Positions 1 to 64,000 of a stretch of DNA of 64,000 nt are shown piece by piece. The stretch covers positions 1-64,000 of the forward strand of contig CAADGK010000024.1 of assembly GCA_900696515.1 (NCBI GenBank), in the 5' to 3' direction. The notes under the pieces are model-generated. The model did not search any database. It saw nothing but the letters and a program-made list of their open reading frames with translations, and was not told the DNA's origin. Each line of letters opens with the position of its first letter. The stretch's first letter is position 1. Source of the DNA: an uncultured Nitrosospira sp. (lineage in GTDB: Bacteria; Nitrospirota; Nitrospiria; Nitrospirales; Nitrospiraceae). The translations under genes were made by a program, and so were the position numbers.

Positions 1-134
1 CCCAGGCTCAGCTGATACCCGACTGCCACCCCTCCACGAGGAAGTGCCAGGATGACTGCTGCCGGGTTTTCACGATACTGGAGCAGTCGATCGACGAGCC
101 GTCGACCAGCTTCTTCGCGATTCTTAAACGTCAC
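1..134 (-). CDS. Phosphoribosyltransferase family protein (3' part outside window)
   Basis: Only the first 44 codons are inside the window, read leftward from a GTG at 134. The start is preceded by AGAGGT. The peptide begins VTFKNREEAGRRL and continues to LALPRGGVAVGY, which is the N-terminal segment of the stand-alone phosphoribosyltransferases often found in bacterial stress and dormancy clusters with Hsp20, Usp and esterase genes. The PRPP-binding loop lies beyond the edge and cannot be checked. Family membership rests on the PRGGV motif and on the neighbouring Hsp20 gene. The substrate is unknown. Confidence 0.7.
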   Translation of the reverse strand, partial: MTFKNREEAGRRLVDRLLQYRENPAAVILALPRGGVAVGYQLSL

Positions 135-214
135 ACGAACCTCTGGTTGTCCCTATCGGTCCCGTTTGTTTGGTTCAACCGAATAAACAAGATCAACCAA
201 ACAAACCTTTCAAC

Positions 215-367
215 CTATGTGAGGCCGCTTGTCACACCAACTCCGATCAGAAACATCACCATGAAGATCAGAATGAGCATGAGCAGCAGATGATGCTGTG
301 ACCCGGATTCCTTCTCATCCCAATGGACGTCCCACGGAATCTCGAGGTAACGGGGATGGCGAAACAT
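215..367 (-). CDS. Small single-pass membrane protein, 50 aa
   Basis: I chose the ATG at 367 because AAAGGAGGGTGCC lies directly upstream; an in-frame ATG 18 codons earlier has no ribosome site. The protein starts MFRHPRYLEIPWDVHWDEKE, a hydrophilic and aromatic N-terminus of about 28 residues. It then has one strongly hydrophobic segment (LLLMLILIFMVMFLIGVGV) and ends at TSGLT. It has no recognised family. It lies between a phosphoribosyltransferase gene and hsp20 on the same strand, so a stress-related role is a guess from position only. Confidence 0.6.
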   Translation of the reverse strand: MFRHPRYLEIPWDVHWDEKESGSQHHLLLMLILIFMVMFLIGVGVTSGLT

Positions 368-465
368 GGCACCCTCCTTTCCGAAGATGGCTGAGGTTAA
401 GGTTGAGCTATGGATTGCCACTCGCTGTATCGCGTCACCGTAACCTGAGCCTAGCCCTTTCCCCT

Positions 466-939
466 TTACGACACCTTCACTTCGATTGCCTTCGGCTTGG
501 CCTTCTCCGACTTTGGGAGATGGACTTTCAGCACGCCGTCTTTATACTCGGCGTTGACCTTGGATGCGTCGGCATCTTCAGGAAGCGTAAAGCTCCGCAT
601 GAAACTGCCGTAGGCGCGCTCGACCCGGTGATATTTTTTACTCTTTTCTTCCTTCTCGTATTTCCGTTCGCCGCTGATCGCAAGCACATCGTCATGAACA
701 TTGATCTTGATCTCTTCTTTCTTCATCTCGGGAAGTTCCGCTTTGATGACGTATTCTTTGTCATCTTCCGAGATATCCACCAGCGGTGCCCATTCGGCAA
801 CCGAGATGGCTTCCTTCTTGTCGCTGCCGGCTGGAGTTGCCGTACGCCCAAAGTAGCCTGAGAGTCGTTTCTCCATCTCCTCGAGTTCTTTGAAAGGGTT
901 CCATCTTGTTGTCGGTTCCCATCGTGTCAGTCCGCTCAT
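466..939 (-). CDS. Hsp20/alpha-crystallin small heat-shock protein
   Basis: ATP-independent holdase chaperone that binds unfolding proteins in the cytoplasm. The alpha-crystallin domain runs from about residue 48 to 150 (WAPLVDISEDDKEYVIKAELPEMKKEEI to the conserved GVLKVHLPK), followed by a short KAKPKAIEVKVS tail. The N-terminus WEPTTRWNPFKELEEMEKRL is typical of bacterial class A Hsp20. ATG codons lie at 945 and 939. AAGGAGG sits only 2 nt from the first but 8 nt from the second, so 939 is preferred. The gene lies 23 nt after the 69-aa gene upstream and probably shares its sigma-54-type promoter. Confidence 0.93.
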   Translation of the reverse strand: MSGLTRWEPTTRWNPFKELEEMEKRLSGYFGRTATPAGSDKKEAISVAEWAPLVDISEDDKEYVIKAELPEMKKEEIKINVHDDVLAISGERKYEKEEKSKKYHRVERAYGSFMRSFTLPEDADASKVNAEYKDGVLKVHLPKSEKAKPKAIEVKVS

Positions 940-962
940 GACCATCGCCTCCTTGTGGGTTG

Positions 963-1172
963 TTATGAGTGTCTAATACAGGGCTTTACGCTGTAATGCC
1001 CAGCTTGTTGTAGCTTCAGAACCACGTCGCCTTTCCGGCTCAGTTGATCGATTTCAAGGAACACTTGATTCCATGTCAGCCCGGGACATTCGTGGAGGAT
1101 CTCTTCGATGTCGCAACCTGGCGAGCGACGTACAATGTCCATGACTGCTTGTGTCGTGGCTGTCTGTGTCAT
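963..1172 (-). CDS. Small winged-helix-like protein, 69 aa
   Basis: Starts MTQTATTQAVMDIVRR with GGAGAGGAGGGCGACC upstream; an in-frame ATG at 1196 has no comparable ribosome site. The body (IVRRSPGCDIEEILHECPGLTWNQVFLEIDQLSRKGDVVL) reads like a small winged-helix fold: three helices, then a wing (LKLQQAGHYSVK). It is not recognised as a named family. It is the first gene of the hsp20 transcription unit, so it could be its regulator or simply a co-expressed stress protein. That role is inferred from position. Confidence 0.6.
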   Translation of the reverse strand: MTQTATTQAVMDIVRRSPGCDIEEILHECPGLTWNQVFLEIDQLSRKGDVVLKLQQAGHYSVKPCIRHS

Positions 1173-1219
1173 GGTCGCCCTCCTCTCCCATAGCAAGACT
1201 GTTGCTACTGCAAGGCCTC

Positions 1220-1235
1220 TGCATCGACGGTGCCA
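1220..1235 (-). promoter_or_regulatory. Sigma-54-type (-24/-12) promoter of the hsp20 operon
   Basis: On the minus strand the sequence is TGGCACCGTCGATGCA. This has the invariant GG and GC dinucleotides at the exact -24/-12 spacing of the RpoN consensus TGGCAC-N5-TTGCA, with one mismatch. The predicted transcription start is about 12 nt downstream, leaving a leader of about 35 nt before the ATG at 1172. No enhancer-binding site was identified. Confidence 0.55.
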
Positions 1236-1545
1236 AGGGTGAATGGGACAAAAGCCGTCAGGTGTCTTCTTAGAAAATGCGATGGGTTAGGTCGGGCAAG
1301 GAGCTCAGGTCTGTGAAGGAGAGGAAAGGGTCTGTAGCATTACGGGACAGTGGTCTCGGTGAGGCTGTTGCCTCTTTCAACAGCCTGGCGAGTCAATGAG
1401 GAGTATGTATGGCCAGTCTCAGTCTTATGAACGGATAGGAGGGGACCTGGTCTTGTGTCTGTCGGGCGGCTTTCATCTTGCACCAAATGTGAGGGGCCCG
1501 TACGATGTCGAGACCTCCGTGCCAAAAATGAGAGGGATTGGAGCT

Positions 1546-2697
1546 ATGGAAGTCGTCGGTGAAATTGGTGTTCTGTCACGATCCGACTTCCAACGAATCT
1601 TCGACAACCTGAGTTCAAAGGGATACAGGATTGTCGGGCCGATTGTGCGCGATGGGGCGGTGGTGTGGGACACGATTAGGCGAGTGGCCGACCTGCCGAT
1701 CGGGTGGCACGATCATCAAGAGGCCGGGCGCTATCGGTTGGAGCAAACTGGCTCCAAAGAAATTTTCGGAGTCGTGCATGGACCGCAATCGCTAAAGCCT
1801 TTCGCCTTCACGCCGCGTGAACCGCTCGTACAGATTGAACGGAGCAAGGACGGATTTACCACAAGGTCTACACTTCCCCCATCAGAAAAGGTCGCGATCA
1901 TCGGTGCCCGTGCCTGTGACCTCGCAGGATTGGCCATCCAAGATCAGATTTTTCTACAAGGCGAGTATCAGGACCCCTACTACGCGACTCGCCGTGAGGG
2001 GCTGTTCATTATTGCTGTAAACTGTACCAGGGCACTGCAGACCTGCTTTTGCGCATCCATGGACACGGGTCCCTGTGCGAAGAACGGTTTCGACCTCGCT
2101 CTGACGGAAGTGGACGATCAGCTGCTGATCGAAGCAGGCAGCGAAGCCGGATCTGATCTGCTCTCTGCCCTCTCTTTGTCTCCAGCTTCTCAAGGATTGA
2201 CCCGTGAGGCGGCAGCGCGGGGAGTTGCCTGTGCACAAAGCCAAGTTCGCCGACTGGATCGCACACGTCTGCCGCAAGCCCTTCACGAGGCGCATGAGCA
2301 TCCACGCTGGGACAATGTGGCTGCACGGTGCATGGCCTGCGCGAATTGCACGATGGTCTGTCCGACGTGCTTCTGCCATAAGGTCGAAGAGACACCGGAT
2401 CTCACCCGGCAGAACAGCGAGCACAGCAGATTGTGGGATTCCTGTTTCACGCAGGAGCATGGGTACATTCATGGCAAGAATATCCGTCCAACGATCAAGG
2501 ATCGCTACCGGATGTGGGTGACGCATAAGCTTGCCTCGTGGATCGATCAATTCGGAACATCCGGCTGCGTCGGCTGCGGCCGGTGCATCACCTGGTGTCC
2601 GGTTGGGATCGATCTGACTGAGGAGGTATCGGCGTTGCTGAAGTCGAGTGAACAGCGGTCAACCAGCAGCCGTCCGCAAGAGGCGCCAGGCAGATAG
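1546..2697 (+). CDS. hydB: Group 3b [NiFe] hydrogenase, iron-sulfur beta subunit
   Basis: Electron-transfer subunit of a cytoplasmic NAD(P)-linked hydrogenase (sulfhydrogenase-type HydB, related to anaerobic sulfite reductase subunit A). From this start it has 383 residues. Two ferredoxin-type clusters lie near the C-terminus: [16 protein letters not shown] near residue 263 and [14 protein letters not shown] near 341, plus a cysteine pair in [10 protein letters not shown] near 167. The frame is open back to an ATG at 1396, but residues before [15 protein letters not shown] do not look like the family and lack a good ribosome site. I therefore prefer ATG 1546 (1528 is also possible). About 300 nt upstream carries no convincing gene. 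The hydG start follows 15 nt after the stop. Confidence 0.9.
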
Positions 2698-2712
2698 CTT
2701 TGCAGGAAGCAC

Positions 2713-3546
2713 ATGATCAATCCCTACCTGATACATCCGGCCACCATCATGGAGAAGATCCGGGAGGCTGACAGCATCCACACCTACCGGCTGCGGCTGA
2801 ATGATGAAGAGACCCGCCGCAATTTTCGTTTCGCAGCCGGGCAGTTCAACATGGTGTATCTGTTCGGTGTCGGGGAGGTGGCGATCTCAATTGTGTCAGA
2901 CCCGGAGGAGCCGGAGAGGCTGGATCATACCATCAGATCCGTGGGGCGAGTGACCTCCGCAATCGCACAGCTGCAACTCGGTGAGACTCTGGGAATCCGA
3001 GGCCCATTCGGACAAGGTTGGCCGCTTGAGGCGGTGCGCGGCCATGATGTCGTCATCGTGACGGGAGGGCTGGGGTGTGCCCCGGTGGTAGGGGCGATCG
3101 ACTATATGTTTCGGCGGCGTCGGCACTACGGCTCCGTCAAGATCATCCATGGTGTGAAGACGTCGCGAGACCTGCTCTTTCATGAACGGTTCGAGGCCTG
3201 GGGAAAACAGCCTGACACGGAAGTTCTGCTGGCCAGCACTCGGCCGGACGAGACGTGGCGCTACCATGTCGGCGTGGTGACGGATCTGTTTGAGCGTGTG
3301 ACGCTGGATCCAGCGAAGACTATGGTCCTCATGTGCGGTCCTGAGATCATGATGCGCCTGGGTGTGCCGATCTTGATGAGACGGGGAATTCCAGCAACAG
3401 CCATCTATGTATCGCTGGAGCGGCACATGGAATGCGGGATCGGCTTGTGCGGCCATTGCCAGATGGGTCCGTACTTCCTGTGCAAAGATGGTCCCGTCAT
3501 GCGATATGACCTGGTCGAGCCGTGGTTAGGACGGGGGGGTGTGTAA
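2713..3546 (+). CDS. hydG: Group 3b [NiFe] hydrogenase, FAD/NAD(P)-binding gamma subunit
   Basis: Diaphorase subunit (277 residues) that passes electrons between NAD(P)(H) and the FeS chain. The N-terminal half is a ferredoxin-NADP reductase-like FAD barrel ([19 protein letters not shown]). The nucleotide-binding motif [13 protein letters not shown] is near residue 116. A C-terminal cysteine motif ([12 protein letters not shown], then FLCKDG) near 241 binds the [2Fe-2S] cluster, as in dihydroorotate dehydrogenase PyrK. Length and motif order match sulfhydrogenase HydG. It is second in the hydBGDA operon and is followed by a heptamer-repeat spacer. Confidence 0.92.
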
Positions 3547-3559
3547 TGCGAATGACAAT

Positions 3560-3635
3560 GTTGAGTTGTGAGTGTTGAAGGGTGAATTCAGATAGCACTC
3601 AAAATTCACCACTCACAATAGAAAAACTCACACAA
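3560..3635. repeat. Heptamer-phased foldback repeat between hydG and hydD
   Basis: The spacer after hydG can be cut into 7-mers sharing a GTTGAGT/TGTGAGT/GGTGAAT pattern. A second arm carries the complementary pattern (ACTCAAA, ATTCACC, ACTCACA). The two arms can pair into an imperfect hairpin. It is one member of the heptamer repeat family seen throughout this window. Confidence 0.7.
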
Positions 3636-3671
3636 ACGATAAGTTCATAGTGGGTGGGTGGAGGGAGTATT

Positions 3672-4517
3672 TTGGAGAGAGGCAATACAGGGAAAGAGCG
3701 ACTAAGACTAGCCGTCTTCAAATTCGCTTCCTGCGACGGCTGCCAGCTCAGTATCCTGAATCTGGAGGACGAGCTGCTCGCACTGGGGCAGGCGCTGGAT
3801 ATTGTCTATTTCCCTGAAGTTTCCAGCAAGATGAATCCTGGTCCCTACGACATCGCCCTGGTTGAGGGGTCGATCACCACGGAAGAGGACGCGCATCGCA
3901 TTCAGTCTGTGCGAGAGCAGGCGAAGGTGTTAATCACAATCGGCGCGTGCGCCACGGCCGGCGGGATTCAAGCCTTGCGCAACTGGGCTGACGTCGAATC
4001 GTTCAAACAGGTGGTGTATCCGAGCCCGCACTATATCCAGAGTCTCAAGACCTCCACGCCGACCTCTGAACATGTGCACGTGGATTTCGAATTGTGGGGT
4101 TGCCCCATCGACAAGGGTCAGTTGCTGCGGGTCATCACGGACCTGTTGGCCGGCGTTCACCCTCGGTTGCCTGCCGAAAGTGTCTGTCTGGAATGCAAGA
4201 GGCACGAGAACGTCTGTGTGATGGTGGCCAAGGGCCTGGCCTGCTTGGGTCCTGTCACCCGCGCAGGCTGCGGCGCGATCTGCCCCAGCATGGGCCGGGA
4301 CTGCTACGGTTGTTTCGGTCCCACTGAGGGCGCCCGGAAAGGGCCGGGCCTTCCACCCAACACCGCCTCGCTCGCAAGTTACTTCCATGACGGGCTGCAT
4401 CTGATCCCGGTCGAAGTCTTGCGGCGATTTCGCGGGATCAATGGGTATGCGGATGCTTTCAAGCAGGAAAGCGAGAGGTGGGAGTTGGAGAAGGAGAACG
4501 TGAAAGGTGAAACGTGA
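3672..4517 (+). CDS. hydD: Group 3b [NiFe] hydrogenase small (delta) subunit
   Basis: Carries the proximal FeS chain facing the Ni-Fe site in HydA. Cysteine ligand motifs in order: CDGCQLSI near residue 22, GACATAGGI, GCPIDKGQ, CLECKRHENVC and CGAICPSMGRDCYGCFGP. The frame opens at GTG 3654, but a TTG at 3672 has GGAGGGAG six nt upstream and puts LRLAVFKFASCDGC at the usual distance from the N-terminus, so TTG is preferred. The last residues (ELEKENVKGET) are encoded by a heptamer repeat (AACGTGA/AAGGTGA units) and are probably a non-homologous tail. Confidence 0.92.
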   Translation: MERGNTGKERLRLAVFKFASCDGCQLSILNLEDELLALGQALDIVYFPEVSSKMNPGPYDIALVEGSITTEEDAHRIQSVREQAKVLITIGACATAGGIQALRNWADVESFKQVVYPSPHYIQSLKTSTPTSEHVHVDFELWGCPIDKGQLLRVITDLLAGVHPRLPAESVCLECKRHENVCVMVAKGLACLGPVTRAGCGAICPSMGRDCYGCFGPTEGARKGPGLPPNTASLASYFHDGLHLIPVEVLRRFRGINGYADAFKQESERWELEKENVKGET

Positions 4518-4545
4518 TATTGGGCTGACAGCTGTCAGCTGATGG
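4473..4545. repeat. Heptamer repeat overlapping the hydD 3' end
   Basis: Seven-base phasing runs through the last codons of hydD (GAACGTG, AAAGGTG, AAACGTG) and continues past the stop as GCTGACA, GCTGTCA, GCTGATG. The unit changes from a GTGAAA type to a GCTGWCA type while the 7-bp step is kept. The repeat therefore supplies both the coding tail and the intergenic spacer. Confidence 0.65.
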
Positions 4546-4596
4546 CCTGGTACTGGAGCCTATCGGAATACAACCGGCGAGATCATTGAGCAACCA

Positions 4597-5901
4597 ATGG
4601 GTGAAGAAACACCACAAACACGAACCATTGCCGTCGGTACGATTGCCCGTGTCGAGGGTGAGGGTGCGCTTCGTGTCACGGTGAAAGATGGAACTATCCA
4701 GGATGTGGAGCTGAAGATTTTCGAGCCGCCGAGGTTTTTCGAGGCTTTCCTGCAGGGGCGACATTACGAGGAAGTGCCGGACATTGTCGCTCGGATCTGC
4801 GGCATCTGCCCTGTGGCCTATCAGATGAGTGCGGTCCATGCGATCGAGCAGATTTTCGGTCTGCACGTCGATGGGGCCCTGCGTGACCTGCGGCGGTTGA
4901 TTTACTGCGGGGAGTGGATCGAAAGCCATGCGCTCCACGTCTTTATGCTGCAGGCGCCGGACTTTCTCGGCTACGAGAGCGGGATTGCCATGGCCAAGGA
5001 CCATGCATCGCTGGTCACCAGAGGACTGCGACTGAAGAAAGCGGGCAATGCGATCATGACGTTGCTCGGGGGTCGGTCCGTACACCCGGTTTCCGTGAAA
5101 GTCGGCGGCTTCTCGCGGGTGCCGTCGCGGCGTGAGTTGGAAGCGTTGAAGAATGAGCTGCTCTGGGCGCGCGATGCCGCAGTGGAAACTGTGTGTTGGA
5201 TTGCAGGGTTCGATTACCCGGAGTTTACTCCGGACTATACTTGTGTAGCGCTGCGTCATCCCGACGAGTATCCATTCAACGAGGGACGGATCGTGACCGG
5301 CACCGGCCTGGATATTTCTGTCGACGAGTTTGAACGGCATTTCTCCGAGCATCAGGTATCCTACTCCAACGCATTACACTGCACGTTGCAGGGCGCGCCG
5401 TATTTGGTTGGACCGTTGGCTCGCGTAAATCTGAATCACGATCGGTTGCCTCACGCAGTCAGGCAGGTGCTGGCGGATACGGGGTTATCGCTGCCTCTGC
5501 GCAATCCCTTTCACGGGATTGTCGCCCGCTCGATCGAACTACTCTACGCGTTGGAAGAATCACTACGACTGATCGAACGGTACGACCCGCCACCTGAGCC
5601 GGCGCTGCCGGTTGTGGTTCGGCCGGGTATCGGCATGGCTTGTACGGAAGCGCCAAGAGGCATTCTCTACCATCGGTATCGGGTGGACGGCGATGGGGTG
5701 ATCCGCGAAGCCAAGATCGTGCCACCCACCTCACAGAATCAGGGCCGCATTGAGCAGGATCTCCGTCTGTTCCTCCCCCGAGTGTTGGATCGTTCCAATG
5801 AGGAAGCATCGCTCGCCTGCGAGCGGGTCATCCGTTGCTATGACCCGTGCATTTCCTGTGCGACCCATTTTTTGAATTTGGAGATCAGGCGTGACCAGTG
5901 A
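4597..5901 (+). CDS. hydA: Group 3b [NiFe] hydrogenase large catalytic (alpha) subunit
   Basis: Holds the Ni-Fe(CN)2CO active site. Both nickel-ligating cysteine pairs are present: [19 protein letters not shown] near residue 67 and [10 protein letters not shown] near 416. The extension [10 protein letters not shown] after the DPCxxCATH motif is the kind of C-terminal peptide removed by a maturation endopeptidase, and a gene for such a protease overlaps the 3' end by 11 nt. The 434-residue length fits group 3b. The ATG at 4597 places the conserved [15 protein letters not shown] at the N-terminus. The gene reads as intact. Confidence 0.95.
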
Positions 5902-6442
5902 CGGCGCAGGGGACGAGGCGAGCGCGAAAAGCCTGAGCGGGGAGAGGCGGGGCGAGTCTCGCGCGTCCTGCAAGTCTCGCTCAGTCTCTATTCGGATCAT
6001 CGGTCTTGGGAACGGCATGAGAGGAGATGATGCGGTCGGACTATTGGTGGCTCGCCGACTTCGCCGGGAAGTTGAGGACCGCGTCGACGTGATCGAGGCG
6101 GAGATGGTGGGGGTGGATCTCGTGGAATTGATGAAAGGGGCTGACGTCGTGATCCTGATCGATGCTGCCCGCAGCGGGCAAGCTCCGGGCACGATCCATC
6201 GACTTGATGCTTCAGTTGGTCCAATCGGTGGGCGGATCTTCCCGCAATCGAGCCACGCTCTCGGTACGGTGGACGCGTTGGAGCTGGCCCGCGCGATGGG
6301 GGTGCTTCCTGCTACCGTGATCGTGTACGGAGTTGAAGTAGAGAATACAGAGACAGGTGAACCGTTATCGCCTGCCGTGGCCAAGGTGTTGGAGCAGCTC
6401 GTGAACCGGATCCTCCAGGATTGTGAGACTTGCCGTGCATGA
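5891..6442 (+). CDS. [NiFe] hydrogenase maturation endopeptidase
   Basis: HyaD/HycI-family protease that trims the large-subunit C-terminus after nickel insertion. The family core starts at [18 protein letters not shown] near residue 32, with the nickel-sensing Asp/Glu in GMRGDD and VIEAEM and the later [18 protein letters not shown]. The GTG start at 5891 overlaps hydA. The first 30 or so residues ([20 protein letters not shown] and on) are low complexity and absent from typical members. They may derive from repeat-like DNA, so an internal start is possible. It overlaps the hypA frame by a few bases, which suggests translational coupling. Confidence 0.88.
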
Positions 6443-6788
6443 ACTCCATCTCATGAGGCAGATTATCAAAGCCGTGGAAACCAGCTTGAGTGAAACGGGA
6501 GACGCTAAACTATCTGTTGTGCGACTGAAAATCAGCGCGGTCTCGCATCTGCTCACTCACGATCACGCCGCACTCCAAGTCGCATTCCAAGTGGCTGCCC
6601 GAGGTACGAAGGCTGAGGATGCGAGGTTAGAGGTTATCCCTGTTCCTGCTGATGCCTGGTGCCCGCAATGCCAGCGAGATGTTTCTGTCACACCAGCGCA
6701 TGAGGTCTGTCCCGCATGTGGAGAACCGGTGATAGCCGAGTCAACAGAGCCCGAAGTGGTACTCCATGAATTGGTGGTGCAGGGGTGA
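6435..6788 (+). CDS. hypA: Hydrogenase nickel incorporation protein HypA
   Basis: Nickel metallochaperone. I choose GTG 6435 rather than 6423 because it gives [10 protein letters not shown], restoring the invariant Met1-His2-Glu3 of HypA where His2 ligates nickel. The zinc-binding loop is present as CPQCQ near residue 76 and CPAC near 93. The 117-residue length is normal. Its stop overlaps the hypF start. The usual GTPase partner HypB is not encoded in this window. Confidence 0.92.
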   Translation: MHELHLMRQIIKAVETSLSETGDAKLSVVRLKISAVSHLLTHDHAALQVAFQVAARGTKAEDARLEVIPVPADAWCPQCQRDVSVTPAHEVCPACGEPVIAESTEPEVVLHELVVQG

Positions 6789-9160
6789 GGAAGGCTCTCA
6801 CTCAGCGTGTCCAGGTCAATGTGCAGGGAACGGTGCAGGGGGTGGGGTTCCGCCCATTTGTCTACCGATTGGCACGTGAGCTGGGGTTGAGCGGTTGGGC
6901 TCGAAATACCAGGAACGGTCTTGTGGTCGAAGTCGAGGGAAGTGCCGAGGTGATTGAGACATTCCTCGACCGGCTCCAAGTCGACGCACCGGCATCGGCT
7001 TGCATTGAGGCGATATGCACCAACGTCATTCCGGCACGTGGCGACTCGAGCTTTGAAATCGTCACGAGTACTGAACCAGGTGAACGATGCCTGGTCATTC
7101 CACCGGATCTTGCAACCTGCGAAGACTGTCGGCGCGAACTCTTTGATCCACAGGATCGCCGTTTCCGCTACCCATTCATCACCTGCACACAATGTGGTCC
7201 GCGCTACAGTTTGCTCACGGCAATTCCGTACGAGCGATCCAATACGACGATGGCTGGGTTCGGACTCTGTTCCGCCTGTCGTGCTGAGTATGAATCTGAG
7301 GCCGATCGCCGCTTTCATGCGGAACCGATCGCCTGCTCCAAGTGCGGCCCTCGGCTGAGTTTGTGGGATGAGGAGGGCTGCGAAATTGCAGCTGAGGAGG
7401 GAGCCTTACAGCGAGTAGTGGCATTGCTCGCTGAAGGTCTCATTGTGGCAGTGAAGGGACTGGGCGGGTTTCAGCTCTGGGTGGACGCACAGTCAGAGGA
7501 GGCTGTCCGGCGGTTGCGCGATCGAAAACAGAGAGCTGATAAACCCTTTGCCGTTCTGTTTCCTTCTATCGCAGCGACCAGAAACGACTGCCTGTTGTCT
7601 TCGGAGGAGGAATCGTTGCTCTGCTCACCGCAAGCGCCGATCGTTCTGGTGCGAAAGCGGCAAGATTCAGCCCTTGCTGAAGCCGTGGCACCGGGCAATC
7701 CCTATCTCGGTGTGATGGTACCGGCCACGCCACTCCATCATCTCCTGATGGCCTCGCTGCAGCGTCCCATGGTGGCCACGAGCGGTAATCGATCAGAAGA
7801 ACCGATCGTGATCGACGAACGTGAGGCACTGGTTCGACTGAGGGGTATTGCCGATGCGTTTCTCGTGCATGACAGGCCGATCTCAAGACCGGTCGATGAT
7901 TCGGTCGTGTTGGTGGTTGACCGTACGCCGGAGAACAACGAAAGGGACGAGACGCAGAAGCGAAAGGCTGACCAGATAATCCTTCGGCGGGCGCGGGGCT
8001 ATGTCCCGCAGCCGATCCGCTTGAGCGATGGTCTGGTAAACAAAGCGCAGGGTTCGATCCTTGCCGTGGGCGGACATCTGAAGAACACGGTTGCGCTTCT
8101 GACAGGTCATCGTGTCGTGCTCAGTCAGCACCTCGGTGATCTTTCCACTGTTGAAGCGGACAAGGCCTTCCGCCAAACCATGGAGGATCTCCAGCGACTA
8201 CTTGCTGTTAAGCCACAGGCCATCGCCTGTGATCTCCATCCTGATTATCGTTCGACCGGCGTCGCGCAAAAACTGGCTTCGAGGCTGTCTGTCCCGTTGG
8301 TTCCCGTGCAGCATCACCATGCCCACGTGGCTTCGTGCATGGCGGAACACCAACTCGACGGCGAGGTGTTGGGTATCGCCTGGGACGGAGCTGGATATGG
8401 AACGGACGGGCAAGTGTGGGGCGGAGAGTTTTTGATCGCAAGCTATCGACAATTCACTCGGTTCGCATCTCTCCGATCCTTTCGATTGCTTGGTGGCGAA
8501 GCAGCCATGAAGGCACCGGGCCGATCTGCTGCAGCCGCTTTGTGGGAACTGATGGGAGAAACGATGGTGCATCATGATCTTCCATCCTGGAACATGACAG
8601 GAGATCAGCGTACGCACCTAGCAGCGCTACTCCGATCCGGCATCGCCTCGCCTTGGACGACGAGCATGGGGCGACTGTTCGACACGGTGGCATCACTCAC
8701 AGGCTTGTGCGCACAGGCTTCCTTTGAAGGCCAAGCTGCCATGGCAGTTCAGTTCGCTGCAGAGCGAGAATGGGAGACAGGCGGAGGACGCGTACAAGGC
8801 TATCCGATCGAGCTAGTCACGAGTGAGAGTTCCGATACGAAGTGGATGGTTGATTGGCGACCCATGATCAGCACTGTGCTCGATGATCTTCGTAGAGGCC
8901 ACCGACCTGAACTGATTACCGCGCGATTTCATGTTGGCCTTGCGGAGGGAGCTGTTCGAGTGGCTCAAGCCGCTGGTCTGCCACGCGTCGTGCTGACCGG
9001 TGGCTGTTTTCAGAATCGGCTGCTTTTATCTCTGGTCAGGAATCGTCTAAAGGAGGAAGGGTTCACCGTGTATAGCCATTCGTTGGTCCCACCCAATGAT
9101 GGTGGATTATCGTTGGGGCAGGCAGTGGTTGCTGCGTACAGCGTATCTCGTGAAGCGTGA
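6785..9160 (+). CDS. hypF: Carbamoyltransferase HypF
   Basis: Makes the thiocarbamate precursor of the active-site cyanide ligands from carbamoyl phosphate and ATP. Domains in order: acylphosphatase (VQGTVQGVGFRPFVYRLA, residues about 8-95); two zinc fingers (CEDCRRELFD...CTQC and CSACRAEYE...CSKC, about 112-190); YrdC-like domain (about 200-390); Kae1-like carbamoyltransferase with HHHAHVASCMAEH near 510 and VVLTGGCFQN near 735. Full length at 791 residues. The GTG start overlaps the hypA stop. The last codons run into a heptamer repeat. Confidence 0.95.
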   Translation: MRKALTQRVQVNVQGTVQGVGFRPFVYRLARELGLSGWARNTRNGLVVEVEGSAEVIETFLDRLQVDAPASACIEAICTNVIPARGDSSFEIVTSTEPGERCLVIPPDLATCEDCRRELFDPQDRRFRYPFITCTQCGPRYSLLTAIPYERSNTTMAGFGLCSACRAEYESEADRRFHAEPIACSKCGPRLSLWDEEGCEIAAEEGALQRVVALLAEGLIVAVKGLGGFQLWVDAQSEEAVRRLRDRKQRADKPFAVLFPSIAATRNDCLLSSEEESLLCSPQAPIVLVRKRQDSALAEAVAPGNPYLGVMVPATPLHHLLMASLQRPMVATSGNRSEEPIVIDEREALVRLRGIADAFLVHDRPISRPVDDSVVLVVDRTPENNERDETQKRKADQIILRRARGYVPQPIRLSDGLVNKAQGSILAVGGHLKNTVALLTGHRVVLSQHLGDLSTVEADKAFRQTMEDLQRLLAVKPQAIACDLHPDYRSTGVAQKLASRLSVPLVPVQHHHAHVASCMAEHQLDGEVLGIAWDGAGYGTDGQVWGGEFLIASYRQFTRFASLRSFRLLGGEAAMKAPGRSAAAALWELMGETMVHHDLPSWNMTGDQRTHLAALLRSGIASPWTTSMGRLFDTVASLTGLCAQASFEGQAAMAVQFAAEREWETGGGRVQGYPIELVTSESSDTKWMVDWRPMISTVLDDLRRGHRPELITARFHVGLAEGAVRVAQAAGLPRVVLTGGCFQNRLLLSLVRNRLKEEGFTVYSHSLVPPNDGGLSLGQAVVAAYSVSREA

Positions 9161-9272
9161 AACGCTGGAATGGTTTCTGGTTTCGAGTTTCATATTTCAG
9201 GTTGGACGATTGGGGGGAGCAAATTCTCTAACCTGAAACTCGAAACAAGAAACCTGAAACTTGGGAGATAGG
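9150..9272. repeat. Long heptamer foldback between hypF and hypC
   Basis: From the last hypF codons to just before hypC the sequence stays in 7-bp phase: CGTGAAG, CGTGAAA, then GGTTTCT/GGTTTCG/AGTTTCA/TATTTCA. After a short spacer come CTGAAAC, TCGAAAC, AAGAAAC, CTGAAAC. The two halves are largely reverse complements and could form a stem of about 30 bp with a loop of about 25 nt. This is the clearest member of the family and could terminate or attenuate transcription before hypC. Confidence 0.75.
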
Positions 9273-9279
9273 AGAGTCT

Positions 9280-9528
9280 ATGTGCCTGGCAGTTCCCGGA
9301 CAAGTCCTGAACATCCAAGATGACACCCTTCGCACAGCGACGGTGTCGTTCGGCGGTGCCACGAAGTCCGTCTCATTGGCGCTCGTGCCGGAAGCCGAAG
9401 TCGGCGACTATGTGATCGTCCACGTTGGCTTTGCCATCAGCAAGCTGGATGAGGAAGCAGCACGACGAACGTTGAAGATCTACGCCGACCTTGCAGTTTC
9501 TGGCTCGTCGGGTGCGACCGAGGGGTGA
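9280..9528 (+). CDS. hypC: Hydrogenase assembly chaperone HypC
   Basis: Small chaperone that partners HypD and carries the Fe(CN)2CO unit to the large subunit. It starts with the diagnostic MCLAVPGQVL, where Cys2 is the functional cysteine, and has VGDYVIVHVGFAISKLDEEAA as in OB-fold HypC/HupF proteins. At 82 residues it is typical. GGGAGATAGGAGAG precedes the ATG. It is cut off from hypD by 5.5 kb of accessory genes, whereas hypC and hypD are usually adjacent. Confidence 0.95.
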   Translation: MCLAVPGQVLNIQDDTLRTATVSFGGATKSVSLALVPEAEVGDYVIVHVGFAISKLDEEAARRTLKIYADLAVSGSSGATEG

Positions 9529-9582
9529 ATGCTAGACATGGCGTGTTTGCGGCTTGGCCTACAGAGTGAGAGGTGGGCTGAA

Positions 9583-9836
9583 TCAGTAGTGGAATCGGAG
9601 CTGCGCGATTTCTAGCGCATCATTCACAACGCGATACACCATCCGATGTTCATCGGTAATCCGCCGCGACCACAAGCCCGAGAGCGCATGCTTCAATGGC
9701 TCCGGTTTGCCGACGCCGCCGAAGGGTTCGCGTTGGGTATTGTGGATGAGTTTATCGATCCGTTCGACCATGCGTTTGTCGTGTTTCTGCCAACACAGGT
9801 AGTCTTCCCATGCCTCGGCTGCGAACCCAACGTCAC
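9583..9836 (-). pseudogene. yoeB: YoeB-family toxin with an apparent frameshift near its start
   Basis: The C-terminal part is a good YoeB/Txe mRNA interferase: GFAAEAWEDYLCWQKHDKR, then MVERIDKLIHN, HALSGLWSRRI and DEHRMVYRVV, ending in RFHY. The expected start is the GTG at 9836, which overlaps the antitoxin stop (GTGA) and gives VTLG. That frame differs by one base from the frame encoding FAAEAWEDY, so a single-base deletion near 9822-9827 (an ACCC run) breaks the gene. The longest intact frame starts at ATG 9771 and lacks about 20 N-terminal residues. A sequencing error in the short run is the alternative. Confidence 0.65.
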
Positions 9837-10123
9837 CTGACCGGCTTCCGTTCCACTTGGGCTGTAGTCAGTTGCTCAACGGCCGAGAGTAGTCGCTTGG
9901 CGTTGGCGGGTGCTCGTAAAAGATAGGCGGTTTCTTCCAGCGCCTTGTAGTCTTCGAGTGACAGCATCACAACAGACCGTTCGCCGTTGCGGGTAATAAT
10001 CAAGGTCTCGTGGTCGTCGCACACTCGATCCATGGTCCGCGCGGGATTGGCGCGAACGGCAGTATAGGTCAGCTGTACCGCTGAATGGGTGAAATGTCCA
10101 GTGTCGCCACAATGCCCAACCAC
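9833..10123 (-). CDS. yefM: YefM/Phd-family antitoxin
   Basis: Binds and neutralises YoeB and represses its own operon. The region LTYTAVRANPARTMDRV, DDHETLIITRNGERSVV and MLSLEDYKALEETAYLLRAP is highly characteristic of YefM. The start is uncertain: an in-frame GTG at 10123 gives 96 residues, the usual length is about 83, and an internal ATG at 10033 would remove the DNA-binding N-terminus. The stop TGA overlaps the expected toxin start, the normal gene order. The antitoxin frame is intact although the toxin seems broken. Confidence 0.8.
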   Translation of the reverse strand: MVGHCGDTGHFTHSAVQLTYTAVRANPARTMDRVCDDHETLIITRNGERSVVMLSLEDYKALEETAYLLRAPANAKRLLSAVEQLTTAQVERKPVR

Positions 10124-10167
10124 GGCACGCTGACTCTTATGCAGACCTAAAATGGTACACTGCCCAG

Positions 10168-10690
<523 letters not shown>

Positions 10691-10801
10691 TAAAGTAGTG
10701 GTCAGGGGAACCATTTCATTCCCGACCGCTATCGATCTTCCAGAACGAAATTGGCAGCTATGTCGGCAGGCGACTGATCCTTGTTGAGATCTCGAAGAGT
10801 T

Positions 10802-11095
10802 ATGAAACGATCACGCGTACATATCACACGAGGCAACGGCAATGTGTTTCTCGACTCGGGTTTTCCACCACAGGAGGCAGCCGAGATGCTGCTACGCTGC
10901 GAGCTTGCAGAGGCACTGCGCAAGTGGATGGCTCGTGAAAGATTGACTCAGGCACAGGCGGCCAAGCGTCTTGGTGTGGTTCAACCACGGATCTCTGAGA
11001 TTGCGTGCAACAAGGTCGACAAGCTGTCCCTCGACTATCTGGTAGGTCTTTGTGCCAAGGCCGGCCTGACGGTAGCCGTCAAGTTGACTGCATAG
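10802..11095 (+). CDS. XRE-family HTH protein, HigA-like orphan antitoxin
   Basis: 97 residues. The N-terminal stretch ITRGNGNVFLDSGFPPQEA is the signature of a group of HigA-like antitoxins. The helix-turn-helix follows at LTQAQAAKRLGVVQPRISEI (about residues 50-70). The tail GLCAKAGLTVAVKLTA is typical. The usual RelE/HigB-type toxin gene should lie directly upstream, but 10691-10801 holds no such frame. It is therefore a solitary antitoxin or regulator. The ATG at 10802 begins the conserved part; an upstream TTG at 10781 in the same frame is less likely. Confidence 0.8.
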   Translation: MKRSRVHITRGNGNVFLDSGFPPQEAAEMLLRCELAEALRKWMARERLTQAQAAKRLGVVQPRISEIACNKVDKLSLDYLVGLCAKAGLTVAVKLTA

Positions 11096-11134
11096 TTGTA
11101 TACTGCATTTTCAGGGCTGACGGCATCTCATTGA

Positions 11135-11155
11135 AACGCCAACAATGATGGCGTT
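11135..11155. promoter_or_regulatory. Inverted repeat upstream of the methyltransferase operon
   Basis: Perfect 7-bp inverted repeat AACGCCA-N7-TGGCGTT, 40 nt after the HTH gene and 76 nt before the nuclease start. It could be an operator for the upstream HTH protein or a hairpin ending that gene. No U-tract follows. Confidence 0.35.
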
Positions 11156-11230
11156 ATGCTCGGATCATTCGATGGCATATTAGACGGATGAAACACGGCA
11201 GATCCGGCTCTTACGAGGAACGGCCTAAAC

Positions 11231-12139
11231 ATGGTTCGGAATAGAAAAGACAGGAACAATATGGCAGCACGCAAAGATAAATCGTTTGCTGATTACCGTG
11301 TTGATGGGCATCTGTGGATCACGCTTTCGACCGGAGAGTACTACCCCGACGTACTGCCGCTTGCCTGTGAACTATACAAGCCTGTACTTGTAACGTTCGG
11401 GAAATTGTTGAAGTCCGCGCACTCCTCAGTAGACTTGTTCATGTCGATTGCTCAGACACAGCCACAATGGATGAGAATACAGTTATGCAGAGTGTTTCGG
11501 AAATACGTAAGCCCTGAAACCCCTGTCGAAATGCTCAAGAAGAAAAGTAGTGCAAAGAACATTTGCGATCGCTTCGGTAAAGGTTTTCGAAAGGTTACTG
11601 AAGTGCAAGATCGATTTCAATTGCGACCAATGCCAGATGAGGCGCTGTGTGCAATCCTGTGGGAATACAAGGATAGGGGTCAGAAGGGTTATGATTTGAC
11701 CGAAAGGCTGTTCACGATTATTCGAGAGCATTTTCCGTCGCTTGAAATTACTGGGCCAGAGCGTGCGGGGAAGGATGTGTTGCTCGGTGAATTGTTCGAC
11801 AATTACCCGAAGCCGGACAGACCCGTTGACTTCGTGCTGTCGCACAAAGGCAAGCCAGTTGCAATTGGCCTTGCGCGATATGACTCAGATAGAGGCGGAG
11901 CACAGGAGGATGACAGAACTGGTCAGTATCGAGATTGCGCAACGGAGGTTCTTAACTATGCAAAGCAACGCGCGCTTCCGCTCAAGGTTATTTTCCTGAA
12001 TGACGGGCCTGGACTCCTGCTTGGGTCTATGTGGAGTGATTACGCATATATTGAAGAGTCTCGACCAGGACTGATCAAAGTTGTGACACTCAGGATGATC
12101 CCTGAACGGATCACACTGAAATGGCTCCTTGCTAAATAG
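11231..12139 (+). CDS. Predicted restriction-type endonuclease (302 aa), unassigned family
   Basis: I do not recognise a named family. Context and composition suggest the nuclease of a restriction-modification-like operon: the stop lies 9 nt before a methyltransferase start. The C-terminal third has a PD-(D/E)xK-like succession, LEITGPERAGKDVLLGELF and then RPVDFVLSHKGKPVAIGLARYD followed by DRGGAQEDDRTGQY, in about residues 175-240. The usual ExK is not clear; the charged run after GLARYD may replace it. The N-terminal half has no motifs I can name. ATG 11231 has GAGGAAC upstream; ATG 11261 (MAARKDK) is an alternative. Base composition is visibly more AT-rich than the hydrogenase genes. Confidence 0.55.
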   Translation: MVRNRKDRNNMAARKDKSFADYRVDGHLWITLSTGEYYPDVLPLACELYKPVLVTFGKLLKSAHSSVDLFMSIAQTQPQWMRIQLCRVFRKYVSPETPVEMLKKKSSAKNICDRFGKGFRKVTEVQDRFQLRPMPDEALCAILWEYKDRGQKGYDLTERLFTIIREHFPSLEITGPERAGKDVLLGELFDNYPKPDRPVDFVLSHKGKPVAIGLARYDSDRGGAQEDDRTGQYRDCATEVLNYAKQRALPLKVIFLNDGPGLLLGSMWSDYAYIEESRPGLIKVVTLRMIPERITLKWLLAK

Positions 12140-12148
12140 GTAAACATC

Positions 12149-14176
12149 ATGGCTACAGGAATCCCAAGAAAGAAGGGAAACGGATCTGGTCACGCGTTGG
12201 AATTGACTTATTCCGGGAAGAAGAGTGTGGCCGATATACTAACTTCGCAGCCTTCGGCCTTTTTTGATTTAGCACGTAAATCAACTTCCTTGAATCGCAT
12301 GTACTGCGGTGACAATCTGGCTGGCCTCCGCCATTTGTTAGGAGAACCCTCCGTTCGTGGAAAGGTTACTCTAATTTATATCGACCCCCCCTTTGCCACC
12401 AGGGGCACATTTCTATCACGCAAACAACGGAAGGCTTATGAGGATGATCTTTATGGAGCTGAGTATGTGGAGAGTCTGAGGGAGCGATTGGTTTTTCTTA
12501 GGGAGTTATTATCCCCTACAGGCTCTATTTATCTCCATCTTGACGAGAACATGATATTTCAAATGAAGCTTGTCATGGATGAGATCTTCGGTGCCGCCAA
12601 CTACCGGAATATTATTGTTCGGAAGAAGTGCAATCCAAAGAACTACACCAGAAAGGCGTATGGAAATACAGCCGACTTCATCCTCTTCTACACTAAAGGT
12701 GAACAGTATGTGTGGAACCGTCCCGTTGAACCCCTGTCAGATAAAAGTTCTAAAGAATATCACTACATTGAGACTGAAACAGGACGTCGATTCATGAAGG
12801 TGCCGGTACATGCGCCAGGCAAGCGTAACGGTGCTACGGGAGGTCCTTGGCGTGGGAAAATGCCGCCACCCGGAAAACATTGGCAATACACACCCGACAC
12901 TCTTGATGAGATGGATGCTAGGGGTGAGATTTTCTGGTCAAGCAACGGCAACCCACGACGAAAAGTTTACCTCGATCAGCATCTTGGCGTTGGCATACAG
13001 GATATTTGGCTCGACTACAGAGATGCACATAACCAGAACATCAAGATCACAGGCTACCCCACAGAGAAGAATCCTGACTTGCTTCATCGTATTATTGAGG
13101 CATCTTCCAATCCGGGCGATATAGTTCTGGATTGCTACTCAGGTTCCGGGACGACGCTCGATGTCGCAAGCAATTTGCAGCGTCAATGGATTGGAATGGA
13201 CTCTAGTGGTGAATCCGTTGCTACAATTCTAGAACGCTTTAAGCATGGCTTGTCTCCTATGGGTGATTATGTCGAGAAGCGGAATGCCGGAGGAACAAAC
13301 ACATTAGATCAATCTACGTTGTTTGACTCCTTGGAAGAGGAGCTGCAGATAAACAAGATCAAGGCTCAACCCGCCCGTAAACCTATCACCGATTTCTCGT
13401 TATATGTTCAAAGCGGCGAGCAGAGTAGGTTCGTCCCCATCATCGACAAGTGGATACAGGAATTTGTTCTCCCCACTGAGGAAGGGCCACGGAATGCGTT
13501 GGTCGTTTCTGGCGGCGTTAACTTCGCCGAGGTGTGCTACAGGCTCCACAGCAAGGACAAGAAGCTGGCTGCTATCATTGACGGAATTGGTCCGTGCAAC
13601 TTGAGTATTCATCCAGCGGGTTTTGATTTCCTGGTTGACGCCATTGTGAGTCAACAGCTTTCTAAGGCAGCGGCGGACACGATTATTCATCGACTCCGAG
13701 GCCTCTTTCGGGATTCCAGCCCAACGCCCAAGGCCTTCGTCTCCATACCTCGATCAAAGATAATTGATGTGGGTGTATCAGCGAGAAAGTATCAGTACAT
13801 ATTGGAACTTGCGCAGCACCTTCAAAAGAAAAGCATTGATTTAGTGCAACTCTCGGATGAGCCCGATGAAGTAGTTCGTGCTATTCTCAAAAGGGTTAAA
13901 GGTATCGGTGATTGGACAGTCGATATGTATCTGCTTTTCGGACTTGGTAGACTCGATGTATTTCCAGTGAGCGACCTCGCACTTAGAAAAGCAATGTCAA
14001 GAGTCTACAATCTAGACGCAGCAGATGTTGAGGCTATGGAAAAGATCGCAAACCGATGGAAGCCCTATAGAAGTGTTGGATCATGGTATCTGTACCGAAA
14101 CACAAATGCCCAACAAAACGCTGTACCGGTGGCAATGGAGCGCAGCGGAATTGCGACCGATGAGCTTGGCAGTTAG
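12149..14176 (+). CDS. DNA N6/N4 methyltransferase fused to an AlkA-like DNA glycosylase
   Basis: 675 residues with two enzymatic halves. Residues about 45-375 are a beta-class amino-methyltransferase: catalytic DPPF at 79-82 comes first, GSIYLHLDE near 125, and the AdoMet-binding motif DCYSGSGTT at 328-336 comes last, as in type II/III modification enzymes. Residues about 440-655 are an HhH-GPD base-excision glycosylase of the 3-methyladenine (AlkA/Mag) type: VDAIVSQQLSKAAADTIIHRL near 496, the helix-hairpin-helix VKGIGDWTVDMYLL at 583-596, and DVFPVSDLALRKA at 603-615 with the expected catalytic Asp at 609. A linker of about 60 residues joins them. Both active sites look intact. Frame and alignment are continuous, so this is a true fusion rather than two genes. 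It lies between a nuclease-like gene and an HNH-type gene. Confidence 0.88.
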   Translation: MATGIPRKKGNGSGHALELTYSGKKSVADILTSQPSAFFDLARKSTSLNRMYCGDNLAGLRHLLGEPSVRGKVTLIYIDPPFATRGTFLSRKQRKAYEDDLYGAEYVESLRERLVFLRELLSPTGSIYLHLDENMIFQMKLVMDEIFGAANYRNIIVRKKCNPKNYTRKAYGNTADFILFYTKGEQYVWNRPVEPLSDKSSKEYHYIETETGRRFMKVPVHAPGKRNGATGGPWRGKMPPPGKHWQYTPDTLDEMDARGEIFWSSNGNPRRKVYLDQHLGVGIQDIWLDYRDAHNQNIKITGYPTEKNPDLLHRIIEASSNPGDIVLDCYSGSGTTLDVASNLQRQWIGMDSSGESVATILERFKHGLSPMGDYVEKRNAGGTNTLDQSTLFDSLEEELQINKIKAQPARKPITDFSLYVQSGEQSRFVPIIDKWIQEFVLPTEEGPRNALVVSGGVNFAEVCYRLHSKDKKLAAIIDGIGPCNLSIHPAGFDFLVDAIVSQQLSKAAADTIIHRLRGLFRDSSPTPKAFVSIPRSKIIDVGVSARKYQYILELAQHLQKKSIDLVQLSDEPDEVVRAILKRVKGIGDWTVDMYLLFGLGRLDVFPVSDLALRKAMSRVYNLDAADVEAMEKIANRWKPYRSVGSWYLYRNTNAQQNAVPVAMERSGIATDELGS

Positions 14177-14200
14177 GCAGCTTGAATTAAGTAATCCCCA

Positions 14201-14851
14201 ATGCGTGACAACTTTTTTGCTGGAAAGAAGGACCTACTGGCAAGACGAGTCAGTTTCACCTGCTCTAATCCGGAGTGCCGACCGGAACCCATCGGCCCTC
14301 AAGCTGACCCAACTGATGTTGTCAACATTGGGGTTGCAGCCCACAGATCGGCAGCCTCTCCCGGCGGGTCGCGGTACGAACCAGATCTATCATCCGAGCA
14401 GCGCGCGGATTCTTCAAATGGTATCTGGCTATGCCGGAGATGCACCAAGCTGATCGACAGCGACCCCATCCGGTTCAGCCGGGGCGTCTTGGAAGGTTGG
14501 AGGCGTGCGGCAGAGCAGTCAGCGGCCGTCGCTCTGATTCAAAGTAGGGACGCTGGCAAGGATTTTCAACCTGGTCATGCGAAGAATGAACGACTCATCT
14601 CAGCACTCCTTGAGGAGATGTGGGAAGATCTTCGGAACAATCCGACAACTCGCAAGTTCGTTGTTCTGAAACGCACCTGGGCCTATAACAGCCACGGGCC
14701 TTACCTGGCTTACTACTTGGATGAACATGAAGACTTAGAGGGTAAGCTCCAAGTGCTCGCAAATCTCGGGCATGTTCATGACATAACCTACAAGAACGTC
14801 CGCCGATTCCTCTTCCAAGAAAACTTTGTGGACTACTTGACTGGGACATGA
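14201..14851 (+). CDS. HNH-type zinc-binding protein of the methyltransferase operon
   Basis: 216 residues. The N-terminal domain has the spaced cysteine/histidine pattern of a defence-associated HNH family: CSNPECR, VNIGVAAHRSAASPGGSRY, then SNGIWLCRRCTKLIDSD and RGVLEGWRRAAE. The C-terminal half (about 110-216: ERLISALLEEMWEDLRNN, GPYLAYYLDEHEDLEGKLQVLANLG) is helical and winged-helix-like without a name. It starts 24 nt after the methyltransferase stop on the same strand. The family is known as an accessory or nuclease domain in diverse phage-defence operons. Whether this copy cuts DNA cannot be told from sequence alone. Confidence 0.75.
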   Translation: MRDNFFAGKKDLLARRVSFTCSNPECRPEPIGPQADPTDVVNIGVAAHRSAASPGGSRYEPDLSSEQRADSSNGIWLCRRCTKLIDSDPIRFSRGVLEGWRRAAEQSAAVALIQSRDAGKDFQPGHAKNERLISALLEEMWEDLRNNPTTRKFVVLKRTWAYNSHGPYLAYYLDEHEDLEGKLQVLANLGHVHDITYKNVRRFLFQENFVDYLTGT

Positions 14852-15022
14852 ACGGAAAGATTCAATCCAAAGCTGTCTAACACGCGCTGCGCCAAACGGC
14901 TGCAGCTCTCATGGCGCCCAATCCGCAATACTTTGCCACTTCGTCGAGGTTGTCTGGTTCCACAAAGACCCAGGTAATTGAGGGAATGATGCAGATCAAC
15001 CGAGTTTCTGGATGTCTCGCTC

Positions 15023-16132
15023 ATGAAGTACGTCGATGAGTTTCGCGATCGCGCGGTGGCGACGGCGCTGGCGGAGCGGATCAAGCAGACGGTGCAGCGG
15101 CCCTGGACGATCATGGAGGTTTGTGGTGGGCAGACCCACTCTATTGTGCGGTTCGGGCTTGATAGTCTGTTGCCGAAAGACCTCACGCTGGTTCATGGGC
15201 CGGGTTGTCCGGTTTGTGTGACCTCGGTATCGCTGATCGACCAGGCTGTCTGCCTCGCCTCCTTGCCAAACGTGATCTTCTGCTCCTTTGGAGACATGTT
15301 GCGTGTGCCTGGTTCTCGTGGTGACCTCTTCGGCGTAAAAGCGGCGGGCGGAGATGTGCGGATTATCTATTCGCCGTTGGATGCACTGGAACTGGCTCGA
15401 AAGCATCTCGATCGCGAAGTCGTCTGTTTCGCGGTGGGATTTGAAACCACCGCTCCGGCCTGGGCCATGGCGGTTACGCAAGCGAAACAATTGGGAGTCA
15501 CGAACTTCAGTCTGCTGATTGCCCATGTGCTGGTACCTCCGGCAATGGAGGCCATCCTGTCGTCACCCCAGAATCGCATTCAGGGGTTTCTCGCCGCCGG
15601 CCATGTCTGTACCGTGATGGGCTATGAGGAGTACGAGGCCATCGCACAGAAGTATCGCGTGCCGATCGTCGTGACCGGGTTTGAGCCGCTCGATGTGCTG
15701 GAAGGCGTGAGCATGTTGGTGAGTCAGTTGGAAGAGGGACGAGTCGAAGTCGAGAATCAGTACGTGCGATCGGTGAGCCGAGAGGGAAACCGACCAGCGA
15801 GAACTCTTGTCGACGAGGTCTTTGAACCGGCGCCGCGAATCTGGCGCGGCATCGGCGAAATCCCCGCGAGTGGCCTGCGCCTCAAATCTGCCTACGGTGC
15901 CTATGACGCCGAGGTGAAGTTTCAACGTGAACTTGTGCAGTTGTCAGTAGGCATTGAAGATCCGGAATGCCAGAGTGGACTGGTCCTCCAAGGCTTACTC
16001 AAACCAATGGATTGCTCTGCCTTCGGGACTCGTTGCACGCCAGAGCAGCCGCTAGGTGCGCCGATGGTGTCGAGCGAAGGGGCTTGCGCGGCGTATTATC
16101 GGTATCGAGGCCACGTAAAATGTGAAAAGTGA
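15023..16132 (+). CDS. hypD: Hydrogenase formation protein HypD
   Basis: Scaffold on which the Fe(CN)2CO group is assembled with HypC. Conserved motifs: [20 protein letters not shown] near residue 33, [11 protein letters not shown] near 58, [12 protein letters not shown], and [10 protein letters not shown], with FeS-cluster cysteines toward the C-terminus ([22 protein letters not shown]). Full length at 369 residues. The last residues VKCEK and the stop are encoded within a heptamer repeat. About 170 nt upstream separate it from the accessory island; no ribosome site is obvious there. Confidence 0.95.
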
Positions 16133-16318
16133 GAAGTGAAAGGTAAGGCGTGGTGTTTGTTAGGATCAGAGCATATGGCTTATGGTAGAGGCAGGAAAAG
16201 CAAATCATCGATGGGATAACATCCCGGTCTGATCTCGCACTATAGGACATAAGCTATAGGCTCTTTTTACGCTGACTACGTGCTATACGCCATCAGCTAT
16301 AAGCTCTGTTCTTCAGGC
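16113..16318. repeat. Compound heptamer repeat between hypD and hypE
   Basis: Three 7-bp-phased blocks. 16113-16154 has ACGTAAA, ATGTGAA, AAGTGAG, AAGTGAA, AGGTAAG and contains the hypD stop. 16171-16191 has GCATATG, GCTTATG, GTAGAGG. 16236-16316 has AGGACAT, AAGCTAT, AGGCTCT and later GTGCTAT, ACGCCAT, CAGCTAT, AAGCTCT. The unit sequence differs between blocks but the 7-bp step is kept. Confidence 0.7.
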
Positions 16319-16330
16319 GAGATACCAACC

Positions 16331-17383
16331 ATGAACAACAAACCATTTGAGCCGACTTGCCCACTGCCGCTCTCAACGAAGAAGACTATCCAACTCGCGC
16401 ATGGCGGCGGTGGGAGGCTCATGCAGGAGTTGATTCAAAAGGTCTTCGTGCAAGCCTTTCACAATCCCATGTTGGAGTCTCTCCACGATGGAGCGACCTG
16501 GCCGGTCGAGAAGGGTACACTCGCCTTCACCACCGATTCGTATGTGGTACGGCCGCTCTTCTTTCCAGGAGGCGACATCGGAAGTTTAGCTGTGAACGGT
16601 ACGATCAATGATCTCGCCATGTGCGGTGCGAAGCCGCTCTATCTGAGCGCGGGATTCATCCTTGAAGAAGGCCTCAGTATGGAGGTGCTCCAGCGGGTCG
16701 TGAACTCGATGGCTGAGGCAGCGCGAACGGCAGGTGTGCCGATCGTCACCGGCGATACGAAAGTTGTGGATCGAGGCAAAGGTGACGGAATCTTCATCAA
16801 TACGTCCGGCGTTGGTCTGGTGCCGAACGGTGTTCGTGTCTTGCCGACGTTGATACAACCGGGCGACGCGATTCTTGTAAGCGGCGATCTTGGCTCCCAC
16901 GGCGTGGCCGTGCTCAGTGTGCGGGAAGGACTGACGTTCGACGGGAATGTTGAGAGTGATTCGGCGCCGTTGCATCGCATCGTGGCCGATTTGATCGACA
17001 GTGGGATCGAGATCCATTGCCTCCGCGATCTCACCCGAGGCGGACTTGCGAGTGTGCTGAATGAACTGGCCGCAGCGGCGAAGGTCGGTACGATGGTGGA
17101 AGAGCCTGCCATTCCGGTGAGCGAGCCGGTGCGTGGAGCCTGTGAGCTCTTAGGACTCGACCCACTCTATGTGGCGAATGAAGGACGCTTCGTCGCGATA
17201 GTGCCTGAGTCGCAGGTAGAGGCGGCTCTGGCCGTGATGCATCGACATCAAGCGGCCAATCAGGCGGCTCAGATCGGCATCGTAACGGAGCGTGATCCTT
17301 CCATGGTCATCTTACGGACGGTTGTTGGCACCCACCGTGTGCTCGACCTCCTATCAGGCGAGCAACTCCCGCGGATCTGCTGA
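16331..17383 (+). CDS. hypE: Carbamoyl dehydratase HypE
   Basis: Dehydrates the HypF-derived thiocarboxamide on its C-terminal cysteine to thiocyanate, the donor of the active-site cyanides. It ends with the diagnostic PRIC, so the catalytic Cys is present. PurM-like ATP-binding motifs are visible (AHGGGGRLMQELI near the N-terminus, FTTDSYVV, GDIGSLAVNGTINDLAM, GDTKVVDRGKGDG, RDLTRGGLASVLNE). The frame extends upstream to 16280, but those codons fall in the heptamer repeat, so ATG 16331 is chosen, giving 350 residues. Confidence 0.95.
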   Translation: MNNKPFEPTCPLPLSTKKTIQLAHGGGGRLMQELIQKVFVQAFHNPMLESLHDGATWPVEKGTLAFTTDSYVVRPLFFPGGDIGSLAVNGTINDLAMCGAKPLYLSAGFILEEGLSMEVLQRVVNSMAEAARTAGVPIVTGDTKVVDRGKGDGIFINTSGVGLVPNGVRVLPTLIQPGDAILVSGDLGSHGVAVLSVREGLTFDGNVESDSAPLHRIVADLIDSGIEIHCLRDLTRGGLASVLNELAAAAKVGTMVEEPAIPVSEPVRGACELLGLDPLYVANEGRFVAIVPESQVEAALAVMHRHQAANQAAQIGIVTERDPSMVILRTVVGTHRVLDLLSGEQLPRIC

Positions 17384-17668
17384 TCGATTCTTTCTGGTTC
17401 TACCTTTCCTACCAGCCTCCGTTATTGTCGCCACGCTTCCCAAGCATCGATCTCCGGACTTTCAGTTCCCGCTGCTGTAGCATTCTGCGACAGCGGGCAG
17501 AAGGTTTCTGAGAAAATTTCCCCACTCTCGAAGTGCGCGAGGGCCTTCGGTTCGAAGAAACCCCGTGCTTTCAACTGGTTCAAACTAGACTGCGACCTCA
17601 TTGTGGCTCGTTTCAATGGCACGATGGTTGCCCTTCATTCTCCTCGTATGGATGGGAGGGGGAAGCTG

Positions 17669-18043
17669 ATGTTCTCACGGGCTGTCCTATTATGTCTGTT
17701 CCTTGTTCTGTCATGTCTCCCTGTTGCGGATGCCAATGCTGAGCAGCAGAGTAGTGAGAAGGCGCTCCGTGAACATTACGACTTGCAGGAGGGGAAGCGT
17801 CTCTATGGAGAGTATTGCCGGTTTTGCCATGGAGAACAGGGAAAAGGTCACGCATTCAATGTCACCCCGCCACCAGCAGACCTCACGAGCCCCGCAGTCC
17901 AGCGGAAGTCCGATATCGAGTTGGCCCAGACGATTCACGATGGTGAACGGGGCACCGCGATGGGGTCGTGGAAATGGGCATTATCGAAGGAAGAAAAGCA
18001 GTATGTCCTGCTCTATATCCGCTGGTTGGCTCAATCACGATAG
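17669..18043 (+). CDS. Secreted monoheme cytochrome c
   Basis: Periplasmic electron carrier. The chosen ATG at 17669 has GGGAGGGGGAAGCTG upstream and opens a signal peptide (MFSRAVLLCLFLVLSCLPVADANA). The single CxxCH heme site is CRFCH at residues 50-54, followed by GEQGKGHAFNVTPPPADLT and a candidate axial Met in RGTAMGSWKWALS. 124 residues, class I type. Upstream frame extension to 17603 is non-conserved. It sits between the hyp genes and a Usp gene; a link to hydrogenase electron flow is possible but not shown. Confidence 0.88.
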   Translation: MFSRAVLLCLFLVLSCLPVADANAEQQSSEKALREHYDLQEGKRLYGEYCRFCHGEQGKGHAFNVTPPPADLTSPAVQRKSDIELAQTIHDGERGTAMGSWKWALSKEEKQYVLLYIRWLAQSR

Positions 18044-18094
18044 CCTGTTCCAGCCTCGTTACCTTAACGATCTCTTGGGAGGAGAGACGCAGCA

Positions 18095-18223
18095 GTGGCA
18101 ATGACCAATGAGGAAACGCGGAAGGCAATCATTCGGCGGAGGGATCTTCAAGCAGTGCCGACAGCCGTCGGTGATGTCTGCATGACGAAGCAGCAGGTCC
18201 TATTGTTTGGAGGAGTGACATGA
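18095..18223 (+). CDS. Possible 42-aa leader ORF before the Usp gene
   Basis: A short frame starting at GTG 18095 (or ATG 18101) has GGGAGGAGAGACGCAGCA upstream and ends in a TGA that overlaps the Usp ATG (ATGA). The peptide begins MTNEETRKAIIRRRDLQAVP and has no recognised domain. The good ribosome site and the coupled stop suggest translation. Conservation is unknown, so the call is tentative. Confidence 0.4.
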   Translation: MAMTNEETRKAIIRRRDLQAVPTAVGDVCMTKQQVLLFGGVT

Positions 18224-19071
18224 CAATGAAGGTTGTGGTGGGGATCGATGGGTCGAAATATTCCGAATGGGCGCTGGATTGGGTGGGGAAGATTCCCTTG
18301 CGGTCTGCCCCTCGGGTAACGGCGATCCATTCCGTCGATCTCAATTCCGCCCGGGTACCGGCTCTCACCTATCCATCCATCAGCGGGTATGAACCTGATA
18401 TCGGGGAGGCGATTCATCTGCTGGAAAGCCGAGCGCAGCAGGTGGAACTCGGCATGAAGAAACGGATGACTGAGTTGAAATTGACCGGTTCGGTCCGCGT
18501 GGAACAAGGACCGATCGCACAGGCGCTGTTGAAGCATGCAGGAAATACCGCGCTGATTGTGGTGGGGAGTCGAGGCTTGGACGCCCTTGACCGGCTCATG
18601 TTGGGGAGTGTATCGACCGCCGTGACGCTCCATGCCACGACTCCGGTCCTGATCGTTAAGGAGCCGCCTCACACTCCTCGGCGGATCTTGTTTGCAACAG
18701 ACGGATCTGCCTCATCAGGGAAGGCACTTCAGTTTCTGCTCAAACGATTCACGGCTACGGTCGACGGCAAGCCCCTTGTGATTCTCTTGGTGCATGTCAT
18801 GCCGTTCTTGCGGTATACGGCGGTGAAAGAGGCGGGAGAGCAGTTGCTGGCTCAGGAAGCCGCCAAACTGGAAAAGGTCGGGTACCGGGTCAGGCAATTC
18901 CCCCGGGTCGGACCGGCGGCAGAAGAAATCATGAAGATCGTGAATCTCGAACAGCCGGATTTGATTGTGACAGGCGCAAAAGGGCGGAGTGCCGTCGCGC
19001 GTTTCCTTCAAGGCAGCGTCTCGTTGAAACTTGTCCAGCAACCAGCTTGCTCAGTCCTTGTCGTCAGGTAA
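18220..19071 (+). CDS. Tandem universal stress protein
   Basis: Two UspA domains of about 140 residues each. Domain 1 starts MKVVVGIDGSKYSEWALDWV and has the nucleotide-binding GSRGLDALDRLMLGSVSTAV. Domain 2 starts RRILFATDGSASSGKALQFL and has GAKGRSAVARFLQGSVSLKLV. Both keep the G-x2-G-x9-G(S/T) ATP-binding pattern. It is a cytoplasmic stress-response protein. GGAGGAGTGAC precedes the ATG. A strong hairpin follows the stop. A second tandem Usp lies at 51592-52497. Confidence 0.92.
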   Translation: MTMKVVVGIDGSKYSEWALDWVGKIPLRSAPRVTAIHSVDLNSARVPALTYPSISGYEPDIGEAIHLLESRAQQVELGMKKRMTELKLTGSVRVEQGPIAQALLKHAGNTALIVVGSRGLDALDRLMLGSVSTAVTLHATTPVLIVKEPPHTPRRILFATDGSASSGKALQFLLKRFTATVDGKPLVILLVHVMPFLRYTAVKEAGEQLLAQEAAKLEKVGYRVRQFPRVGPAAEEIMKIVNLEQPDLIVTGAKGRSAVARFLQGSVSLKLVQQPACSVLVVR

Positions 19072-19110
19072 GCCTGAAACGCTGCTCACGCGCCCCCGTA
19101 CCATGGAGAA

Positions 19111-19141
19111 ATGTGCTCGTTCCTCGACGGAACGAGCACAT
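19111..19141 (+). terminator. Perfect 13-bp hairpin after the Usp gene
   Basis: ATGTGCTCGTTCC and its exact complement flank a 5-nt loop, 39 nt after the Usp stop. No run of T follows, so it may act as a factor-dependent terminator or mRNA 3' stabiliser. Confidence 0.6.
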
Positions 19142-19281
19142 CACCCTTGTTGGGACTTCGACCGATCCAGGACCGTACCCGCACTCTGCCGCAACGCCAC
19201 CAAGAAACGACTCATCCTTGGTGACAAGCTTACTGCACAAGGTATTGTACAGTTCTCTCAAGATAGCCAGGACGTGATTTG

Positions 19282-19362
19282 TTATGCACTTTTCTTGTAG
19301 ACGACAAGGCCTCCAATTAAGATGGCAAGCATGACCACGCCGAACAATAAGAGACTGTCCAT
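19282..19362 (-). CDS. 26-residue single-span membrane protein
   Basis: The ATG at 19362 is preceded by AAAGGAGGAGTT, one of the best ribosome sites in the window. The peptide is MDSLLLFGVVMLAILIGG followed by LVVYKKSA: almost entirely one transmembrane helix with a positively charged C-terminus. It is too short for routine gene finders. It resembles in size the small helper subunits of respiratory complexes, but no family is recognisable. The upstream 320 nt (19363-19686) hold no other gene that I can support. Confidence 0.65.
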   Translation of the reverse strand: MDSLLLFGVVMLAILIGGLVVYKKSA

Positions 19363-19686
19363 AACTCCTCCTTTTGATGAATGAAATGCCAGGTTTCCCA
19401 GGGCACATATGACAAACGATGTCTTCTTCTGACACTGATTTCAGGAGCATCCATCCGCTGCACGTTCGTATGAGCACACAAGGTCTCGTCAGCCTGCATG
19501 ACAATGCAGCAACTATTATGCTCACCTGAAAATCTCGTAAAGATAGAGGGAATGGGCCCTGGAAGATGAGATAGCACGGGTTACTGGGGAGAATATCCTC
19601 AGAGTTGTCTACTCTCTTGCACACACAGCGGCCTTTGATGGCCGTCGATCACTGAAGTCTCGATGAGGATTTTGGCAGGTGAGCAA
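19363..19686. other. Gene-free interval
   Basis: Between the 26-residue gene and the hydroquinone reductase gene, both on the minus strand. Presumably it carries the promoter of the small gene. I see no strong repeat, RNA gene or conserved frame. Confidence 0.5.
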
Positions 19687-20634
19687 CTAGCCGGTTAAAC
19701 GTTCCCGCCCAGGGGCAGCGGTAAGGTCCTGATCGGGACCGATCGGAACGATGCGGGTCGGATTGATGTCGTCATGTGTGACGTAGTAGTGCCGCTTGAT
19801 ATGGTCAAAATTCACGGTTTCGGCGATGCCGTCTGTTTGGTAGAGATCTTTGAGATATCCGAAGAGGTTTGGGTAGTCGAGAATTCGCCGGACATTGCAC
19901 TTGAAATGTCCGTGGTAGACCGCATCAAACCGAATCAGCGTGACGAAGAGCCTCCAATCAGTCTCCACACATTCCGGCCCGAAGAGATAGCGGCGGGTGG
20001 CGAGGCGTGCGTCCAGTTGATCCAGTGCCGTAAACAGTCGCCGTGCCGCTCGTTCGTAGGCGTGCTGTGATGTGGCGAATCCCGCTCGATACACGCCATC
20101 GTTCACATTCTCGTAGATAAAGCTATTCAGTTCGTCGATCTCTTGTCGGAACCCGTCCGGATACAAGTCGATCGGACTTTGGGTGAACCGGTTGAATTCA
20201 CCGTTGAAGATTCTCATCAGGTCATCGTCGGAATTGGTGACAATGCGTTTGGTGACAGAGTCCCACAGCACCGGGACCGTAAATCGTCCGATGTAGTGCG
20301 GGTCGGTCGCCTTATAGGCCTCACTCAGAAATGAAAATCCATTGATGGGATCCGGGGAGTGCCCAGGACCTTCATGAAACGCCCATCCGCGCTCATCACG
20401 AATCGGATCCACGACGGTCATTCCGATCACGGACTCGAGCTGCTTCAGCTTGCGAACGATGATCGTCCGATGGGCCCAGGGGCAGGCCCATGATACATAA
20501 AGATGATATCGACCTGCAGCGGCCGGATAGCCGGAGCCGCCATCGGCTGTGACCCAGTTGCGGAACGAATCTGCCTGGCGTCGAAATTCTCCCATAGGCG
20601 ATTGTTCATTTGGGAATTGGGGTTGGACTTCCAT
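19687..20634 (-). CDS. yqjG: Glutathionyl-hydroquinone reductase (xi-class GST)
   Basis: Reduces glutathionylated hydroquinones with glutathione in the cytoplasm. The catalytic CPWAH motif (SWACPWAHRTIIVRKL) is near residue 51, followed by VPVLWDSVTKRIVTNSDDDLMRIF, the glutathione-binding VP and the (E/S)S-like segment of the ECM4/YqjG family. The C-terminal helical domain has LDQLDARLATRRYLFGPECVETDWRLFVTLIRFD. 315 residues is full length. It is divergent from the RND adaptor gene at 20843. The role in a chemolithotroph is not evident; quinone detoxification is the likely one. Confidence 0.92.
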   Translation of the reverse strand: MEVQPQFPNEQSPMGEFRRQADSFRNWVTADGGSGYPAAAGRYHLYVSWACPWAHRTIIVRKLKQLESVIGMTVVDPIRDERGWAFHEGPGHSPDPINGFSFLSEAYKATDPHYIGRFTVPVLWDSVTKRIVTNSDDDLMRIFNGEFNRFTQSPIDLYPDGFRQEIDELNSFIYENVNDGVYRAGFATSQHAYERAARRLFTALDQLDARLATRRYLFGPECVETDWRLFVTLIRFDAVYHGHFKCNVRRILDYPNLFGYLKDLYQTDGIAETVNFDHIKRHYYVTHDDINPTRIVPIGPDQDLTAAPGRERLTG

Positions 20635-20842
20635 GCAGAGTTGATCCCTTTCGGAATCAGTATCTCACACTCACCGATCAATAGGCGCACAAACGGTTCC
20701 AATAGGAGCTGTTGCATTTTGCTACAGAGCCATCTTCGTACCGTGGCAATAAGCGACGAAAACAGAGCCATGCACCAGGAAAATCGCGTAATTGGAGGGC
20801 ACGCCCCGTGCGAAGAGACTGACGGGAGAGGCGTGATCATTC

Positions 20843-22057
20843 ATGGGTAACAGCCACGTGCCGCTAGACAACGCCCGACATCTTGTACAAGCCTGTTCTC
20901 GCAGTCTGATGATCTGTGTTCTCCTCGCGGGAGGGGCGGCTTGTGAGAACAAGGCGACCGATACCACCCCTGTCGCGCAGAACCCGCCGTCTGCCGCATC
21001 ACGGCTGTTGCATCTGACCGCGGAAGAGCTGTCCCGCATGCAGTTGGAGTTGTCGCCGGTGGCGCAAGGGGAGATCCTGTCGCATCGGGAATTTCCCGCC
21101 ACCGTCCAAGCCAACCAAAACGAATTAGCCGAGGTCACGGCCCTGATTCGTGGCCGGGTGGTCAAGGTACATGTCGATGTCGGGCAGGATGTGAAAAAAG
21201 GTACGCGCTTGGCGCTGCTCCACAGCGTCGATCTCGGTATGGCGGAGGGTGAACATCTCAAAGCTGAGGCCAGGCTTGAGGAGGCCGAACGATCCCATGG
21301 GCGAGCCAGGGAGTTGTACGAGAACAAGGCCGTCAGCCTTGCTGAATTACAGCGACGTGAGGCAGCCATGAAAGCCGCCAGGGCCGAATCCCGTGAGACG
21401 AGGAACCGGTTGGAGCTGCTTGGTGTGCCTCAAGAAGAAATCGAGAGGCTGGATCGTGAGCATACGATCAAAGCCGACATGCCGTTGCGCGCGCCGTTCG
21501 ATGGGCGGGTCATCACACGAAACATCACGAAGGGAGAAGTGGTCGAAACGGATCAAACACTGTTCACTGTGGCCAACCTTACCGACGTATGGGTGATCGG
21601 TAACGTGCCCGAAAAGGATATCCGATTCATCCGTAAGGACCAGCACGTCAACGTGGTGCTTGCGGCCTATCCCCATGCGATGTTCGGTGGAACCATCACC
21701 TATGTCGGAGATGTCCTTGACCCGGCAACCCGCACGATGAGCCTGCGCGTCACCGTATCAAACCCTGAGCGACTGTTGAAGCCGGAAATGTTTGCCGTCG
21801 TCAGCGTGTACGCAACGTCGAGTCCTGACGCGCTGAGCGTCCCGCTTGCAGCCGTTCAGGATGGACCTGTCGGCAAGATGGTGTTCATTCAGCAGGAGAT
21901 CGGTACGTTTGAGGCACGAACGGTCAAGTTGGGCAGTGAAGAGGGAGAGGTGGTCAGGATTCTGGAAGGGGTGAAGGCCGGTGAGCAGGTCGTGACGAAG
22001 GGCTCCTTCGCTCTTAAATCTGAAATGGAACGGCACAAGATCGAGCCATCGACATGA
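20843..22057 (+). CDS. RND efflux periplasmic adaptor (CusB/CzcB type)
   Basis: Membrane-fusion subunit linking the inner-membrane pump to an outer-membrane channel. The N-terminus has a hydrophobic segment ending at LLAGGAACENK, a probable lipoprotein processing site. The core has the barrel-sandwich hybrid (TALIRGRVVKVHVDVGQDVKKGTRLALL), a coiled-coil hairpin (about 135-200), PFDGRVITRNITKGEVV, and the beta-barrel VWVIGNVPEKDIRFI. 404 residues. The stop overlaps the start of the pump gene. No outer-membrane factor gene is present. Confidence 0.9.
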   Translation: MGNSHVPLDNARHLVQACSRSLMICVLLAGGAACENKATDTTPVAQNPPSAASRLLHLTAEELSRMQLELSPVAQGEILSHREFPATVQANQNELAEVTALIRGRVVKVHVDVGQDVKKGTRLALLHSVDLGMAEGEHLKAEARLEEAERSHGRARELYENKAVSLAELQRREAAMKAARAESRETRNRLELLGVPQEEIERLDREHTIKADMPLRAPFDGRVITRNITKGEVVETDQTLFTVANLTDVWVIGNVPEKDIRFIRKDQHVNVVLAAYPHAMFGGTITYVGDVLDPATRTMSLRVTVSNPERLLKPEMFAVVSVYATSSPDALSVPLAAVQDGPVGKMVFIQQEIGTFEARTVKLGSEEGEVVRILEGVKAGEQVVTKGSFALKSEMERHKIEPST

Positions 22058-25000
22058 TCGTCTCACTGCTGGAATTTTCATTGCGGCAGCGGATCCTGGT
22101 GATCGGTCTGGCTTGCCTGCTGTCCGTCATCGGTGTGATTGCCTTTGAGTCGATCCCGATTGATGCCTATCCCGACGTGACAAACATCCAGGTACAGGTA
22201 TTGACTGACGCGCCAGGGCTTTCCCCTGTGGAAGTGGAACGATTCATCACCTATCCGCTCGAAATCCAGATGACCGGACTTCCCGGGTTGGCTGAGATCC
22301 GGTCACTGTCAAAATTTGCCCTCTCTCAGATCACTGTGGTGTTCAACGATGATGTGGATATCTACTTCGCTCGACAGTTGGTCTTCGAACGAATCATGGC
22401 GGCGAAGGAACGACTCCCTGACGGGCTGGAACCTATCATGGCGCCGGTCAGCACGGGGTTAGGCGAGGTCTATCAATACTATGTGGAAGGCTCGTCAACT
22501 CTTCAGCCAGCTCAGGACGGGCAGCTCCGGGGAAGGCCTGAGCCTATCCTAGCTGATACTCAGGTTCTCGAAAAGGAATTGACGGACCAGCGGACCATTC
22601 AGGACTGGGTGCTGCGGCCGCTGCTCAAAAGCGTGCCGGGAGTCATCGATGTGAACGGGATGGGCGGGTTCGTCAAGCAGTATCAGGTCCTTGTCGATCC
22701 GGCCAAACTGCGCAAATTCAACCTCACGTTGCACGAGGTCTACGAGGCTGTCGCGAAGAATAATGCCAATGCCGGCGGGAATGTGCTCGAGCGATATGCC
22801 GAACGTGCGATCGTTCGAGGGTTGGGTTTGATCAAAAGCCTGAGCGATATCGAATCAATCATCGTAAAGGAATCCGGTGGCACACCGGTTTTTGTTCGCG
22901 ATGTGGCGGAGGTCCGGATCGGTCACGCCGTCCGTCATGGCGCGGTGGTGCTCAATGGGGAACGGGAGGTGGTCGCCGGCACGGTGCTCATGATTCGAGG
23001 AGGCAATGCCCGTCAGGTGGTCGAGGCGGTGAAGGCCAAGGTGGAGGATCTTCAGCAGGGGCATGGCCTCCCAGCAGGCATGAAACTGATCCCGTTCCAT
23101 GATCGCATCGAGTTGGTGAATGCCGCCATTCACACGGTACGTGATGCGTTGATCGAGGGCGTGGTGCTGGTGGTTTTCGTCTTCTTGTTCTTTCTGGGCC
23201 ATGTCCGAAGCGCCGCGATCGTGACCGTCACGTTGATCGTCACACCGCTCGTGACGTTCATCGCCATGGAACGATTCGGACTCTCGGCCAACCTCATGAC
23301 ACTGGGCGGGCTCGCGATCGCCATCGGCGAGATTGCCGACGGATCTCTTGTGGTGGTCGAAAACGCCTATCGGCACCTCGCGCAGCACAGTAACGCTTCG
23401 GAGGAAAGCCGGCTCAGTGTCATTCTCCACGCCACCAAGGAAGTGGGCCGGCCGATCCTGTTCGGAATTTTGATCATCAGCGTCGTCTTTTTGCCGCTCC
23501 TGACCCTTCAAGGTATTGAAGGGAAGATGTTCGCGCCGCTGGCCTACACGCTGGTCATTGCGTTGCTGGCGTCGGTGATCGTCACGCTCACGTTGTCGCC
23601 GGTGCTTGCGTCCCTGCTGTTGCGTGGGGACCATCCGAAGGAAACGGGTCTCACCCGTTGGATGAGGCAGCGGTACTTGCCGGTATTGGAATGGACCCTC
23701 CGGAATCGCAGGGTTGTTCTGGCCGGGTCGACGGCGATCGTGCTTGCCAGCATGACCCTCGTGCCCTTCATTGGGCGGGAGTTTATTCCTCTGCTGGAGG
23801 AAGGTGCGCTGACCCCTCAAGTCGTTCGATTACCGAGCGTGTCGCTGCCGGAATCCATCGAGATGGAAAAGCAAACTCACAAGGCGATGTTGGAATTCCC
23901 TGAGGTTCGGGTGGCCGTGAGCAAAATCGGCCGGCCGGATATCGCATTCGGCCCGGAGGAACCCAATGAAAGTGACCCGATCGTCTCGCTGAGCGACCGG
24001 AGTACCTGGACAACGGCAGCGACGCAGTCGCAACTGACCGATGCCATCAGAAACAAGCTGGCGGAGATTCCCGGCATCTCCGTGCTCATGAGCCAACCGA
24101 TTCAGGAACGGGTGGACGAACTCATCTCGGGTATCAGAACGGAATGCGCGATCAAGCTGTTCGGGGACGACCTCGATGTCCTGTGGGACAAGGCGGAGGA
24201 GATCGCAGCCCTGCTGCAGCAGATTGCGGGGGTCAAAGACGTCAAAATCGAACAGATCTCCGGACAACCCTATCTGACCATCGACATCGACCGGCAGAAG
24301 ATCGCCCGTTTCGGCATCAACGTGGCTGATGTGCAGGACATCATCACGACGGCGATCGGCGGGAAGTCGGCCACGCAGGTTTATGAAGGTGAGCGGCGAT
24401 TTCAGCTTATCCTGAGATTTCCCGAATCCTATCGGAACAGTGTCGCAAGCGTCGGCGAAATTCGGGTGAAGTCGGCTTCTGGAGCTCTGATCCCGATGAG
24501 CGATCTCGCAACCATTGAGATGCGCGAAGGCCCGCTCCGCATCAGCCGTGAGCATGTCAAACGCCGTATCTTCGTCGGCTTTAATGTTGTAGGCCGGGAC
24601 ATCGGTGGTGTGGTGGATGAAGGGCGGGCGAAGCTCGCCGCACAGCTTCGTTTGCCGGAAGGGTACACCGTCGTTTGGGGCGGTGCGTTCGAAAATATGG
24701 AACGGGCCAACGCGCGGCTCATGATCGTCGTGCCGATCACGCTGGCTCTGGTCTTCTTCCTCCTCTTCTGGGCCTTCCATTCGGTGAGGTACGCGAGCCT
24801 GATCATCATCAACCTGCCGTTTGCCTTGATCGGCGGTGTCGTCTCCTTGTGGCTGAGCGGACAGTATCTGAGTGTACCGGCCTCGATCGGTTTCATCGAG
24901 CTGTTCGGGCTCGCTGTAGGGAATGGAATCGTGCTGGTCTCCTATATCAACCAGCTCCGTCACGAGGGACAAACGATCGACGATGCGATCTTGGCCGGTT

Positions 25001-25230
25001 GTAGTCTTCGTCTCCGTCCGGTCGTGATGACGATGATGACGACGTTGCTCGGTCTGCTGCCGTTGGCGTTGGCGCAAGGGATCGGAGCTGAGGTGCAGCG
25101 GCCGCTCGCCAGCGTCGTGATCGGCGGACTCTTCACCTCGACGGCGTTGACGCTGGTGGTCCTGCCCGCGCTGTACAGCCTGTTTGCGGGGCGGGACGTG
25201 GGGAAAGAGGAGGCGCCGGAATGGGTGTGA
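22054..25230 (+). CDS. Heavy-metal-type RND efflux pump (CusA/CzcA family)
   Basis: Proton-driven inner-membrane pump of 1058 residues with twelve membrane spans in two halves. It begins MIVSLLEFSLRQRILVIGL and has IPIDAYPDVTNIQVQVLT, the signature start of the heavy-metal RND group. The TM4 proton-relay segment is GGLAIAIGEIADGSLVVVENAYRH; most CzcA/CusA proteins have GAIVDGAVV here, so the relay is slightly unusual. The substrate (Cu/Ag or Zn/Co/Ni) cannot be set by eye. Translationally coupled to the adaptor. Confidence 0.92.
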   Translation: MIVSLLEFSLRQRILVIGLACLLSVIGVIAFESIPIDAYPDVTNIQVQVLTDAPGLSPVEVERFITYPLEIQMTGLPGLAEIRSLSKFALSQITVVFNDDVDIYFARQLVFERIMAAKERLPDGLEPIMAPVSTGLGEVYQYYVEGSSTLQPAQDGQLRGRPEPILADTQVLEKELTDQRTIQDWVLRPLLKSVPGVIDVNGMGGFVKQYQVLVDPAKLRKFNLTLHEVYEAVAKNNANAGGNVLERYAERAIVRGLGLIKSLSDIESIIVKESGGTPVFVRDVAEVRIGHAVRHGAVVLNGEREVVAGTVLMIRGGNARQVVEAVKAKVEDLQQGHGLPAGMKLIPFHDRIELVNAAIHTVRDALIEGVVLVVFVFLFFLGHVRSAAIVTVTLIVTPLVTFIAMERFGLSANLMTLGGLAIAIGEIADGSLVVVENAYRHLAQHSNASEESRLSVILHATKEVGRPILFGILIISVVFLPLLTLQGIEGKMFAPLAYTLVIALLASVIVTLTLSPVLASLLLRGDHPKETGLTRWMRQRYLPVLEWTLRNRRVVLAGSTAIVLASMTLVPFIGREFIPLLEEGALTPQVVRLPSVSLPESIEMEKQTHKAMLEFPEVRVAVSKIGRPDIAFGPEEPNESDPIVSLSDRSTWTTAATQSQLTDAIRNKLAEIPGISVLMSQPIQERVDELISGIRTECAIKLFGDDLDVLWDKAEEIAALLQQIAGVKDVKIEQISGQPYLTIDIDRQKIARFGINVADVQDIITTAIGGKSATQVYEGERRFQLILRFPESYRNSVASVGEIRVKSASGALIPMSDLATIEMREGPLRISREHVKRRIFVGFNVVGRDIGGVVDEGRAKLAAQLRLPEGYTVVWGGAFENMERANARLMIVVPITLALVFFLLFWAFHSVRYASLIIINLPFALIGGVVSLWLSGQYLSVPASIGFIELFGLAVGNGIVLVSYINQLRHEGQTIDDAILAGCSLRLRPVVMTMMTTLLGLLPLALAQGIGAEVQRPLASVVIGGLFTSTALTLVVLPALYSLFAGRDVGKEEAPEWV

Positions 25231-25656
25231 GAGGGGCGGCGCGTGGACCGACATTTCTACGGCGGCATGATGCGCTGATCATCGGTGGGGCTACCGAGCG
25301 TAGACGTTTGTGCTGGCACTCTCTGCTCCTTGGATAGGTCGACATGCGCCATGCCGCTCTCAAAATGCCGGTCCACGCGTCGCTTGGGGGGAGAGAAGAA
25401 AATCTTTCATGAGCGCGATGAGCTTTTCCATGTTGCAGCGTCTTTCACGTGTCACCTCCGAGAGAACTGAAGGGCAGCCAAGGATCTGAGGCAGAAATCC
25501 ACTGGATTGATACGAGATCGGACGACTGTGGTGTTAGGCATCAATCTTGTAGTTGTCAGATGCCAAGTCTGTCGGGCCGGTCTAGGCCGAACACCGTCGC
25601 TGGCAGGCGAGGGCGAATCCACAGGGTAATTAGTTAGAACGGGGAGGGGGGCGTTT
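25231..25656. other. Gene-free interval with a long-range inverted repeat
   Basis: About 430 nt between the RND pump and the FGE-like gene. It contains a 10-bp perfect inverted repeat, GCGTGGACCG at 25241-25250 and CGGTCCACGC at 25369-25378, which could close a large stem-loop after the pump gene. Small frames here have no ribosome sites or protein-like composition. The ribosome site of the next gene is at the right end. Confidence 0.45.
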
Positions 25657-26901
25657 ATGAGACAGGTGTTGGGGAGTATGGCGGTGTTCTGCCTCTTCAT
25701 CGCTTGGGGAGCTGCCGTGTATGCTGCCGGTGCCGGGGATCAGGAATTCTCCAAGGGGGAGAACCTATTGAAAAACAAACAGTATGCCGAGGCACGGGCG
25801 GTGTTGGAGGTCGGTATCCAGAAAGATCCGTCCAATATCCAGGCACACTTCAACCTCGCTGAAGCCTGCCGGGCCCTCGAGGCTTGGATCTGCGCGGAGG
25901 ACCATTACGAGACCGCCCTGGATCTGGATGCCAAGTCCGGGCGGACAACATCCTATTTGCCCAAGACCAAAGCGAAAGTCTGGCGGCTACGGGAAGAAAC
26001 GACGGCCTGGCGGCTTCTACACGAAGCGAAGGCGTTGGTGGCTGGTGGAAAGATGAAGCAGGCCCAGGAGACGCTCGAAAGCGCGCATGAAATGGGCCTG
26101 ACCACTGAACAGCAGGTCCTTCACCAACAGCTTCAGGCCAAACTTCCACGGTCTCTGTCCGGGGCGAAGAAACAAACCTCCGCCGGGACGTCTGGAGGAA
26201 TGGGAGACGCTGATAACCTCGATCTGCAGATGGTGCTGGTGCCGGCCGGGACGTTCACACGGGGAAGCACACTTGGAGATGATGAAAAGCCGGTGCGGCA
26301 GATCTATCTCAATGCGTTCCGGATCGACAAGTATGAAGTGACGGTTGGGCAATACGCCAGGTATTTGGAAGCCACGGAAATGGAGGAGCCGCCGGACTGG
26401 AGCGTCATGAATCAACCACAACATCTGAGACGTCCGGTCGTCAATGTCAGTTGGGAGGATGCGGTCAACTACTGCAAATGGGCCGGTAAGCGTCTGCCGA
26501 CTGAAGCAGAATGGGAAAAGGCCGCAAGGGGAACCGATGGACGGATCTATCCCTGGGGCAATGAAGCCCCGACCAGACTCCACGCCAATTATGGACGAAA
26601 GGATTGGGATGACCATCTGGCTTTGGCCCCGGTCGGATCGTTCGAGGCAGGGAAGAGCCCTTACGGCATCTATGACATGGCTGGGAATGCCTGGGAGTGG
26701 GTGTTCGATTGGTACGGGCTCGATTCATATAAGAAAAGTCCGGAGAAGAATCCCATCGGCCCGGCAAAGGGTGACGAGAAGGTCGTACGCGGAGGCTCCT
26801 GGCTGTACGTGTCGGACTTTCTGCGGTCTGCCCATCGGTTCAATGCGCAACCGATGAACCGGCAGTTCGGCTATGGGTTTCGGTGTGCAAAAACGCCGTA
26901 A
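25657..26901 (+). CDS. Secreted TPR plus formylglycine-generating-enzyme-like protein
   Basis: The signal peptide MRQVLGSMAVFCLFIAWGAAVYA leads to TPR repeats (about 30-150: GENLLKNKQYAEARAVLE, IQAHFNLAEACRAL), then an FGE/SUMF1-type domain (about 190-412). Its motifs are MVLVPAGTFTRGS, YEVTVGQYARYLEA, RPVVNVSWEDAVNYCKWAGK, LPTEAEWEKAARG, YDMAGNAWEWV and VVRGGSW. This fold is used both by true sulfatase activators and by non-catalytic binding proteins. The catalytic cysteine pair of true FGE is not obvious and no sulfatase gene is near, so a binding role is as likely. GGGGAGGGGGGCG precedes the ATG. Confidence 0.88.
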   Translation: MRQVLGSMAVFCLFIAWGAAVYAAGAGDQEFSKGENLLKNKQYAEARAVLEVGIQKDPSNIQAHFNLAEACRALEAWICAEDHYETALDLDAKSGRTTSYLPKTKAKVWRLREETTAWRLLHEAKALVAGGKMKQAQETLESAHEMGLTTEQQVLHQQLQAKLPRSLSGAKKQTSAGTSGGMGDADNLDLQMVLVPAGTFTRGSTLGDDEKPVRQIYLNAFRIDKYEVTVGQYARYLEATEMEEPPDWSVMNQPQHLRRPVVNVSWEDAVNYCKWAGKRLPTEAEWEKAARGTDGRIYPWGNEAPTRLHANYGRKDWDDHLALAPVGSFEAGKSPYGIYDMAGNAWEWVFDWYGLDSYKKSPEKNPIGPAKGDEKVVRGGSWLYVSDFLRSAHRFNAQPMNRQFGYGFRCAKTP

Positions 26902-26951
26902 CCGTTCGGCGGAGAGTTCGTGGCACTCGAATGAGTCGTCGCAGAAGCGGC

Positions 26952-27443
26952 TCAGCGATATTTCGCGAAGCAAATGAGATCGAGATGATCGTAGTGATTG
27001 GGGAGAATCGTTTCAGCCTTATAGCCCAGGCCAGTGAAGAACTGAATGTTGCGAGGCGTATGCAGCATGGTGCAGGCATAAAATTTATGTGCATCGGTGG
27101 CCGCTCGCTCAATTTCATGGAGCAGCGCTTTCCCAACACCATGGCGTTGATGGGTGGGAATCACCGAGAGCAATCGAATGACGCAGACGCCGGCCACTGT
27201 CCAGAAGCGCACAGAACCGACGATTGCATCCTCATTGTCCGCGACGAAAATGTGTTTCTCCCTCGCATCTTCTTTCAGGCTCTCGAGGGTTTCGGTTGTC
27301 CAGCCACTGACGGTGTAGACACCGACATATTCGCCGAAAGCGGATCGTTGCACTTGGAGGATCGCAGGGAAATCCGCTTCGGTTGCTGATCGAATGTGCA
27401 CCACGGTACGGGTCTCGAGTGATGGAATTCTTCCGGCCTTCAT
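26952..27443 (-). CDS. GNAT-family N-acetyltransferase
   Basis: Acetyl-CoA-dependent acyltransferase fold: VHIRSATEADFPAILQVQRSAFGEY at the N-terminus, the acetyl-CoA pyrophosphate loop LLSVIPTHQRHGVGKALLHEIE near residue 105, and NIQFFTGLGYKAE near the end. About 163 residues from the ATG at 27443; an upstream in-frame ATG at 27467 is possible. Substrate unknown. It is convergent with the FGE-like gene and divergent from the macro-domain gene. Confidence 0.85.
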   Translation of the reverse strand: MKAGRIPSLETRTVVHIRSATEADFPAILQVQRSAFGEYVGVYTVSGWTTETLESLKEDAREKHIFVADNEDAIVGSVRFWTVAGVCVIRLLSVIPTHQRHGVGKALLHEIERAATDAHKFYACTMLHTPRNIQFFTGLGYKAETILPNHYDHLDLICFAKYR

Positions 27444-27542
27444 AGCGGAAGAAAAGGAATTTCGCAAGCGGATTGAATACGGAATTATGAGAGAGCCACG
27501 GGAGGCGACAGGTCATTCAACTCAAACATCAAGGGAGTTTCA

Positions 27543-28028
27543 ATGCTGAAAGAAGTTACAGGAGATATCTTACGGACAACGGCGGAAATGGTCGCGCACG
27601 GCGTGGCTCCAAACGACAACCATGCAAATGGTTTAGCATTGAGCCTGCGACAGCAGTGGCCGGCGATGTACAAGGACTTCAGGCACTATTGCCAGACGTT
27701 TACGCCCAAGACCGGTGAATTGTGGGCCTGGGCTGGTGCCGGTGGTGCGCGGATTGTGAGCCTGTTTACCCAAGAACCGGCCCCCAGCCATGGGTCTAAT
27801 CCAGGAAAAGCGACGATCGAAAACGTCAATCATTGCCTCAAGGCCCTTGCCAAGTTGGTCGAAAGCGAGAAGGTCAGGAGTGTTGCCCTTCCTCGATTGG
27901 CGACCGGTGTCGGCGGACTGGATTGGAAGGACGTGAAGCCGTTGGTCGATAAACATCTCGGCCACTTGGCCGTTCCGGTCTATGTGTATGCGGTGTATCA
28001 GCCGGGCGTTCAAGCGACCGAAGGATGA
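27543..28028 (+). CDS. Macro-domain protein (ADP-ribose binding or hydrolysis)
   Basis: 161 residues. It starts MLKEVTGDILRTTAEMVAHGVAPNDNHANGLA, the macro-domain beta1 and first ligand loop, and has LWAWAGAGGARIVSLFTQE and VALPRLATGVGGLDWKDVKPLV, which is the second phosphate-binding loop. Related proteins bind or remove ADP-ribose from targets in stress or toxin contexts. AAGGGAG lies upstream of the ATG. No ADP-ribosyltransferase is adjacent. A strong hairpin follows the 3' end. Confidence 0.88.
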   Translation: MLKEVTGDILRTTAEMVAHGVAPNDNHANGLALSLRQQWPAMYKDFRHYCQTFTPKTGELWAWAGAGGARIVSLFTQEPAPSHGSNPGKATIENVNHCLKALAKLVESEKVRSVALPRLATGVGGLDWKDVKPLVDKHLGHLAVPVYVYAVYQPGVQATEG

Positions 28029-28130
28029 CGTCCCACGAACGTGTTGGAGCTTGGGGTTCCGTTTGCTTCAGACATAGGAGTATTCACCGATCACTAGCGG
28101 GCGGGCGGCGATGCGGTGAATCAAGATGCA

Positions 28131-28164
28131 CTGCGTAACCGGAAATATGGTTCCGGTTACGCAG
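28131..28164. terminator. Perfect 14-bp bidirectional hairpin
   Basis: CTGCGTAACCGGAA, a 6-nt loop, then the exact complement. It lies between convergent genes and contains the stop codon of the zinc-ribbon gene, so it probably terminates both. No T-tract. Confidence 0.65.
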
Positions 28165-28363
28165 CGGCCTCCCCATATTGGCGGAACTTTGAACCGCCCG
28201 ATGTCTTTCGTCGGGGGGGGGCTTGCTGATTCCGGTGGATCACCTCATCGACGATCATTCCGCAGTTGACGCAACGCCAGGCATGCACCTCCGAGGACGA
28301 ACCGGTGCATACGACGAAGCTATCATCATAGACCGCGAGTCCATTGCATCGTTGGCAATTCAT
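28157..28363 (-). CDS. Small zinc-ribbon protein, 68 aa
   Basis: Two CxxC pairs, CQRC at residues 3-6 and CVNC at 31-34, form a zinc ribbon around SFVVCTGSSSEVHAWRC. A basic tail (APPRRKTSGGSKF) follows. GGAGGTGAATA sits directly before the ATG. It follows a 100-residue gene on the same strand by 14 nt and shares its sigma-54-type promoter. No named family; nucleic-acid binding is possible from the basic tail. Confidence 0.7.
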   Translation of the reverse strand: MNCQRCNGLAVYDDSFVVCTGSSSEVHAWRCVNCGMIVDEVIHRNQQAPPRRKTSGGSKFRQYGEAAA

Positions 28364-28377
28364 TATTCACCTCCTGA

Positions 28378-28680
28378 TCATGTCCTGATCTCTTCCGGTG
28401 GAACTGCTTGTGGAATTTCATGGTCAGCAGCATGATTCGTCCGCTGCATGCGCGTAGTGCGCAGCATGGCGATCCCGTCTTGAAGGCCGAGCAGGTACCG
28501 CTCACGAATTTCCTGGGAACAGAGCCGATAGTCGCCGCTGTGGTCTCGATTCATCACGGCATCGCGCAACCCATCCGCTTCGGCTTGCCAGGCATCTGCT
28601 TCCGGCTCACTACCAGCCTGTCTCGACCGTTGTCGGCACCATTCGATCCGCACACTGATAGGGGGCATCGGCGGTTCCAT
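28378..28680 (-). CDS. Hypothetical protein, 100 aa, first gene of the zinc-ribbon operon
   Basis: Starts MEPPMPPISVRIEWCRQRSR from the ATG at 28680 (AAGG 8 nt upstream); an in-frame ATG at 28713 lies too near the promoter. It is mostly helical and charged (EADAWQAEADGLRDAVMNRD, QEIRERYLLGLQDGIAML) without a known domain. The next gene follows after 14 nt. Confidence 0.6.
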   Translation of the reverse strand: MEPPMPPISVRIEWCRQRSRQAGSEPEADAWQAEADGLRDAVMNRDHSGDYRLCSQEIRERYLLGLQDGIAMLRTTRMQRTNHAADHEIPQAVPPEEIRT

Positions 28681-28725
28681 GTGTTTGGCCTTCAGGGTGC
28701 AAGTCCTTTGCACTCAAGGTGCATG

Positions 28726-28741
28726 GAGCAAATTAAGTGCC
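28726..28741 (-). promoter_or_regulatory. Sigma-54-type promoter of the 100-aa/zinc-ribbon operon
   Basis: On the minus strand TGGCACTTAATTTGCT is a full match to the RpoN consensus (TGGCAC-N5-TTGCW). The predicted start is near 28715, about 35 nt before the ATG at 28680. The leader also contains an inverted repeat, GTGCAA-N5-TTGCAC, at about 28696-28712. Confidence 0.65.
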
Positions 28742-28894
28742 ACGGGAAGCAGAGACGGAGAGGTAGGTTGGGCCGTCTCCATGAATTTGGTCGATTTATA
28801 CGTAAATATAGTGAGTTATGCGTATGGAGCTGTCAGGAAGGCCGCGCTGGAAGGGGCTTATGGAAGCCATTCCAAGTGAAGGAGGTGAAGGCAA

Positions 28895-29050
28895 ATGACT
28901 CTAGTAGTTCACCGGAGCACGAGGAGCCGATTCGAAACAGTCCGGCCTTTCTTCGAGAGGCTTCAAACGAATAAACATCCTCTGCAAGCGATGGAGCGTG
29001 CTGTTTATGGAGCACTGAACAACACATGGGTCATGGGTTTGACAGGGTGA
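28895..29050 (+). CDS. Hypothetical protein, 51 aa
   Basis: GAAGGAGGTGAAGGCAA is a near-ideal ribosome site before the ATG. The product begins MTLVVHRSTRSRFETVRPFF and has NKHPLQAMERAVYGALNNT before a short end. It has no domain I recognise. It is divergent from the sigma-54-type operon at 28680 and upstream of a CBS protein gene on the same strand. Confidence 0.6.
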   Translation: MTLVVHRSTRSRFETVRPFFERLQTNKHPLQAMERAVYGALNNTWVMGLTG

Positions 29051-29199
29051 CTCCTGTTCGCGAAGGATATGGAGATGTTTTTATTGATCAATGGGGTATT
29101 CCTTCATCGGCTGAGCGGTAATCGGGTATAGTCGTCATTCAGGGATTCCTGAAAAAGATTGCCGGGGGGAACAACCTCATCATGAGATAAGGAGTTGAG

Positions 29200-30039
29200 A
29201 TGGGTAAGCATGGAGGCGGGTTGGTTAAGGAGTTTATGCATCGCTACCTGGAGGTCGTCTCACCGAAGGCAACGGTGGCGGCTGTTGCTGAGCGAATGAA
29301 CAGCAAGCGGATCGGCTGTCTCTTGGTCGAGTCGGATGATCCCACCCGGGGGCCGATTGGTATTCTGACGGAGACGGATCTCGTGCGGAAAGTTTTGGCC
29401 GCGGGATTAGACTCCATGGCGACGACGGCGAATCAGGTGATGGTCAGTCCCATTGTGACGATCCCGGAGGACCGCACCATGTTGGATGCGAGTCATATGA
29501 TGGAAACCAATCATATCCGCCACCTCGGTGTAGTAGAATCCGGCGAGATTGTCGGGATCATTTCGGTGCGGGACCTGGTGCGATCATTCGTGGATGCGGA
29601 GAGCGGCCCGGTCAGCGACATTGAGAAGGTCTACCGTCCGTTGGGCATCCTGATGGCAACCACATTCGCGACGATTCCGAGTAACGCGTCTCTTCTCACT
29701 GCGGCGCAGGTGATGCGTGAGAAGCGGCTCGGGTCCTTGTTGACCATTGAAGCAGGCGAGATCGTCGGCATTGTGACGGAGTGTGACTTGGTCCGCAAAG
29801 GGCTTGCGGTCAATCGTGGAGCAGAGGATACGCCCGTCAGTGCGGTGATGAGTTCGCCGCTGCTCAGCATTGATGTCAATCGCACGGTCCGCGACGCCAG
29901 CAAGATGATGGCCGAGCAGGGTGTACGACACTTGACCGTGACGGAAAGCGGAAAGATTGTCGGGGTGCTCTCTGTGCGGGATCTCGTGAAAATGGTCTCT
30001 GTTCGGGATCGTCCCAGGTTCCTCGGCAAACCGTCGTAG
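29200..30039 (+). CDS. Protein with four tandem CBS domains
   Basis: 279 residues made of two Bateman modules. Repeated motifs are LVESDDPTRGPIGILTETDLVRKVL, HLGVVESGEIVGIISVRDLVRSF, LLTIEAGEIVGIVTECDLVRKGL and HLTVTESGKIVGVLSVRDLVKMV. CBS pairs bind adenosyl nucleotides and sense energy state. There is no effector domain, so it acts in trans. TAAGGAGTTGAG precedes the ATG. Confidence 0.9.
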   Translation: MGKHGGGLVKEFMHRYLEVVSPKATVAAVAERMNSKRIGCLLVESDDPTRGPIGILTETDLVRKVLAAGLDSMATTANQVMVSPIVTIPEDRTMLDASHMMETNHIRHLGVVESGEIVGIISVRDLVRSFVDAESGPVSDIEKVYRPLGILMATTFATIPSNASLLTAAQVMREKRLGSLLTIEAGEIVGIVTECDLVRKGLAVNRGAEDTPVSAVMSSPLLSIDVNRTVRDASKMMAEQGVRHLTVTESGKIVGVLSVRDLVKMVSVRDRPRFLGKPS

Positions 30040-30044
30040 AAAAT

Positions 30045-30274
30045 AGAGGATCCTCTCAGCATCACGGCCAATCGTGGGAGCCAGGGGAGCATCAGCACGC
30101 CGAGTGAAATGGACAGGGCGACGATCGAGGCCACCAGTTCCTCATCGAGCTGCGCTTCAGCCGCAGCGATCAGGAGTACAACCGTTCGGCATGCGCTTTG
30201 GTCAAGAGGCCACGGGATCGGAGCCAGATTCCGACGATAAATGTGAGGATGAAGACGTGAAGAGACAGAGGCAT
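30045..30274 (-). pseudogene. Remnant of an AEC-type (auxin-efflux-carrier family) permease
   Basis: From an ATG at 30274 the minus strand reads MPLSLHVFILTFIVGIWLRS and RGLLTKAHAERLYS, then a stop. This is the first membrane segment and the following motif of AEC permeases. A shifted frame then gives VLLIAAAEAQLDEELVASIV and ALSISLGVLMLPWL, like the last segment of the same family. The roughly 200 residues between are missing, so a large internal deletion has left only the two ends. The far end merges with the 3' end of the CBS gene. Confidence 0.55.
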
Positions 30275-30478
30275 AGCGGTCAACGAACGGGCAGGCCATG
30301 ATGCCGTTCTCCTTACAGGAGATGCAACGTCTACTTGGATAGGTAGTTCTGAACGCTTGATTCTTCAGCGCAATAGACTTAGAAGAAAGGAATGGAAGAA
30401 GGGCGGGATCAGAGTAGAGACCCCGGCACTGCGGTCAAGCGAATGTGATGGCCCTCTTGTTCCGTTGATAGACCTGAG

Positions 30479-30760
30479 ATGGCAAGTAAACCAGATCGTT
30501 CCGTACGTCTTTCCAAAGCCGCGATTGATGCCTTGTGGCAGGGTAATGTCGTCGGAGCAATCAATGCCGTACGCAAGGAGCGGGGTATTGGTATGGCGGA
30601 GGCAAAGGAGCTGGTGATCACGTACATCGGCACACAGCCTGCCCTCAAGAAGAAGATCGATCAAGTGCTTGCCACGGCCAAACGAAGATTCATCGCATGG
30701 ACCGCAGGGGTATTGGTTGTGGCGGCTGCCATCGCCTATTTCATGATATGGGGCCCGTAA
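30479..30760 (+). CDS. L7/L12-like domain plus membrane anchor, copy 1
   Basis: 93 residues. The N-terminal part (RLSKAAIDALWQGNVVGAIN, AVRKERGIGMAEAKELVITYI) resembles the ribosomal bL12 C-terminal fold, as in many small bacterial membrane proteins with this architecture. A C-terminal transmembrane helix (FIAWTAGVLVVAAAIAYFMI) anchors it. The same layout occurs in the gene at 33803-34096. Function unknown. Confidence 0.7.
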   Translation: MASKPDRSVRLSKAAIDALWQGNVVGAINAVRKERGIGMAEAKELVITYIGTQPALKKKIDQVLATAKRRFIAWTAGVLVVAAAIAYFMIWGP

Positions 30761-30853
30761 CGCGGTGCATGAGCCTGATGGCCTGTTATGGAAACAACAC
30801 TCTAAAGCAAGACATGTGGCAATGGAATCGAGGGATCTTCCCATGGGGGCAGC

Positions 30854-31435
30854 ATGATGCGTGAACTAACCACAGTGGCATTGCTTGTGGTGGGTGTGAT
30901 CGCCTCCTGCGTGCTTGCACCGGTTCTGGTGTGGGCGAAGGTGCAGGTGTTGCCGGAGACCGTGCTGCTTGTGGAAGGCAAGAAGGTGAGTGGGCACAAT
31001 ACTGTGCTGCATCATCCGGCGGTGAAGGGGATCGTTGATGCATTTGAACGGGCCGAATCGGGGCTACAACAAGAAGAGCTCGAGAGGCTCATGCAATTTT
31101 ATGCGCCGTCGTATGACTACCACGGGCTGAAGCAGGCGGATGTCCGCCGGGTTTGGGGCGAAGTGTTCGAGCATTACCAGGGGCTCGAGTCGCTCCACCT
31201 GTTTTCCGACATCAAGGTACTGAATGTGGATGGGAAACTACGAGTAGAAGTAACCTGCACAGGCGGACTGTACGGGACGGATGAACAGAGTGGGAAACGA
31301 GTGACCCTCGACAGTTGGTTCCGCGAGGTCCACTATCTGGTCAAAGAGGGTGAGAACTGGCGATTTCTTGGCAATGCCGGCGACGTGCCGGTTGCGGCTC
31401 CCTTCGCAGCGGCTCCACACCACCCGTTGTTCTAA
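30854..31435 (+). CDS. Secreted SnoaL/NTF2-like protein
   Basis: 193 residues. An N-terminal hydrophobic signal (TTVALLVVGVIASCVLAPVLVWA) leads to a domain typical of NTF2-like DUF4440 proteins: GIVDAFERAESGLQQEELERL, MQFYAPSYDYHGLKQADVRRVW and REVHYLVKEGENWRFLGNAG. The pocket function is unknown. The start may be the second ATG (30857). A MITE-like repeat begins at the base after its TAA. Confidence 0.75.
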   Translation: MMRELTTVALLVVGVIASCVLAPVLVWAKVQVLPETVLLVEGKKVSGHNTVLHHPAVKGIVDAFERAESGLQQEELERLMQFYAPSYDYHGLKQADVRRVWGEVFEHYQGLESLHLFSDIKVLNVDGKLRVEVTCTGGLYGTDEQSGKRVTLDSWFREVHYLVKEGENWRFLGNAGDVPVAAPFAAAPHHPLF

Positions 31436-31591
31436 CAGGATGCTGAAAAAGTCCGCCAGTGGCGTTCCCTGCCTTCGCCGAAGCGCTTCGCGCAGGCAGG
31501 TCGCATCGCTCAGAGGATTCAACGTACTGCAGCGTACGCTTCGTCTCTTCACTCGTCGCGGCCTTGCCGGACAGAATTTTTGAGCATCCTG
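31436..31591. repeat. MITE-like repeat, copy 1 (156 bp)
   Basis: Bounded by CAGGATGCTGAAAAAG on the left and its near-complement TTTTTGAGCATCCTG on the right. The centre has a hairpin CGTAC-N6-GTACG, and GCGGCCTTGC lies toward the right. It starts immediately after the stop of the NTF2-like gene. Related copies are at 59059-59179 and, inverted, 51472-51586. It encodes nothing. Confidence 0.8.
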
Positions 31592-31639
31592 AGTTCTTGC
31601 GGCGTGAATGCCACACAGAACATTCCGCTATGGGAGAGA

Positions 31640-32053
31640 CTACGTCTGTCGCAGACGAACGATGATGGTGGGCATGACAGCAAAAAACAGGAGAGCCACG
31701 TAGTAGGCAGCGCCGGATATCGGATCGCGGTCAAGAAAGACTTCAGTTGCCGACATCCCACGCAGCCATATTCCTACGGCCAGGTCGGCGAGCAATACGA
31801 AGCCCATGGCCATGAAGCCAACAGGCAGTGCTGAAGACCGCCGGCCATCAAGCTTGTGATGAACTACCCATCTGGCTGCGGCGACAATGATGCCGAGCAT
31901 CAACGGCATTTCCAGCAGTTCGGCCGTTCTATCGCCGAATAGTGGAACCAGGATCAGAACCCGTCCTGTTCCCAGCACGAACCCCGCGCCAAATACCAAG
32001 AGAAAGTAGAGAGCCGCTACTCGCGGGATCTGCATGGGCCAGTCAATCTTCAT
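31640..32053 (-). CDS. Integral membrane protein, 137 aa
   Basis: From the ATG at 32053 (MKIDWPMQIPRVAALYFLLV) it has about four hydrophobic segments: AALYFLLVFGAGFVLGTG, LLEMPLMLGIIVAAARWVV, VGFMAMGFVLLADLAVGIWL and AAYYVALLFFAVMPTIIV. No family recognised. The frame is open far upstream to 32395, but that part is not protein-like. The start is therefore a choice by content rather than by a ribosome site. Confidence 0.65.
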   Translation of the reverse strand: MKIDWPMQIPRVAALYFLLVFGAGFVLGTGRVLILVPLFGDRTAELLEMPLMLGIIVAAARWVVHHKLDGRRSSALPVGFMAMGFVLLADLAVGIWLRGMSATEVFLDRDPISGAAYYVALLFFAVMPTIIVRLRQT

Positions 32054-32508
32054 TCTTCCGGTAAACGTCGCTACATCAGGGAGAGTCCTGATCGGCAAGG
32101 ACCGTTCCGCCTTCTCCGATGGAATCCGCGGTCGACTCGTTCTATCACGTTGGGACGAACGATTTCCCGACCTCCTCGCAACAAAACCAGCCATCAATGG
32201 GCCGATCACGAGCAGCACCGTTTCATTTCGATACAGTCGAGATTGTTCGATATGGATGTCATCTCGTTCTTGTCGTGCTTGGTACCTGCGATCCAGACTT
32301 GTGTGCGCACATCGAAGAGAGTAGTTTGTGTTCTTGATACAGAGTCCGGCTATCCTCGGTGCGATGAGTCGCCTATTCTTATAAGTGTAGAACACTGGAC
32401 ACCTAATCTGTGGCCCGGAAGGGATGGCTGAGACTTGGTGAGCATCATGGTATCGACCCGGAGGACACTCAGTCTACCTTGTGAGCCCTTGTTGGAGGAA
32501 GTTGCCGT
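32054..32508. other. Gene-free interval
   Basis: About 450 nt between two divergent genes (membrane protein, methyltransferase). Open frames cross it on both strands but lack ribosome sites and have arginine- and serine-rich, shadow-like composition. It presumably holds two promoters. I see no repeat. Confidence 0.45.
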
Positions 32509-33102
32509 ATGATCGATGCGGGCCGTTTCTACGAAATGCAGGCACTGCAGTATCTTGACGATCGAGATCGATCCCGTGTCGGAGTCGAAGTTGTTGAGCA
32601 GTGGGCACGATCGCTCCCGTTTGGGACTCCCATCGTCGAAATTGCCTGTGGCGGAGGGTATCCCATTACGCAAGTCCTCGTGGATTCTGGGCTCGCGGTC
32701 TGGGCGATCGATACTTCACCCACATTACTGAGACAATTTCGATTGCGTTTCCCCACAATTCCCACGCAATGCGCGTCAGCTCTGGAGAGTAACTATTTTG
32801 GGCGGACATTCGAGGCGGTCCTCTCGATCGGTCTCCTGTCCTTTCTTCGCGAGGACGCGCAGCTGGCTCTCCTCCATCGGGTCTCGGAGATCCTCGAGCC
32901 ACAAGGGCGTCTTCTCTTCACGGCCCCCGTCGAAACAGGAACCTGGCAGGATGTGGCCACCGGGCTCGAATGTTGGTCACTCGGTCGAATCGCCTACACG
33001 CGTGCCCTCCAGCACTTGGGTTTTCGTGTGGTCCGGACGCATGTCGATGAAGGTGAAAACAACTACTATGAAGCTGAAAGGATCGGTGAAGCTACCTTGT
33101 GA
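32509..33102 (+). CDS. SAM-dependent methyltransferase (class I)
   Basis: 197 residues with Rossmann motif I VEIACGGGYPITQVL, the acidic ribose-binding AIDTSPTLLRQF, and motif LSIGLLSFLREDAQLALLHRVSEILEPQGRLLFTAP typical of small-molecule methyltransferases. Substrate unknown. TTGGAGGAAGTTGCCGT precedes the ATG. A decayed gene follows. Confidence 0.85.
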   Translation: MIDAGRFYEMQALQYLDDRDRSRVGVEVVEQWARSLPFGTPIVEIACGGGYPITQVLVDSGLAVWAIDTSPTLLRQFRLRFPTIPTQCASALESNYFGRTFEAVLSIGLLSFLREDAQLALLHRVSEILEPQGRLLFTAPVETGTWQDVATGLECWSLGRIAYTRALQHLGFRVVRTHVDEGENNYYEAERIGEATL

Positions 33103-33165
33103 GGCGAGGTCAACCACTCGGCAGCCAGGTGCGGAATCGGAGCCTTGCTCCGTCAAGGAGAGGAC

Positions 33166-33515
33166 ATGAACTTTGGGAGCTGTCGGATCAGGACATTCTC
33201 GAGATCGCCACTCCGATCATGGATGATTTGATGGAGGTTTCAACACGGATCGATTAGGAGTCGCATAGCAGGGATTTTAGTGATCGGATGAAGACGATTG
33301 TCATGAAAGAGCATCTCAAAAAAGTGTGTCAGCAGTATCAAACGGAAAAAGGCTTCGTTGCTGATCGTCATCCGGTCGCCCTGTTCAAACGGCCTGATTC
33401 AGCCGTGATCATTTGGAAACAGCGCTTTGCCAAAGCCAAGGGTGAGTTCGTGGCGGAAATGACATTGGTTCATCAAAATGGTCGATATCTGTGCGATCAT
33501 GCCATGGTGCTTTAA
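33166..33515 (+). pseudogene. Decayed small gene (frameshift plus amber stop)
   Basis: An AAGGAGAGGAC ribosome site precedes ATG 33166. A protein-like frame one base off reads ELWELSDQDILEIATPIMDD and LMEVSTRID, then TAG at 33255-33257, then ESHSRDFSDRMKTIVMKEHL and KKVCQQYQTEKGF and onward to VLFKRPDSAVIIWKQRF-like and VHQNGRYLCDHAMVL at 33515. The two parts join smoothly in composition. The gene therefore seems to have one frameshift near its start and one nonsense codon. The part from ATG 33288 could still be made as a 75-residue protein. I do not recognise the family. Confidence 0.5.
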
Positions 33516-33802
33516 AGAGCTGAGTATGTTTGTCACATTGAGTATGCAGCCGCCGGCTCATCATATCTTCTCATAGTAATCAGATTCCGACTTTGACGAA
33601 ACATCAGGTATCCTAACTGGATTGCTTGCTTTGGCATGAGCAGTGGAGTCTTGTCTCGCGAGGAGGTTGTGGGGGGTAGGACAGGAAATCATACAGCAAG
33701 TGCCTATGAGAATTCAGGCCGCAGCATCTCGGCCCTTCGCTCAAAGTGAGCGTGGAAAACATGGAGACGGGAAGAAGTCATTTCTGGTAGACTCCCCCCA
33801 CT

Positions 33803-34096
33803 ATGGCGAACGAAATTCAATGGGAGGTCGATCTTCCCAAGAAGGCTCTGGAAGCCCTGTTGGAGGGTAACCGCAATAAAGCAATCGAACAGGTTCAGCT
33901 TGAGCGAAACCTCAGCCGAGAAGATGCTCGAGAACTGGTGGCATCCTTCATTCTCTCACAACCTTCGATGATGGCGAGCATGAGAATGGTGGAGAGCCGT
34001 GCAGGCACCCATTGGGGACTCCTGCGCTGGTTTATCCTGCTTCAAGCGATTGCGGTCGCGATCGGATACTTCCTCTTTTTCAAAGATCAATGGTAG
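33803..34096 (+). CDS. L7/L12-like domain plus membrane anchor, copy 2
   Basis: 97 residues. It has the same layout as the gene at 30479: DLPKKALEALLEGNRNKAIE, QVQLERNLSREDARELVASF, then a C-terminal transmembrane helix (LLRWFILLQAIAVAIGYFLFF). The shared pattern A(L/I)xxGNxxxAIxxVxxERxxxxxxAxELV supports paralogy. Function unknown. The next gene is a cation exchanger 108 nt downstream. Confidence 0.7.
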   Translation: MANEIQWEVDLPKKALEALLEGNRNKAIEQVQLERNLSREDARELVASFILSQPSMMASMRMVESRAGTHWGLLRWFILLQAIAVAIGYFLFFKDQW

Positions 34097-34204
34097 GCGC
34101 CCAGCCGCTCGCACCATTGTAATCGGGCCTTCACGCCTTGCCGGGTAGAGCTTACCCGACTGTGGGGTCTGTCCTGCCGCTTTGACCCCTCCGGAGAACT
34201 CGCC

Positions 34205-35227
34205 GTGATTATTCCGGGGTTCGTCTTTGCCGTCACCGCCGCAGCGATCGTTCTCGTAGGAACCAGACTCTCCTACCACGGGGATCGGATCGCCGAATTG
34301 ACCGGTTTGGGTCGGGTGTGGATCGGTGCGGTCCTGATGGCGGGTGCGACGTCTTTGCCGGAAGCATTCACGACCATGAGCGCAGGGTGGATGGACGCTC
34401 CAGATCTTGCAGCCGGCAACCTCTTTGGCGCCGGCATGAGCAACATGTTGACACTGGGTCTTATCGATCTTCTCTATCGTCACAAGCGCGTGTGGCAGCA
34501 GGCGGCTTTTGGACATACGCTGACGGCGGCACTCGCCATGGTGTTGACGGGTCTCGCGGCGTTTTTTGTGCTGTTACGAATCGATGTCGTCCGTCTCGGC
34601 GTGGGTATTGAGAGTTTGGTGCTTCTGACCCTCTATGTTTTTGGCATGAGATTGGTCTTTCGTCAAGAGGATATGACCCGTCGTCAGCTCGAACATCAAG
34701 TCGTCGTCAAGTCCATTGCTGATCACGGGCAGCCGAGTATGGAGGGAAGTCGCCGCAATGAGCTTCGCCGGGCCCTGTGGGGATTCTCCATCGGTACCCT
34801 GGCACTGTTGATCGCCGCCCCCATCTTAGCCTGGTCTGCTGGGCGGATCGCAGAAGAAAGCGGCATCACGGCGACCTTTATCGGGACCTCACTGGTGGCG
34901 ATTACGACCTCATTGCCGGAACTGGTCGTCTCGATTTCGGCGATACGATTGGGTGCTTTCGATCTGGCCGTCGGTAATCTCTTCGGCAGCAACGCCTTCA
35001 ATATGGCAGCGTTTTTCTTTGCTGATCTCGCCTATCAACAGGGAGGACTTTTGAGCACCGTCAGCTCCACTCATGCACTCACAGCCCTGTGGTCGATCGT
35101 CATGATGAACATTGGGTTAATGGGGATCATCTACCGCGCGGAACGACGGTTTAGACTCATCGAGCCGGATAGCTTGTTGATGATTATCGTCTATATCCTG
35201 GGCCTCTGGCTGCTCTTTAACGGATGA
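34205..35227 (+). CDS. Na+/Ca2+ exchanger family antiporter
   Basis: Inner-membrane cation exchanger of 340 residues with the two inverted alpha-repeats of the CaCA family: GAVLMAGATSLPEAFTTMSAG followed by GNLFGAGMSN near 48-80, and IGTSLVAITTSLPELVVSISA followed by GNLFGSNAFN near 228-262. The acidic ligands in both LPE motifs are present. The start is a GTG with CCGGAG upstream. The following gene is a Ca2+-type ATPase, so the pair may handle calcium export. Confidence 0.9.
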   Translation: MIIPGFVFAVTAAAIVLVGTRLSYHGDRIAELTGLGRVWIGAVLMAGATSLPEAFTTMSAGWMDAPDLAAGNLFGAGMSNMLTLGLIDLLYRHKRVWQQAAFGHTLTAALAMVLTGLAAFFVLLRIDVVRLGVGIESLVLLTLYVFGMRLVFRQEDMTRRQLEHQVVVKSIADHGQPSMEGSRRNELRRALWGFSIGTLALLIAAPILAWSAGRIAEESGITATFIGTSLVAITTSLPELVVSISAIRLGAFDLAVGNLFGSNAFNMAAFFFADLAYQQGGLLSTVSSTHALTALWSIVMMNIGLMGIIYRAERRFRLIEPDSLLMIIVYILGLWLLFNG

Positions 35228-35280
35228 TGAGCAGGTTGGTGAGAAGACCTGTCAGCTGCATTCTCGTGTCGCTTTCAATC

Positions 35281-35400
35281 GTGTGAGGCATGAAACATAG
35301 GGGGCCAACCGTTTCAAGTTTCGAGTCTCCTGTTTCAGGTCTGAGGTTTTTGACTTCTGCGCAACTTGAAACGTTGAATGTGAAACCTGCAATTCAGGAT
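35281..35400. repeat. Heptamer foldback upstream of the Ca2+-type ATPase
   Basis: 7-bp phased units CCGTTTC, AAGTTTC, GAGTCTC, CTGTTTC, AGGTCTG, AGGTTTT, then the complementary arm CTTGAAA, CGTTGAA, TGTGAAA, CCTGCAA. The arms can pair. Same family as 9150-9272. Confidence 0.7.
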
Positions 35401-35636
35401 CGAAGGAGTGAGAGGCGAACAACGACCTACCAGAAAGTGTGTTTGCCGATAAAATTTCAGAAGACATACCGATAACACCTCTTTGCACCTCTCATTCCTC
35501 CTGTTGCATTTGGCCACTATGGGCTTCCGCTCACGTGGCATTACGCTACAGTAAACAGTCTAAAGATACTTCAAAATTAGCGCTCCGCTTGGCATGTACC
35601 CTGCGAGAACTGTCATGGGAAAGGAATCTGAGACGT

Positions 35637-38411
35637 ATGGGAAAGGTATCGCAGGCACCAAGTGAGAAAACAAGGATGAAAGCTTGGTATGCCAAGCAGG
35701 CAGAAGCGCTGGCCGAGGAACTCCAGACGGACCTCAATTGTGGCGTGCCGATCGATACTGCGGGATGCCGGTTGGCACAAGAGGGCCCCAACGAGTTACC
35801 CGAAGCTTCACCTCCCTCCTTGCTGAAACTTTTTCTTTCCCAATTCACCAGTCTGATCGTGTGGGTGCTGATTGGGGCTGCCGTAGTCTCCGGCTTGTTG
35901 GAAGACTGGATCGATGCAGCGGCGATTCTCGCTATTGTGTTTTTCAATGGGGTGCTGGGGTTTGTGCAGGAATTTCGAGCTGAGCGATCGCTGGCAGCAC
36001 TGCGCAAGATGTCGGTGTCTATGGCCAGGGTCATCCGCGACGGCGTGCTGCAGTCCATCCCGGCTCGAGAATTGGTTCGGGGAGACGTGGTTGTTCTCGA
36101 GGCTGGCGATCGGATTCCAGCCGATGCACGTTTGGTTTACACGACGAATTTCCAAGCGCAAGAGGCCTCCCTCACCGGCGAATCGACACCTGTGCCGAAA
36201 CAGGCAGAGCGGCTTGAGGCAACCGATGTCCCCTTGGCCGATCAGCGCAACATGGTCTTCATGGGCACCGTGGCTGTCTCCGGTAAGGCTCGTGGACTGG
36301 TGGTGGCGACCGGTCTGGGTACGGAGCTGGGTCGGATCGCCGCTCTGATTCAGAAGGCCGCTGAGGCGGAGCGTACTGAAACGCCGTTGCAGCGACGATT
36401 GGAACAATTTGGCTCGACACTCCTGTGGCTTGCGCTCACGGTTGTCGCAATCGTATTCGTGCTCGGCTCCCTCCGGGGAGAACCGCTGGTGGAGATGTTC
36501 CTCGTCTCGGTCAGCCTGGCTGTGGCAGCTGTGCCGGAAGGGCTTCCCGCTGTTGTGACGATTACACTGGCGTTGGGTGTCACGCGGATGGCCAAGCGAC
36601 ATGCGCTGATTCGTAAACTTCCTGCCGTTGAGACACTCGGTTCCGCTACCGTGATCTGCACAGACAAGACCGGTACATTGACGAAAAATGAAATGACGGT
36701 GACAAAGTTAGTGGTCGACAGCGAAACCTTCGAGGTCACCGGCGAGGGGTATGAACCGGTGGGACACATTCGTGAAACGTTAAACGTGAAACGTGAAACG
36801 ACTTCCGAAGACCCCTCACACCTGCCGTCCGGGCTGCAGCTGTTGTTGAAAGCAGCGGTGCTGTGTAACGGCGCGACGTTGCAACAAGAGAACGGGACCT
36901 GGCGGATCATCGGTGATCCGACAGAAGGGGCGCTGCTTGTGGCCGCCGCAAAGGCCGGTCTCATGAAGGCTGAATTGGAGGGCCAAGGGTCACTGGAGAG
37001 GGAAATCCCCTTTGATGCCGAGCGGAAGATGATGACGACCGTTTGCCGAACGGAGCAAGGCCGTAGGGCGTACAGCAAAGGAGCACCCGATGTCTTACTA
37101 AAACGCTGTGCCGCACGTATCACGCGCGAAGGACGGATCGAGGCACTTGATGAAGCACATCGGCAACAGATCAGCGACGCCAATGCGTCGTTGGCTCAGC
37201 ACGCTCTCCGAGTCCTGGCTGTCGCCTATAAGCCTCTCGGCCCGCAGGTGAATGCGGATGAAGACGTTGAGCGCGATTTGGTTTTTCTAGGGCTCCTCGC
37301 GATGAAAGATCCCTTGCGGCCTGAAGCGGCAGAGGCAGTGCGTCGCTGCCGACAAGCCGGCATCAGAACCGCCATGATCACCGGTGATCACAAGGAGACC
37401 GCGGTCGCGATCGCTCGCGAGTTAGGCTTGCAACGCGATGACGACATGGCCTTGTCCGGTGCTGAGCTTGATGCTCTCACCGACGAGCAATTGATGCAGC
37501 AGGTCGAGCGCGTGACGGTGTATGCCCGGGTGTCTGCCGAGCATAAGCTCCGGGTTGTCCAGGCCTGGAAGCGAAACGGGGCGATTGTCGCCATGACCGG
37601 TGATGGGGTCAATGACGCGCCGGCGATTAAGGCTTCGGATATCGGAGTGGCGATGGGTCTTGTCGGCACCGATGTGACTAAAGAAGCCTCGGACATAGTC
37701 GTGACGGACGACAATTTTGCCTCGATCGCCGCCGCGGTCGAGGAGGGGCGGGGCATCTTCGACAACATCAGGAAGACGGTCCATTTTCTTTTGTCGTGTA
37801 ACATGAGCGAGGTGCTCGTCATGCTGTTTGCGACCCTGTTCGGCCTGCCGCTTCCGCTCCTGCCGATTCACATTCTGTGGATGAACCTCGTGACGGATGG
37901 TTTTCCAGCTCTCGCCCTGGCGGTCGATCCAAAAGCGCCGGATCTGATGCAGCAACCGCCGCGGAAGACAGAGGCGCGCCTACTCGAACGTGGCAGGCTG
38001 TGGGCCATCGCCGGAGAAGGGCTACTGTTGGCGGGTATCGCTCTGAGCGCGTTCTCGCTGAGTTTGTTTATCTGGCAGCAGCCAATCGACCAGGCTCGAA
38101 CGGTGACGTTTACTGTGATGGTCGCTGCGCAGTTAGTGCATGCCTTCAATTGCCGGAGCGACCGTTGGTCGTTATTCCAGGTGGGGGTGACAAGCAACCG
38201 TGCCCTCCTCTGGGCGGTGGGGGTATCGGTTGCCTTGCAAGTTGGTATTCTGACCATTCCGGTCATGGAACCCATTTTTAAGGTTGCTTCTTTGCCCATT
38301 GAGGACTGGGAGCTGATGGCGGCCATGGCGATGCTTCCTCTGGCCATCGTCGAAGGATCCAAATGGGTCCGGCGGCGGAAGGTATCAGGGTCGTTTCTTG
38401 TCAGGGTGTGA
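35637..38411 (+). CDS. P2A-type (calcium-type) cation-transporting ATPase
   Basis: Inner-membrane pump of 924 residues from ATG 35637; the frame opens 198 nt earlier, but that part is non-conserved. Actuator [26 protein letters not shown] in TM4, phosphorylation site DKTGTLT with Asp343, nucleotide-binding KGAP, and [21 protein letters not shown] are all present. TM4 matches the SERCA/PacL calcium group. Between GEGYEPVG and PSHLPSGL the protein contains [16 protein letters not shown] (about residues 376-391), encoded by five in-phase heptamers. This is a repeat insertion into a surface loop that kept the frame open. Confidence 0.92.
36769..36803. repeat. Heptamer repeat inside the ATPase coding sequence
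   Basis: Units TTCGTGA, AACGTTA, AACGTGA, AACGTGA, AACGACT: 35 nt in strict 7-bp phase, the same unit type as the intergenic repeats at hydD, hypF and hypD. It encodes the [10 protein letters not shown] segment in the nucleotide-binding domain. Confidence 0.8.
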
Positions 38412-38816
38412 AAGGGCCACGAGTTTATAGGCGTGACAAGGTCGGGAAATTTCATAATTGGGCGGACATCTTAGTCAGTATCGTTGGAACAAGATTCAGG
38501 ATGTCTCATCATCTGTATCGTTGCCTCGACGTACAGAAGTTCAGTGAGGGGATTCCGGGATTGCGAGGGAAGCGGCACTTGAAATATTACAAGATCGGAT
38601 TCCGAATCACTCTTGATGATCCTACAAGGGGAGGGATTGCAGAAAACTAAAAGGATGAATTACCGTATGGCTGGAAATGTTCAGTCAAAAGAAGCGGAAA
38701 CGGTAGTTTTATACCAGTAGAGGCTATCGGGGGACAACGGACAAAACCAGCGCTGAGCGCATAGATTTGTCCAATGCTCCGTCTGCATCGATGCAGGCAC
38801 AATGGGAAAGGCGACG
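38412..38816. other. Interval without a supported gene; two inverted repeats
   Basis: About 400 nt after the ATPase. It contains GGACAAA...TTTGTCC at about 38739-38772 and a perfect 14-bp palindrome CTGCATCGATGCAG at 38783-38796, 20 nt before the next gene. Both are operator candidates. Short frames here are not convincing. Confidence 0.45.
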
Positions 38817-39680
38817 ATGCAAAATACGCTCAGGAAGAGCCACATCATTGCTGATCCGACGGTATCAGTGAGCCGCCTGGAAGAGGTGGTTGCGACGTCG
38901 GAGGAGTTCGATCAGGTTGTGGCGCAGGCCCTGCCGATTTTGCTGGATCGGGCGGCGGGATACACGAAGCGATTTTTGCGGGAAACCGGTCAATGGAATG
39001 ACGACATTGAACATGAAAAGTTCGCTCTGCGGTGGGGATCGGAATACTTGGAACGTTTTCTCGTCTGCGGGCGAAGCGAAGTTCCGTGCCGGCCGTTATT
39101 CCTATTCGATTCGTTGGTCGCGAAACAGCATAGCAAGCCGGAGCCGTTTTGCTATCACCCCGATCTCCTGAAACCGCTTGGGCGGTTTCTCGATGGCTTA
39201 GTCGCGCGGGCGGTGGTCAGCCGAGACGCCTTGATTGCGTTGTATCATCACTCCTACGGATGGGGTGCAGGGGATGTCATTGCCGTCACGGGGCTCAATG
39301 GGCTGGAGAGCCAGCGCATCTATAAGAACTTTCGTCGATGGCGTGAGAGCGGCTGGCAGCGCACAATGGATGAGATGGGCTTAACGAAGCCGGAGCTGGC
39401 TGAGCTGGAGAACCAGAGACAACGCCACCGGCAGCGGTTCAACGGCGAGGCTGAACGGTTGATCCGCGTGGCACAAGGGCATTATCGAAAGAGCGAACCG
39501 GATCATTACCCCTGCCTATCACGATCTCAATGGGGGGAGATGTTTACTCAGGGATACGGGTGCGATTATCGGATTTGGCATTTGGCACTTTGTTTGGACT
39601 GCATGCAGACGGCCTGGGGATTGGGATCATGCGGGTCATCGGCCGAAAAACCGCGTTTGGAATTACAGGTGCGACCATAA
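38817..39680 (+). CDS. Hypothetical protein, 287 aa
   Basis: The ATG at 38817 has AAAGGCGACG upstream and is preferred over 38802. No family recognised. Mostly alpha-helical. The middle portion (SRDALIALYHHSYGWGAGDV, ESQRIYKNFRRWRESGWQRT) resembles a helix-turn-helix region as in sigma-like proteins. The end is cysteine-rich (HLALCLDCMQTAWGLGSCG). It is followed 78 nt later by a coiled-coil membrane protein on the same strand. A regulatory role is a guess. Confidence 0.6.
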   Translation: MQNTLRKSHIIADPTVSVSRLEEVVATSEEFDQVVAQALPILLDRAAGYTKRFLRETGQWNDDIEHEKFALRWGSEYLERFLVCGRSEVPCRPLFLFDSLVAKQHSKPEPFCYHPDLLKPLGRFLDGLVARAVVSRDALIALYHHSYGWGAGDVIAVTGLNGLESQRIYKNFRRWRESGWQRTMDEMGLTKPELAELENQRQRHRQRFNGEAERLIRVAQGHYRKSEPDHYPCLSRSQWGEMFTQGYGCDYRIWHLALCLDCMQTAWGLGSCGSSAEKPRLELQVRP

Positions 39681-39758
39681 CGGGTGAGTAGCCCATGATC
39701 CAGGGTTATTGCGTGTCTGTGAAGACGTCAAACGGAAATGAGGAGTGAGGGAGGATAT

Positions 39759-41036
39759 ATGGTTCAGGAAGAGGATCTGGAACTCTATCGATCGCAACTC
39801 CTTGACTCGATGAGTGAACGACCGGTCCACTCAGTTCGCGGCCTATCGGACCCTATACAGGTCTATGTCAATGAGCGGCGTGTGGGCGAACTCAAGGGAG
39901 CGGAGACCGAGGGGACACTGCACGTGCATGGTGTGGATCATATTGAAACCGTACAGCTTCGTACCGAAGACGGTCAATTGCTGGGGGGAGTGGTCGCTCC
40001 TGAATCTGGGTTTCGGGCGAATCGGGTGCGGCTTTCGGCTGATACAGTCGAGCTCTGCGTTCAGAATACGCTGCAGGGAGGATCGCTGAGCGCGGTGTTC
40101 ATTCCGGCCCCAAGTTTCTGGCGTCGAACTTGGAACAGTCTCGCCGATGTTGCGGACAGATGGACGGTGAGGCGTTCGGAGTCCACGATGGCATATGGAT
40201 TCCGAACGGTAGCGTTTACCCAGGCGATCTTGGCGATCGCCGTCGTTGGCTTGGTGGCTGACCGCGTCATGATCTGGATCGCACCGGAGCATATCGTGGC
40301 GCCGACGGTGCAGGCAGAGGCGCTTCGTACGGCCTCCATCGGCGAAATAGAACAGCTGGCGAAACAACTCCGTGAACTGAGGTTGATGCAAACGAAGGTC
40401 GGTGAAGCGCTCCAGTCTCAAGAGAAGGGGATGACATTGCTTCATCAAACCATGGCCAGGCTTTCCTCTACGCAAGAATCAGTGGCTTCCAGCGTCGTGA
40501 TGGTGAAAGAGGAGATGGAGAAAAGGCAGGAGGGTCCTGAGCGTGAGGCCGATCGTCCGGCTCAACTCCCTCCCGGGAAAGGGTCGGTGGATCAAGAGCA
40601 GTTTGAACTGGCGATTCACGGTCTTGCCTCGGACAACGAGCGCTTATCCAAGCAAATCGCCGGTCTGGAAGAGCACAACAGAATGCTGACGGCGAAATTG
40701 CAAACGGCGATTGCGCATGTCGCGAAAGCTGCGGAGCAGGGTCCGGAACGCGTGGTGGCGCGTGAGGCTGATGTCGCCAGAAAACATCAGCTGTTGCCCG
40801 TGGTCGATAGCCGCCAGAGCGCACAGGCGCAACCGTTTCTCTTCTGGGTCACCTTCAGTGAAGGAACGACTCAAGAAAGTATTGATCAGTGGGTGAATGG
40901 GATGAAAGGACATAAAGGAGTCCAAAACGAAGGCTGGCAAGAGGTGCAGATTCTCCCACCACCAGTCCCGCCCGATCTCTTTCTGGAACAAATCAGAGGG
41001 GAAAAGATCATCAAAGAGGCTCGACTGAATCACTAA
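39759..41036 (+). CDS. Membrane-anchored coiled-coil protein, 425 aa
   Basis: The ATG at 39759 has GTGAGGGAGGATAT upstream. The N-terminal 140 residues form a beta-rich cytoplasmic region (DPIQVYVNERRVGELKGAE, LRTEDGQLLGGVV). One transmembrane helix follows (AFTQAILAIAVVGLVADRVMI, about 160-180), then long coiled coils (IEQLAKQLRELRLMQTKVG, DNERLSKQIAGLEEHNRML). The end PPPVPPDLFLEQI is proline-rich. No named family. Confidence 0.65.
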   Translation: MVQEEDLELYRSQLLDSMSERPVHSVRGLSDPIQVYVNERRVGELKGAETEGTLHVHGVDHIETVQLRTEDGQLLGGVVAPESGFRANRVRLSADTVELCVQNTLQGGSLSAVFIPAPSFWRRTWNSLADVADRWTVRRSESTMAYGFRTVAFTQAILAIAVVGLVADRVMIWIAPEHIVAPTVQAEALRTASIGEIEQLAKQLRELRLMQTKVGEALQSQEKGMTLLHQTMARLSSTQESVASSVVMVKEEMEKRQEGPEREADRPAQLPPGKGSVDQEQFELAIHGLASDNERLSKQIAGLEEHNRMLTAKLQTAIAHVAKAAEQGPERVVAREADVARKHQLLPVVDSRQSAQAQPFLFWVTFSEGTTQESIDQWVNGMKGHKGVQNEGWQEVQILPPPVPPDLFLEQIRGEKIIKEARLNH

Positions 41037-41360
41037 GTCGACGCTCCTCGTGGCCGTCACGTTGATTTCTCGGGTGGGTCGTGGGGTAGCCAACCATGGG
41101 ACCGACGAGGAGTCAAGTGATGCCAAAGTGGACATATTAGTGCTGAGCTCATGAACTTTTGTCCGTTGAGTCAGGAAAGAGGTGCTGAGTAACATGATCT
41201 TCATGAGTCAGGGGAAGCAGCGGATGATGTGCGGTTCACTGGACACACAATAACAGGTCGAAATTCTATTTCGGACAATCAACCCGGTCTCTATATCACC
41301 TCACAAATTGACGGATGACTCAGTCATCCAGTCGATGATCAGTGTAAGAAAGGACAAGAC
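41037..41360. promoter_or_regulatory. Upstream region of the glycan cluster with a perfect palindrome
   Basis: 324 nt without a gene. The notable element is GGATGACT-C-AGTCATCC at 41313-41329, 31 nt upstream of the GT4 start. It is a strong candidate operator (or hairpin) for the 41361-48602 gene cluster. The regulator is unknown. Confidence 0.45.
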
Positions 41361-42437
41361 ATGAGAATCGCGCAGGTGTCACCGCTGTGGGAAAGCGTTC
41401 CGCCAAAACTGTATGGTGGGACGGAGCGAATTGTGTCGTACATTACGGAAGAATTGGTCGCAATGGGGCATGATGTGACACTGTTTGCCAGCGGCGATTC
41501 GGAAACAAGTGCCAAGCTTGAGGCGATTTGCCCGCAGGCATTGCGGTTGAACACAGGGATTTTCAACCGGGATGCTCCGCTGATTATGCAGCAGGAGCGA
41601 GCGCTCGGCGTGAGCGGAAACTTCGACATCGTACACTCCCATCTCGATTTTCTCGGGTTTCCGGTTGCACGGCGAAATGCGGTTCCGATGGTGACCACCT
41701 TACATGGACGCCTGGATCTCCCTGAGCTGGAGCCGGTCTTTCGCGAGTTCATCGAAATGCCCCTGGTTTCTATTTCAGCCTCCCAGCGGCGACCGCTCCC
41801 TTGGGCCAACTGGGCCGGGACTATCCACCATGGGTTGCCACGCAATCTTTACTCGTACCATGCGAAGAGCGACGGGTATCTCGCGTTTCTTGGACGTATC
41901 TCCCCGGAAAAGCGTCCGGATCAAGCGATTGAAATCGCCAAGCGCTCCGGTATTCCATTGAAAATGGCAGCTAAAGTCGATCCGGCGGATCGGGTGTACT
42001 ATGAAGCTGCGGTTGAGCCGTTGCTCAATCACCCGTTGATCGAATTCGTCGGCGAGATCTCCGATGCCGAAAAGAACGACTTTGTTGGAAACGCCATGGC
42101 GTTGGTTTGTCCCTATGATTGGCCTGAACCCTTCGGACTGGTTTTGATTGAAGCCCTCGCCTGCGGAACGCCGGTGTTGGCGTATCGACGGGGATCCATT
42201 CCGGAAATCATCGATCATGGGTCGACCGGTTTCGTGTGTGAAACCGTGGATGAGATGGTCGAGGCGGTGGGGCAGGTCCCCCTCCTAGAGCGCCGGCGCT
42301 GTCGGGCGGCGTTCGACGACCGGTTTACTGCCGACCGGATGGCGCGCGATTATGTCGCGTTGTATGAACGAATTCTTGAAGGCGCGGCCGTGCAAGCAGC
42401 GGCGCATAAAGCGAACGGAGGGAGCCGACATGTCTGA
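41361..42437 (+). CDS. GT4-family glycosyltransferase
   Basis: GT-B glycosyltransferase of 358 residues. N-terminal domain: RIAQVSPLWESVPPKLYGGTER with FDIVHSHLD. Nucleotide-sugar domain: LGRISPEKRPDQAIEIAKR and the EPFGLVLIEALACGTPVLAYRRGSIPEI motif, where the E-x7-E of retaining GT4 enzymes is visible. Acceptor and donor unknown. AAGAAAGGACAAGAC precedes the ATG. The stop overlaps the MFS gene start. The glycogen-debranching-type enzyme in the same cluster suggests alpha-glucan or trehalose-like metabolism. Confidence 0.9.
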   Translation: MRIAQVSPLWESVPPKLYGGTERIVSYITEELVAMGHDVTLFASGDSETSAKLEAICPQALRLNTGIFNRDAPLIMQQERALGVSGNFDIVHSHLDFLGFPVARRNAVPMVTTLHGRLDLPELEPVFREFIEMPLVSISASQRRPLPWANWAGTIHHGLPRNLYSYHAKSDGYLAFLGRISPEKRPDQAIEIAKRSGIPLKMAAKVDPADRVYYEAAVEPLLNHPLIEFVGEISDAEKNDFVGNAMALVCPYDWPEPFGLVLIEALACGTPVLAYRRGSIPEIIDHGSTGFVCETVDEMVEAVGQVPLLERRRCRAAFDDRFTADRMARDYVALYERILEGAAVQAAAHKANGGSRHV

Positions 42438-43749
42438 TGCAGCCGTTGACGTGAGAGAGGCTCACTCTACCAGCCGTCGTGGTCATGGGTGGGAGCTAGT
42501 CAAAACAAGAAATTTTGGTTTTCTGTTCGCCGGACAGACGATCTCTCAAATCGGAGACAGTCTCAATAAAGTGGCATTACTCTGGTTTGTCTACGAGATG
42601 ACTGGGTCGGCGCTGAAGATGACGGTGGTGGGGCTGCTGCAGACGCTTCCTCCCTTGTTGTTTGGGCCACTGATCGGCGTGTATTTGGATCGCGTCCGGA
42701 AGAAGCCGGTCATGATCGGCGTGGACCTTCTTCGGACATTGATGGTCCTCTTGATTCCGCTGCTTTACGCGATGGGAGCCTTGACGCTGGACCGGCTGTA
42801 TGTGTTGGTATTTGCCACAGCGATTTTTTCAACGGTCTTCGGGCCGGCCTTGACCTCCGCGGTTCCGCTGATCGTGGCGAAGGATCGATTGGTGGCGGCC
42901 AACGCGCTCATGCAAACCACGACGAACGTGGGATTGCTCGTCGGTCCGGCGGTGAGCGGACTGGGAATCGCTCTCATCGGGGCGCAAAACGTGCTGTATG
43001 TTGATGCCGCGACGTTTTTTTTCTCGGCGTTGTGCTTGTTCCCGATTCAGGTGCATGAAACGCTTAATCGTGCGCAGGTGGCCGGCAATGGGTTGACGAG
43101 CGGTATTACCAGTGACCTGCTAGCAGGCTTCCGGTTTGTATTTGTTGAGCAGAAGACGGTTTTGATGTTGATGTTGACGGCCACGCTGTATAGCGTCGGC
43201 ATCAGCGCTTTCATTTTTCTACTGCCGGTGTTTGCGAAGGAGGTTCTGGGTGTGGGGCCGGTCCAACTTGGTTGGTTGTGGTCGGCTCTCGGCGTGGGGA
43301 TGTTGCTGGCGTCTCTCAGTCTGACGTCGGTGACGCAGGGAGATGTCTCGTGGCGTCTGCGGTTTATGTCCGGCGCGTTAGCCATCGGTGGGCTTGCCGT
43401 AGCGGCGCTCGGGTTCCTCGATGCTCCAGTTGCTGCGGGGGCGTTGATCGCAGTGATCGGAGGCAGCACGGCCATGTTTACCCCGTTGGTGTGGACCATG
43501 CTTCAGGAGCTGACGCCGACGCATCTCCTCGGTCGAGTCTTTACGAGCTTCGCAACGGGAGGTATGGCCGCATCGATGGCAGGAATGGCTGGTTTTGGAT
43601 GGGCGGCTGATACGATTGGTCCGGCGACGTGCCTTGGAGGTATCAGCCTGATTCTCCTCATGACGGCTGCGAGCGCGTGGCTGTTCAGCTTTTACAAGTC
43701 GCACGCACAGACCCTGGTCGTTCCTTCACGCGGCTCCTTTGCTGCGTAG
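42430..43749 (+). CDS. MFS transporter, copy 1
   Basis: The ATG at 42430 (GGAGGGAGCCGAC upstream) overlaps the GT4 stop. About 439 residues with twelve predicted membrane spans. The loop-2 region LIGVYLDRVRKKPVMIGVDLLRTL is the MFS_3 (enterobactin-exporter-like) signature. It is a clear paralogue of the carrier at 45133 (shared QTISQIGDS/QLISQIGDG, LLWFVYxxTGSxLKxxxxGLLQTxPP, FGPALTxAVPxxV). Substrate unknown; position suggests a glycan precursor or lipid. Confidence 0.9.
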   Translation: MSDAAVDVREAHSTSRRGHGWELVKTRNFGFLFAGQTISQIGDSLNKVALLWFVYEMTGSALKMTVVGLLQTLPPLLFGPLIGVYLDRVRKKPVMIGVDLLRTLMVLLIPLLYAMGALTLDRLYVLVFATAIFSTVFGPALTSAVPLIVAKDRLVAANALMQTTTNVGLLVGPAVSGLGIALIGAQNVLYVDAATFFFSALCLFPIQVHETLNRAQVAGNGLTSGITSDLLAGFRFVFVEQKTVLMLMLTATLYSVGISAFIFLLPVFAKEVLGVGPVQLGWLWSALGVGMLLASLSLTSVTQGDVSWRLRFMSGALAIGGLAVAALGFLDAPVAAGALIAVIGGSTAMFTPLVWTMLQELTPTHLLGRVFTSFATGGMAASMAGMAGFGWAADTIGPATCLGGISLILLMTAASAWLFSFYKSHAQTLVVPSRGSFAA

Positions 43750-43818
43750 CAGACTGCTGCACCATTCGTCACACCGTTGTAGATACTCGCCAAGCTTGAG
43801 GTCTGACGTGCCGGAAGC

Positions 43819-43838
43819 CTCCCTGAAAATCAGGGGGG
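43819..43838. terminator. Short hairpin after the first MFS gene
   Basis: CCTCCCTGA-AA-paired with TCAGGGGGG (one G-T pair) 70 nt after the stop. Weak T-content; could mark the end of the GT4-MFS unit before the BON gene promoter. Confidence 0.35.
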
Positions 43839-43945
43839 CTCCGAGCTCCGCGCAGATGACAGAAGACCGAGAGCGGGTTACAATGCCTCGCGACATTCCA
43901 CAGCTATAGTCACGGGAGTATAGGTTCCAGGGGAGGGCTTGCGTT

Positions 43946-45133
43946 ATGGCCATGAAATTTCCACGGATCATCGTTCTCAGTCTGCTCATGTTCTGGCCAA
44001 GAGAAACAGGCTCGCAAGCATCCGACGGGCATAACAAGGAAGGTATGCCGGAAAAGGAAAAACCGGCCTCGAGTTCGTCACAATCACCGGCTGTCCCTGC
44101 CGTAAAGAGTGAGGCAGCGACCGAGCACAAGGAGATCGTGCCGGAAAAACCGGTCGGACGGCAGCAGCCGTCACCGGCTTCTTCCGATTCTCAACCCACG
44201 CCGCATAAGTCGCCAACGGAAACCAAGCCGGCGTCTCCGCCTACCATGCCGACTAAGGCTGAATCTGCGATGGATCGCAAGGAAGGCGTGTTAGAAAAAC
44301 CGGCCTCGAGTTCGTCACAATCACCAGCTGTCCCTGCCGTAAAGAGTGAGGCAGCGACCGAGCACAAGGAGGTCGTACCAGAAAAACCGGCAGTACGGCA
44401 GCAGCCGTCACCGGCACCTTCCGACTCTCAACCTACGCCGCATAAATCGCCAGCGGAGTCCAAGCCGACTAGGGCTGAATCCGCAACGGATCGGAAGGAA
44501 GGTACGGTGGAAAAGATTCCTGCACGTCCTTCCTCTTCAGCGGTGACAGAGGGTCATGGCGCTGCCCCCAAGCCGTCAGCAGAGACCAAATCGCATGGAC
44601 AACCGGCACCGGCACTCAAGGCCGATCTCCCACCTCCTCCAGATATCGACCCCAAGGAAAAAGAGACGGCGGCGAAGAAGCCGGTGGGGTCATTAATCCT
44701 ATCCGTTAAACTTGCGCTCATGGGAGATCTACGACTGTTCCATTATGAGATCGAGGTCGAGGAAGACAAACAAGTCGTCACACTCAGCGGGCGGGTCTCG
44801 AATGAGGAAGAGAAGGCTGCCGCGACAGAAGTTGCGCAGGCGGTCAGCGGGGTGAAAACCGTCACCAACAAGCTCATTGTGGAAAAAGATCTGGCAAAAA
44901 CTTTGCTCAAGAAGCAGGATGAAATTCTCACGCTCCTCATCAAGGAACGCTTCGCAAAAAGTGCGACCTTAAAATCGGCAAACTTTGATGTGAAGACGGA
45001 GGAAGGCATCGTTCAGCTCAATGGAACGGTTCGTTTTCAAGTCATCGCCCTTGAAGCTGCTGAAGCGGCCCGACAGGTGCCTGGTGTTCGAGCGGTCAAT
45101 ACAGAAAAAATTCACCTAGAGGGTGAAAGCTGA
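43946..45133 (+). CDS. Exported BON-domain protein with a tandem proline-rich repeat
   Basis: 395 residues. The short N-terminal signal-like segment (FPRIIVLSLLMFWPRETGSQA) is followed by a low-complexity P/S/E/K-rich region (about 30-245) and two BON domains (about 255-315, 325-392: VVTLSGRVSNEEEKAAATEVAQ; IVQLNGTVRFQVIALEAAE). The linker has a direct repeat of 79 residues (237 bp): the unit from KPASSSSQSPAVPAVKSEAA recurs from nt 44062 to nt 44299, with a shorter third partial unit (DRKEGTVEK). BON domains bind membranes or peptidoglycan-associated surfaces. The stop overlaps the second MFS gene. Confidence 0.85.
   Translation: MAMKFPRIIVLSLLMFWPRETGSQASDGHNKEGMPEKEKPASSSSQSPAVPAVKSEAATEHKEIVPEKPVGRQQPSPASSDSQPTPHKSPTETKPASPPTMPTKAESAMDRKEGVLEKPASSSSQSPAVPAVKSEAATEHKEVVPEKPAVRQQPSPAPSDSQPTPHKSPAESKPTRAESATDRKEGTVEKIPARPSSSAVTEGHGAAPKPSAETKSHGQPAPALKADLPPPPDIDPKEKETAAKKPVGSLILSVKLALMGDLRLFHYEIEVEEDKQVVTLSGRVSNEEEKAAATEVAQAVSGVKTVTNKLIVEKDLAKTLLKKQDEILTLLIKERFAKSATLKSANFDVKTEEGIVQLNGTVRFQVIALEAAEAARQVPGVRAVNTEKIHLEGES
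44062..44520 (+). repeat. Intragenic tandem repeat, 237-bp period
   Basis: Two nearly identical in-frame copies begin at about 44062 and 44299, then a partial third. Copies differ mostly by third-base and Ser/Ala/Thr changes. The repeat lies in the proline-rich linker of the BON protein and could vary in number between strains. Confidence 0.85.
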
Positions 45134-46437
45134 TGCAGGGTCCCTCAGGCCCCGTGGCAGATGCTCGCGCGATAATGGAGCACCCACGACACCTCTCGGT
45201 CGACAATCGCCCCCTCCTTCTGACCTGGGACTTCGGGCTGGTGTGGTGGGGGCAGCTCATCTCTCAGATCGGTGACGGAGTGTGCCGGCTGGCGCTGTTG
45301 TGGTTCGTCTACGCCGTCACCGGGTCACCGCTCAAGACGTCCATCATCGGGCTGTTGCAGACCATTCCTCCGATCGTCCTCGGCCCCCTCATCGGTGTGT
45401 ACGTCGACCGGCTCCCGAAAAAAATTCTGCTGATTACGAGCGATATTCTCCGAGCCCTGTTGATCGGGGTGATCCCCTGTCTCATCCCCGTGGAATCTTT
45501 TACGGTATCGCTGTTGTATGTGTTGGTGTTTCTCCACGCAATGTCCACGGCGGTCTTTGGCCCCGCCCTGACGGCTGCGGTACCGGCATTCGTTCCCAAA
45601 ACACAGTTCACCGCTGCCAATGCGCTTCTGCAAGGCACCACGAGCTTGGGAATTATCTTTGGCCCCGCGATCAGCGGCCTTGGAATCGCTGCCTATGGGT
45701 CGCAAGAGGTGCTCTGCATCAATGCCGCAACCTACCTGATTTCGGCGGCATGCCTTGCGCTGGTTCGTTTTCAACACACGGTAGCGACGAACCCATCGAC
45801 AGGGGCGAGGGCAACCCTGCTACAAGACCTGATCGAAGGGTTTCGCTATGGGGTGGTCACGAAACCAGCATTGTTATTCTTGACCGGTACCGCGGCCCTG
45901 TATACGTTCGGCACCAGTGCGCTGACCGCGCTCTTTCCGGTCTTTGCCAGGAAGTTGCTCGGGCTTGGGCCGGTCGAGGTCGGATATTTATGGTCCGCGC
46001 TGGGCCTGGGGTTGCTTGTAACGTCGATCGCGCTTTTGTGGGTGACCGATTGGATGGTCAAGGATCGTATGCGACTGATTGTGGCAGCGAGTATGTTAAG
46101 TGGGCTCGCTCTGAGCGGCTTGCCCTGGACGCTTGATCCCTATGTCGCAGGTGTGCTTATGGGGCTGATCGGGTGTGGGATGGGGGTCTTTACGCCGATC
46201 GCCTGGGGCATCATTCAGGAGATGGCACCGAGTCACATGATCGGGCGGGTCTTAGGACTCTACGGGACTGGTGCGATGACTGCCGCCATCGGCGGGATCT
46301 CCGCGTTTGGATGGATCACAGAACAGCAGGGTCCTGAAACCGGAGTGCTGGGGATCGGTCTCGTCCTGATGATCACGGCCTTGGTCGCCACGAGGATGAG
46401 TCGAGCAAGCATCGAGTATGAGAGGAACCGTTCATGA
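45133..46437 (+). CDS. MFS transporter, copy 2
   Basis: 434 residues with twelve membrane spans and the same MFS_3 signature (LIGVYVDRLPKKILLITSDILRAL). Start and stop are both coupled: ATG overlaps the BON stop (TGATG) and the stop overlaps the debranching gene start (ATGA). It was duplicated from, or with, the carrier at 42430. The two copies are separated by the BON gene, which suggests a block duplication or independent recruitment. Confidence 0.9.
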   Translation: MQGPSGPVADARAIMEHPRHLSVDNRPLLLTWDFGLVWWGQLISQIGDGVCRLALLWFVYAVTGSPLKTSIIGLLQTIPPIVLGPLIGVYVDRLPKKILLITSDILRALLIGVIPCLIPVESFTVSLLYVLVFLHAMSTAVFGPALTAAVPAFVPKTQFTAANALLQGTTSLGIIFGPAISGLGIAAYGSQEVLCINAATYLISAACLALVRFQHTVATNPSTGARATLLQDLIEGFRYGVVTKPALLFLTGTAALYTFGTSALTALFPVFARKLLGLGPVEVGYLWSALGLGLLVTSIALLWVTDWMVKDRMRLIVAASMLSGLALSGLPWTLDPYVAGVLMGLIGCGMGVFTPIAWGIIQEMAPSHMIGRVLGLYGTGAMTAAIGGISAFGWITEQQGPETGVLGIGLVLMITALVATRMSRASIEYERNRS

Positions 46438-48602
46438 ACGATATCATTCGATGGAATGAGCAGTACTATATTCTTGCCTCGTCGTCGCTGGCTGAGGGCC
46501 GAACCGAAGTCCTGAAACATGGAGAGACCTTCGCCGTATTCGATCGATATGGGGATATGCACCAGGTGCTGCCCGGCCCGCAAGGGCTCTATCATGAAGG
46601 GACGCGCTTCCTCTCGCAGTCCGAACTATTGGTGCAAGGTCAGCGGCCGATGCTCCTCAGCGCGACCGTGAAGGAGGACAATACGCTCTTCACGGTCGAT
46701 CTTACCAATCCGGATCTGATGCATAATGGGCAGAAAGTCGTCCAGCGTGGCACCGTCCATCTGTGCCGCACCAGGTTTCTCTGGCAAGGGACGTGGTATG
46801 AACGCCTCCGTGTGCGGAATTACGGGAGTCGGAGCATTCCGCTTGCGATTACGATCGCGTTGGATGCGGATTTCGCCGATCTCTTCGAAGCGAGAGGCCG
46901 AAAGCGAGAACGGCGCGGGGTACGGCTCAAGACGGTTCGATCAAAAAACGGACTCGTGTTTGGCTACAAGGGACTCGATGGAGTCATCCGTCGGACTTCT
47001 GTTCAATGCACTCCGACACCAAAACGGGTCACATCCAACGGCTTTATCATCGAGTCGTCCCTCCGTCCTCATGCAGATCTGACCTGGGAGATGGCTCTCT
47101 CCTGTGAAATCGGGGAACTGCGGGACCGCAAGAAACCGAACTACGAGCGTGCTTCTCATCACGCCAATCGTGCTCTCCAGGGCGCCACATCCCATGATGC
47201 CCATGTCTATACGGCCAATGAACAGTTCAACCACTGGTTGAATCGATCGTTGGCGGATCTCCACATGTTGATTTCCGACACGCCTCAGGGGCTCTACCCC
47301 TATGCCGGAGTCCCTTGGTTCAGCGTGCCATTTGGTCGCGATGGCATGATCACCGCGCTTCAGATGTTGTGGATGAATCCCCTGTTTGCTCGAGGAGTGT
47401 TAGGGTTTCTGGCTGCGACTCAAGCGACAGAGGTTCGACCGGAGCAGGATGCAGAACCGGGGAAGATCTTGCATGAGACGCGCCAAGGAGAGATGGCCGC
47501 ATTAGGGGAGATCCCGTTTGGGAAGTACTATGGCAGTGTCGACTCCACACCGCTCTTCCTTGTGCTAGCCGGCGCCTACTACGAACGCACCGGCGATCGA
47601 ACCTTTCTCCGTACACTCTGGCCCCATCTCAAGCTGGCGCTGGACTGGATCGATCAGTATGGGGATCCCGCCGGCGTGGGCTTTACCACCTATGCCAGGC
47701 AGTCGGCCAATGGACTGGTGCACCAAGGATGGAAAGATTCGCATGATTGCGTCTTTCATGCGGATGGGACTGCTGCGAAGGGACCGATTGCGTTGTGCGA
47801 GGTCCAAGCCTACGTGTATCGAGCCAAGCAAGCTGGGGCGCAGATCGCGCGCGTGTTAGGAGACAGCGATCATGGCGATCGGTTAGTGAAGGAAGCCGAG
47901 GCTTTACGGGAACGGTTTGAGCGCGCATTCTGGTGCGAACAACTTGGCACCTATGCCTTGGCGGTGGATGGACGAGGGCGTCCCTGCCGTGTGCGTACTT
48001 CAAATGCGGGGCATTGTCTCTATGGCGGGATTGCGGGCCAGGAGCGTGGCCTGCGCACGGCCCATACACTTCTGACGGATGAGATGTTCAGCGGGTGGGG
48101 GATCCGAACACTGGCGACATCAGAAAGACGGTATAACCCGATGTCCTATCACAACGGGTCTGTATGGCCGCATGACAATGCGATCATTGCCGCCGGCATG
48201 GCAGCCTATGGCTATAAAGAAGGGGCGATGAAGATTCTTACCGGACTCTTTGACGCCAGCCTCTTTCTTGATCTCCATCGAATGCCGGAGCTCTTTTGTG
48301 GATTCTCTCGGCGTCCGGGTGAGAGTCCTACACGCTATCCGGTGGCCTGCGCTCCGCAAGCCTGGGCGGCCGGTGCCGGGTTTCAAGCCTTGCAGGCTTG
48401 CCTGGGATTGCAGATCGATGGGACTCGACGCCTGGTACAGTTTGTGCGGCCAACCTTGCCACCATTTCTCGAGCGAGTCGAACTGCGAAACCTCTCGATC
48501 GGTACGGCCCGTCTTGATCTCGTACTCGACCGCCATCAGAACGAGGTTGCGTTGACGGTCGCACGCCGCAGCGGCGAGGTCGAGGTCATGCTCCTCGTCT
48601 AG
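46434..48602 (+). CDS. Amylo-alpha-1,6-glucosidase / glycogen-debranching-type enzyme
   Basis: 722 residues. An N-terminal glycogen-debranching domain (FAVFDRYGDMHQVLPGPQGLYHEGTRFLS, LLSATVKEDNTLFTVDLTNP) precedes a six-hairpin alpha/alpha toroid with WFSVPFGRDGMITALQML, GWKDSHDCVFHADG and SYHNGSVWPHDNAIIAAGM, in which conserved acidic residues could catalyse. Family members hydrolyse alpha-1,6-glucosidic bonds, but related enzymes act on other glucosides. It ends the coupled cluster that began at 41361. Confidence 0.88.
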   Translation: MNDIIRWNEQYYILASSSLAEGRTEVLKHGETFAVFDRYGDMHQVLPGPQGLYHEGTRFLSQSELLVQGQRPMLLSATVKEDNTLFTVDLTNPDLMHNGQKVVQRGTVHLCRTRFLWQGTWYERLRVRNYGSRSIPLAITIALDADFADLFEARGRKRERRGVRLKTVRSKNGLVFGYKGLDGVIRRTSVQCTPTPKRVTSNGFIIESSLRPHADLTWEMALSCEIGELRDRKKPNYERASHHANRALQGATSHDAHVYTANEQFNHWLNRSLADLHMLISDTPQGLYPYAGVPWFSVPFGRDGMITALQMLWMNPLFARGVLGFLAATQATEVRPEQDAEPGKILHETRQGEMAALGEIPFGKYYGSVDSTPLFLVLAGAYYERTGDRTFLRTLWPHLKLALDWIDQYGDPAGVGFTTYARQSANGLVHQGWKDSHDCVFHADGTAAKGPIALCEVQAYVYRAKQAGAQIARVLGDSDHGDRLVKEAEALRERFERAFWCEQLGTYALAVDGRGRPCRVRTSNAGHCLYGGIAGQERGLRTAHTLLTDEMFSGWGIRTLATSERRYNPMSYHNGSVWPHDNAIIAAGMAAYGYKEGAMKILTGLFDASLFLDLHRMPELFCGFSRRPGESPTRYPVACAPQAWAAGAGFQALQACLGLQIDGTRRLVQFVRPTLPPFLERVELRNLSIGTARLDLVLDRHQNEVALTVARRSGEVEVMLLV

Positions 48603-48615
48603 TTTAAACTCTTGG

Positions 48616-51429
48616 CTACGGCAGTCGGGTCTCAAAAACATGTTGAGGTGCAGTATGTTGACGCCGATTCATGATGGTCTTCCGACCCTCCTCGGTCAGC
48701 AAGAGTGCGACGGCGCCGAGAGTGAGTGGTCCAAAAATCCAGAGAGGCAAGGGGCTGGTACCGAAGATCTCATTTCCGATTGGTGTGTAGGTTATGAGCG
48801 CAAGAATGGTTAGTTCAGTGACGATGCCCCAGATGATGAGTGGGTTGGTGAACCATCCGAGGTGGGCCACCGAGAGATGCTTGGATCGGCAGGCAAAGAC
48901 ATTCGCGACCTGTGCGAAGACGATTCCGGCGAAGGTGACGCTTGTGGCTTCTTTATATAATGGAGAGGACCAATCCAGATGTGATCCCCAGGTCCAGCCT
49001 TGGTTGTACAGATAGAGGAAGAATCCTCCCATCGCTACGGCCGCTTCTAAAATGCCGAGGAAGAGGTAGGCCCGCAGTAAGAGTGGGAGGTCAAGCAGCC
49101 GTTCACTCCGCGCGCGTGGAGGAAGATCCATCACATCGGCTTGGGGGCGTTCCGTTCCAAGGCCCAAGGCAGGGATCATGTCGGTACCGAGATCGACCGC
49201 CAATACTTGCGGGATTGTCAGAGCCAGTGGCATACCGATGAAGCCATATCCGAGGAATGGGACGATTTCCGGGACGTTGCTCGCAAGAATATAGGTGGAA
49301 AACTTTCGGATGTTCTCATAGACTGTGCGGCCTTCCTCGATCGCACTCACGATTGTCGCAAAGTTATCATCGAGCAAGATCATGTCGGCGGTTTCCTTGG
49401 CGACGTCCGTGCCTGCGATACCCATGGCAATACCGATGTCGGCCTTCTTGAGCGCTGGGGCGTCATTGACGCCATCGCCGGTGACCGCCACCACTTCCCC
49501 CATCTCCTTGAACATCGAGACGATCCGCATCTTGTGATGCGGAGCCATCCGGGCAAAGACCGGGTCCGGTTCGTCAGGCCGAGACGGCGTCAAGAGCTGA
49601 CGGAGTTGCTCGGCACTCATCGTATCGAGCTGTGATCCTTCAATGACCGGGACGAAACTGCTTGGTGAGGGTAGAGCCTGTTCAGGAACCAGGCCGATCT
49701 TGCGGGCAACGGCGAGTGCTGTGAGCGGATGATCGCCGGTGACCATGACCACGCGCACACCGGCTTGCCGGCATTTCGCGATCGCCTCCGGCACTTCTCG
49801 GTGCGGCGGATCCATCATGGCAACTAGACCGAGAAACGTCAGATTGCTTTCGATGGTTTCGACCTCAATATGCTCCGGCTGATGGGCCACCTCACGCATG
49901 GCGACGGCCAACACACGATAGGCCTGTTCGGCGAAGGACCGGCTTTGGCTCAGGAGATGCGTGCGCTCGCTGGGTGTCATGGCAATGGTGTCGCCATGGC
50001 TGAGGGTGTGGGTACAGATCGCCAACACCGACTCAGGGGCCCCTTTGGTGAAGGCCATGAGTCGTCCTTCAGACCAATGAAGCGTGCTCATCCTCTTCCG
50101 ATCAGCATCGAATGCCAGTTCTCCCATGCGCCGCAGTGGCGGGCGGTGGGCTAGCCCATGTGTAATGGCGAATTCCAATAACGCGGTTTCCGTGGGGTCG
50201 CCAGTGACGGCGAAATGTCCATCGGACTTCCGGACGCGCTTGGCGTTGTGGCAATGGAGCAGTGCATCGAAGAAGGGACGCCATTGTTCGGCGTCGGCGG
50301 TGCTGACCATGCGACCTCTGGTGAAAAAGCACCCCTCCCTCGACTCGATCACCAGTCCATCGACGAAGAATCGATCAACCTTCATGTGATTCTCCGTCAA
50401 CGTCCCTGTTTTATCCGTGCAAATCACTCTCGTGCAGCCCAGCGTCTCAACGGAAGGCAGATGTTTGATCAACGCATTGCGCTTTGCCATGCGTTGACTG
50501 CTCATGGCGAGGGCCAGCGTGACGGTCGGGAGCAATCCCTCCGGAACGTTTGCCACGATAATGCCGATACCAAAGATCGCACTGATCCAAAAGCCCAGTC
50601 CTGTCCATAAACCGACGAGAAAGAAAGTGATGCCCATCGTTAGCGAAATGGCGGCGACGATCCGAGTCACCGTGATGATCTCCTTCTGGAGTGGGCTGAG
50701 TCCGGGTTCAACCGCCGTGGTGAGGGCAGCAATTTTCCCGAACTCTGAATGCATCCCGGTGGCGAAGACGACCGCGCGGCCATGCCCTGACAGGATGGTG
50801 CTGCCGGCAAGGGCAAGGTTTGGCAGATCAAGCCAGTGCCCATCCGCTGTCGGCTCGGCTGTTCGTCGTTTTGGCCTCGATTCACCCGTCAAGGCGGCGT
50901 TATCCACTCGCAGGCCGACTGCCTCAATGAGGCGGGCATCAGCCGGCACCCGCTCGCCCTCTTCCACGATCAGAACATCGCCTGGCACGATCTCGCGTCT
51001 CGTCACTTCGACCGGTTGCCCACCTCTCATCACCCATGCCTTGTCCGGCAAAAGAAGGTGAAGAGCTTGGAGGGCTCGCTCGGCCTTATATTCCTGGAAG
51101 AAGGCAAATCCAGCATTGATCACAATGACACCGAGGATGGCCCAGCCCAATGTGGCCATCCCTTCACCAGGCTTCATTCTGTCAGCAAAGAACGAGAGAC
51201 CAGCAGCGATCCACAGCAGCACGGCGAGAAAATGGGTGAAGTGACTGAGAAGTCCACGGAGAAATGAGTAATGATCCTGGTTGGTGAGCACATTGGGCCC
51301 GTATTGTACGAATCGTCGCTGAGCCTCTTGGGAAGACAAACCGCCGTTGCTGGTTTCCAGCCGATTCAGGACGTCCTCAAGCGGCAGTTGGCTGATGTCG
51401 TCATATTTGAATGTGCTTCGATCAGCCAT
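48616..51429 (-). CDS. P2-type cation ATPase, Na+/K+-ATPase-like
   Basis: 937 residues. TGES actuator, TM4 VANVPEGLLPTVTLALAMSSQRMAKRNALIKHLPSVETLG (the PEGLL form of Na,K/H,K-type pumps rather than the PEGLP calcium form), phosphorylation site DKTGTLTENHMKV with Asp339, KGAPE, and [21 protein letters not shown]. Likely a Na+ or K+ pump. No beta subunit is visible. It is distinct from the P2A pump at 35637. The upstream 160 nt are filled by an inverted MITE-like repeat that separates it from the Usp gene on the same strand. Confidence 0.9.
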   Translation of the reverse strand: MADRSTFKYDDISQLPLEDVLNRLETSNGGLSSQEAQRRFVQYGPNVLTNQDHYSFLRGLLSHFTHFLAVLLWIAAGLSFFADRMKPGEGMATLGWAILGVIVINAGFAFFQEYKAERALQALHLLLPDKAWVMRGGQPVEVTRREIVPGDVLIVEEGERVPADARLIEAVGLRVDNAALTGESRPKRRTAEPTADGHWLDLPNLALAGSTILSGHGRAVVFATGMHSEFGKIAALTTAVEPGLSPLQKEIITVTRIVAAISLTMGITFFLVGLWTGLGFWISAIFGIGIIVANVPEGLLPTVTLALAMSSQRMAKRNALIKHLPSVETLGCTRVICTDKTGTLTENHMKVDRFFVDGLVIESREGCFFTRGRMVSTADAEQWRPFFDALLHCHNAKRVRKSDGHFAVTGDPTETALLEFAITHGLAHRPPLRRMGELAFDADRKRMSTLHWSEGRLMAFTKGAPESVLAICTHTLSHGDTIAMTPSERTHLLSQSRSFAEQAYRVLAVAMREVAHQPEHIEVETIESNLTFLGLVAMMDPPHREVPEAIAKCRQAGVRVVMVTGDHPLTALAVARKIGLVPEQALPSPSSFVPVIEGSQLDTMSAEQLRQLLTPSRPDEPDPVFARMAPHHKMRIVSMFKEMGEVVAVTGDGVNDAPALKKADIGIAMGIAGTDVAKETADMILLDDNFATIVSAIEEGRTVYENIRKFSTYILASNVPEIVPFLGYGFIGMPLALTIPQVLAVDLGTDMIPALGLGTERPQADVMDLPPRARSERLLDLPLLLRAYLFLGILEAAVAMGGFFLYLYNQGWTWGSHLDWSSPLYKEATSVTFAGIVFAQVANVFACRSKHLSVAHLGWFTNPLIIWGIVTELTILALITYTPIGNEIFGTSPLPLWIFGPLTLGAVALLLTEEGRKTIMNRRQHTAPQHVFETRLP

Positions 51430-51471
51430 CTTTACATCCTGGGAAATTACGGTGAATATCGCAGGTTGCTC

Positions 51472-51586
51472 AAAAGTGTCGCCCAGCGCGGCCGTAGCGA
51501 GCGAAGGGCCGAGTCGTACCCTCTGGGGTACGTTGAGGGTCTGATCGACGCGAGAACAAAGCTGGGGGAACTTTTCAGCGGTCTGC
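51472..51586. repeat. MITE-like repeat, copy 3 (inverted)
   Basis: Ends GCAGGTTGCTCAAAAGT and ACTTTTCAGCGGTCTGC are imperfect inverted repeats. The centre is CGTACC-CTCT-GGGGTACG and GCGCGGCCGTAGCGAGCGA lies to the left. It matches copies 1 and 2 in reverse orientation. It lies between the Usp stop (51592) and the ATPase start (51429). Confidence 0.75.
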
Positions 51587-51591
51587 TGAAG

Positions 51592-52497
51592 TCAGGCACG
51601 GGCGCCTCGTACGATCAGTACCGAACAGGGGGCATGTCTCAACAGACTTTCGGACACACTGCCGAGATAGAGTCGCTCGCTCTTGGTCAGATCACGAGAG
51701 CCGATCACCAGCAACTGGTCATGGCTCGCCTCGACATGCTTCACGATCGTGTCGATCAGGTGGTCCATGTGGATCTGAGTGACAGCTGAGAATCCGTCTT
51801 TGATGAACTCATCCCGTAGAGTATTCACCAAAGCGGTGGCACGTTCCATGACCGGTCGTTTCAGCTCGGCCAGTTGCGATACAGAAAGGTAGCGCGTTGC
51901 GAAGTCCGTGACGGGGCTCTCTACCGAGGTCAGGATCGTGACCTCGGCTGATTCCGGCAGGATGCGGGATCGAAGAAACCGGGCGGCAGCGTGTGATGAT
52001 TTAGAGTTGTCTACGGCGATGGCCACGCGGAGCAGGGTGGTCAGTGGCTGTTTCACGACTAACAGGGGACAGGGAGCCGTCGCAGCCACCTGGCGGGAGA
52101 CGCTCCCGAGCAAGAATCCTTGGATGTCGCTCAAGCCGCGTGATCCCATGAGGATGAGGTCAGCCTTCAGCCGCCGGGCCGTTCTCGCAATGGTATGGGC
52201 GATCGGACCATGTGTGAGGATCGTCTGAAATTTTGTCCGTGGTCCGGTTGCAGCCTGGCCAAGGGCCAGTCTGGCCGCTCGCGCGGCATCGCGCAACACG
52301 ATGGTCCCGGCCTTCTCCATCGCCGCAAGGGCACGTTTCGCTGCCACGGGGTTCTTATTCCTGGCGACCCGGAGCGCCGGTTGATCGACGATGTGGAGCA
52401 GCCCCACCAGTTCAGGTTCTTGACTGGCAAGCGCTTCAAGCGCCTGGACCCCCCATTGCGAATGTTCGGATCCATCGACAGCGCATAAAATCCTCAT
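51592..52497 (-). CDS. Tandem universal stress protein
   Basis: 301 residues with two Usp domains: MRILCAVDGSEHSQWGVQAL with MGSRGLSDIQGFLLGSVSRQVAA, and LLRVAIAVDNSKSSHAAARFL with IGSRDLTKSERLYLGSVSESLL. In the second domain the ATP loop is GSRDLTKSERLYLGS, a small departure from G-x2-G. It is divergent from the CBS genes at 52766. Its own downstream flank is the MITE-like repeat. Confidence 0.92.
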   Translation of the reverse strand: MRILCAVDGSEHSQWGVQALEALASQEPELVGLLHIVDQPALRVARNKNPVAAKRALAAMEKAGTIVLRDAARAARLALGQAATGPRTKFQTILTHGPIAHTIARTARRLKADLILMGSRGLSDIQGFLLGSVSRQVAATAPCPLLVVKQPLTTLLRVAIAVDNSKSSHAAARFLRSRILPESAEVTILTSVESPVTDFATRYLSVSQLAELKRPVMERATALVNTLRDEFIKDGFSAVTQIHMDHLIDTIVKHVEASHDQLLVIGSRDLTKSERLYLGSVSESLLRHAPCSVLIVRGARA

Positions 52498-52765
52498 ATC
52501 TCGTCCCCCTTCCGTGCCGGCCGTGATTCTGGAGAGACTGTTTTGGGTATCAGTTCTGCATCGGATGTGCCTGTAGTATGGGAAAAGCCGGAGGACAAAT
52601 TGGCCAATTACCAGGGAGTTATGGAGCGAAAGGGTGCTCTAACAGAGACGTGTGGTGAGGCGTTTCGCAGCAGGGATAGTTTCCTTACTGTGGTGATTAG
52701 CGTCAGTATGAAGACATCTCTGAGAAGATGAGATCGCGCAGTGCTTCTATATGGAGGAGGGCGCA

Positions 52766-53200
52766 ATGAAGAAGAAGGCCAAGGTGAAAGTCAAAGACTT
52801 CGACTCCATGACCGTGAGCCAGGTCATGGAGAAAGAAGTGCAATATGTCCGCCTGAAGACGAAAGGAGACGTGATCGCATCGTTGATGATCGAGGGGTTC
52901 GGGGCCGTGCCGGTCGTGGAGAACGGCCGGAAGCTGACCGGTATCGTCAGCGAACATGATCTGCTCGCGGCCGTCGATGACGGGCATCCGCTCGGTACCG
53001 TTTCGGCGAAAGACATCATGACGGCCAACCCGTACTCAGTCCGACCGGAGACGACGCTTGGAACCTTGGTGCATGTTCTGCGCGCAAGCGATCTGGTTCG
53101 CGTCCCTGTCGTCAATGTCAAAGAGAAATTGGTCGGAATTATTGCACGCCGCGATCTCTTGCGAGCTTATCTGGCCACAGGCGGCAAACGACAACCGTGA
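52766..53200 (+). CDS. Two-CBS-domain protein
   Basis: 144 residues from the ATG at 52766, chosen because GGAGGAGGGCGCA precedes it. One Bateman pair: VSQVMEKEVQYVRLKTKGDV, VPVVENGRKLTGIVSEHDLLAAV, then DIMTANPYSVRPETTLG and VPVVNVKEKLVGIIARRDLLRAY. Adenosyl-nucleotide sensing by family. The next CBS gene follows after 7 nt with GAGGAGCTT. Confidence 0.9.
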   Translation: MKKKAKVKVKDFDSMTVSQVMEKEVQYVRLKTKGDVIASLMIEGFGAVPVVENGRKLTGIVSEHDLLAAVDDGHPLGTVSAKDIMTANPYSVRPETTLGTLVHVLRASDLVRVPVVNVKEKLVGIIARRDLLRAYLATGGKRQP

Positions 53201-53207
53201 GGAGCTT

Positions 53208-53642
53208 ATGAGACAAACCGAATTCTTCATGAAGGCAACCGATCCGAAGACGCTGACAGTCGGGCAGTTGATGCAGGATGCGGTCACACGATGCACCGCT
53301 CGCACCGACGCGTCAACGATCGCCCATCTGATGACCCATCGCCACTACGGAAGTTTGCCGGTTGTGGAAGAGGATGGCACATTAGTGGGGATCGTCACGG
53401 AATACGATCTCTTGCAAGCCATGATCGAGGGACGTGACCTCAGAAAGATTTTGGCCACCGAGATCATGTCGGCCCATCCGGTAAGCGTGACGGAGGATCA
53501 AACACTGGCTCAAGTGGCTGATCTGTTCCAGGACCGCTATTTGACCCGTGTTCCGGTAGTTCGAAATAACAAGCTGGTTGGGGTTCTAGCGAGACGTGAC
53601 TTGCTTTTTGGCTATATGAAGGCGTCGCAATACTGGTCATAG
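53208..53642 (+). CDS. Two-CBS-domain protein, second copy
   Basis: 144 residues, starting MRQTEFFMKATDPKTLTVGQ. CBS motifs LMTHRHYGSLPVVEEDGTLVGIVTEYDLLQAM and YLTRVPVVRNNKLVGVLARRDLLFGYM. Paralogue of the preceding gene and in the same operon. The frame extends upstream to 53058 inside the preceding gene, but GAGGAGCTT sits before ATG 53208. Confidence 0.9.
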   Translation: MRQTEFFMKATDPKTLTVGQLMQDAVTRCTARTDASTIAHLMTHRHYGSLPVVEEDGTLVGIVTEYDLLQAMIEGRDLRKILATEIMSAHPVSVTEDQTLAQVADLFQDRYLTRVPVVRNNKLVGVLARRDLLFGYMKASQYWS

Positions 53643-53659
53643 CAGCACGTACGTCCATC

Positions 53660-54469
53660 ATGTTCAAAGCGGTGTTGTGGTTGGTTTTGAACGCTCTCCT
53701 CGCCATGCTCCTTGTCGCTCCTTCTGCCGTTCATGCCGAATCGGTGTCGAAGCGCGGTAGTCCATGCCATATGAGTTATCCCAGCGATACGAGCATACAG
53801 TGGGAGTGCTGGACACTCCAAGACGGTGAATCGCTGGAGAGTCTCTTCGGTGAACAGTGGGTCCATGTCGCGCGGTTCAATCGAATCGATCGACGTCATG
53901 CTCGCGCCGGGGTCTCCATCAAAGTCCCGAAGCAGATCGAGGATGTGGAGTACTTTTCGCCACTGCCGCTATTGTATCTTGCAGCGGAACAGGACAGGCA
54001 GTTCATCCTCATCAGTTTATCCGAGCAATTTCTTGGTGCCTATGAGTACGGCATCCTGCGGTTTGCTGTGCCGATCGCCTCAGGGAACGGTCATGATGAA
54101 ACACCAACGGGGGAATTCCGCCTCACTGCCGCGCACCGCGCCCATCAATCCTGCCTTTATACGGTTCAAGGCACGGCCCGTCCATACCCAATGAACTACG
54201 CGCTCAAGTTTCATGTGAATCGAGAGGGCGTCTCCTACTGGATGCACGGTCGTGACCTGCCCGGCTATCCCGCATCCCACGGTTGCATCGGCCTCTACGA
54301 TGAACCGATGCAGAAGGAGCAGTACGGTTTTCCCAAAGACCCAGAACTGAATGACGCGAAGCGACTGTTTGAGTGGGTGTTAGGCGGGGAAGTAGAGGAT
54401 GACCGGATGATCGCACTCTCGCAAGGTCCAAGGGTCCACATTATTGGACGCTCGCCCATAGCACGGTAG
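53660..54469 (+). CDS. L,D-transpeptidase (YkuD family), secreted
   Basis: Periplasmic peptidoglycan cross-linking enzyme of 269 residues. Signal peptide MFKAVLWLVLNALLAMLLVAPSAVHA; a LysM-like segment (LQDGESLESLFGEQWVHVARFNRID); then the YkuD domain with PIASGNGHDETPTGEFRLTAAH and the catalytic HGRDLPGYPASHGCIGLYDE, where the His and the nucleophilic Cys are present. It follows the CBS pair by 17 nt and probably belongs to the same stress operon. Confidence 0.92.
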   Translation: MFKAVLWLVLNALLAMLLVAPSAVHAESVSKRGSPCHMSYPSDTSIQWECWTLQDGESLESLFGEQWVHVARFNRIDRRHARAGVSIKVPKQIEDVEYFSPLPLLYLAAEQDRQFILISLSEQFLGAYEYGILRFAVPIASGNGHDETPTGEFRLTAAHRAHQSCLYTVQGTARPYPMNYALKFHVNREGVSYWMHGRDLPGYPASHGCIGLYDEPMQKEQYGFPKDPELNDAKRLFEWVLGGEVEDDRMIALSQGPRVHIIGRSPIAR

Positions 54470-54609
54470 ACGGGCTGGGAACCGCAGACGGAGCTGAACA
54501 TTTAGCCGAAAAACTTGTGGCGCAGGCGGTTACGTGAAGGGTGAGGAGCGAAGACGCCGACAAGGGGTGGTGTCGAGGAGCAATGAGGGAGGTTCCCGTT
54601 GATCTGGTG

Positions 54610-54933
54610 CTACATGATGATTTCACAGGGTTGAAGAAAGACTTTCAACGGGATCGCGCGGTCATCGTGCCCTTGAATATGGCTGGCCCGAAGCTCCTTG
54701 AGCGCTGCTATAATCCGCGGCAGAAACGTGGCTTCATAGCCAAGAGCAACCATGAATAGCGTGTTGGTGCTGGCATGGGGGCCGGTGTCGGGGGCGGTAT
54801 CTGAAACAATTCCCGTTGCACCACGGCCGCCTACCCCGTGGATGACTGTATATCCTTTGATTCCCAGTTCATCAAATAAGGTTAAGATCTCATCTTCCAA
54901 CCTCTTCCCACAGACGATGTGAAGCATCTTCAT
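54610..54933 (-). CDS. PII-like signalling protein
   Basis: 107 residues with the ferredoxin-like PII fold: MKMLHIVCGKRLEDEILTLFDELGIKGYTVIHGVGGRG, a T-loop-like variable region, and LPRIIAALKELRASHIQGHDDRAI. It lacks the canonical GlnB uridylylation motif, so it belongs to the divergent PII-like group that often partners membrane transporters. No partner is adjacent here. Convergent with the L,D-transpeptidase. AGGCCGGAGGGACGTGT lies upstream. Confidence 0.8.
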   Translation of the reverse strand: MKMLHIVCGKRLEDEILTLFDELGIKGYTVIHGVGGRGATGIVSDTAPDTGPHASTNTLFMVALGYEATFLPRIIAALKELRASHIQGHDDRAIPLKVFLQPCEIIM

Positions 54934-55145
54934 ACACGTCCCTCCGGCCTAGCTTGTGAGTGGAGACAAACTGTGTCGAGCGTACCACGGGGAGCAATCT
55001 CCCACAAATGCTGCGTCATATCATGTGCTTGAGCAGCACTTGATGTTTCCATTTCCCTAGCTGAGGCAAGGAGTCGGATACCTTATAACGGTTGAGGATT
55101 CATTTTCGGGGAAGCATGATGAAAAGTTTGCGGTCAGATGTGGGT

Positions 55146-55448
55146 TTACTTTGGTTTTGGTATGCAACCTATTGAATGGTCTGTTTCAAACACCTGCGTA
55201 TTCGGCGGGCATTGTACTCTTGGTTTGACAGGGACACACAAGAAACTCGCTGGGGTATGTTCGCGATCATCTGACAGTATCCATCCGGGGCCGCAGAGTT
55301 GTGTCGATAATCTCGCCTTTTCCATCTTGGCTTTGTCCACAGGGTCTCTTGGAATGCCGGTAATTTCCGGGCCGGCATAGGCTGGTGTCATAGAAATGAT
55401 GTTGGCGGTCGTGAATAGAATTGCGAGGAATCGAGCACGTTTTGTCAT
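55146..55448 (-). CDS. Small secreted cysteine-containing protein
   Basis: 100 residues. The signal peptide MTKRARFLAILFTTANIISMTPAYA leads to a mature part with four cysteines (QLCGPGWIL, FLCVPVKP, QCPPNTQ, IGCIPKPK), probably in two disulfides in the periplasm. No family recognised. It lies 45 nt downstream of the pentaheme cytochrome gene on the same strand and may be co-transcribed. TTCAAGAGAGGGTGAATT upstream. Confidence 0.65.
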   Translation of the reverse strand: MTKRARFLAILFTTANIISMTPAYAGPEITGIPRDPVDKAKMEKARLSTQLCGPGWILSDDREHTPASFLCVPVKPRVQCPPNTQVFETDHSIGCIPKPK

Positions 55449-55493
55449 AATTCACCCTCTCTTGAACGAACGACTTTTCTGGACAGGATGTCT

Positions 55494-56780
55494 TCAACCG
55501 CGACTGGGTGCTGCGCAGGCAAGGCGTGTCTGGTCTGGAGTCCGATTGAAGGCTTCTGTGAGATTGCCGGTCAAGGGAACCGCTCGCTCATAGACGGTAA
55601 AGTTGTACGGGTCTTTCGCGGTGAGGCCGTACTTGTCGATGAGCATCTGATGCTGCCCCTCGGTTTGGATGTGGTACCGAACTTTCGTGAGTAACTTCAG
55701 CCCTGCGATTTCCTTCGGCATTTGATACTCAAACGTATAGTCGCGGCTGGCGAGCGGCATGAGCCGATTGTCGTGCAACTCAACAATGACTGGCTGCCAC
55801 AGGATCCAACGCCCCATCGTGTCCGACTGTTCCTCCAAGACCTTGCCGTTCTGATCTGCCACGGCAAACTCGACGGTGAAGTGGCGATCAGGATCTCCGG
55901 TTGGGAGTTTGTGTCCTGCACCTGCATTCACCAGGGTCAGTGTCACATGGACGTTGTCGCCTGGCTTTGGCTCGGCTGGATCTGCCACGACTTTCACGTC
56001 GATTGCTCGTTTAACCATGGCAGGATCATGTCCGCCACGCCAGAGGTGTTGGCGGCCTTGGCGCACAGGGCCGCCGATGGCAACCGGTCGTTCAATCTCG
56101 GGCATGTGGCAGCTTTGGCAGATGAAGCCCCGTTCTTTCTTCCAGTAGCCATCTTCATATTCGGGATAGGTGCCGCAAGGTCCGCCGTTGTAGAACTGCG
56201 CCGGTCCTCCCACGACACTGTGACAGCGCTCACAAAGTTTCGGGCTGCGAAACGAGGGGTCGTATTTTGTCGGATGGGGTGCTTTGGCGTCTTCGTACGG
56301 TCCCAGAATCACGCCATCTCGCACATGGCAGGCGGCGCAGGTCACACCTTCCTGTTGATAGTCTTTGTCGTAGTGCGGATTGGGTTCCTGGACGGCACGT
56401 TCAACCCGGTCGCGTGGGATGGCCTTGATCAAGGTCGGTTGCTGGTTTTCCAACGGGGTATGGCAGTTCAGGCAGACCCAGATGTGTTTGTCCTTCGTCC
56501 AATAGGCTTGGAAGAAGGGATCGGTATAGGCCTGCGAATGGGTGGTGGTTTTCCATTCGTTGTAGATGTCGGTATGGCAGACTCCACAGGCCTCAGCTTT
56601 CAAACTGACGAGACCTTCAGGAACTTTTTGATGAGGGATGGCATGGGCATAATCTTCACGCAAGCCGAAAATGACGACGGGTTTGACTTCGGTATAGTAC
56701 AGATACGTGAGGCCGCCTAGGACGACGAGCCCGATCAGGCTGTTCTTCAACCAGCGCATTGTTTGTTCCGTTTCACTCAT
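55494..56780 (-). CDS. Membrane-anchored pentaheme cytochrome c
   Basis: 428 residues. An N-terminal anchor (WLKNSLIGLVVLGGLTYLYY) precedes five CxxCH heme sites: CGVCH, CLNCH, CAACH, CERCH, CQSCH (about residues 68-225). A C-terminal beta domain follows (VKVVADPAEPKPGDNVHVTLTLVNAGAGHKLPTGDPDRHFTVEF, about 255-400). The layout resembles multiheme cytochrome c554-like proteins. It should transfer electrons on the periplasmic side. ATG at 56780 or, with GGAACAAACA, at 56759. Confidence 0.9.
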   Translation of the reverse strand: MSETEQTMRWLKNSLIGLVVLGGLTYLYYTEVKPVVIFGLREDYAHAIPHQKVPEGLVSLKAEACGVCHTDIYNEWKTTTHSQAYTDPFFQAYWTKDKHIWVCLNCHTPLENQQPTLIKAIPRDRVERAVQEPNPHYDKDYQQEGVTCAACHVRDGVILGPYEDAKAPHPTKYDPSFRSPKLCERCHSVVGGPAQFYNGGPCGTYPEYEDGYWKKERGFICQSCHMPEIERPVAIGGPVRQGRQHLWRGGHDPAMVKRAIDVKVVADPAEPKPGDNVHVTLTLVNAGAGHKLPTGDPDRHFTVEFAVADQNGKVLEEQSDTMGRWILWQPVIVELHDNRLMPLASRDYTFEYQMPKEIAGLKLLTKVRYHIQTEGQHQMLIDKYGLTAKDPYNFTVYERAVPLTGNLTEAFNRTPDQTRLACAAPSRG

Positions 56781-57042
56781 CCTCGTGTTGATTGTCTCAA
56801 GCTCTCCTCCGCTATGGCTCCGACAGAAGTGTTGCGAGAGAGCCGTTACGCATCATACTGGACGACTTCCTCCTCCCTCAACTCGCGTCTCTCCCCAGTC
56901 TTGTGCAGAGGGATCAAGGTAATGCGGTGACACGGAACTCAGGATAACAGGTCTCGCCATAGGGCCAGAATATGGCTTGCCCCAAGCGGGAGACTTCGCT
57001 ATACAGGGCTGGTTCCACTCATATAAAGGAGGAATGCGAACT

Positions 57043-57462
57043 ATGGAGAGGATGCTAGCGGGAACTGTGCTCAGTGGCCTCCTGTGTCTATTGGTCATGG
57101 GAGGCTGTGCGTCGGAACAAGTGATGGTGGAACCAACAGCAACAGGGCCATTGATCTCATCGGCCCCTCCCGAAGTGGTCCCCGCTGGGCCGTCGGATTC
57201 TGTGAAGGCGTGTCTGGCACGAGTCGCGAATGATGCCAGCGAAGGGGCACGAATGGTGGCCGAACAAAGCTGCCAGGACAATGAAAAGCTTCACCAGGCC
57301 GTGGTCGGGATGGCGGTCTCGAAAAGCGCCAACCGTGCATCCGCCGGTACGCAAGGGGATTCGTTTGAGGCCTGCATGGCACGCATTCCCTCCGACGCAA
57401 CGGCAGGTCAGCGACTGTTGGCGGAAGAAAGTTGTAAGCGTGATCAGATCACGCATCACTGA
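57043..57462 (+). CDS. Lipoprotein with two cysteine-bounded repeats
   Basis: 139 residues. The lipobox LVMGGC follows a hydrophobic stretch, so the mature protein is lipid-anchored at Cys. The body has two copies of a 24-residue motif: VKACLARVANDASEGARMVA then EQSC, and FEACMARIPSDATAGQRLLA then EESC. Each has two cysteines. AAAGGAGG lies upstream of ATG 57043. No family recognised. It is divergent from the pentaheme cytochrome. Confidence 0.7.
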   Translation: MERMLAGTVLSGLLCLLVMGGCASEQVMVEPTATGPLISSAPPEVVPAGPSDSVKACLARVANDASEGARMVAEQSCQDNEKLHQAVVGMAVSKSANRASAGTQGDSFEACMARIPSDATAGQRLLAEESCKRDQITHH

Positions 57463-57806
57463 ATAGAGGGCGATCGTAACCAGGATTCAGACTTGGACCT
57501 TCAGGCTGGCTCCACCTCTCCATGGTCTTAGGTGCAGGCTCTGACGCCGTTGGAGAAGCTCGGTCGCGTATTCCTCGACTCCATCACCCTTTCGATTTTG
57601 TAAGTCCTTTCGTGTCAAAGTTAATGGACGGTCCTGCGGATATTATCCCCACTTTCCCATTTAGTCAGCGAGTCTGCAGTGATACAAATGAGGACCTTGA
57701 CCTATTGTACGTGAATTCGTTTCGCTCGCAGCGAGCACGATAGTTGCTCAATTATTGGGGCACGTCCTGATCAGAGCATAAATGATCATTCAGGGGTGAA
57801 AATACG
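57463..57806. other. Gene-free interval
   Basis: About 340 nt between the lipoprotein and haloperoxidase genes. One 73-codon frame lacks a ribosome site and protein-like composition. A small hairpin GCTCG-CAG-CGAGC occurs near 57725. Nothing else is seen. Confidence 0.4.
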
Positions 57807-59051
57807 ATGCACATGATGATTGCTTATCCACAGATATTGCGAGCCGGCCTCATCGCACTACTCCTCACGGCATCGGCACTGTCGGATGCGAGAGCGGATG
57901 CCGTCACTGAATGGAACGAGAGGGCCGGTGAGATCGTGGTGAAGGCTGGTTTGGGACCGTTGCCTGCGGAGCGCGTATTAGCAATGGTCCAAGCCTCGGT
58001 CTATGAAGCGGTGAATGCCATCACACGGCGGTATCCCGTCAGTGATGTGAAACTGGAGCCGACTCCTGGGGCATCATTGGAAGCAGCGGTTGCAGCGGCG
58101 AATCGTGCCATGTTGGCGAAACTGATTCCGTCTCAACAGGCAATCATCGATCACGCCTATCAGGCTGTTCTGACTACAATCGCCGATGGTCCAGCCAAGT
58201 CCAATGGTGTCGCTGTCGCTGAAAAGGCAGTCGCGGCTGTTCTGGCGAGGCGTGCGAATGATGGGGCTGCGGCAGGGGAGTCCTATCGTCCACATACGAG
58301 TGCAGGAACCTATGTGCCTACGGTGATACCGGAAGCGCCACAGTGGAGGCATCGCACACCCTGGTTGATGACGAACCCGTCGCAATTTCGTCCGGGGCCA
58401 CCTCCGGACTTAGGCAGTGACGTATGGGCGCGTGACTATAATGAGGTGAAAGCGCTGGGTGGAAAGCGGAGTCAACAGCGGACTGCGGAGCAGACAGAAA
58501 TTGCCCGTTTCTGGGAAGAGGTCATGCCGCCGATCTATCATGCCATCGTGCGTTCAGTTGCGAATACTCCAGGAAGAGACATCACGCGGAATGCACGCTT
58601 GTTTGCCGCAGTGACGCAAGCGTCGGATGACGGCTTGATTGCGGTATTTGATGCCAAATATCACTACGGTTTCTGGCGACCTCTCACTGCCATTCGTAAC
58701 GGCGACATCGATGGGAACGATGCGACCGAACGGGATGAGTCCTGGGTGCCGTTCATTGAGACTCCCATGCATCCGGAATATCCCTGTGCACACTGCATCA
58801 CCTCCGGTGCCGTAGGGACGGTGTTAAAGGCAGAGATCGGTCAGGAGCCAACACCGATGCTCACCACGAGTAGCCATGCAGCGGGTGATGCGATCCGCAG
58901 CTGGACGAATGTGGACGAGTTCATGCAGGAAGTGGCGAATGCACGGATCTACGATGGCGTTCATTATCGGAATTCCGGCACGGTCGGAACTGATATGGGG
59001 AGGCGGATTGCTCAGCTGGCGATTGAAAAGTACCGACTGACATACAAATAG
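57807..59051 (+). CDS. Vanadium-dependent haloperoxidase / PAP2-type acid phosphatase
   Basis: Secreted protein of 414 residues with signal peptide (AGLIALLLTASALSDARA). The vanadate/phosphate-binding motifs of the superfamily are KYHYGFWRPLTAIR near residue 286, PMHPEYPCAHCITSGA near 324, and ARIYDGVHYRNSGTVGTDMG near 378, including the active histidines. Bacterial members act as haloperoxidases or phosphatases; sequence alone does not decide which. A MITE-like repeat begins 7 nt after its stop. Confidence 0.88.
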   Translation: MHMMIAYPQILRAGLIALLLTASALSDARADAVTEWNERAGEIVVKAGLGPLPAERVLAMVQASVYEAVNAITRRYPVSDVKLEPTPGASLEAAVAAANRAMLAKLIPSQQAIIDHAYQAVLTTIADGPAKSNGVAVAEKAVAAVLARRANDGAAAGESYRPHTSAGTYVPTVIPEAPQWRHRTPWLMTNPSQFRPGPPPDLGSDVWARDYNEVKALGGKRSQQRTAEQTEIARFWEEVMPPIYHAIVRSVANTPGRDITRNARLFAAVTQASDDGLIAVFDAKYHYGFWRPLTAIRNGDIDGNDATERDESWVPFIETPMHPEYPCAHCITSGAVGTVLKAEIGQEPTPMLTTSSHAAGDAIRSWTNVDEFMQEVANARIYDGVHYRNSGTVGTDMGRRIAQLAIEKYRLTYK

Positions 59052-59058
59052 CGCCTAG

Positions 59059-59179
59059 CAGAATGCTGAAAAAGTCCTCCAGCCGCGTTCTCGCATCACT
59101 CAGAAGCTCAACGTACCGGAGCGTACGCCTCGCCCCTTCGCTCGCTGCGGCCTTGCTGGAAGCCGTTTTGAGCATTCTG
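59059..59179. repeat. MITE-like repeat, copy 2 (121 bp)
   Basis: CAGAATGCTGAAAAAGTCC on the left and TTTTGAGCATTCTG on the right are inverted repeats. The middle has CGTACCGGAGCGTACGCCTCG and GCGGCCTTGCTGGA. It is shorter than copy 1 by about 35 bp in the left arm. It lies between the haloperoxidase stop and the convergent LonB-like gene. Confidence 0.8.
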
Positions 59180-59255
59180 AGGTGTAGCATGCCACAGTCT
59201 TTTCTCTCATCCTGCAACGGTGCGCGAAGCAGAAACCAAGTTTTTCTGCAGACTG

Positions 59256-61679
59256 CTACGGTTTTGTGATGATGTGCCCGCTCGGCTTTTCTTCCCCTTC
59301 GCCCCACTCCGCCACAGCCTGTGCCATCTCTTCTAATCGCAGCGCGGCTCGGCCAAACACACTGTCGGGTGGGTAGGCCCCATCGAGTCCCCGCTCACCG
59401 GCAACGATGCCGGTGAGTAACTCCAGTGCTTCTTCAATGGTGTTCACGGCGTAGACGGCAAAGTGACCGGACTCGACGGCCTCCACTACATCGCGGCGAA
59501 GGGCCAAATGCTTGGTGTTGCGAGCGGGGATGATGACACCTTGTGTGCCGGTCAACCCTTTGCGTGAACAGGATTCGAAGAATCCCTCGATCTTTTCGTT
59601 CACCCCGCCGATCGGCTGGATTTCACCTAATTGATTGACGGAGCCGGTGACGGCCAGCCACTGATGGATCGGTAGATCGGCGAGGCTGGAGAGAATGGCG
59701 ATGAGCTCGGCTACGGCGGCGCTGTCACCTTCCACTTCAGAGTAGGTCTGTTCAAACGTCAACGAAGCGCTCAAGGCAAAGGGATGGGCCCCTGAAAATT
59801 TACCGGCGAGATATCCGGCCAGCGTCAGGACCCCCTTGCTATGGATCATTCCCGCCAGTTCCGCCTCCCGCTGAATATCGATCACGCCTTTGGTACCGAC
59901 GTAGGTACGAGCGGTGATCCTCGTCGGGCGGCCGAACGCGTAGTCGCCGAACTCATGAACCGACAGCCCGTTGACCTGACCGACCACGTCACCGTCGAGA
60001 TCGATCATCAGCGTGCCTTCTTTAATTTCATCTTGGATCCAATGTTCCGCCAAGTTCGAGCGATGACGTTTATGGGTGACGGCGGCATCGACATCTGCTC
60101 GCGTCACAAACGCATGGCCTTCTTTCTTCGCCCAATACCCCGCTTCACGGATGAGGTCGCTGACGAGACTGAGCCGGAGCGAGAGTCGATCGCGACGATC
60201 GGCAAAGCGAAGGCCTTGCCGGAGGATCTCCGCGACGGCATCCGCTCCGAAGTGTGGCAGTCCTTCTTCTCGACAGAGCCTCGCAATGAACCGGGCATAT
60301 TGTCGGTCCTCCCGTTCGCTTCTCACGACTTCAGTGTCGAAATCCGCCTTCACTTTGAACAGCTTCTCGAAGTCTTCTTCGTAGGTTTGCAGCAGGTGGT
60401 ACAGCATGGGCGGCCCGACCATGATGACTTTCACATTCACGGGGATCGGCTCCGGCCTCAGTCCCGCGGTGGAGAACCCGTAGAATTCACCGGGATCCTC
60501 GATCTTCACCTCATTGGTCTTGATCACCCGCTTGAGCGCGTCCCACGAAAACGGCTGGCGCAGCATGTCCACGGCGTTCACGATCAGGTAGCCGCCGTTG
60601 GCTTGCAGCACAGCTCCTGCACGGATTTCCGTGAAGTCGGTGTACATGACGCCCATATGGGCCCGCCGCTCGATCTTGCCGATGAGGTTGGTATACGTCG
60701 GATGTGATTCATCGATGACAGGAGCCCCTTCCCTTGGGTCGCGTTGGACGATCAGATTGACAAGGAAACGCGACATGTCGGGTCGCTTGAATTCCAAACC
60801 GGGGATGGCAATGGCGGGACCTTCCCGCGGCAGGAAGTCCTTGTAGTGATGCACGATGTCGTCTCGAACATGTTCCAAGAATGTTGTGATGGGCGCGATA
60901 TCTTGGTACGCCCGCCGCATCGTTTCATAACGGCCTTCCAGGACATTCGTGGCCAGTTGGCGGTCCAGATGGCGTTGTTGGTGCTCGGCTTCCTTCTCAA
61001 GACCATGGATGCGGATATGGAATTCGCGGATTTCCCCTTCAAGCGTCTTGCGCCGTTCGGTCAAGTCTCGCTGCTCTTCCTCGGTCATCGCCTCCATGTC
61101 GGCATCCGTCATGGAATGGCCGTCCTTGAGTGGCGCAATCCCGAAACCGACCGAAGTTTCCTCAAAGCCGAATCCTTGTATTCGGCTGTGTTCCGTTAAT
61201 TCGTGGAAGAGGGCCTTTTTCTTGGTATCGATGTCATCATGCAGCTTGGCCTTGGCATCGAGATATTTCTTGCTCTCGAATGCCAAGGGGATGTCACGTC
61301 GCAGTCCCTCGATGAATCCGGACATCTCTCGTTTGAATGACGCGCCCTGGCCGGCGGGCAGCGCAAGACAGGTTGGTCGAGAGGAGTCTTGGAAGTTGTT
61401 GACATAACACCAGTCAGCAGGAGCGGGAGCGGTCCGTGCCATGGTCTTGACCATCTGCCGAATGACGGTGGCTTTTCCTGTCCCGACAGGGCCGGAGACG
61501 TAGAGATTGAATCCGGGACTCTTCATATTGAGCCCGAATTCCAACGCCTCCACGGCCCGCTCCTGTCCAATGATCTCCGTAAGCGGGTCGAGTTCGCCTG
61601 TATCCTCGAATCCGAGCTGCCCGGGATCGATCGTTGGGGCCAGCATGGAGACAGGGACTTTGAATTTTTCGATGTTCAT
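59256..61679 (-). CDS. LonB-type ATP-dependent protease (AAA+ plus S16)
   Basis: 807 residues from the ATG at 61679. AAA+ domain with Walker A GPVGTGKAT at residues 63-71 and a long coiled-coil insert (about 200-300: AEHQQRHLDRQLATNVLEGR). The C-terminal S16 protease has catalytic Ser653 in EVEGDSAAVAEL and Lys696 in GGVNEKIEGF. The 43-residue Ser-Lys spacing is that of Lon. It is a cytoplasmic quality-control protease of the soluble LonB-like bacterial group. It overlaps the HPF-cold-shock gene upstream by position (1 nt gap), so the two are co-expressed. Confidence 0.93.
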   Translation of the reverse strand: MNIEKFKVPVSMLAPTIDPGQLGFEDTGELDPLTEIIGQERAVEALEFGLNMKSPGFNLYVSGPVGTGKATVIRQMVKTMARTAPAPADWCYVNNFQDSSRPTCLALPAGQGASFKREMSGFIEGLRRDIPLAFESKKYLDAKAKLHDDIDTKKKALFHELTEHSRIQGFGFEETSVGFGIAPLKDGHSMTDADMEAMTEEEQRDLTERRKTLEGEIREFHIRIHGLEKEAEHQQRHLDRQLATNVLEGRYETMRRAYQDIAPITTFLEHVRDDIVHHYKDFLPREGPAIAIPGLEFKRPDMSRFLVNLIVQRDPREGAPVIDESHPTYTNLIGKIERRAHMGVMYTDFTEIRAGAVLQANGGYLIVNAVDMLRQPFSWDALKRVIKTNEVKIEDPGEFYGFSTAGLRPEPIPVNVKVIMVGPPMLYHLLQTYEEDFEKLFKVKADFDTEVVRSEREDRQYARFIARLCREEGLPHFGADAVAEILRQGLRFADRRDRLSLRLSLVSDLIREAGYWAKKEGHAFVTRADVDAAVTHKRHRSNLAEHWIQDEIKEGTLMIDLDGDVVGQVNGLSVHEFGDYAFGRPTRITARTYVGTKGVIDIQREAELAGMIHSKGVLTLAGYLAGKFSGAHPFALSASLTFEQTYSEVEGDSAAVAELIAILSSLADLPIHQWLAVTGSVNQLGEIQPIGGVNEKIEGFFESCSRKGLTGTQGVIIPARNTKHLALRRDVVEAVESGHFAVYAVNTIEEALELLTGIVAGERGLDGAYPPDSVFGRAALRLEEMAQAVAEWGEGEEKPSGHIITKP

Positions 61680-61680
61680 C

Positions 61681-62235
61681 CTAGGACACCTTGGCCGCGA
61701 TCGGTTGCGGAAGCGCGACGACCGTGGCTTGCGGACCTTTGAAGCCCTCCTCGAGGCCGAATACCACGTCGGCTCCATCTTCCAGTTGCTCAAAGGTGAG
61801 TCCCTGTAAGGCATTTGCGTGGAAGTAGACCTCACCGCCTCCTTCCTGGAGGATGAAACCGTAGCGCTCCTTGGAGAACAGCTTCGACACGACGCCCTGA
61901 TGAGACGGCATGGGAGGCAGGCGTACTTCGGTCTTCGCGCGTTTTTCTCGATACTTGTGGAGTTCAATGTTGGCAGCCTGAAAGGCAGATCTGATGGCTT
62001 CCTCGAAGGTCTTGTCTTCCTTGCGAGCCGTCAGGGTGTGACGACCGGGCAATGTGACCACAATGAGCGCTTCCGCCACGTTCACAAGTTTTTTGTGGTG
62101 CCGATTCTTGGTCAAGCTGACTCGACCGTGAATCACATCGTCGTGCCCGCGTTGGAGGTCTTCCATGCGGGACTCGATCTCGGTCTTCCAGCGAGGGGTC
62201 ATGGCGACATTGCGGCTGTGAATTTCTAGTTCCAT
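61681..62235 (-). CDS. Hibernation-factor-like domain fused to a cold-shock domain
   Basis: 184 residues. The N-terminal part (MELEIHSRNVAMTPRWKTEI, NVAEALIVVTLPGRHTLTARKEDKTFEEAI) is a ribosome hibernation promoting factor/S30AE-type domain. The C-terminal part (GVVSKLFSKERYGFILQEGG, EVYFHANALQG) is an S1-like cold-shock domain with the RNP-like YGFI and VYFH motifs. Such HPF-CSD fusions are known in several phyla. GTGGAGGCACGA puts the start at 62235 rather than the GTG at 62247. It is directly upstream of the LonB-like gene. Confidence 0.88.
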   Translation of the reverse strand: MELEIHSRNVAMTPRWKTEIESRMEDLQRGHDDVIHGRVSLTKNRHHKKLVNVAEALIVVTLPGRHTLTARKEDKTFEEAIRSAFQAANIELHKYREKRAKTEVRLPPMPSHQGVVSKLFSKERYGFILQEGGGEVYFHANALQGLTFEQLEDGADVVFGLEEGFKGPQATVVALPQPIAAKVS

Positions 62236-62439
62236 TCGTGCCTCCACATCGTAACAGTTCAGTTTCTCTTACCGACCGGAGCTCGCAAACGATATGCCGA
62301 TGGGATCAGGGCGAAGGGGGATCAGCAAATCAGCAACGGCTGGATGTTTCATCATCCGAGCCATTCCGGGCGATTCCAAGATGAGGCATTTGTCTACAGT
62401 GCCACTCTGACCGGTGTTGCGCAATGCGACAGCTCTTTG

Positions 62440-62480
62440 AATAGGTGAAGGGTAAAGAGTGAGGCGTAAGGCGATAGTGG
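62440..62480. repeat. Heptamer repeat upstream of the APH-like gene
   Basis: AATAGGT, GAAGGGT, AAAGAGT, GAGGCGT, AAGGCGA: 7-bp phased, GTGA/GTAA-rich, in the spacer between the divergent HPF-CSD and APH-like genes. Confidence 0.6.
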
Positions 62481-62520
62481 GAGATGTGCCCATGGAACGC
62501 GAGTTGCGTGAGGTGGATGC

Positions 62521-63609
62521 ATGTCCGCATTGCGCAAGCAAACCATGGAACGCTACCTACAGACCCGCTTTGGGCCGGGGACGCGACTCTTGTCCTATGG
62601 AATCATCGGCAAGGAGAGTTCCAAGGGAGCTCAGAAGCGGTATGGGTATGGTACGCCGGTCAAATTGACCTTCCAAATTGGACGACGGGTTCAGTCAGCT
62701 GTGCTTGAAACCATGAAGCCCGGTCCGTTCGGGCATGAGCATATGGCGGATCGTGCTCAGGCGATGCTCTGGGACTATGACTCCTATGGGCGGCTTCCAC
62801 GCCATGTGAAGGCACTGGATGTTGGTGCAGTCGATGCCAAACAGGCGCTCTTCTCTGTTGCTGAAGCTCAGGAATTCTTTGTACTGAACGAATGGACGGA
62901 TGGCGCAAGCTATCATATGGATCTTGAACGATTGATGAAAGGCGGGGCGCTCCGTAAGCTGGATCGACAACGTGCGGTTACTCTTGCGCGGTACCTGGCA
63001 CAGATCCATGCCAAAAAGCGTCGAGACGCGGATCTCTATAAGCGTCGGCTGCGTGAATTGATCGGCCATGGCGAATGCATCATGGGATTGACCGACAGCT
63101 ATCCCACACGCTTTGGCTTTATCACCGCCGATCTGTTACGAACGGTAGAGGAAGCGTGCAACCGGTGGCGGTGGCGTCTCCGTGACAAGGCCAACCGGCT
63201 TGCACAGGTCCACGGGGACTTCCATCCGTACAATGTCTTGTTCCGTAGCGGGACGGATTTTGCGGTGTTGGACCGGTCACGAGGAGAATGGGGCGAGCCG
63301 GCCGACGACATCACGGCCATGACGATCAACTATCTGCTCAACTCTCTAATCCGGCGAGGGAAGCTTCACGGGCCGTTCGAAGTCCTGTTCCGATTGTTTT
63401 GGGAGACCTATCTGGAAGCGAGCGGCGACAAGGAAGTGACGGAAACAGCCGCCCCGTTTTTTGCTTTTCGAGGGTTGGTTGTGGCCAGCCCGCTCTGGTA
63501 TCCCAATCTCTCGATCGACACCAGGCGGCGTCTCTTTCGTTTCATTGAGAACGTGCTCGACGTGCCGCGCTTTGAGCCGGAGCGGGTGAATGAGTATTGC
63601 GGAGTGTAG
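62521..63609 (+). CDS. Aminoglycoside-phosphotransferase-like kinase
   Basis: 362 residues with the APH kinase core: LAQVHGDFHPYNVLF near 228 (catalytic Asp) and FAVLDRSRGEWGEPADDITAMT (metal-binding Asp in VLD). The N-lobe glycine-rich loop is weak. Followed by a CysC-like P-loop kinase 140 nt away; this pairing is common in Nitrospirota and Proteobacteria and suggests one phosphotransfer pathway. Substrate unknown; true antibiotic resistance is not implied. The ATG is at 62521; another at 62545 is possible. Confidence 0.85.
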   Translation: MSALRKQTMERYLQTRFGPGTRLLSYGIIGKESSKGAQKRYGYGTPVKLTFQIGRRVQSAVLETMKPGPFGHEHMADRAQAMLWDYDSYGRLPRHVKALDVGAVDAKQALFSVAEAQEFFVLNEWTDGASYHMDLERLMKGGALRKLDRQRAVTLARYLAQIHAKKRRDADLYKRRLRELIGHGECIMGLTDSYPTRFGFITADLLRTVEEACNRWRWRLRDKANRLAQVHGDFHPYNVLFRSGTDFAVLDRSRGEWGEPADDITAMTINYLLNSLIRRGKLHGPFEVLFRLFWETYLEASGDKEVTETAAPFFAFRGLVVASPLWYPNLSIDTRRRLFRFIENVLDVPRFEPERVNEYCGV

Positions 63610-63610
63610 A

Positions 63611-63770
63611 AGTCATTGATCAATCGTCATTAGTCAATGGTGTTCAGAAAATATGATGCGCTTCGACATCTCCGACTCTTCTCGAATGACCGATGACTAT
63701 TGACCAATGACTACATGACCATTAGCCATCAACCATTTCCCATTGATCCATGACCAATCACCATTCTCCC
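63611..63770. repeat. Heptamer foldback entering the CysC-like gene
   Basis: AGTCATT, GATCAAT, CGTCATT, AGTCAAT on the left; GACCGAT, GACTATT, GACCAAT, GACTACA, TGACCAT, TAGCCAT, CAACCAT, TTCCCAT, TGATCCA, TGACCAA on the right, in 7-bp phase and mutually complementary. The last units contain the start codon and encode MTNHH of the kinase. Confidence 0.75.
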
Positions 63771-64000
63771 AGCTTCGCTATCTGGCTCACCGGTTTGCCT
63801 GCGTCCGGCAAGAGCACCATTGCCGCAGCGCTTCGACCCCAGCTTGAGCAGTTGAACTTGTCCGTTGAAGTCCTCGAGTCCGATGCAGTCAGACAAATTC
63901 TCACGCCCACACCGACCTATTCACCAGCCGAACGGGATCTCTTCTACCGGGCCCTCGCTTTCATGGGGGCGAGATTGGTGGCACATGGCATCACGGTCAT
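63750..64000 (+). CDS. Adenylylsulfate-kinase-like P-loop kinase (3' end outside window)
   Basis: 83 codons are visible. Walker A GLPASGKST follows FAIWLT, as in CysC; VEVLESDAVRQIL replaces the usual D-G-D-x-x-R with ESDAVRQ. The remainder (TYSPAERDLFYRALAFMGAR) fits the family. It could phosphorylate APS or an unrelated substrate with the APH-like protein. The ATG at 63750 is part of a heptamer repeat (CCATGACCAA), so the N-terminal MTNHHS is repeat-derived. Confidence 0.82.
   Translation, partial: MTNHHSPSFAIWLTGLPASGKSTIAAALRPQLEQLNLSVEVLESDAVRQILTPTPTYSPAERDLFYRALAFMGARLVAHGITV

Follow-up and report, generated by a model that had tools for sequence, protein, structure and literature searches.

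The Type II restriction–modification (R–M) system BstEII of Geobacillus stearothermophilus (GGTNACC) combines a restriction endonuclease with a beta-class methyltransferase. Repair enzymes can travel with the methyltransferases of R–M systems as separate proteins: Vsr and Mig.MthI adjoin m5C methyltransferases and correct the T:G mismatches that arise from deaminated 5-methylcytosine. DNA glycosylases are likewise found inside R–M systems, as in the PabI family, where the glycosylase is the restriction enzyme itself, adopts a HALFPIPE fold and excises unmodified adenine (PMC10273834), and in anti-phage defence, where Brig1 and Brig3, stand-alone members of the uracil-DNA glycosylase superfamily, act on hydroxymethylcytosine derivatives and oppose T-even phages (PMC11078745, PMC13160076). 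Repair is also paired with a damage-making DNA methyltransferase in eukaryotes, in which DNMTs co-evolve with the dioxygenase ALKB2, encoded by a separate gene, and 3-methylcytosine is an off-target product of these cytosine-5 methyltransferases (PMC9246332).

The window analyzed here, a 64,000-nucleotide stretch of DNA, carries what by its sequence is a BstEII-type Type II R–M system with a glycosylase appended to the methyltransferase. Unlike the partners of Vsr and Mig.MthI, this methyltransferase is an amino-methyltransferase, and the enzyme joined to it is an alkyl-base glycosylase. In contrast to PabI, the restriction enzyme is BstEII-like and the glycosylase, of the HhH-GPD type, sits on the modification enzyme; unlike Brig1 and Brig3, it matches PF00730 and the Mag2/AlkA2 fold over its whole domain. 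No earlier description of such a fusion was found in the literature searched, in agreement with the first-pass annotation, which knew of no characterized example. Whatever its role, the enzyme family is well known but this domain architecture, which occurs in six phyla or more, is undescribed.

The restriction gene and the fusion protein

Three successive plus-strand ORFs (11231–12139, 12149–14176, and 14201–14851) lie where the annotation had placed an operon, with intergenic gaps measured at 9 and 24 nt. The first encodes a BstEII-family Type II restriction endonuclease: residues 17–299 aligned with residues 3–285 of the BstEII chain (phmmer, PDB: 9ibq, E = 6.8e-85), which puts a name to a product described so far as nuclease-like and supports the R–M context proposed for it. 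Its true start is probably at 11261 (MAARKDKSF, with AGGA upstream) because the homologues begin there. Across 28 full-length family members 46 positions are invariant, in the fused and unfused groups alike.

The second gene (12149–14176, plus strand) encodes a protein of 675 residues made up, in order, of a complete beta-class amino-methyltransferase, the C-terminal tail that belongs to it and an AlkA/Mag-type HhH-GPD glycosylase that is likewise complete. Both Pfam domains lie in one ORF, confirming the fusion as annotated, and the predicted structure consists of two confident domains joined by a disordered tether. The methyltransferase domain (residues 14–371; 12188–13261, plus strand) matches N6_N4_Mtase (PF01555) at residues 73–359 (150 bits, E = 1.2e-43), PADLOC MTase_II (4e-132) and, in structure, the Type III Mod subunits 6k0w and 4zcf (Z 27); it is predicted to be an N6-adenine enzyme. 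The DPPF (residues 79–82) and AdoMet (DCYSGSG, residues 328–334) motifs are intact, as is the catalytic Asp609 of the glycosylase, so that the catalytic completeness claimed for the protein holds. A methyltransferase of Geobacillus pBSO1 is 56% identical over 377 residues and also adjoins a BstEII-like gene. The Geobacillus enzyme stops after the tail, however, and its gene forms a convergent pair with the restriction gene; in the present operon the two genes are co-oriented, R before M. The locus therefore has a full-length BstEII homologue beside a same-family methyltransferase with intact motifs, but that methyltransferase carries a further catalytic domain; as the glycosylase is appended only in the fused clade, we regard the system as a variant of the BstEII type. 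GGTNACC is the putative sequence that it recognizes and protects, and the host genome shows no avoidance of it (1098 sites vs. 1133 for a reversed control), a comparison that is uninformative on this point.

The methyltransferase tail serves as the linker (residues 372–456; 13262–13516, plus strand). A beta-alpha element at residues 415–440 lines up with the C terminus of the unfused relatives, and on our reading the glycosylase is attached to the complete C-terminus of the methyltransferase via a flexible tether. Within the disordered part (pLDDT <50 at residues 371–407) lies QSTLF (residues 388–392; 13310–13324, plus strand), a short motif resembling sliding-clamp-binding sequences. L391, F392, and L395 are invariant; Qx(S/T)LF occurs in 10 of the 11 fusions, and related motifs are present in half of the unfused relatives. 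Shuffled sequences gave a mean of 0.03 for QxTLF, a comparison that overstates significance since the motif was picked out after the tails had been read.

The glycosylase domain (residues 457–658; 13517–14122, plus strand) was assigned to the AlkA/Mag type by PF00730 at residues 496–638 (56 bits against a cutoff of 26, E = 7.7e-15), by phmmer matches to Mag2 (1e-28) and Deinococcus radiodurans AlkA2 (DrAlkA2, 6e-26), and by structural comparison (VIA) with Mag2 (Z 24.4) and DrAlkA2 (Z 23.0, 35% identity), all of which uphold the AlkA-like label. DrAlkA2 and Schizosaccharomyces pombe Mag1/Mag2 match its fold throughout the domain (Z 23–24, rmsd 1.8–3.3), likewise lack an N-terminal AlkA domain, and share the helix-hairpin-helix (VKGIGDWTVDM, residues 583–593; 13895–13927, plus strand) and the catalytic Asp (codon 13973–13975, plus strand); they are stand-alone repair enzymes, whereas the present glycosylase is linked by its tether to a methyltransferase with site specificity. 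It is predicted to excise alkylated bases.

Distribution, descent, and selection

A search for the same domain pair, as the annotation had suggested, recovered identical full-length architecture in ten other genomes, giving 11 with the present one, from at least six phyla. An assembly artefact joining two genes, which the annotation had named as an outcome that would undo its claim, is thereby ruled out. A BstEII-like gene lies directly upstream in all 11, although frameshifted in two assemblies and truncated by the contig end in one. About 22 BstEII-family methyltransferases, including that of pBSO1, are unfused and have no glycosylase. The fused methyltransferases form a single clade (SH-aLRT 100) of one origin, and the glycosylase was probably joined to the methyltransferase once; R and M-glycosylase have since been transferred between phyla as a pair. 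In the glycosylase tree some solo proteins are nested among the fused ones, and a one-clade topology is not rejected (AU p = 0.19). Close solo relatives occur in Poribacteria and others, while 11 of the 15 close members are both fused and R-linked. One solo relative (L034) has the methyltransferase tail and no methyltransferase, indicating that the glycosylase was retained on its own. No relative of the fusion was found in the viral contigs searched, phages yielded only distant solo glycosylases, and none of 72,556 plasmid records held the full-length fusion.

The glycosylase is under purifying selection, as seen from dN/dS values of 0.07–0.16 in three pairs, similar to or somewhat above those of the methyltransferase domain; the linker in the same pairs gave 0.22–0.29. 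The catalytic Asp is present in all fusions and in four close solo relatives, GIG(D/N)WT is kept in 11/11, and every fusion has the intercalation segment QQ(L/I)S(K/R) despite large divergence. These active motifs agree with those of repair enzymes, with no visible change.

Proposed role of the tethered glycosylase

Our best explanation, put forward tentatively, is that the glycosylase clears alkylated bases made by its own BstEII-type methyltransferase, possibly at the replication fork. The methyltransferase would produce N6-methyladenine in GGTNACC, by which the host would be protected while unmodified DNA would be cut by the BstEII-like enzyme. Its pocket may sometimes place the wrong ring atom near AdoMet, giving 1-methyladenine or 3-methylcytosine, which block replication; the former is to be expected because N1 adjoins N6. 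DrAlkA2 excises 3-methyladenine and 7-methylguanine and also 1-methyladenine and 3-methylcytosine (PMC5128194), and the AlkA2-type domain here could remove the latter two, after which base-excision repair of the ordinary kind would deal with the abasic site. The clamp-binding-like motif may bring both activities to the fork, the source of new hemimethylated sites. The annotation had raised repair of aberrant methylation products, the mechanism favored here, but the N3-methyl product that it named is less likely than N1-methyladenine given an enzyme of the N6-adenine type. The substrate of the glycosylase, and the origin of the lesions in its own methyltransferase, are the least certain parts. 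Against this explanation, some 22 unfused relatives manage without a glycosylase, and the host genome holds two further AlkA-like genes, so that its repair capacity is not obviously lacking. The literature searched contained no report on side products of any prokaryotic N6-adenine methyltransferase. The fuller version, a self-proofreading R–M methyltransferase whose toxic N1/N3-methyl by-products are removed by the tethered AlkA2-type glycosylase with the sliding clamp bringing both to the fork, is possible but more doubtful.

AlkA2-type enzymes are general repair enzymes, and the present one might be ordinary alkylation-repair cargo that spread with a mobile R–M unit because alkylation stress makes it useful to the host. 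The methyltransferase would then be a mere carrier to DNA or the fork, and the lesions would come from elsewhere. The close solo relatives, and L034 in particular, fit such a history, which we nonetheless consider unlikely: most close members are fused and R-linked, general repair needs no fusion, and other AlkA-like genes are already in the host. Were the domain an additional DNA-binding or base-flipping arm for the methyltransferase, with catalysis incidental, one could point to HhH domains binding DNA regardless of sequence and to Mag2, among the closest solved relatives, studied as an abasic-site binder (PDB: 4b21); the conservation of Asp, hairpin, and QQ(L/I)S(K/R) in all fusions and the methylation by relatives that lack the domain make this rather improbable.

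Excision of modified bases from invading DNA was the other role raised in the annotation, with the nuclease or HNH protein cutting at the abasic sites; the targets would be phages that evade the BstEII-like nuclease, and the outcome abasic sites and breaks. Defensive glycosylases do exist in Brig1 and Brig3, and both the toxin–antitoxin genes of the surrounding island and the defence-like genes beside other copies of its repeat (below) speak for such a role. However, the Brig enzymes belong to another superfamily, the present glycosylase is joined to the methyltransferase and not to the nuclease, and its motifs look like those of repair enzymes. No positive evidence for the proposed cutting emerged; as a Type II enzyme the nuclease is site-specific and ordinary, and most of its close relatives function without a glycosylase. 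We judge attack on phage DNA improbable, and less likely than self-repair. Most unlikely of all is that the fused clade modifies another base or site than BstEII and that the glycosylase polices this product. Fifteen methyltransferase positions that hardly vary within the fused clade and differ from the unfused enzymes (e.g. T157V, W196L, K216M, P282G) would fit, but drift also yields clade-specific residues, and the restriction gene has remained closely homologous to BstEII, its invariant positions being shared by both groups.

If self-repair is indeed the role, protective methylation by adenine methyltransferases carries a genotoxic cost so high that selection has tied a repair enzyme to it. 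The fusion would then account for some of the fitness burden that R–M systems impose, and self-proofreading would be a prokaryotic counterpart of the DNMT–ALKB2 pairing. That question of cost has been answered for eukaryotic cytosine-5 methyltransferases. The same joined protein in at least 11 distantly related bacteria suggests a possible pairing of enzymatic methylation with repair of the damage that it does, and the fusion offers a clean test system: one protein with two separable active sites and natural unfused controls.

The HNH neighbor and the surrounding island

The third gene (14201–14851, plus strand) encodes an HNH-type protein of 216 residues, a neighbor that does not belong to the conserved system. 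The protein has no Pfam match; its HNH similarity is to the corresponding region of CBASS/SAVED effectors and of PDC-M68A (PADLOC, E = 2e-17). A third-component role, as annotated, is ruled out by the absence of a homologue from all ten other fusion loci, whereas the restriction gene is found at every one; absence of the flanking genes elsewhere, which was to count against the annotated operon, thus applies to the HNH gene and not to the nuclease gene. The best full-length relative of the HNH protein is carried by a Sphingopyxis plasmid, with no R–M neighbor within 5 kb.

GC content is 0.47–0.49 over 11–14 kb and about 0.55–0.59 in the flanks, in keeping with the signs of transfer noted earlier. 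A copy (11123–11240, no strand assigned) of a repeat of about 105–115 bp was identified by blastn and alignment, as was the presence of the repeat between hypC and hypD in at least six sister genomes; the copy is the probable edge of the inserted unit. On the right it ends in a sequence similar to the attC core of integrons (most copies read GCCTAAAC-N3-GTTAGGC), a candidate likeness that falls short of attC identity because the searches for an integron integrase near the repeat arrays gave just weak tyrosine-recombinase matches, equally returned by controls. The operon sits in an island with toxin–antitoxin genes. Further copies of this repeat precede single-ORF cassettes elsewhere in the same genome, and some border defence-like genes (e.g. 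SIR2 + HerA).

A methyltransferase–glycosylase fusion in a BstEII-type operon

The three forward-strand open reading frames proposed by the first-pass annotation were confirmed at 11231–12139, 12149–14176 and 14201–14851. Its central observation, a 675-residue protein joining a methyltransferase to an HhH-GPD glycosylase with a catalytic Asp609, also stands: the middle frame encodes a complete N6/N4 DNA-methylase domain (PF01555, residues 73–359, 1.2e-43), with DPPF at residues 79–82 and the AdoMet motif at 328–334, and a complete HhH-GPD domain (PF00730, residues 496–638, 7.7e-15) with the GPD aspartate in place. The fusion is real and, as far as the literature searched shows, an undescribed domain architecture inside the known BstEII restriction–modification (R–M) family.

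The AlphaFold2 model (mean pLDDT 78) consists of two confident domains and a disordered tether; with a pTM of 0.55, the mutual placement of the domains is not fixed by the model. Structurally, the methyltransferase domain matches Type III Mod subunits (Z 27), and the glycosylase domain matches Mag2 (Z 24.4) and DrAlkA2 (Z 23.0), sharing with the latter the absence of the N-terminal AlkA domain. DrAlkA2 excises 3meA, 7meG, 1-methyladenine and 3-methylcytosine (PMC5128194). All 11 fusions conserve Asp609, GIG(D/N)WT and the intercalation segment QQ(L/I)S(K/R); the first two are also present in four close solo relatives. Pairwise dN/dS in the glycosylase was 0.074, 0.083 and 0.159; the methyltransferase gave 0.079, 0.064 and 0.036, and the linker 0.22–0.29.

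The first gene, previously called nuclease-like, is more exactly a BstEII-like restriction enzyme, matching the solved BstEII across its whole length (E 6.8e-85); its start is probably 11261, where the homologues start. BstEII cuts GGTNACC. The third gene shares its HNH region with CBASS and SAVED effectors and PDC-M68A. It has no relative at any other fusion locus, and its proposed membership of the system is dropped; across the ten loci compared, no gene besides the BstEII-like one recurs around the fusion, and an HNH homologue is absent from the eleventh (L070) as well.

Distribution and origin of the fusion

A genome scan and searches for relatives recovered the full-length domain pair in eleven genomes: that of the window, a second member of the same genus (G057), two Nitrospira that are sponge-associated as read from isolate names (L007, L009), Binatota (L005), Desulfobacterales (L006), Planctomycetota (L008), a gammaproteobacterium (L010), Entotheonella (L011), the Poribacteria group (G490) and G650. 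The BstEII-like gene lies directly upstream in all eleven, so that the expected co-occurrence of flanking genes held for this gene and failed for the HNH gene. It is cut off by the contig end in L005, and the assemblies of two distant genomes, L006 (gene at 5114–5997) and L007 (5115–5998), show a frameshift in it at almost the same position, with the fused methyltransferase gene intact; restriction loss, phase variation and assembly error are alternative explanations. At some 22 further BstEII-family loci, including that on Geobacillus stearothermophilus plasmid pBSO1, the methyltransferase lacks the glycosylase; a BstEII-like gene lies alongside in most of them. In Entotheonella, a second, more distant AlkA-like gene (L011, 2–628) lies ~5 kb upstream of the R–M operon.

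All fused methyltransferases form one clade (SH-aLRT 100) whose branching order departs from the phyla, meaning that the domains were joined once and that the unit of restriction enzyme and methyltransferase–glycosylase then spread horizontally. In unfused relatives the protein finishes with a short tail that contains a beta-alpha element (e.g. IVRDFTLFSQPSYLPVFQTLL), and the same element (ITDFSLYV...IIDKW, residues 413–435) precedes the glycosylase in the fusions; the glycosylase therefore joined onto a complete methyltransferase. A Poribacteria glycosylase gene (L034, 5971–6774) opens with this methyltransferase tail in a genome with no BstEII-type methyltransferase, and is thus a probable remnant of a fusion that kept only its glycosylase. 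The solo proteins L034–L036 fall among the fused ones in the glycosylase tree, and a tree constrained to keep fused glycosylases together was not rejected (AU p 0.19).

Proposed role and its alternatives

An N6-adenine methyltransferase holds the flipped adenine with N6 near AdoMet, and N1, the next nucleophile on the same edge, would be a candidate for stray methylation; it is this chemistry, placing N1 beside N6, that suggests the link between the two domains. Eukaryotic DNMTs form 3mC off target and have co-evolved with ALKB2 (PMC9246332), and a tethered glycosylase excising 1mA and 3mC would be the bacterial R–M equivalent of that pairing. We infer covalently tethered 1mA/3mC repair paired with its own methyltransferase. 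Counting against this proposal are the numerous relatives that lack a glycosylase and the further AlkA-like genes in the host genome, and the domain might instead be general repair cargo or serve as a DNA-binding arm. Of the two mechanisms offered by the first-pass annotation, repair of methylation products is the better supported and attack on invading phage DNA the less so. A changed modification in the fused clade is a further rival: fifteen methyltransferase positions, nearly fixed in the fused clade, are switched relative to the unfused family, several of them completely (within residues 89–344, e.g. T157V, W196L, K216M and P282G), and may reflect an altered pocket or altered target recognition that goes with the fusion. 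These positions are the best lead to why the fused clade needs an extra domain.

The variable linker carries a Qx(S/T)LF motif (13310–13324); around residue 390 the sole invariant residues are those of QxTLFxxL. The pattern, set after viewing the tails, occurs in 10/11 fusions against a shuffled mean of 0.03, and related motifs (QLSLEL, QLDLI, QSSLF) occur in half of the unfused relatives. The linker motif resembles the bacterial sliding-clamp-binding motif, with consensus QL(S/D)LF, and would, as a putative clamp site, bring methylation and repair to the replication fork. Clamp-like motifs (QxSLF, QLSLEL, QLDLI) also follow the catalytic domain in the tails of BstEII-family methyltransferases (L012–L045), by which a Type II methyltransferase may be recruited to the fork.

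Genomic setting and the upstream repeat

The operon region has a GC content of 0.47–0.49 against 0.55–0.59 around it and sits, by annotation from translations, inside a hydrogenase-maturation cluster, with hypC (9280–9528) to the left and hypD (15023–16132) to the right. Between hypC and the operon (9580–11095) lie a minus-strand Phd/YefM antitoxin gene adjoined by a small toxin-like frame, a BrnT/BrnA-like pair with an in-frame stop in its toxin gene, and an HTH_37 regulator; the island thus holds several toxin–antitoxin remnants. In sister genomes the hypC–hypD interval is variable, holding ~1–5.7 kb of other genes in most and ~40 bp in one.

A repeat of ~105–115 bp (11123–11240) just ahead of the operon is present in one or two copies in this interval in at least six sister genomes and also precedes single-frame cassettes elsewhere in the window's genome; its sites outside the window include G000 contigs C55 (14041–15428) and C17 (6058–8553) (L099, L100) and L086–L092. 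The repeat has two hairpins, and its right end is attC-like. The units it leads look like integron cassettes, and the genus may have a cassette system here, of the integron type or another; a true attC or integrase was sought for these units and none demonstrated. The cassette-like frames behind the repeat include several defence-like genes, among them SIR2 plus HerA and an SMC-like ATPase.
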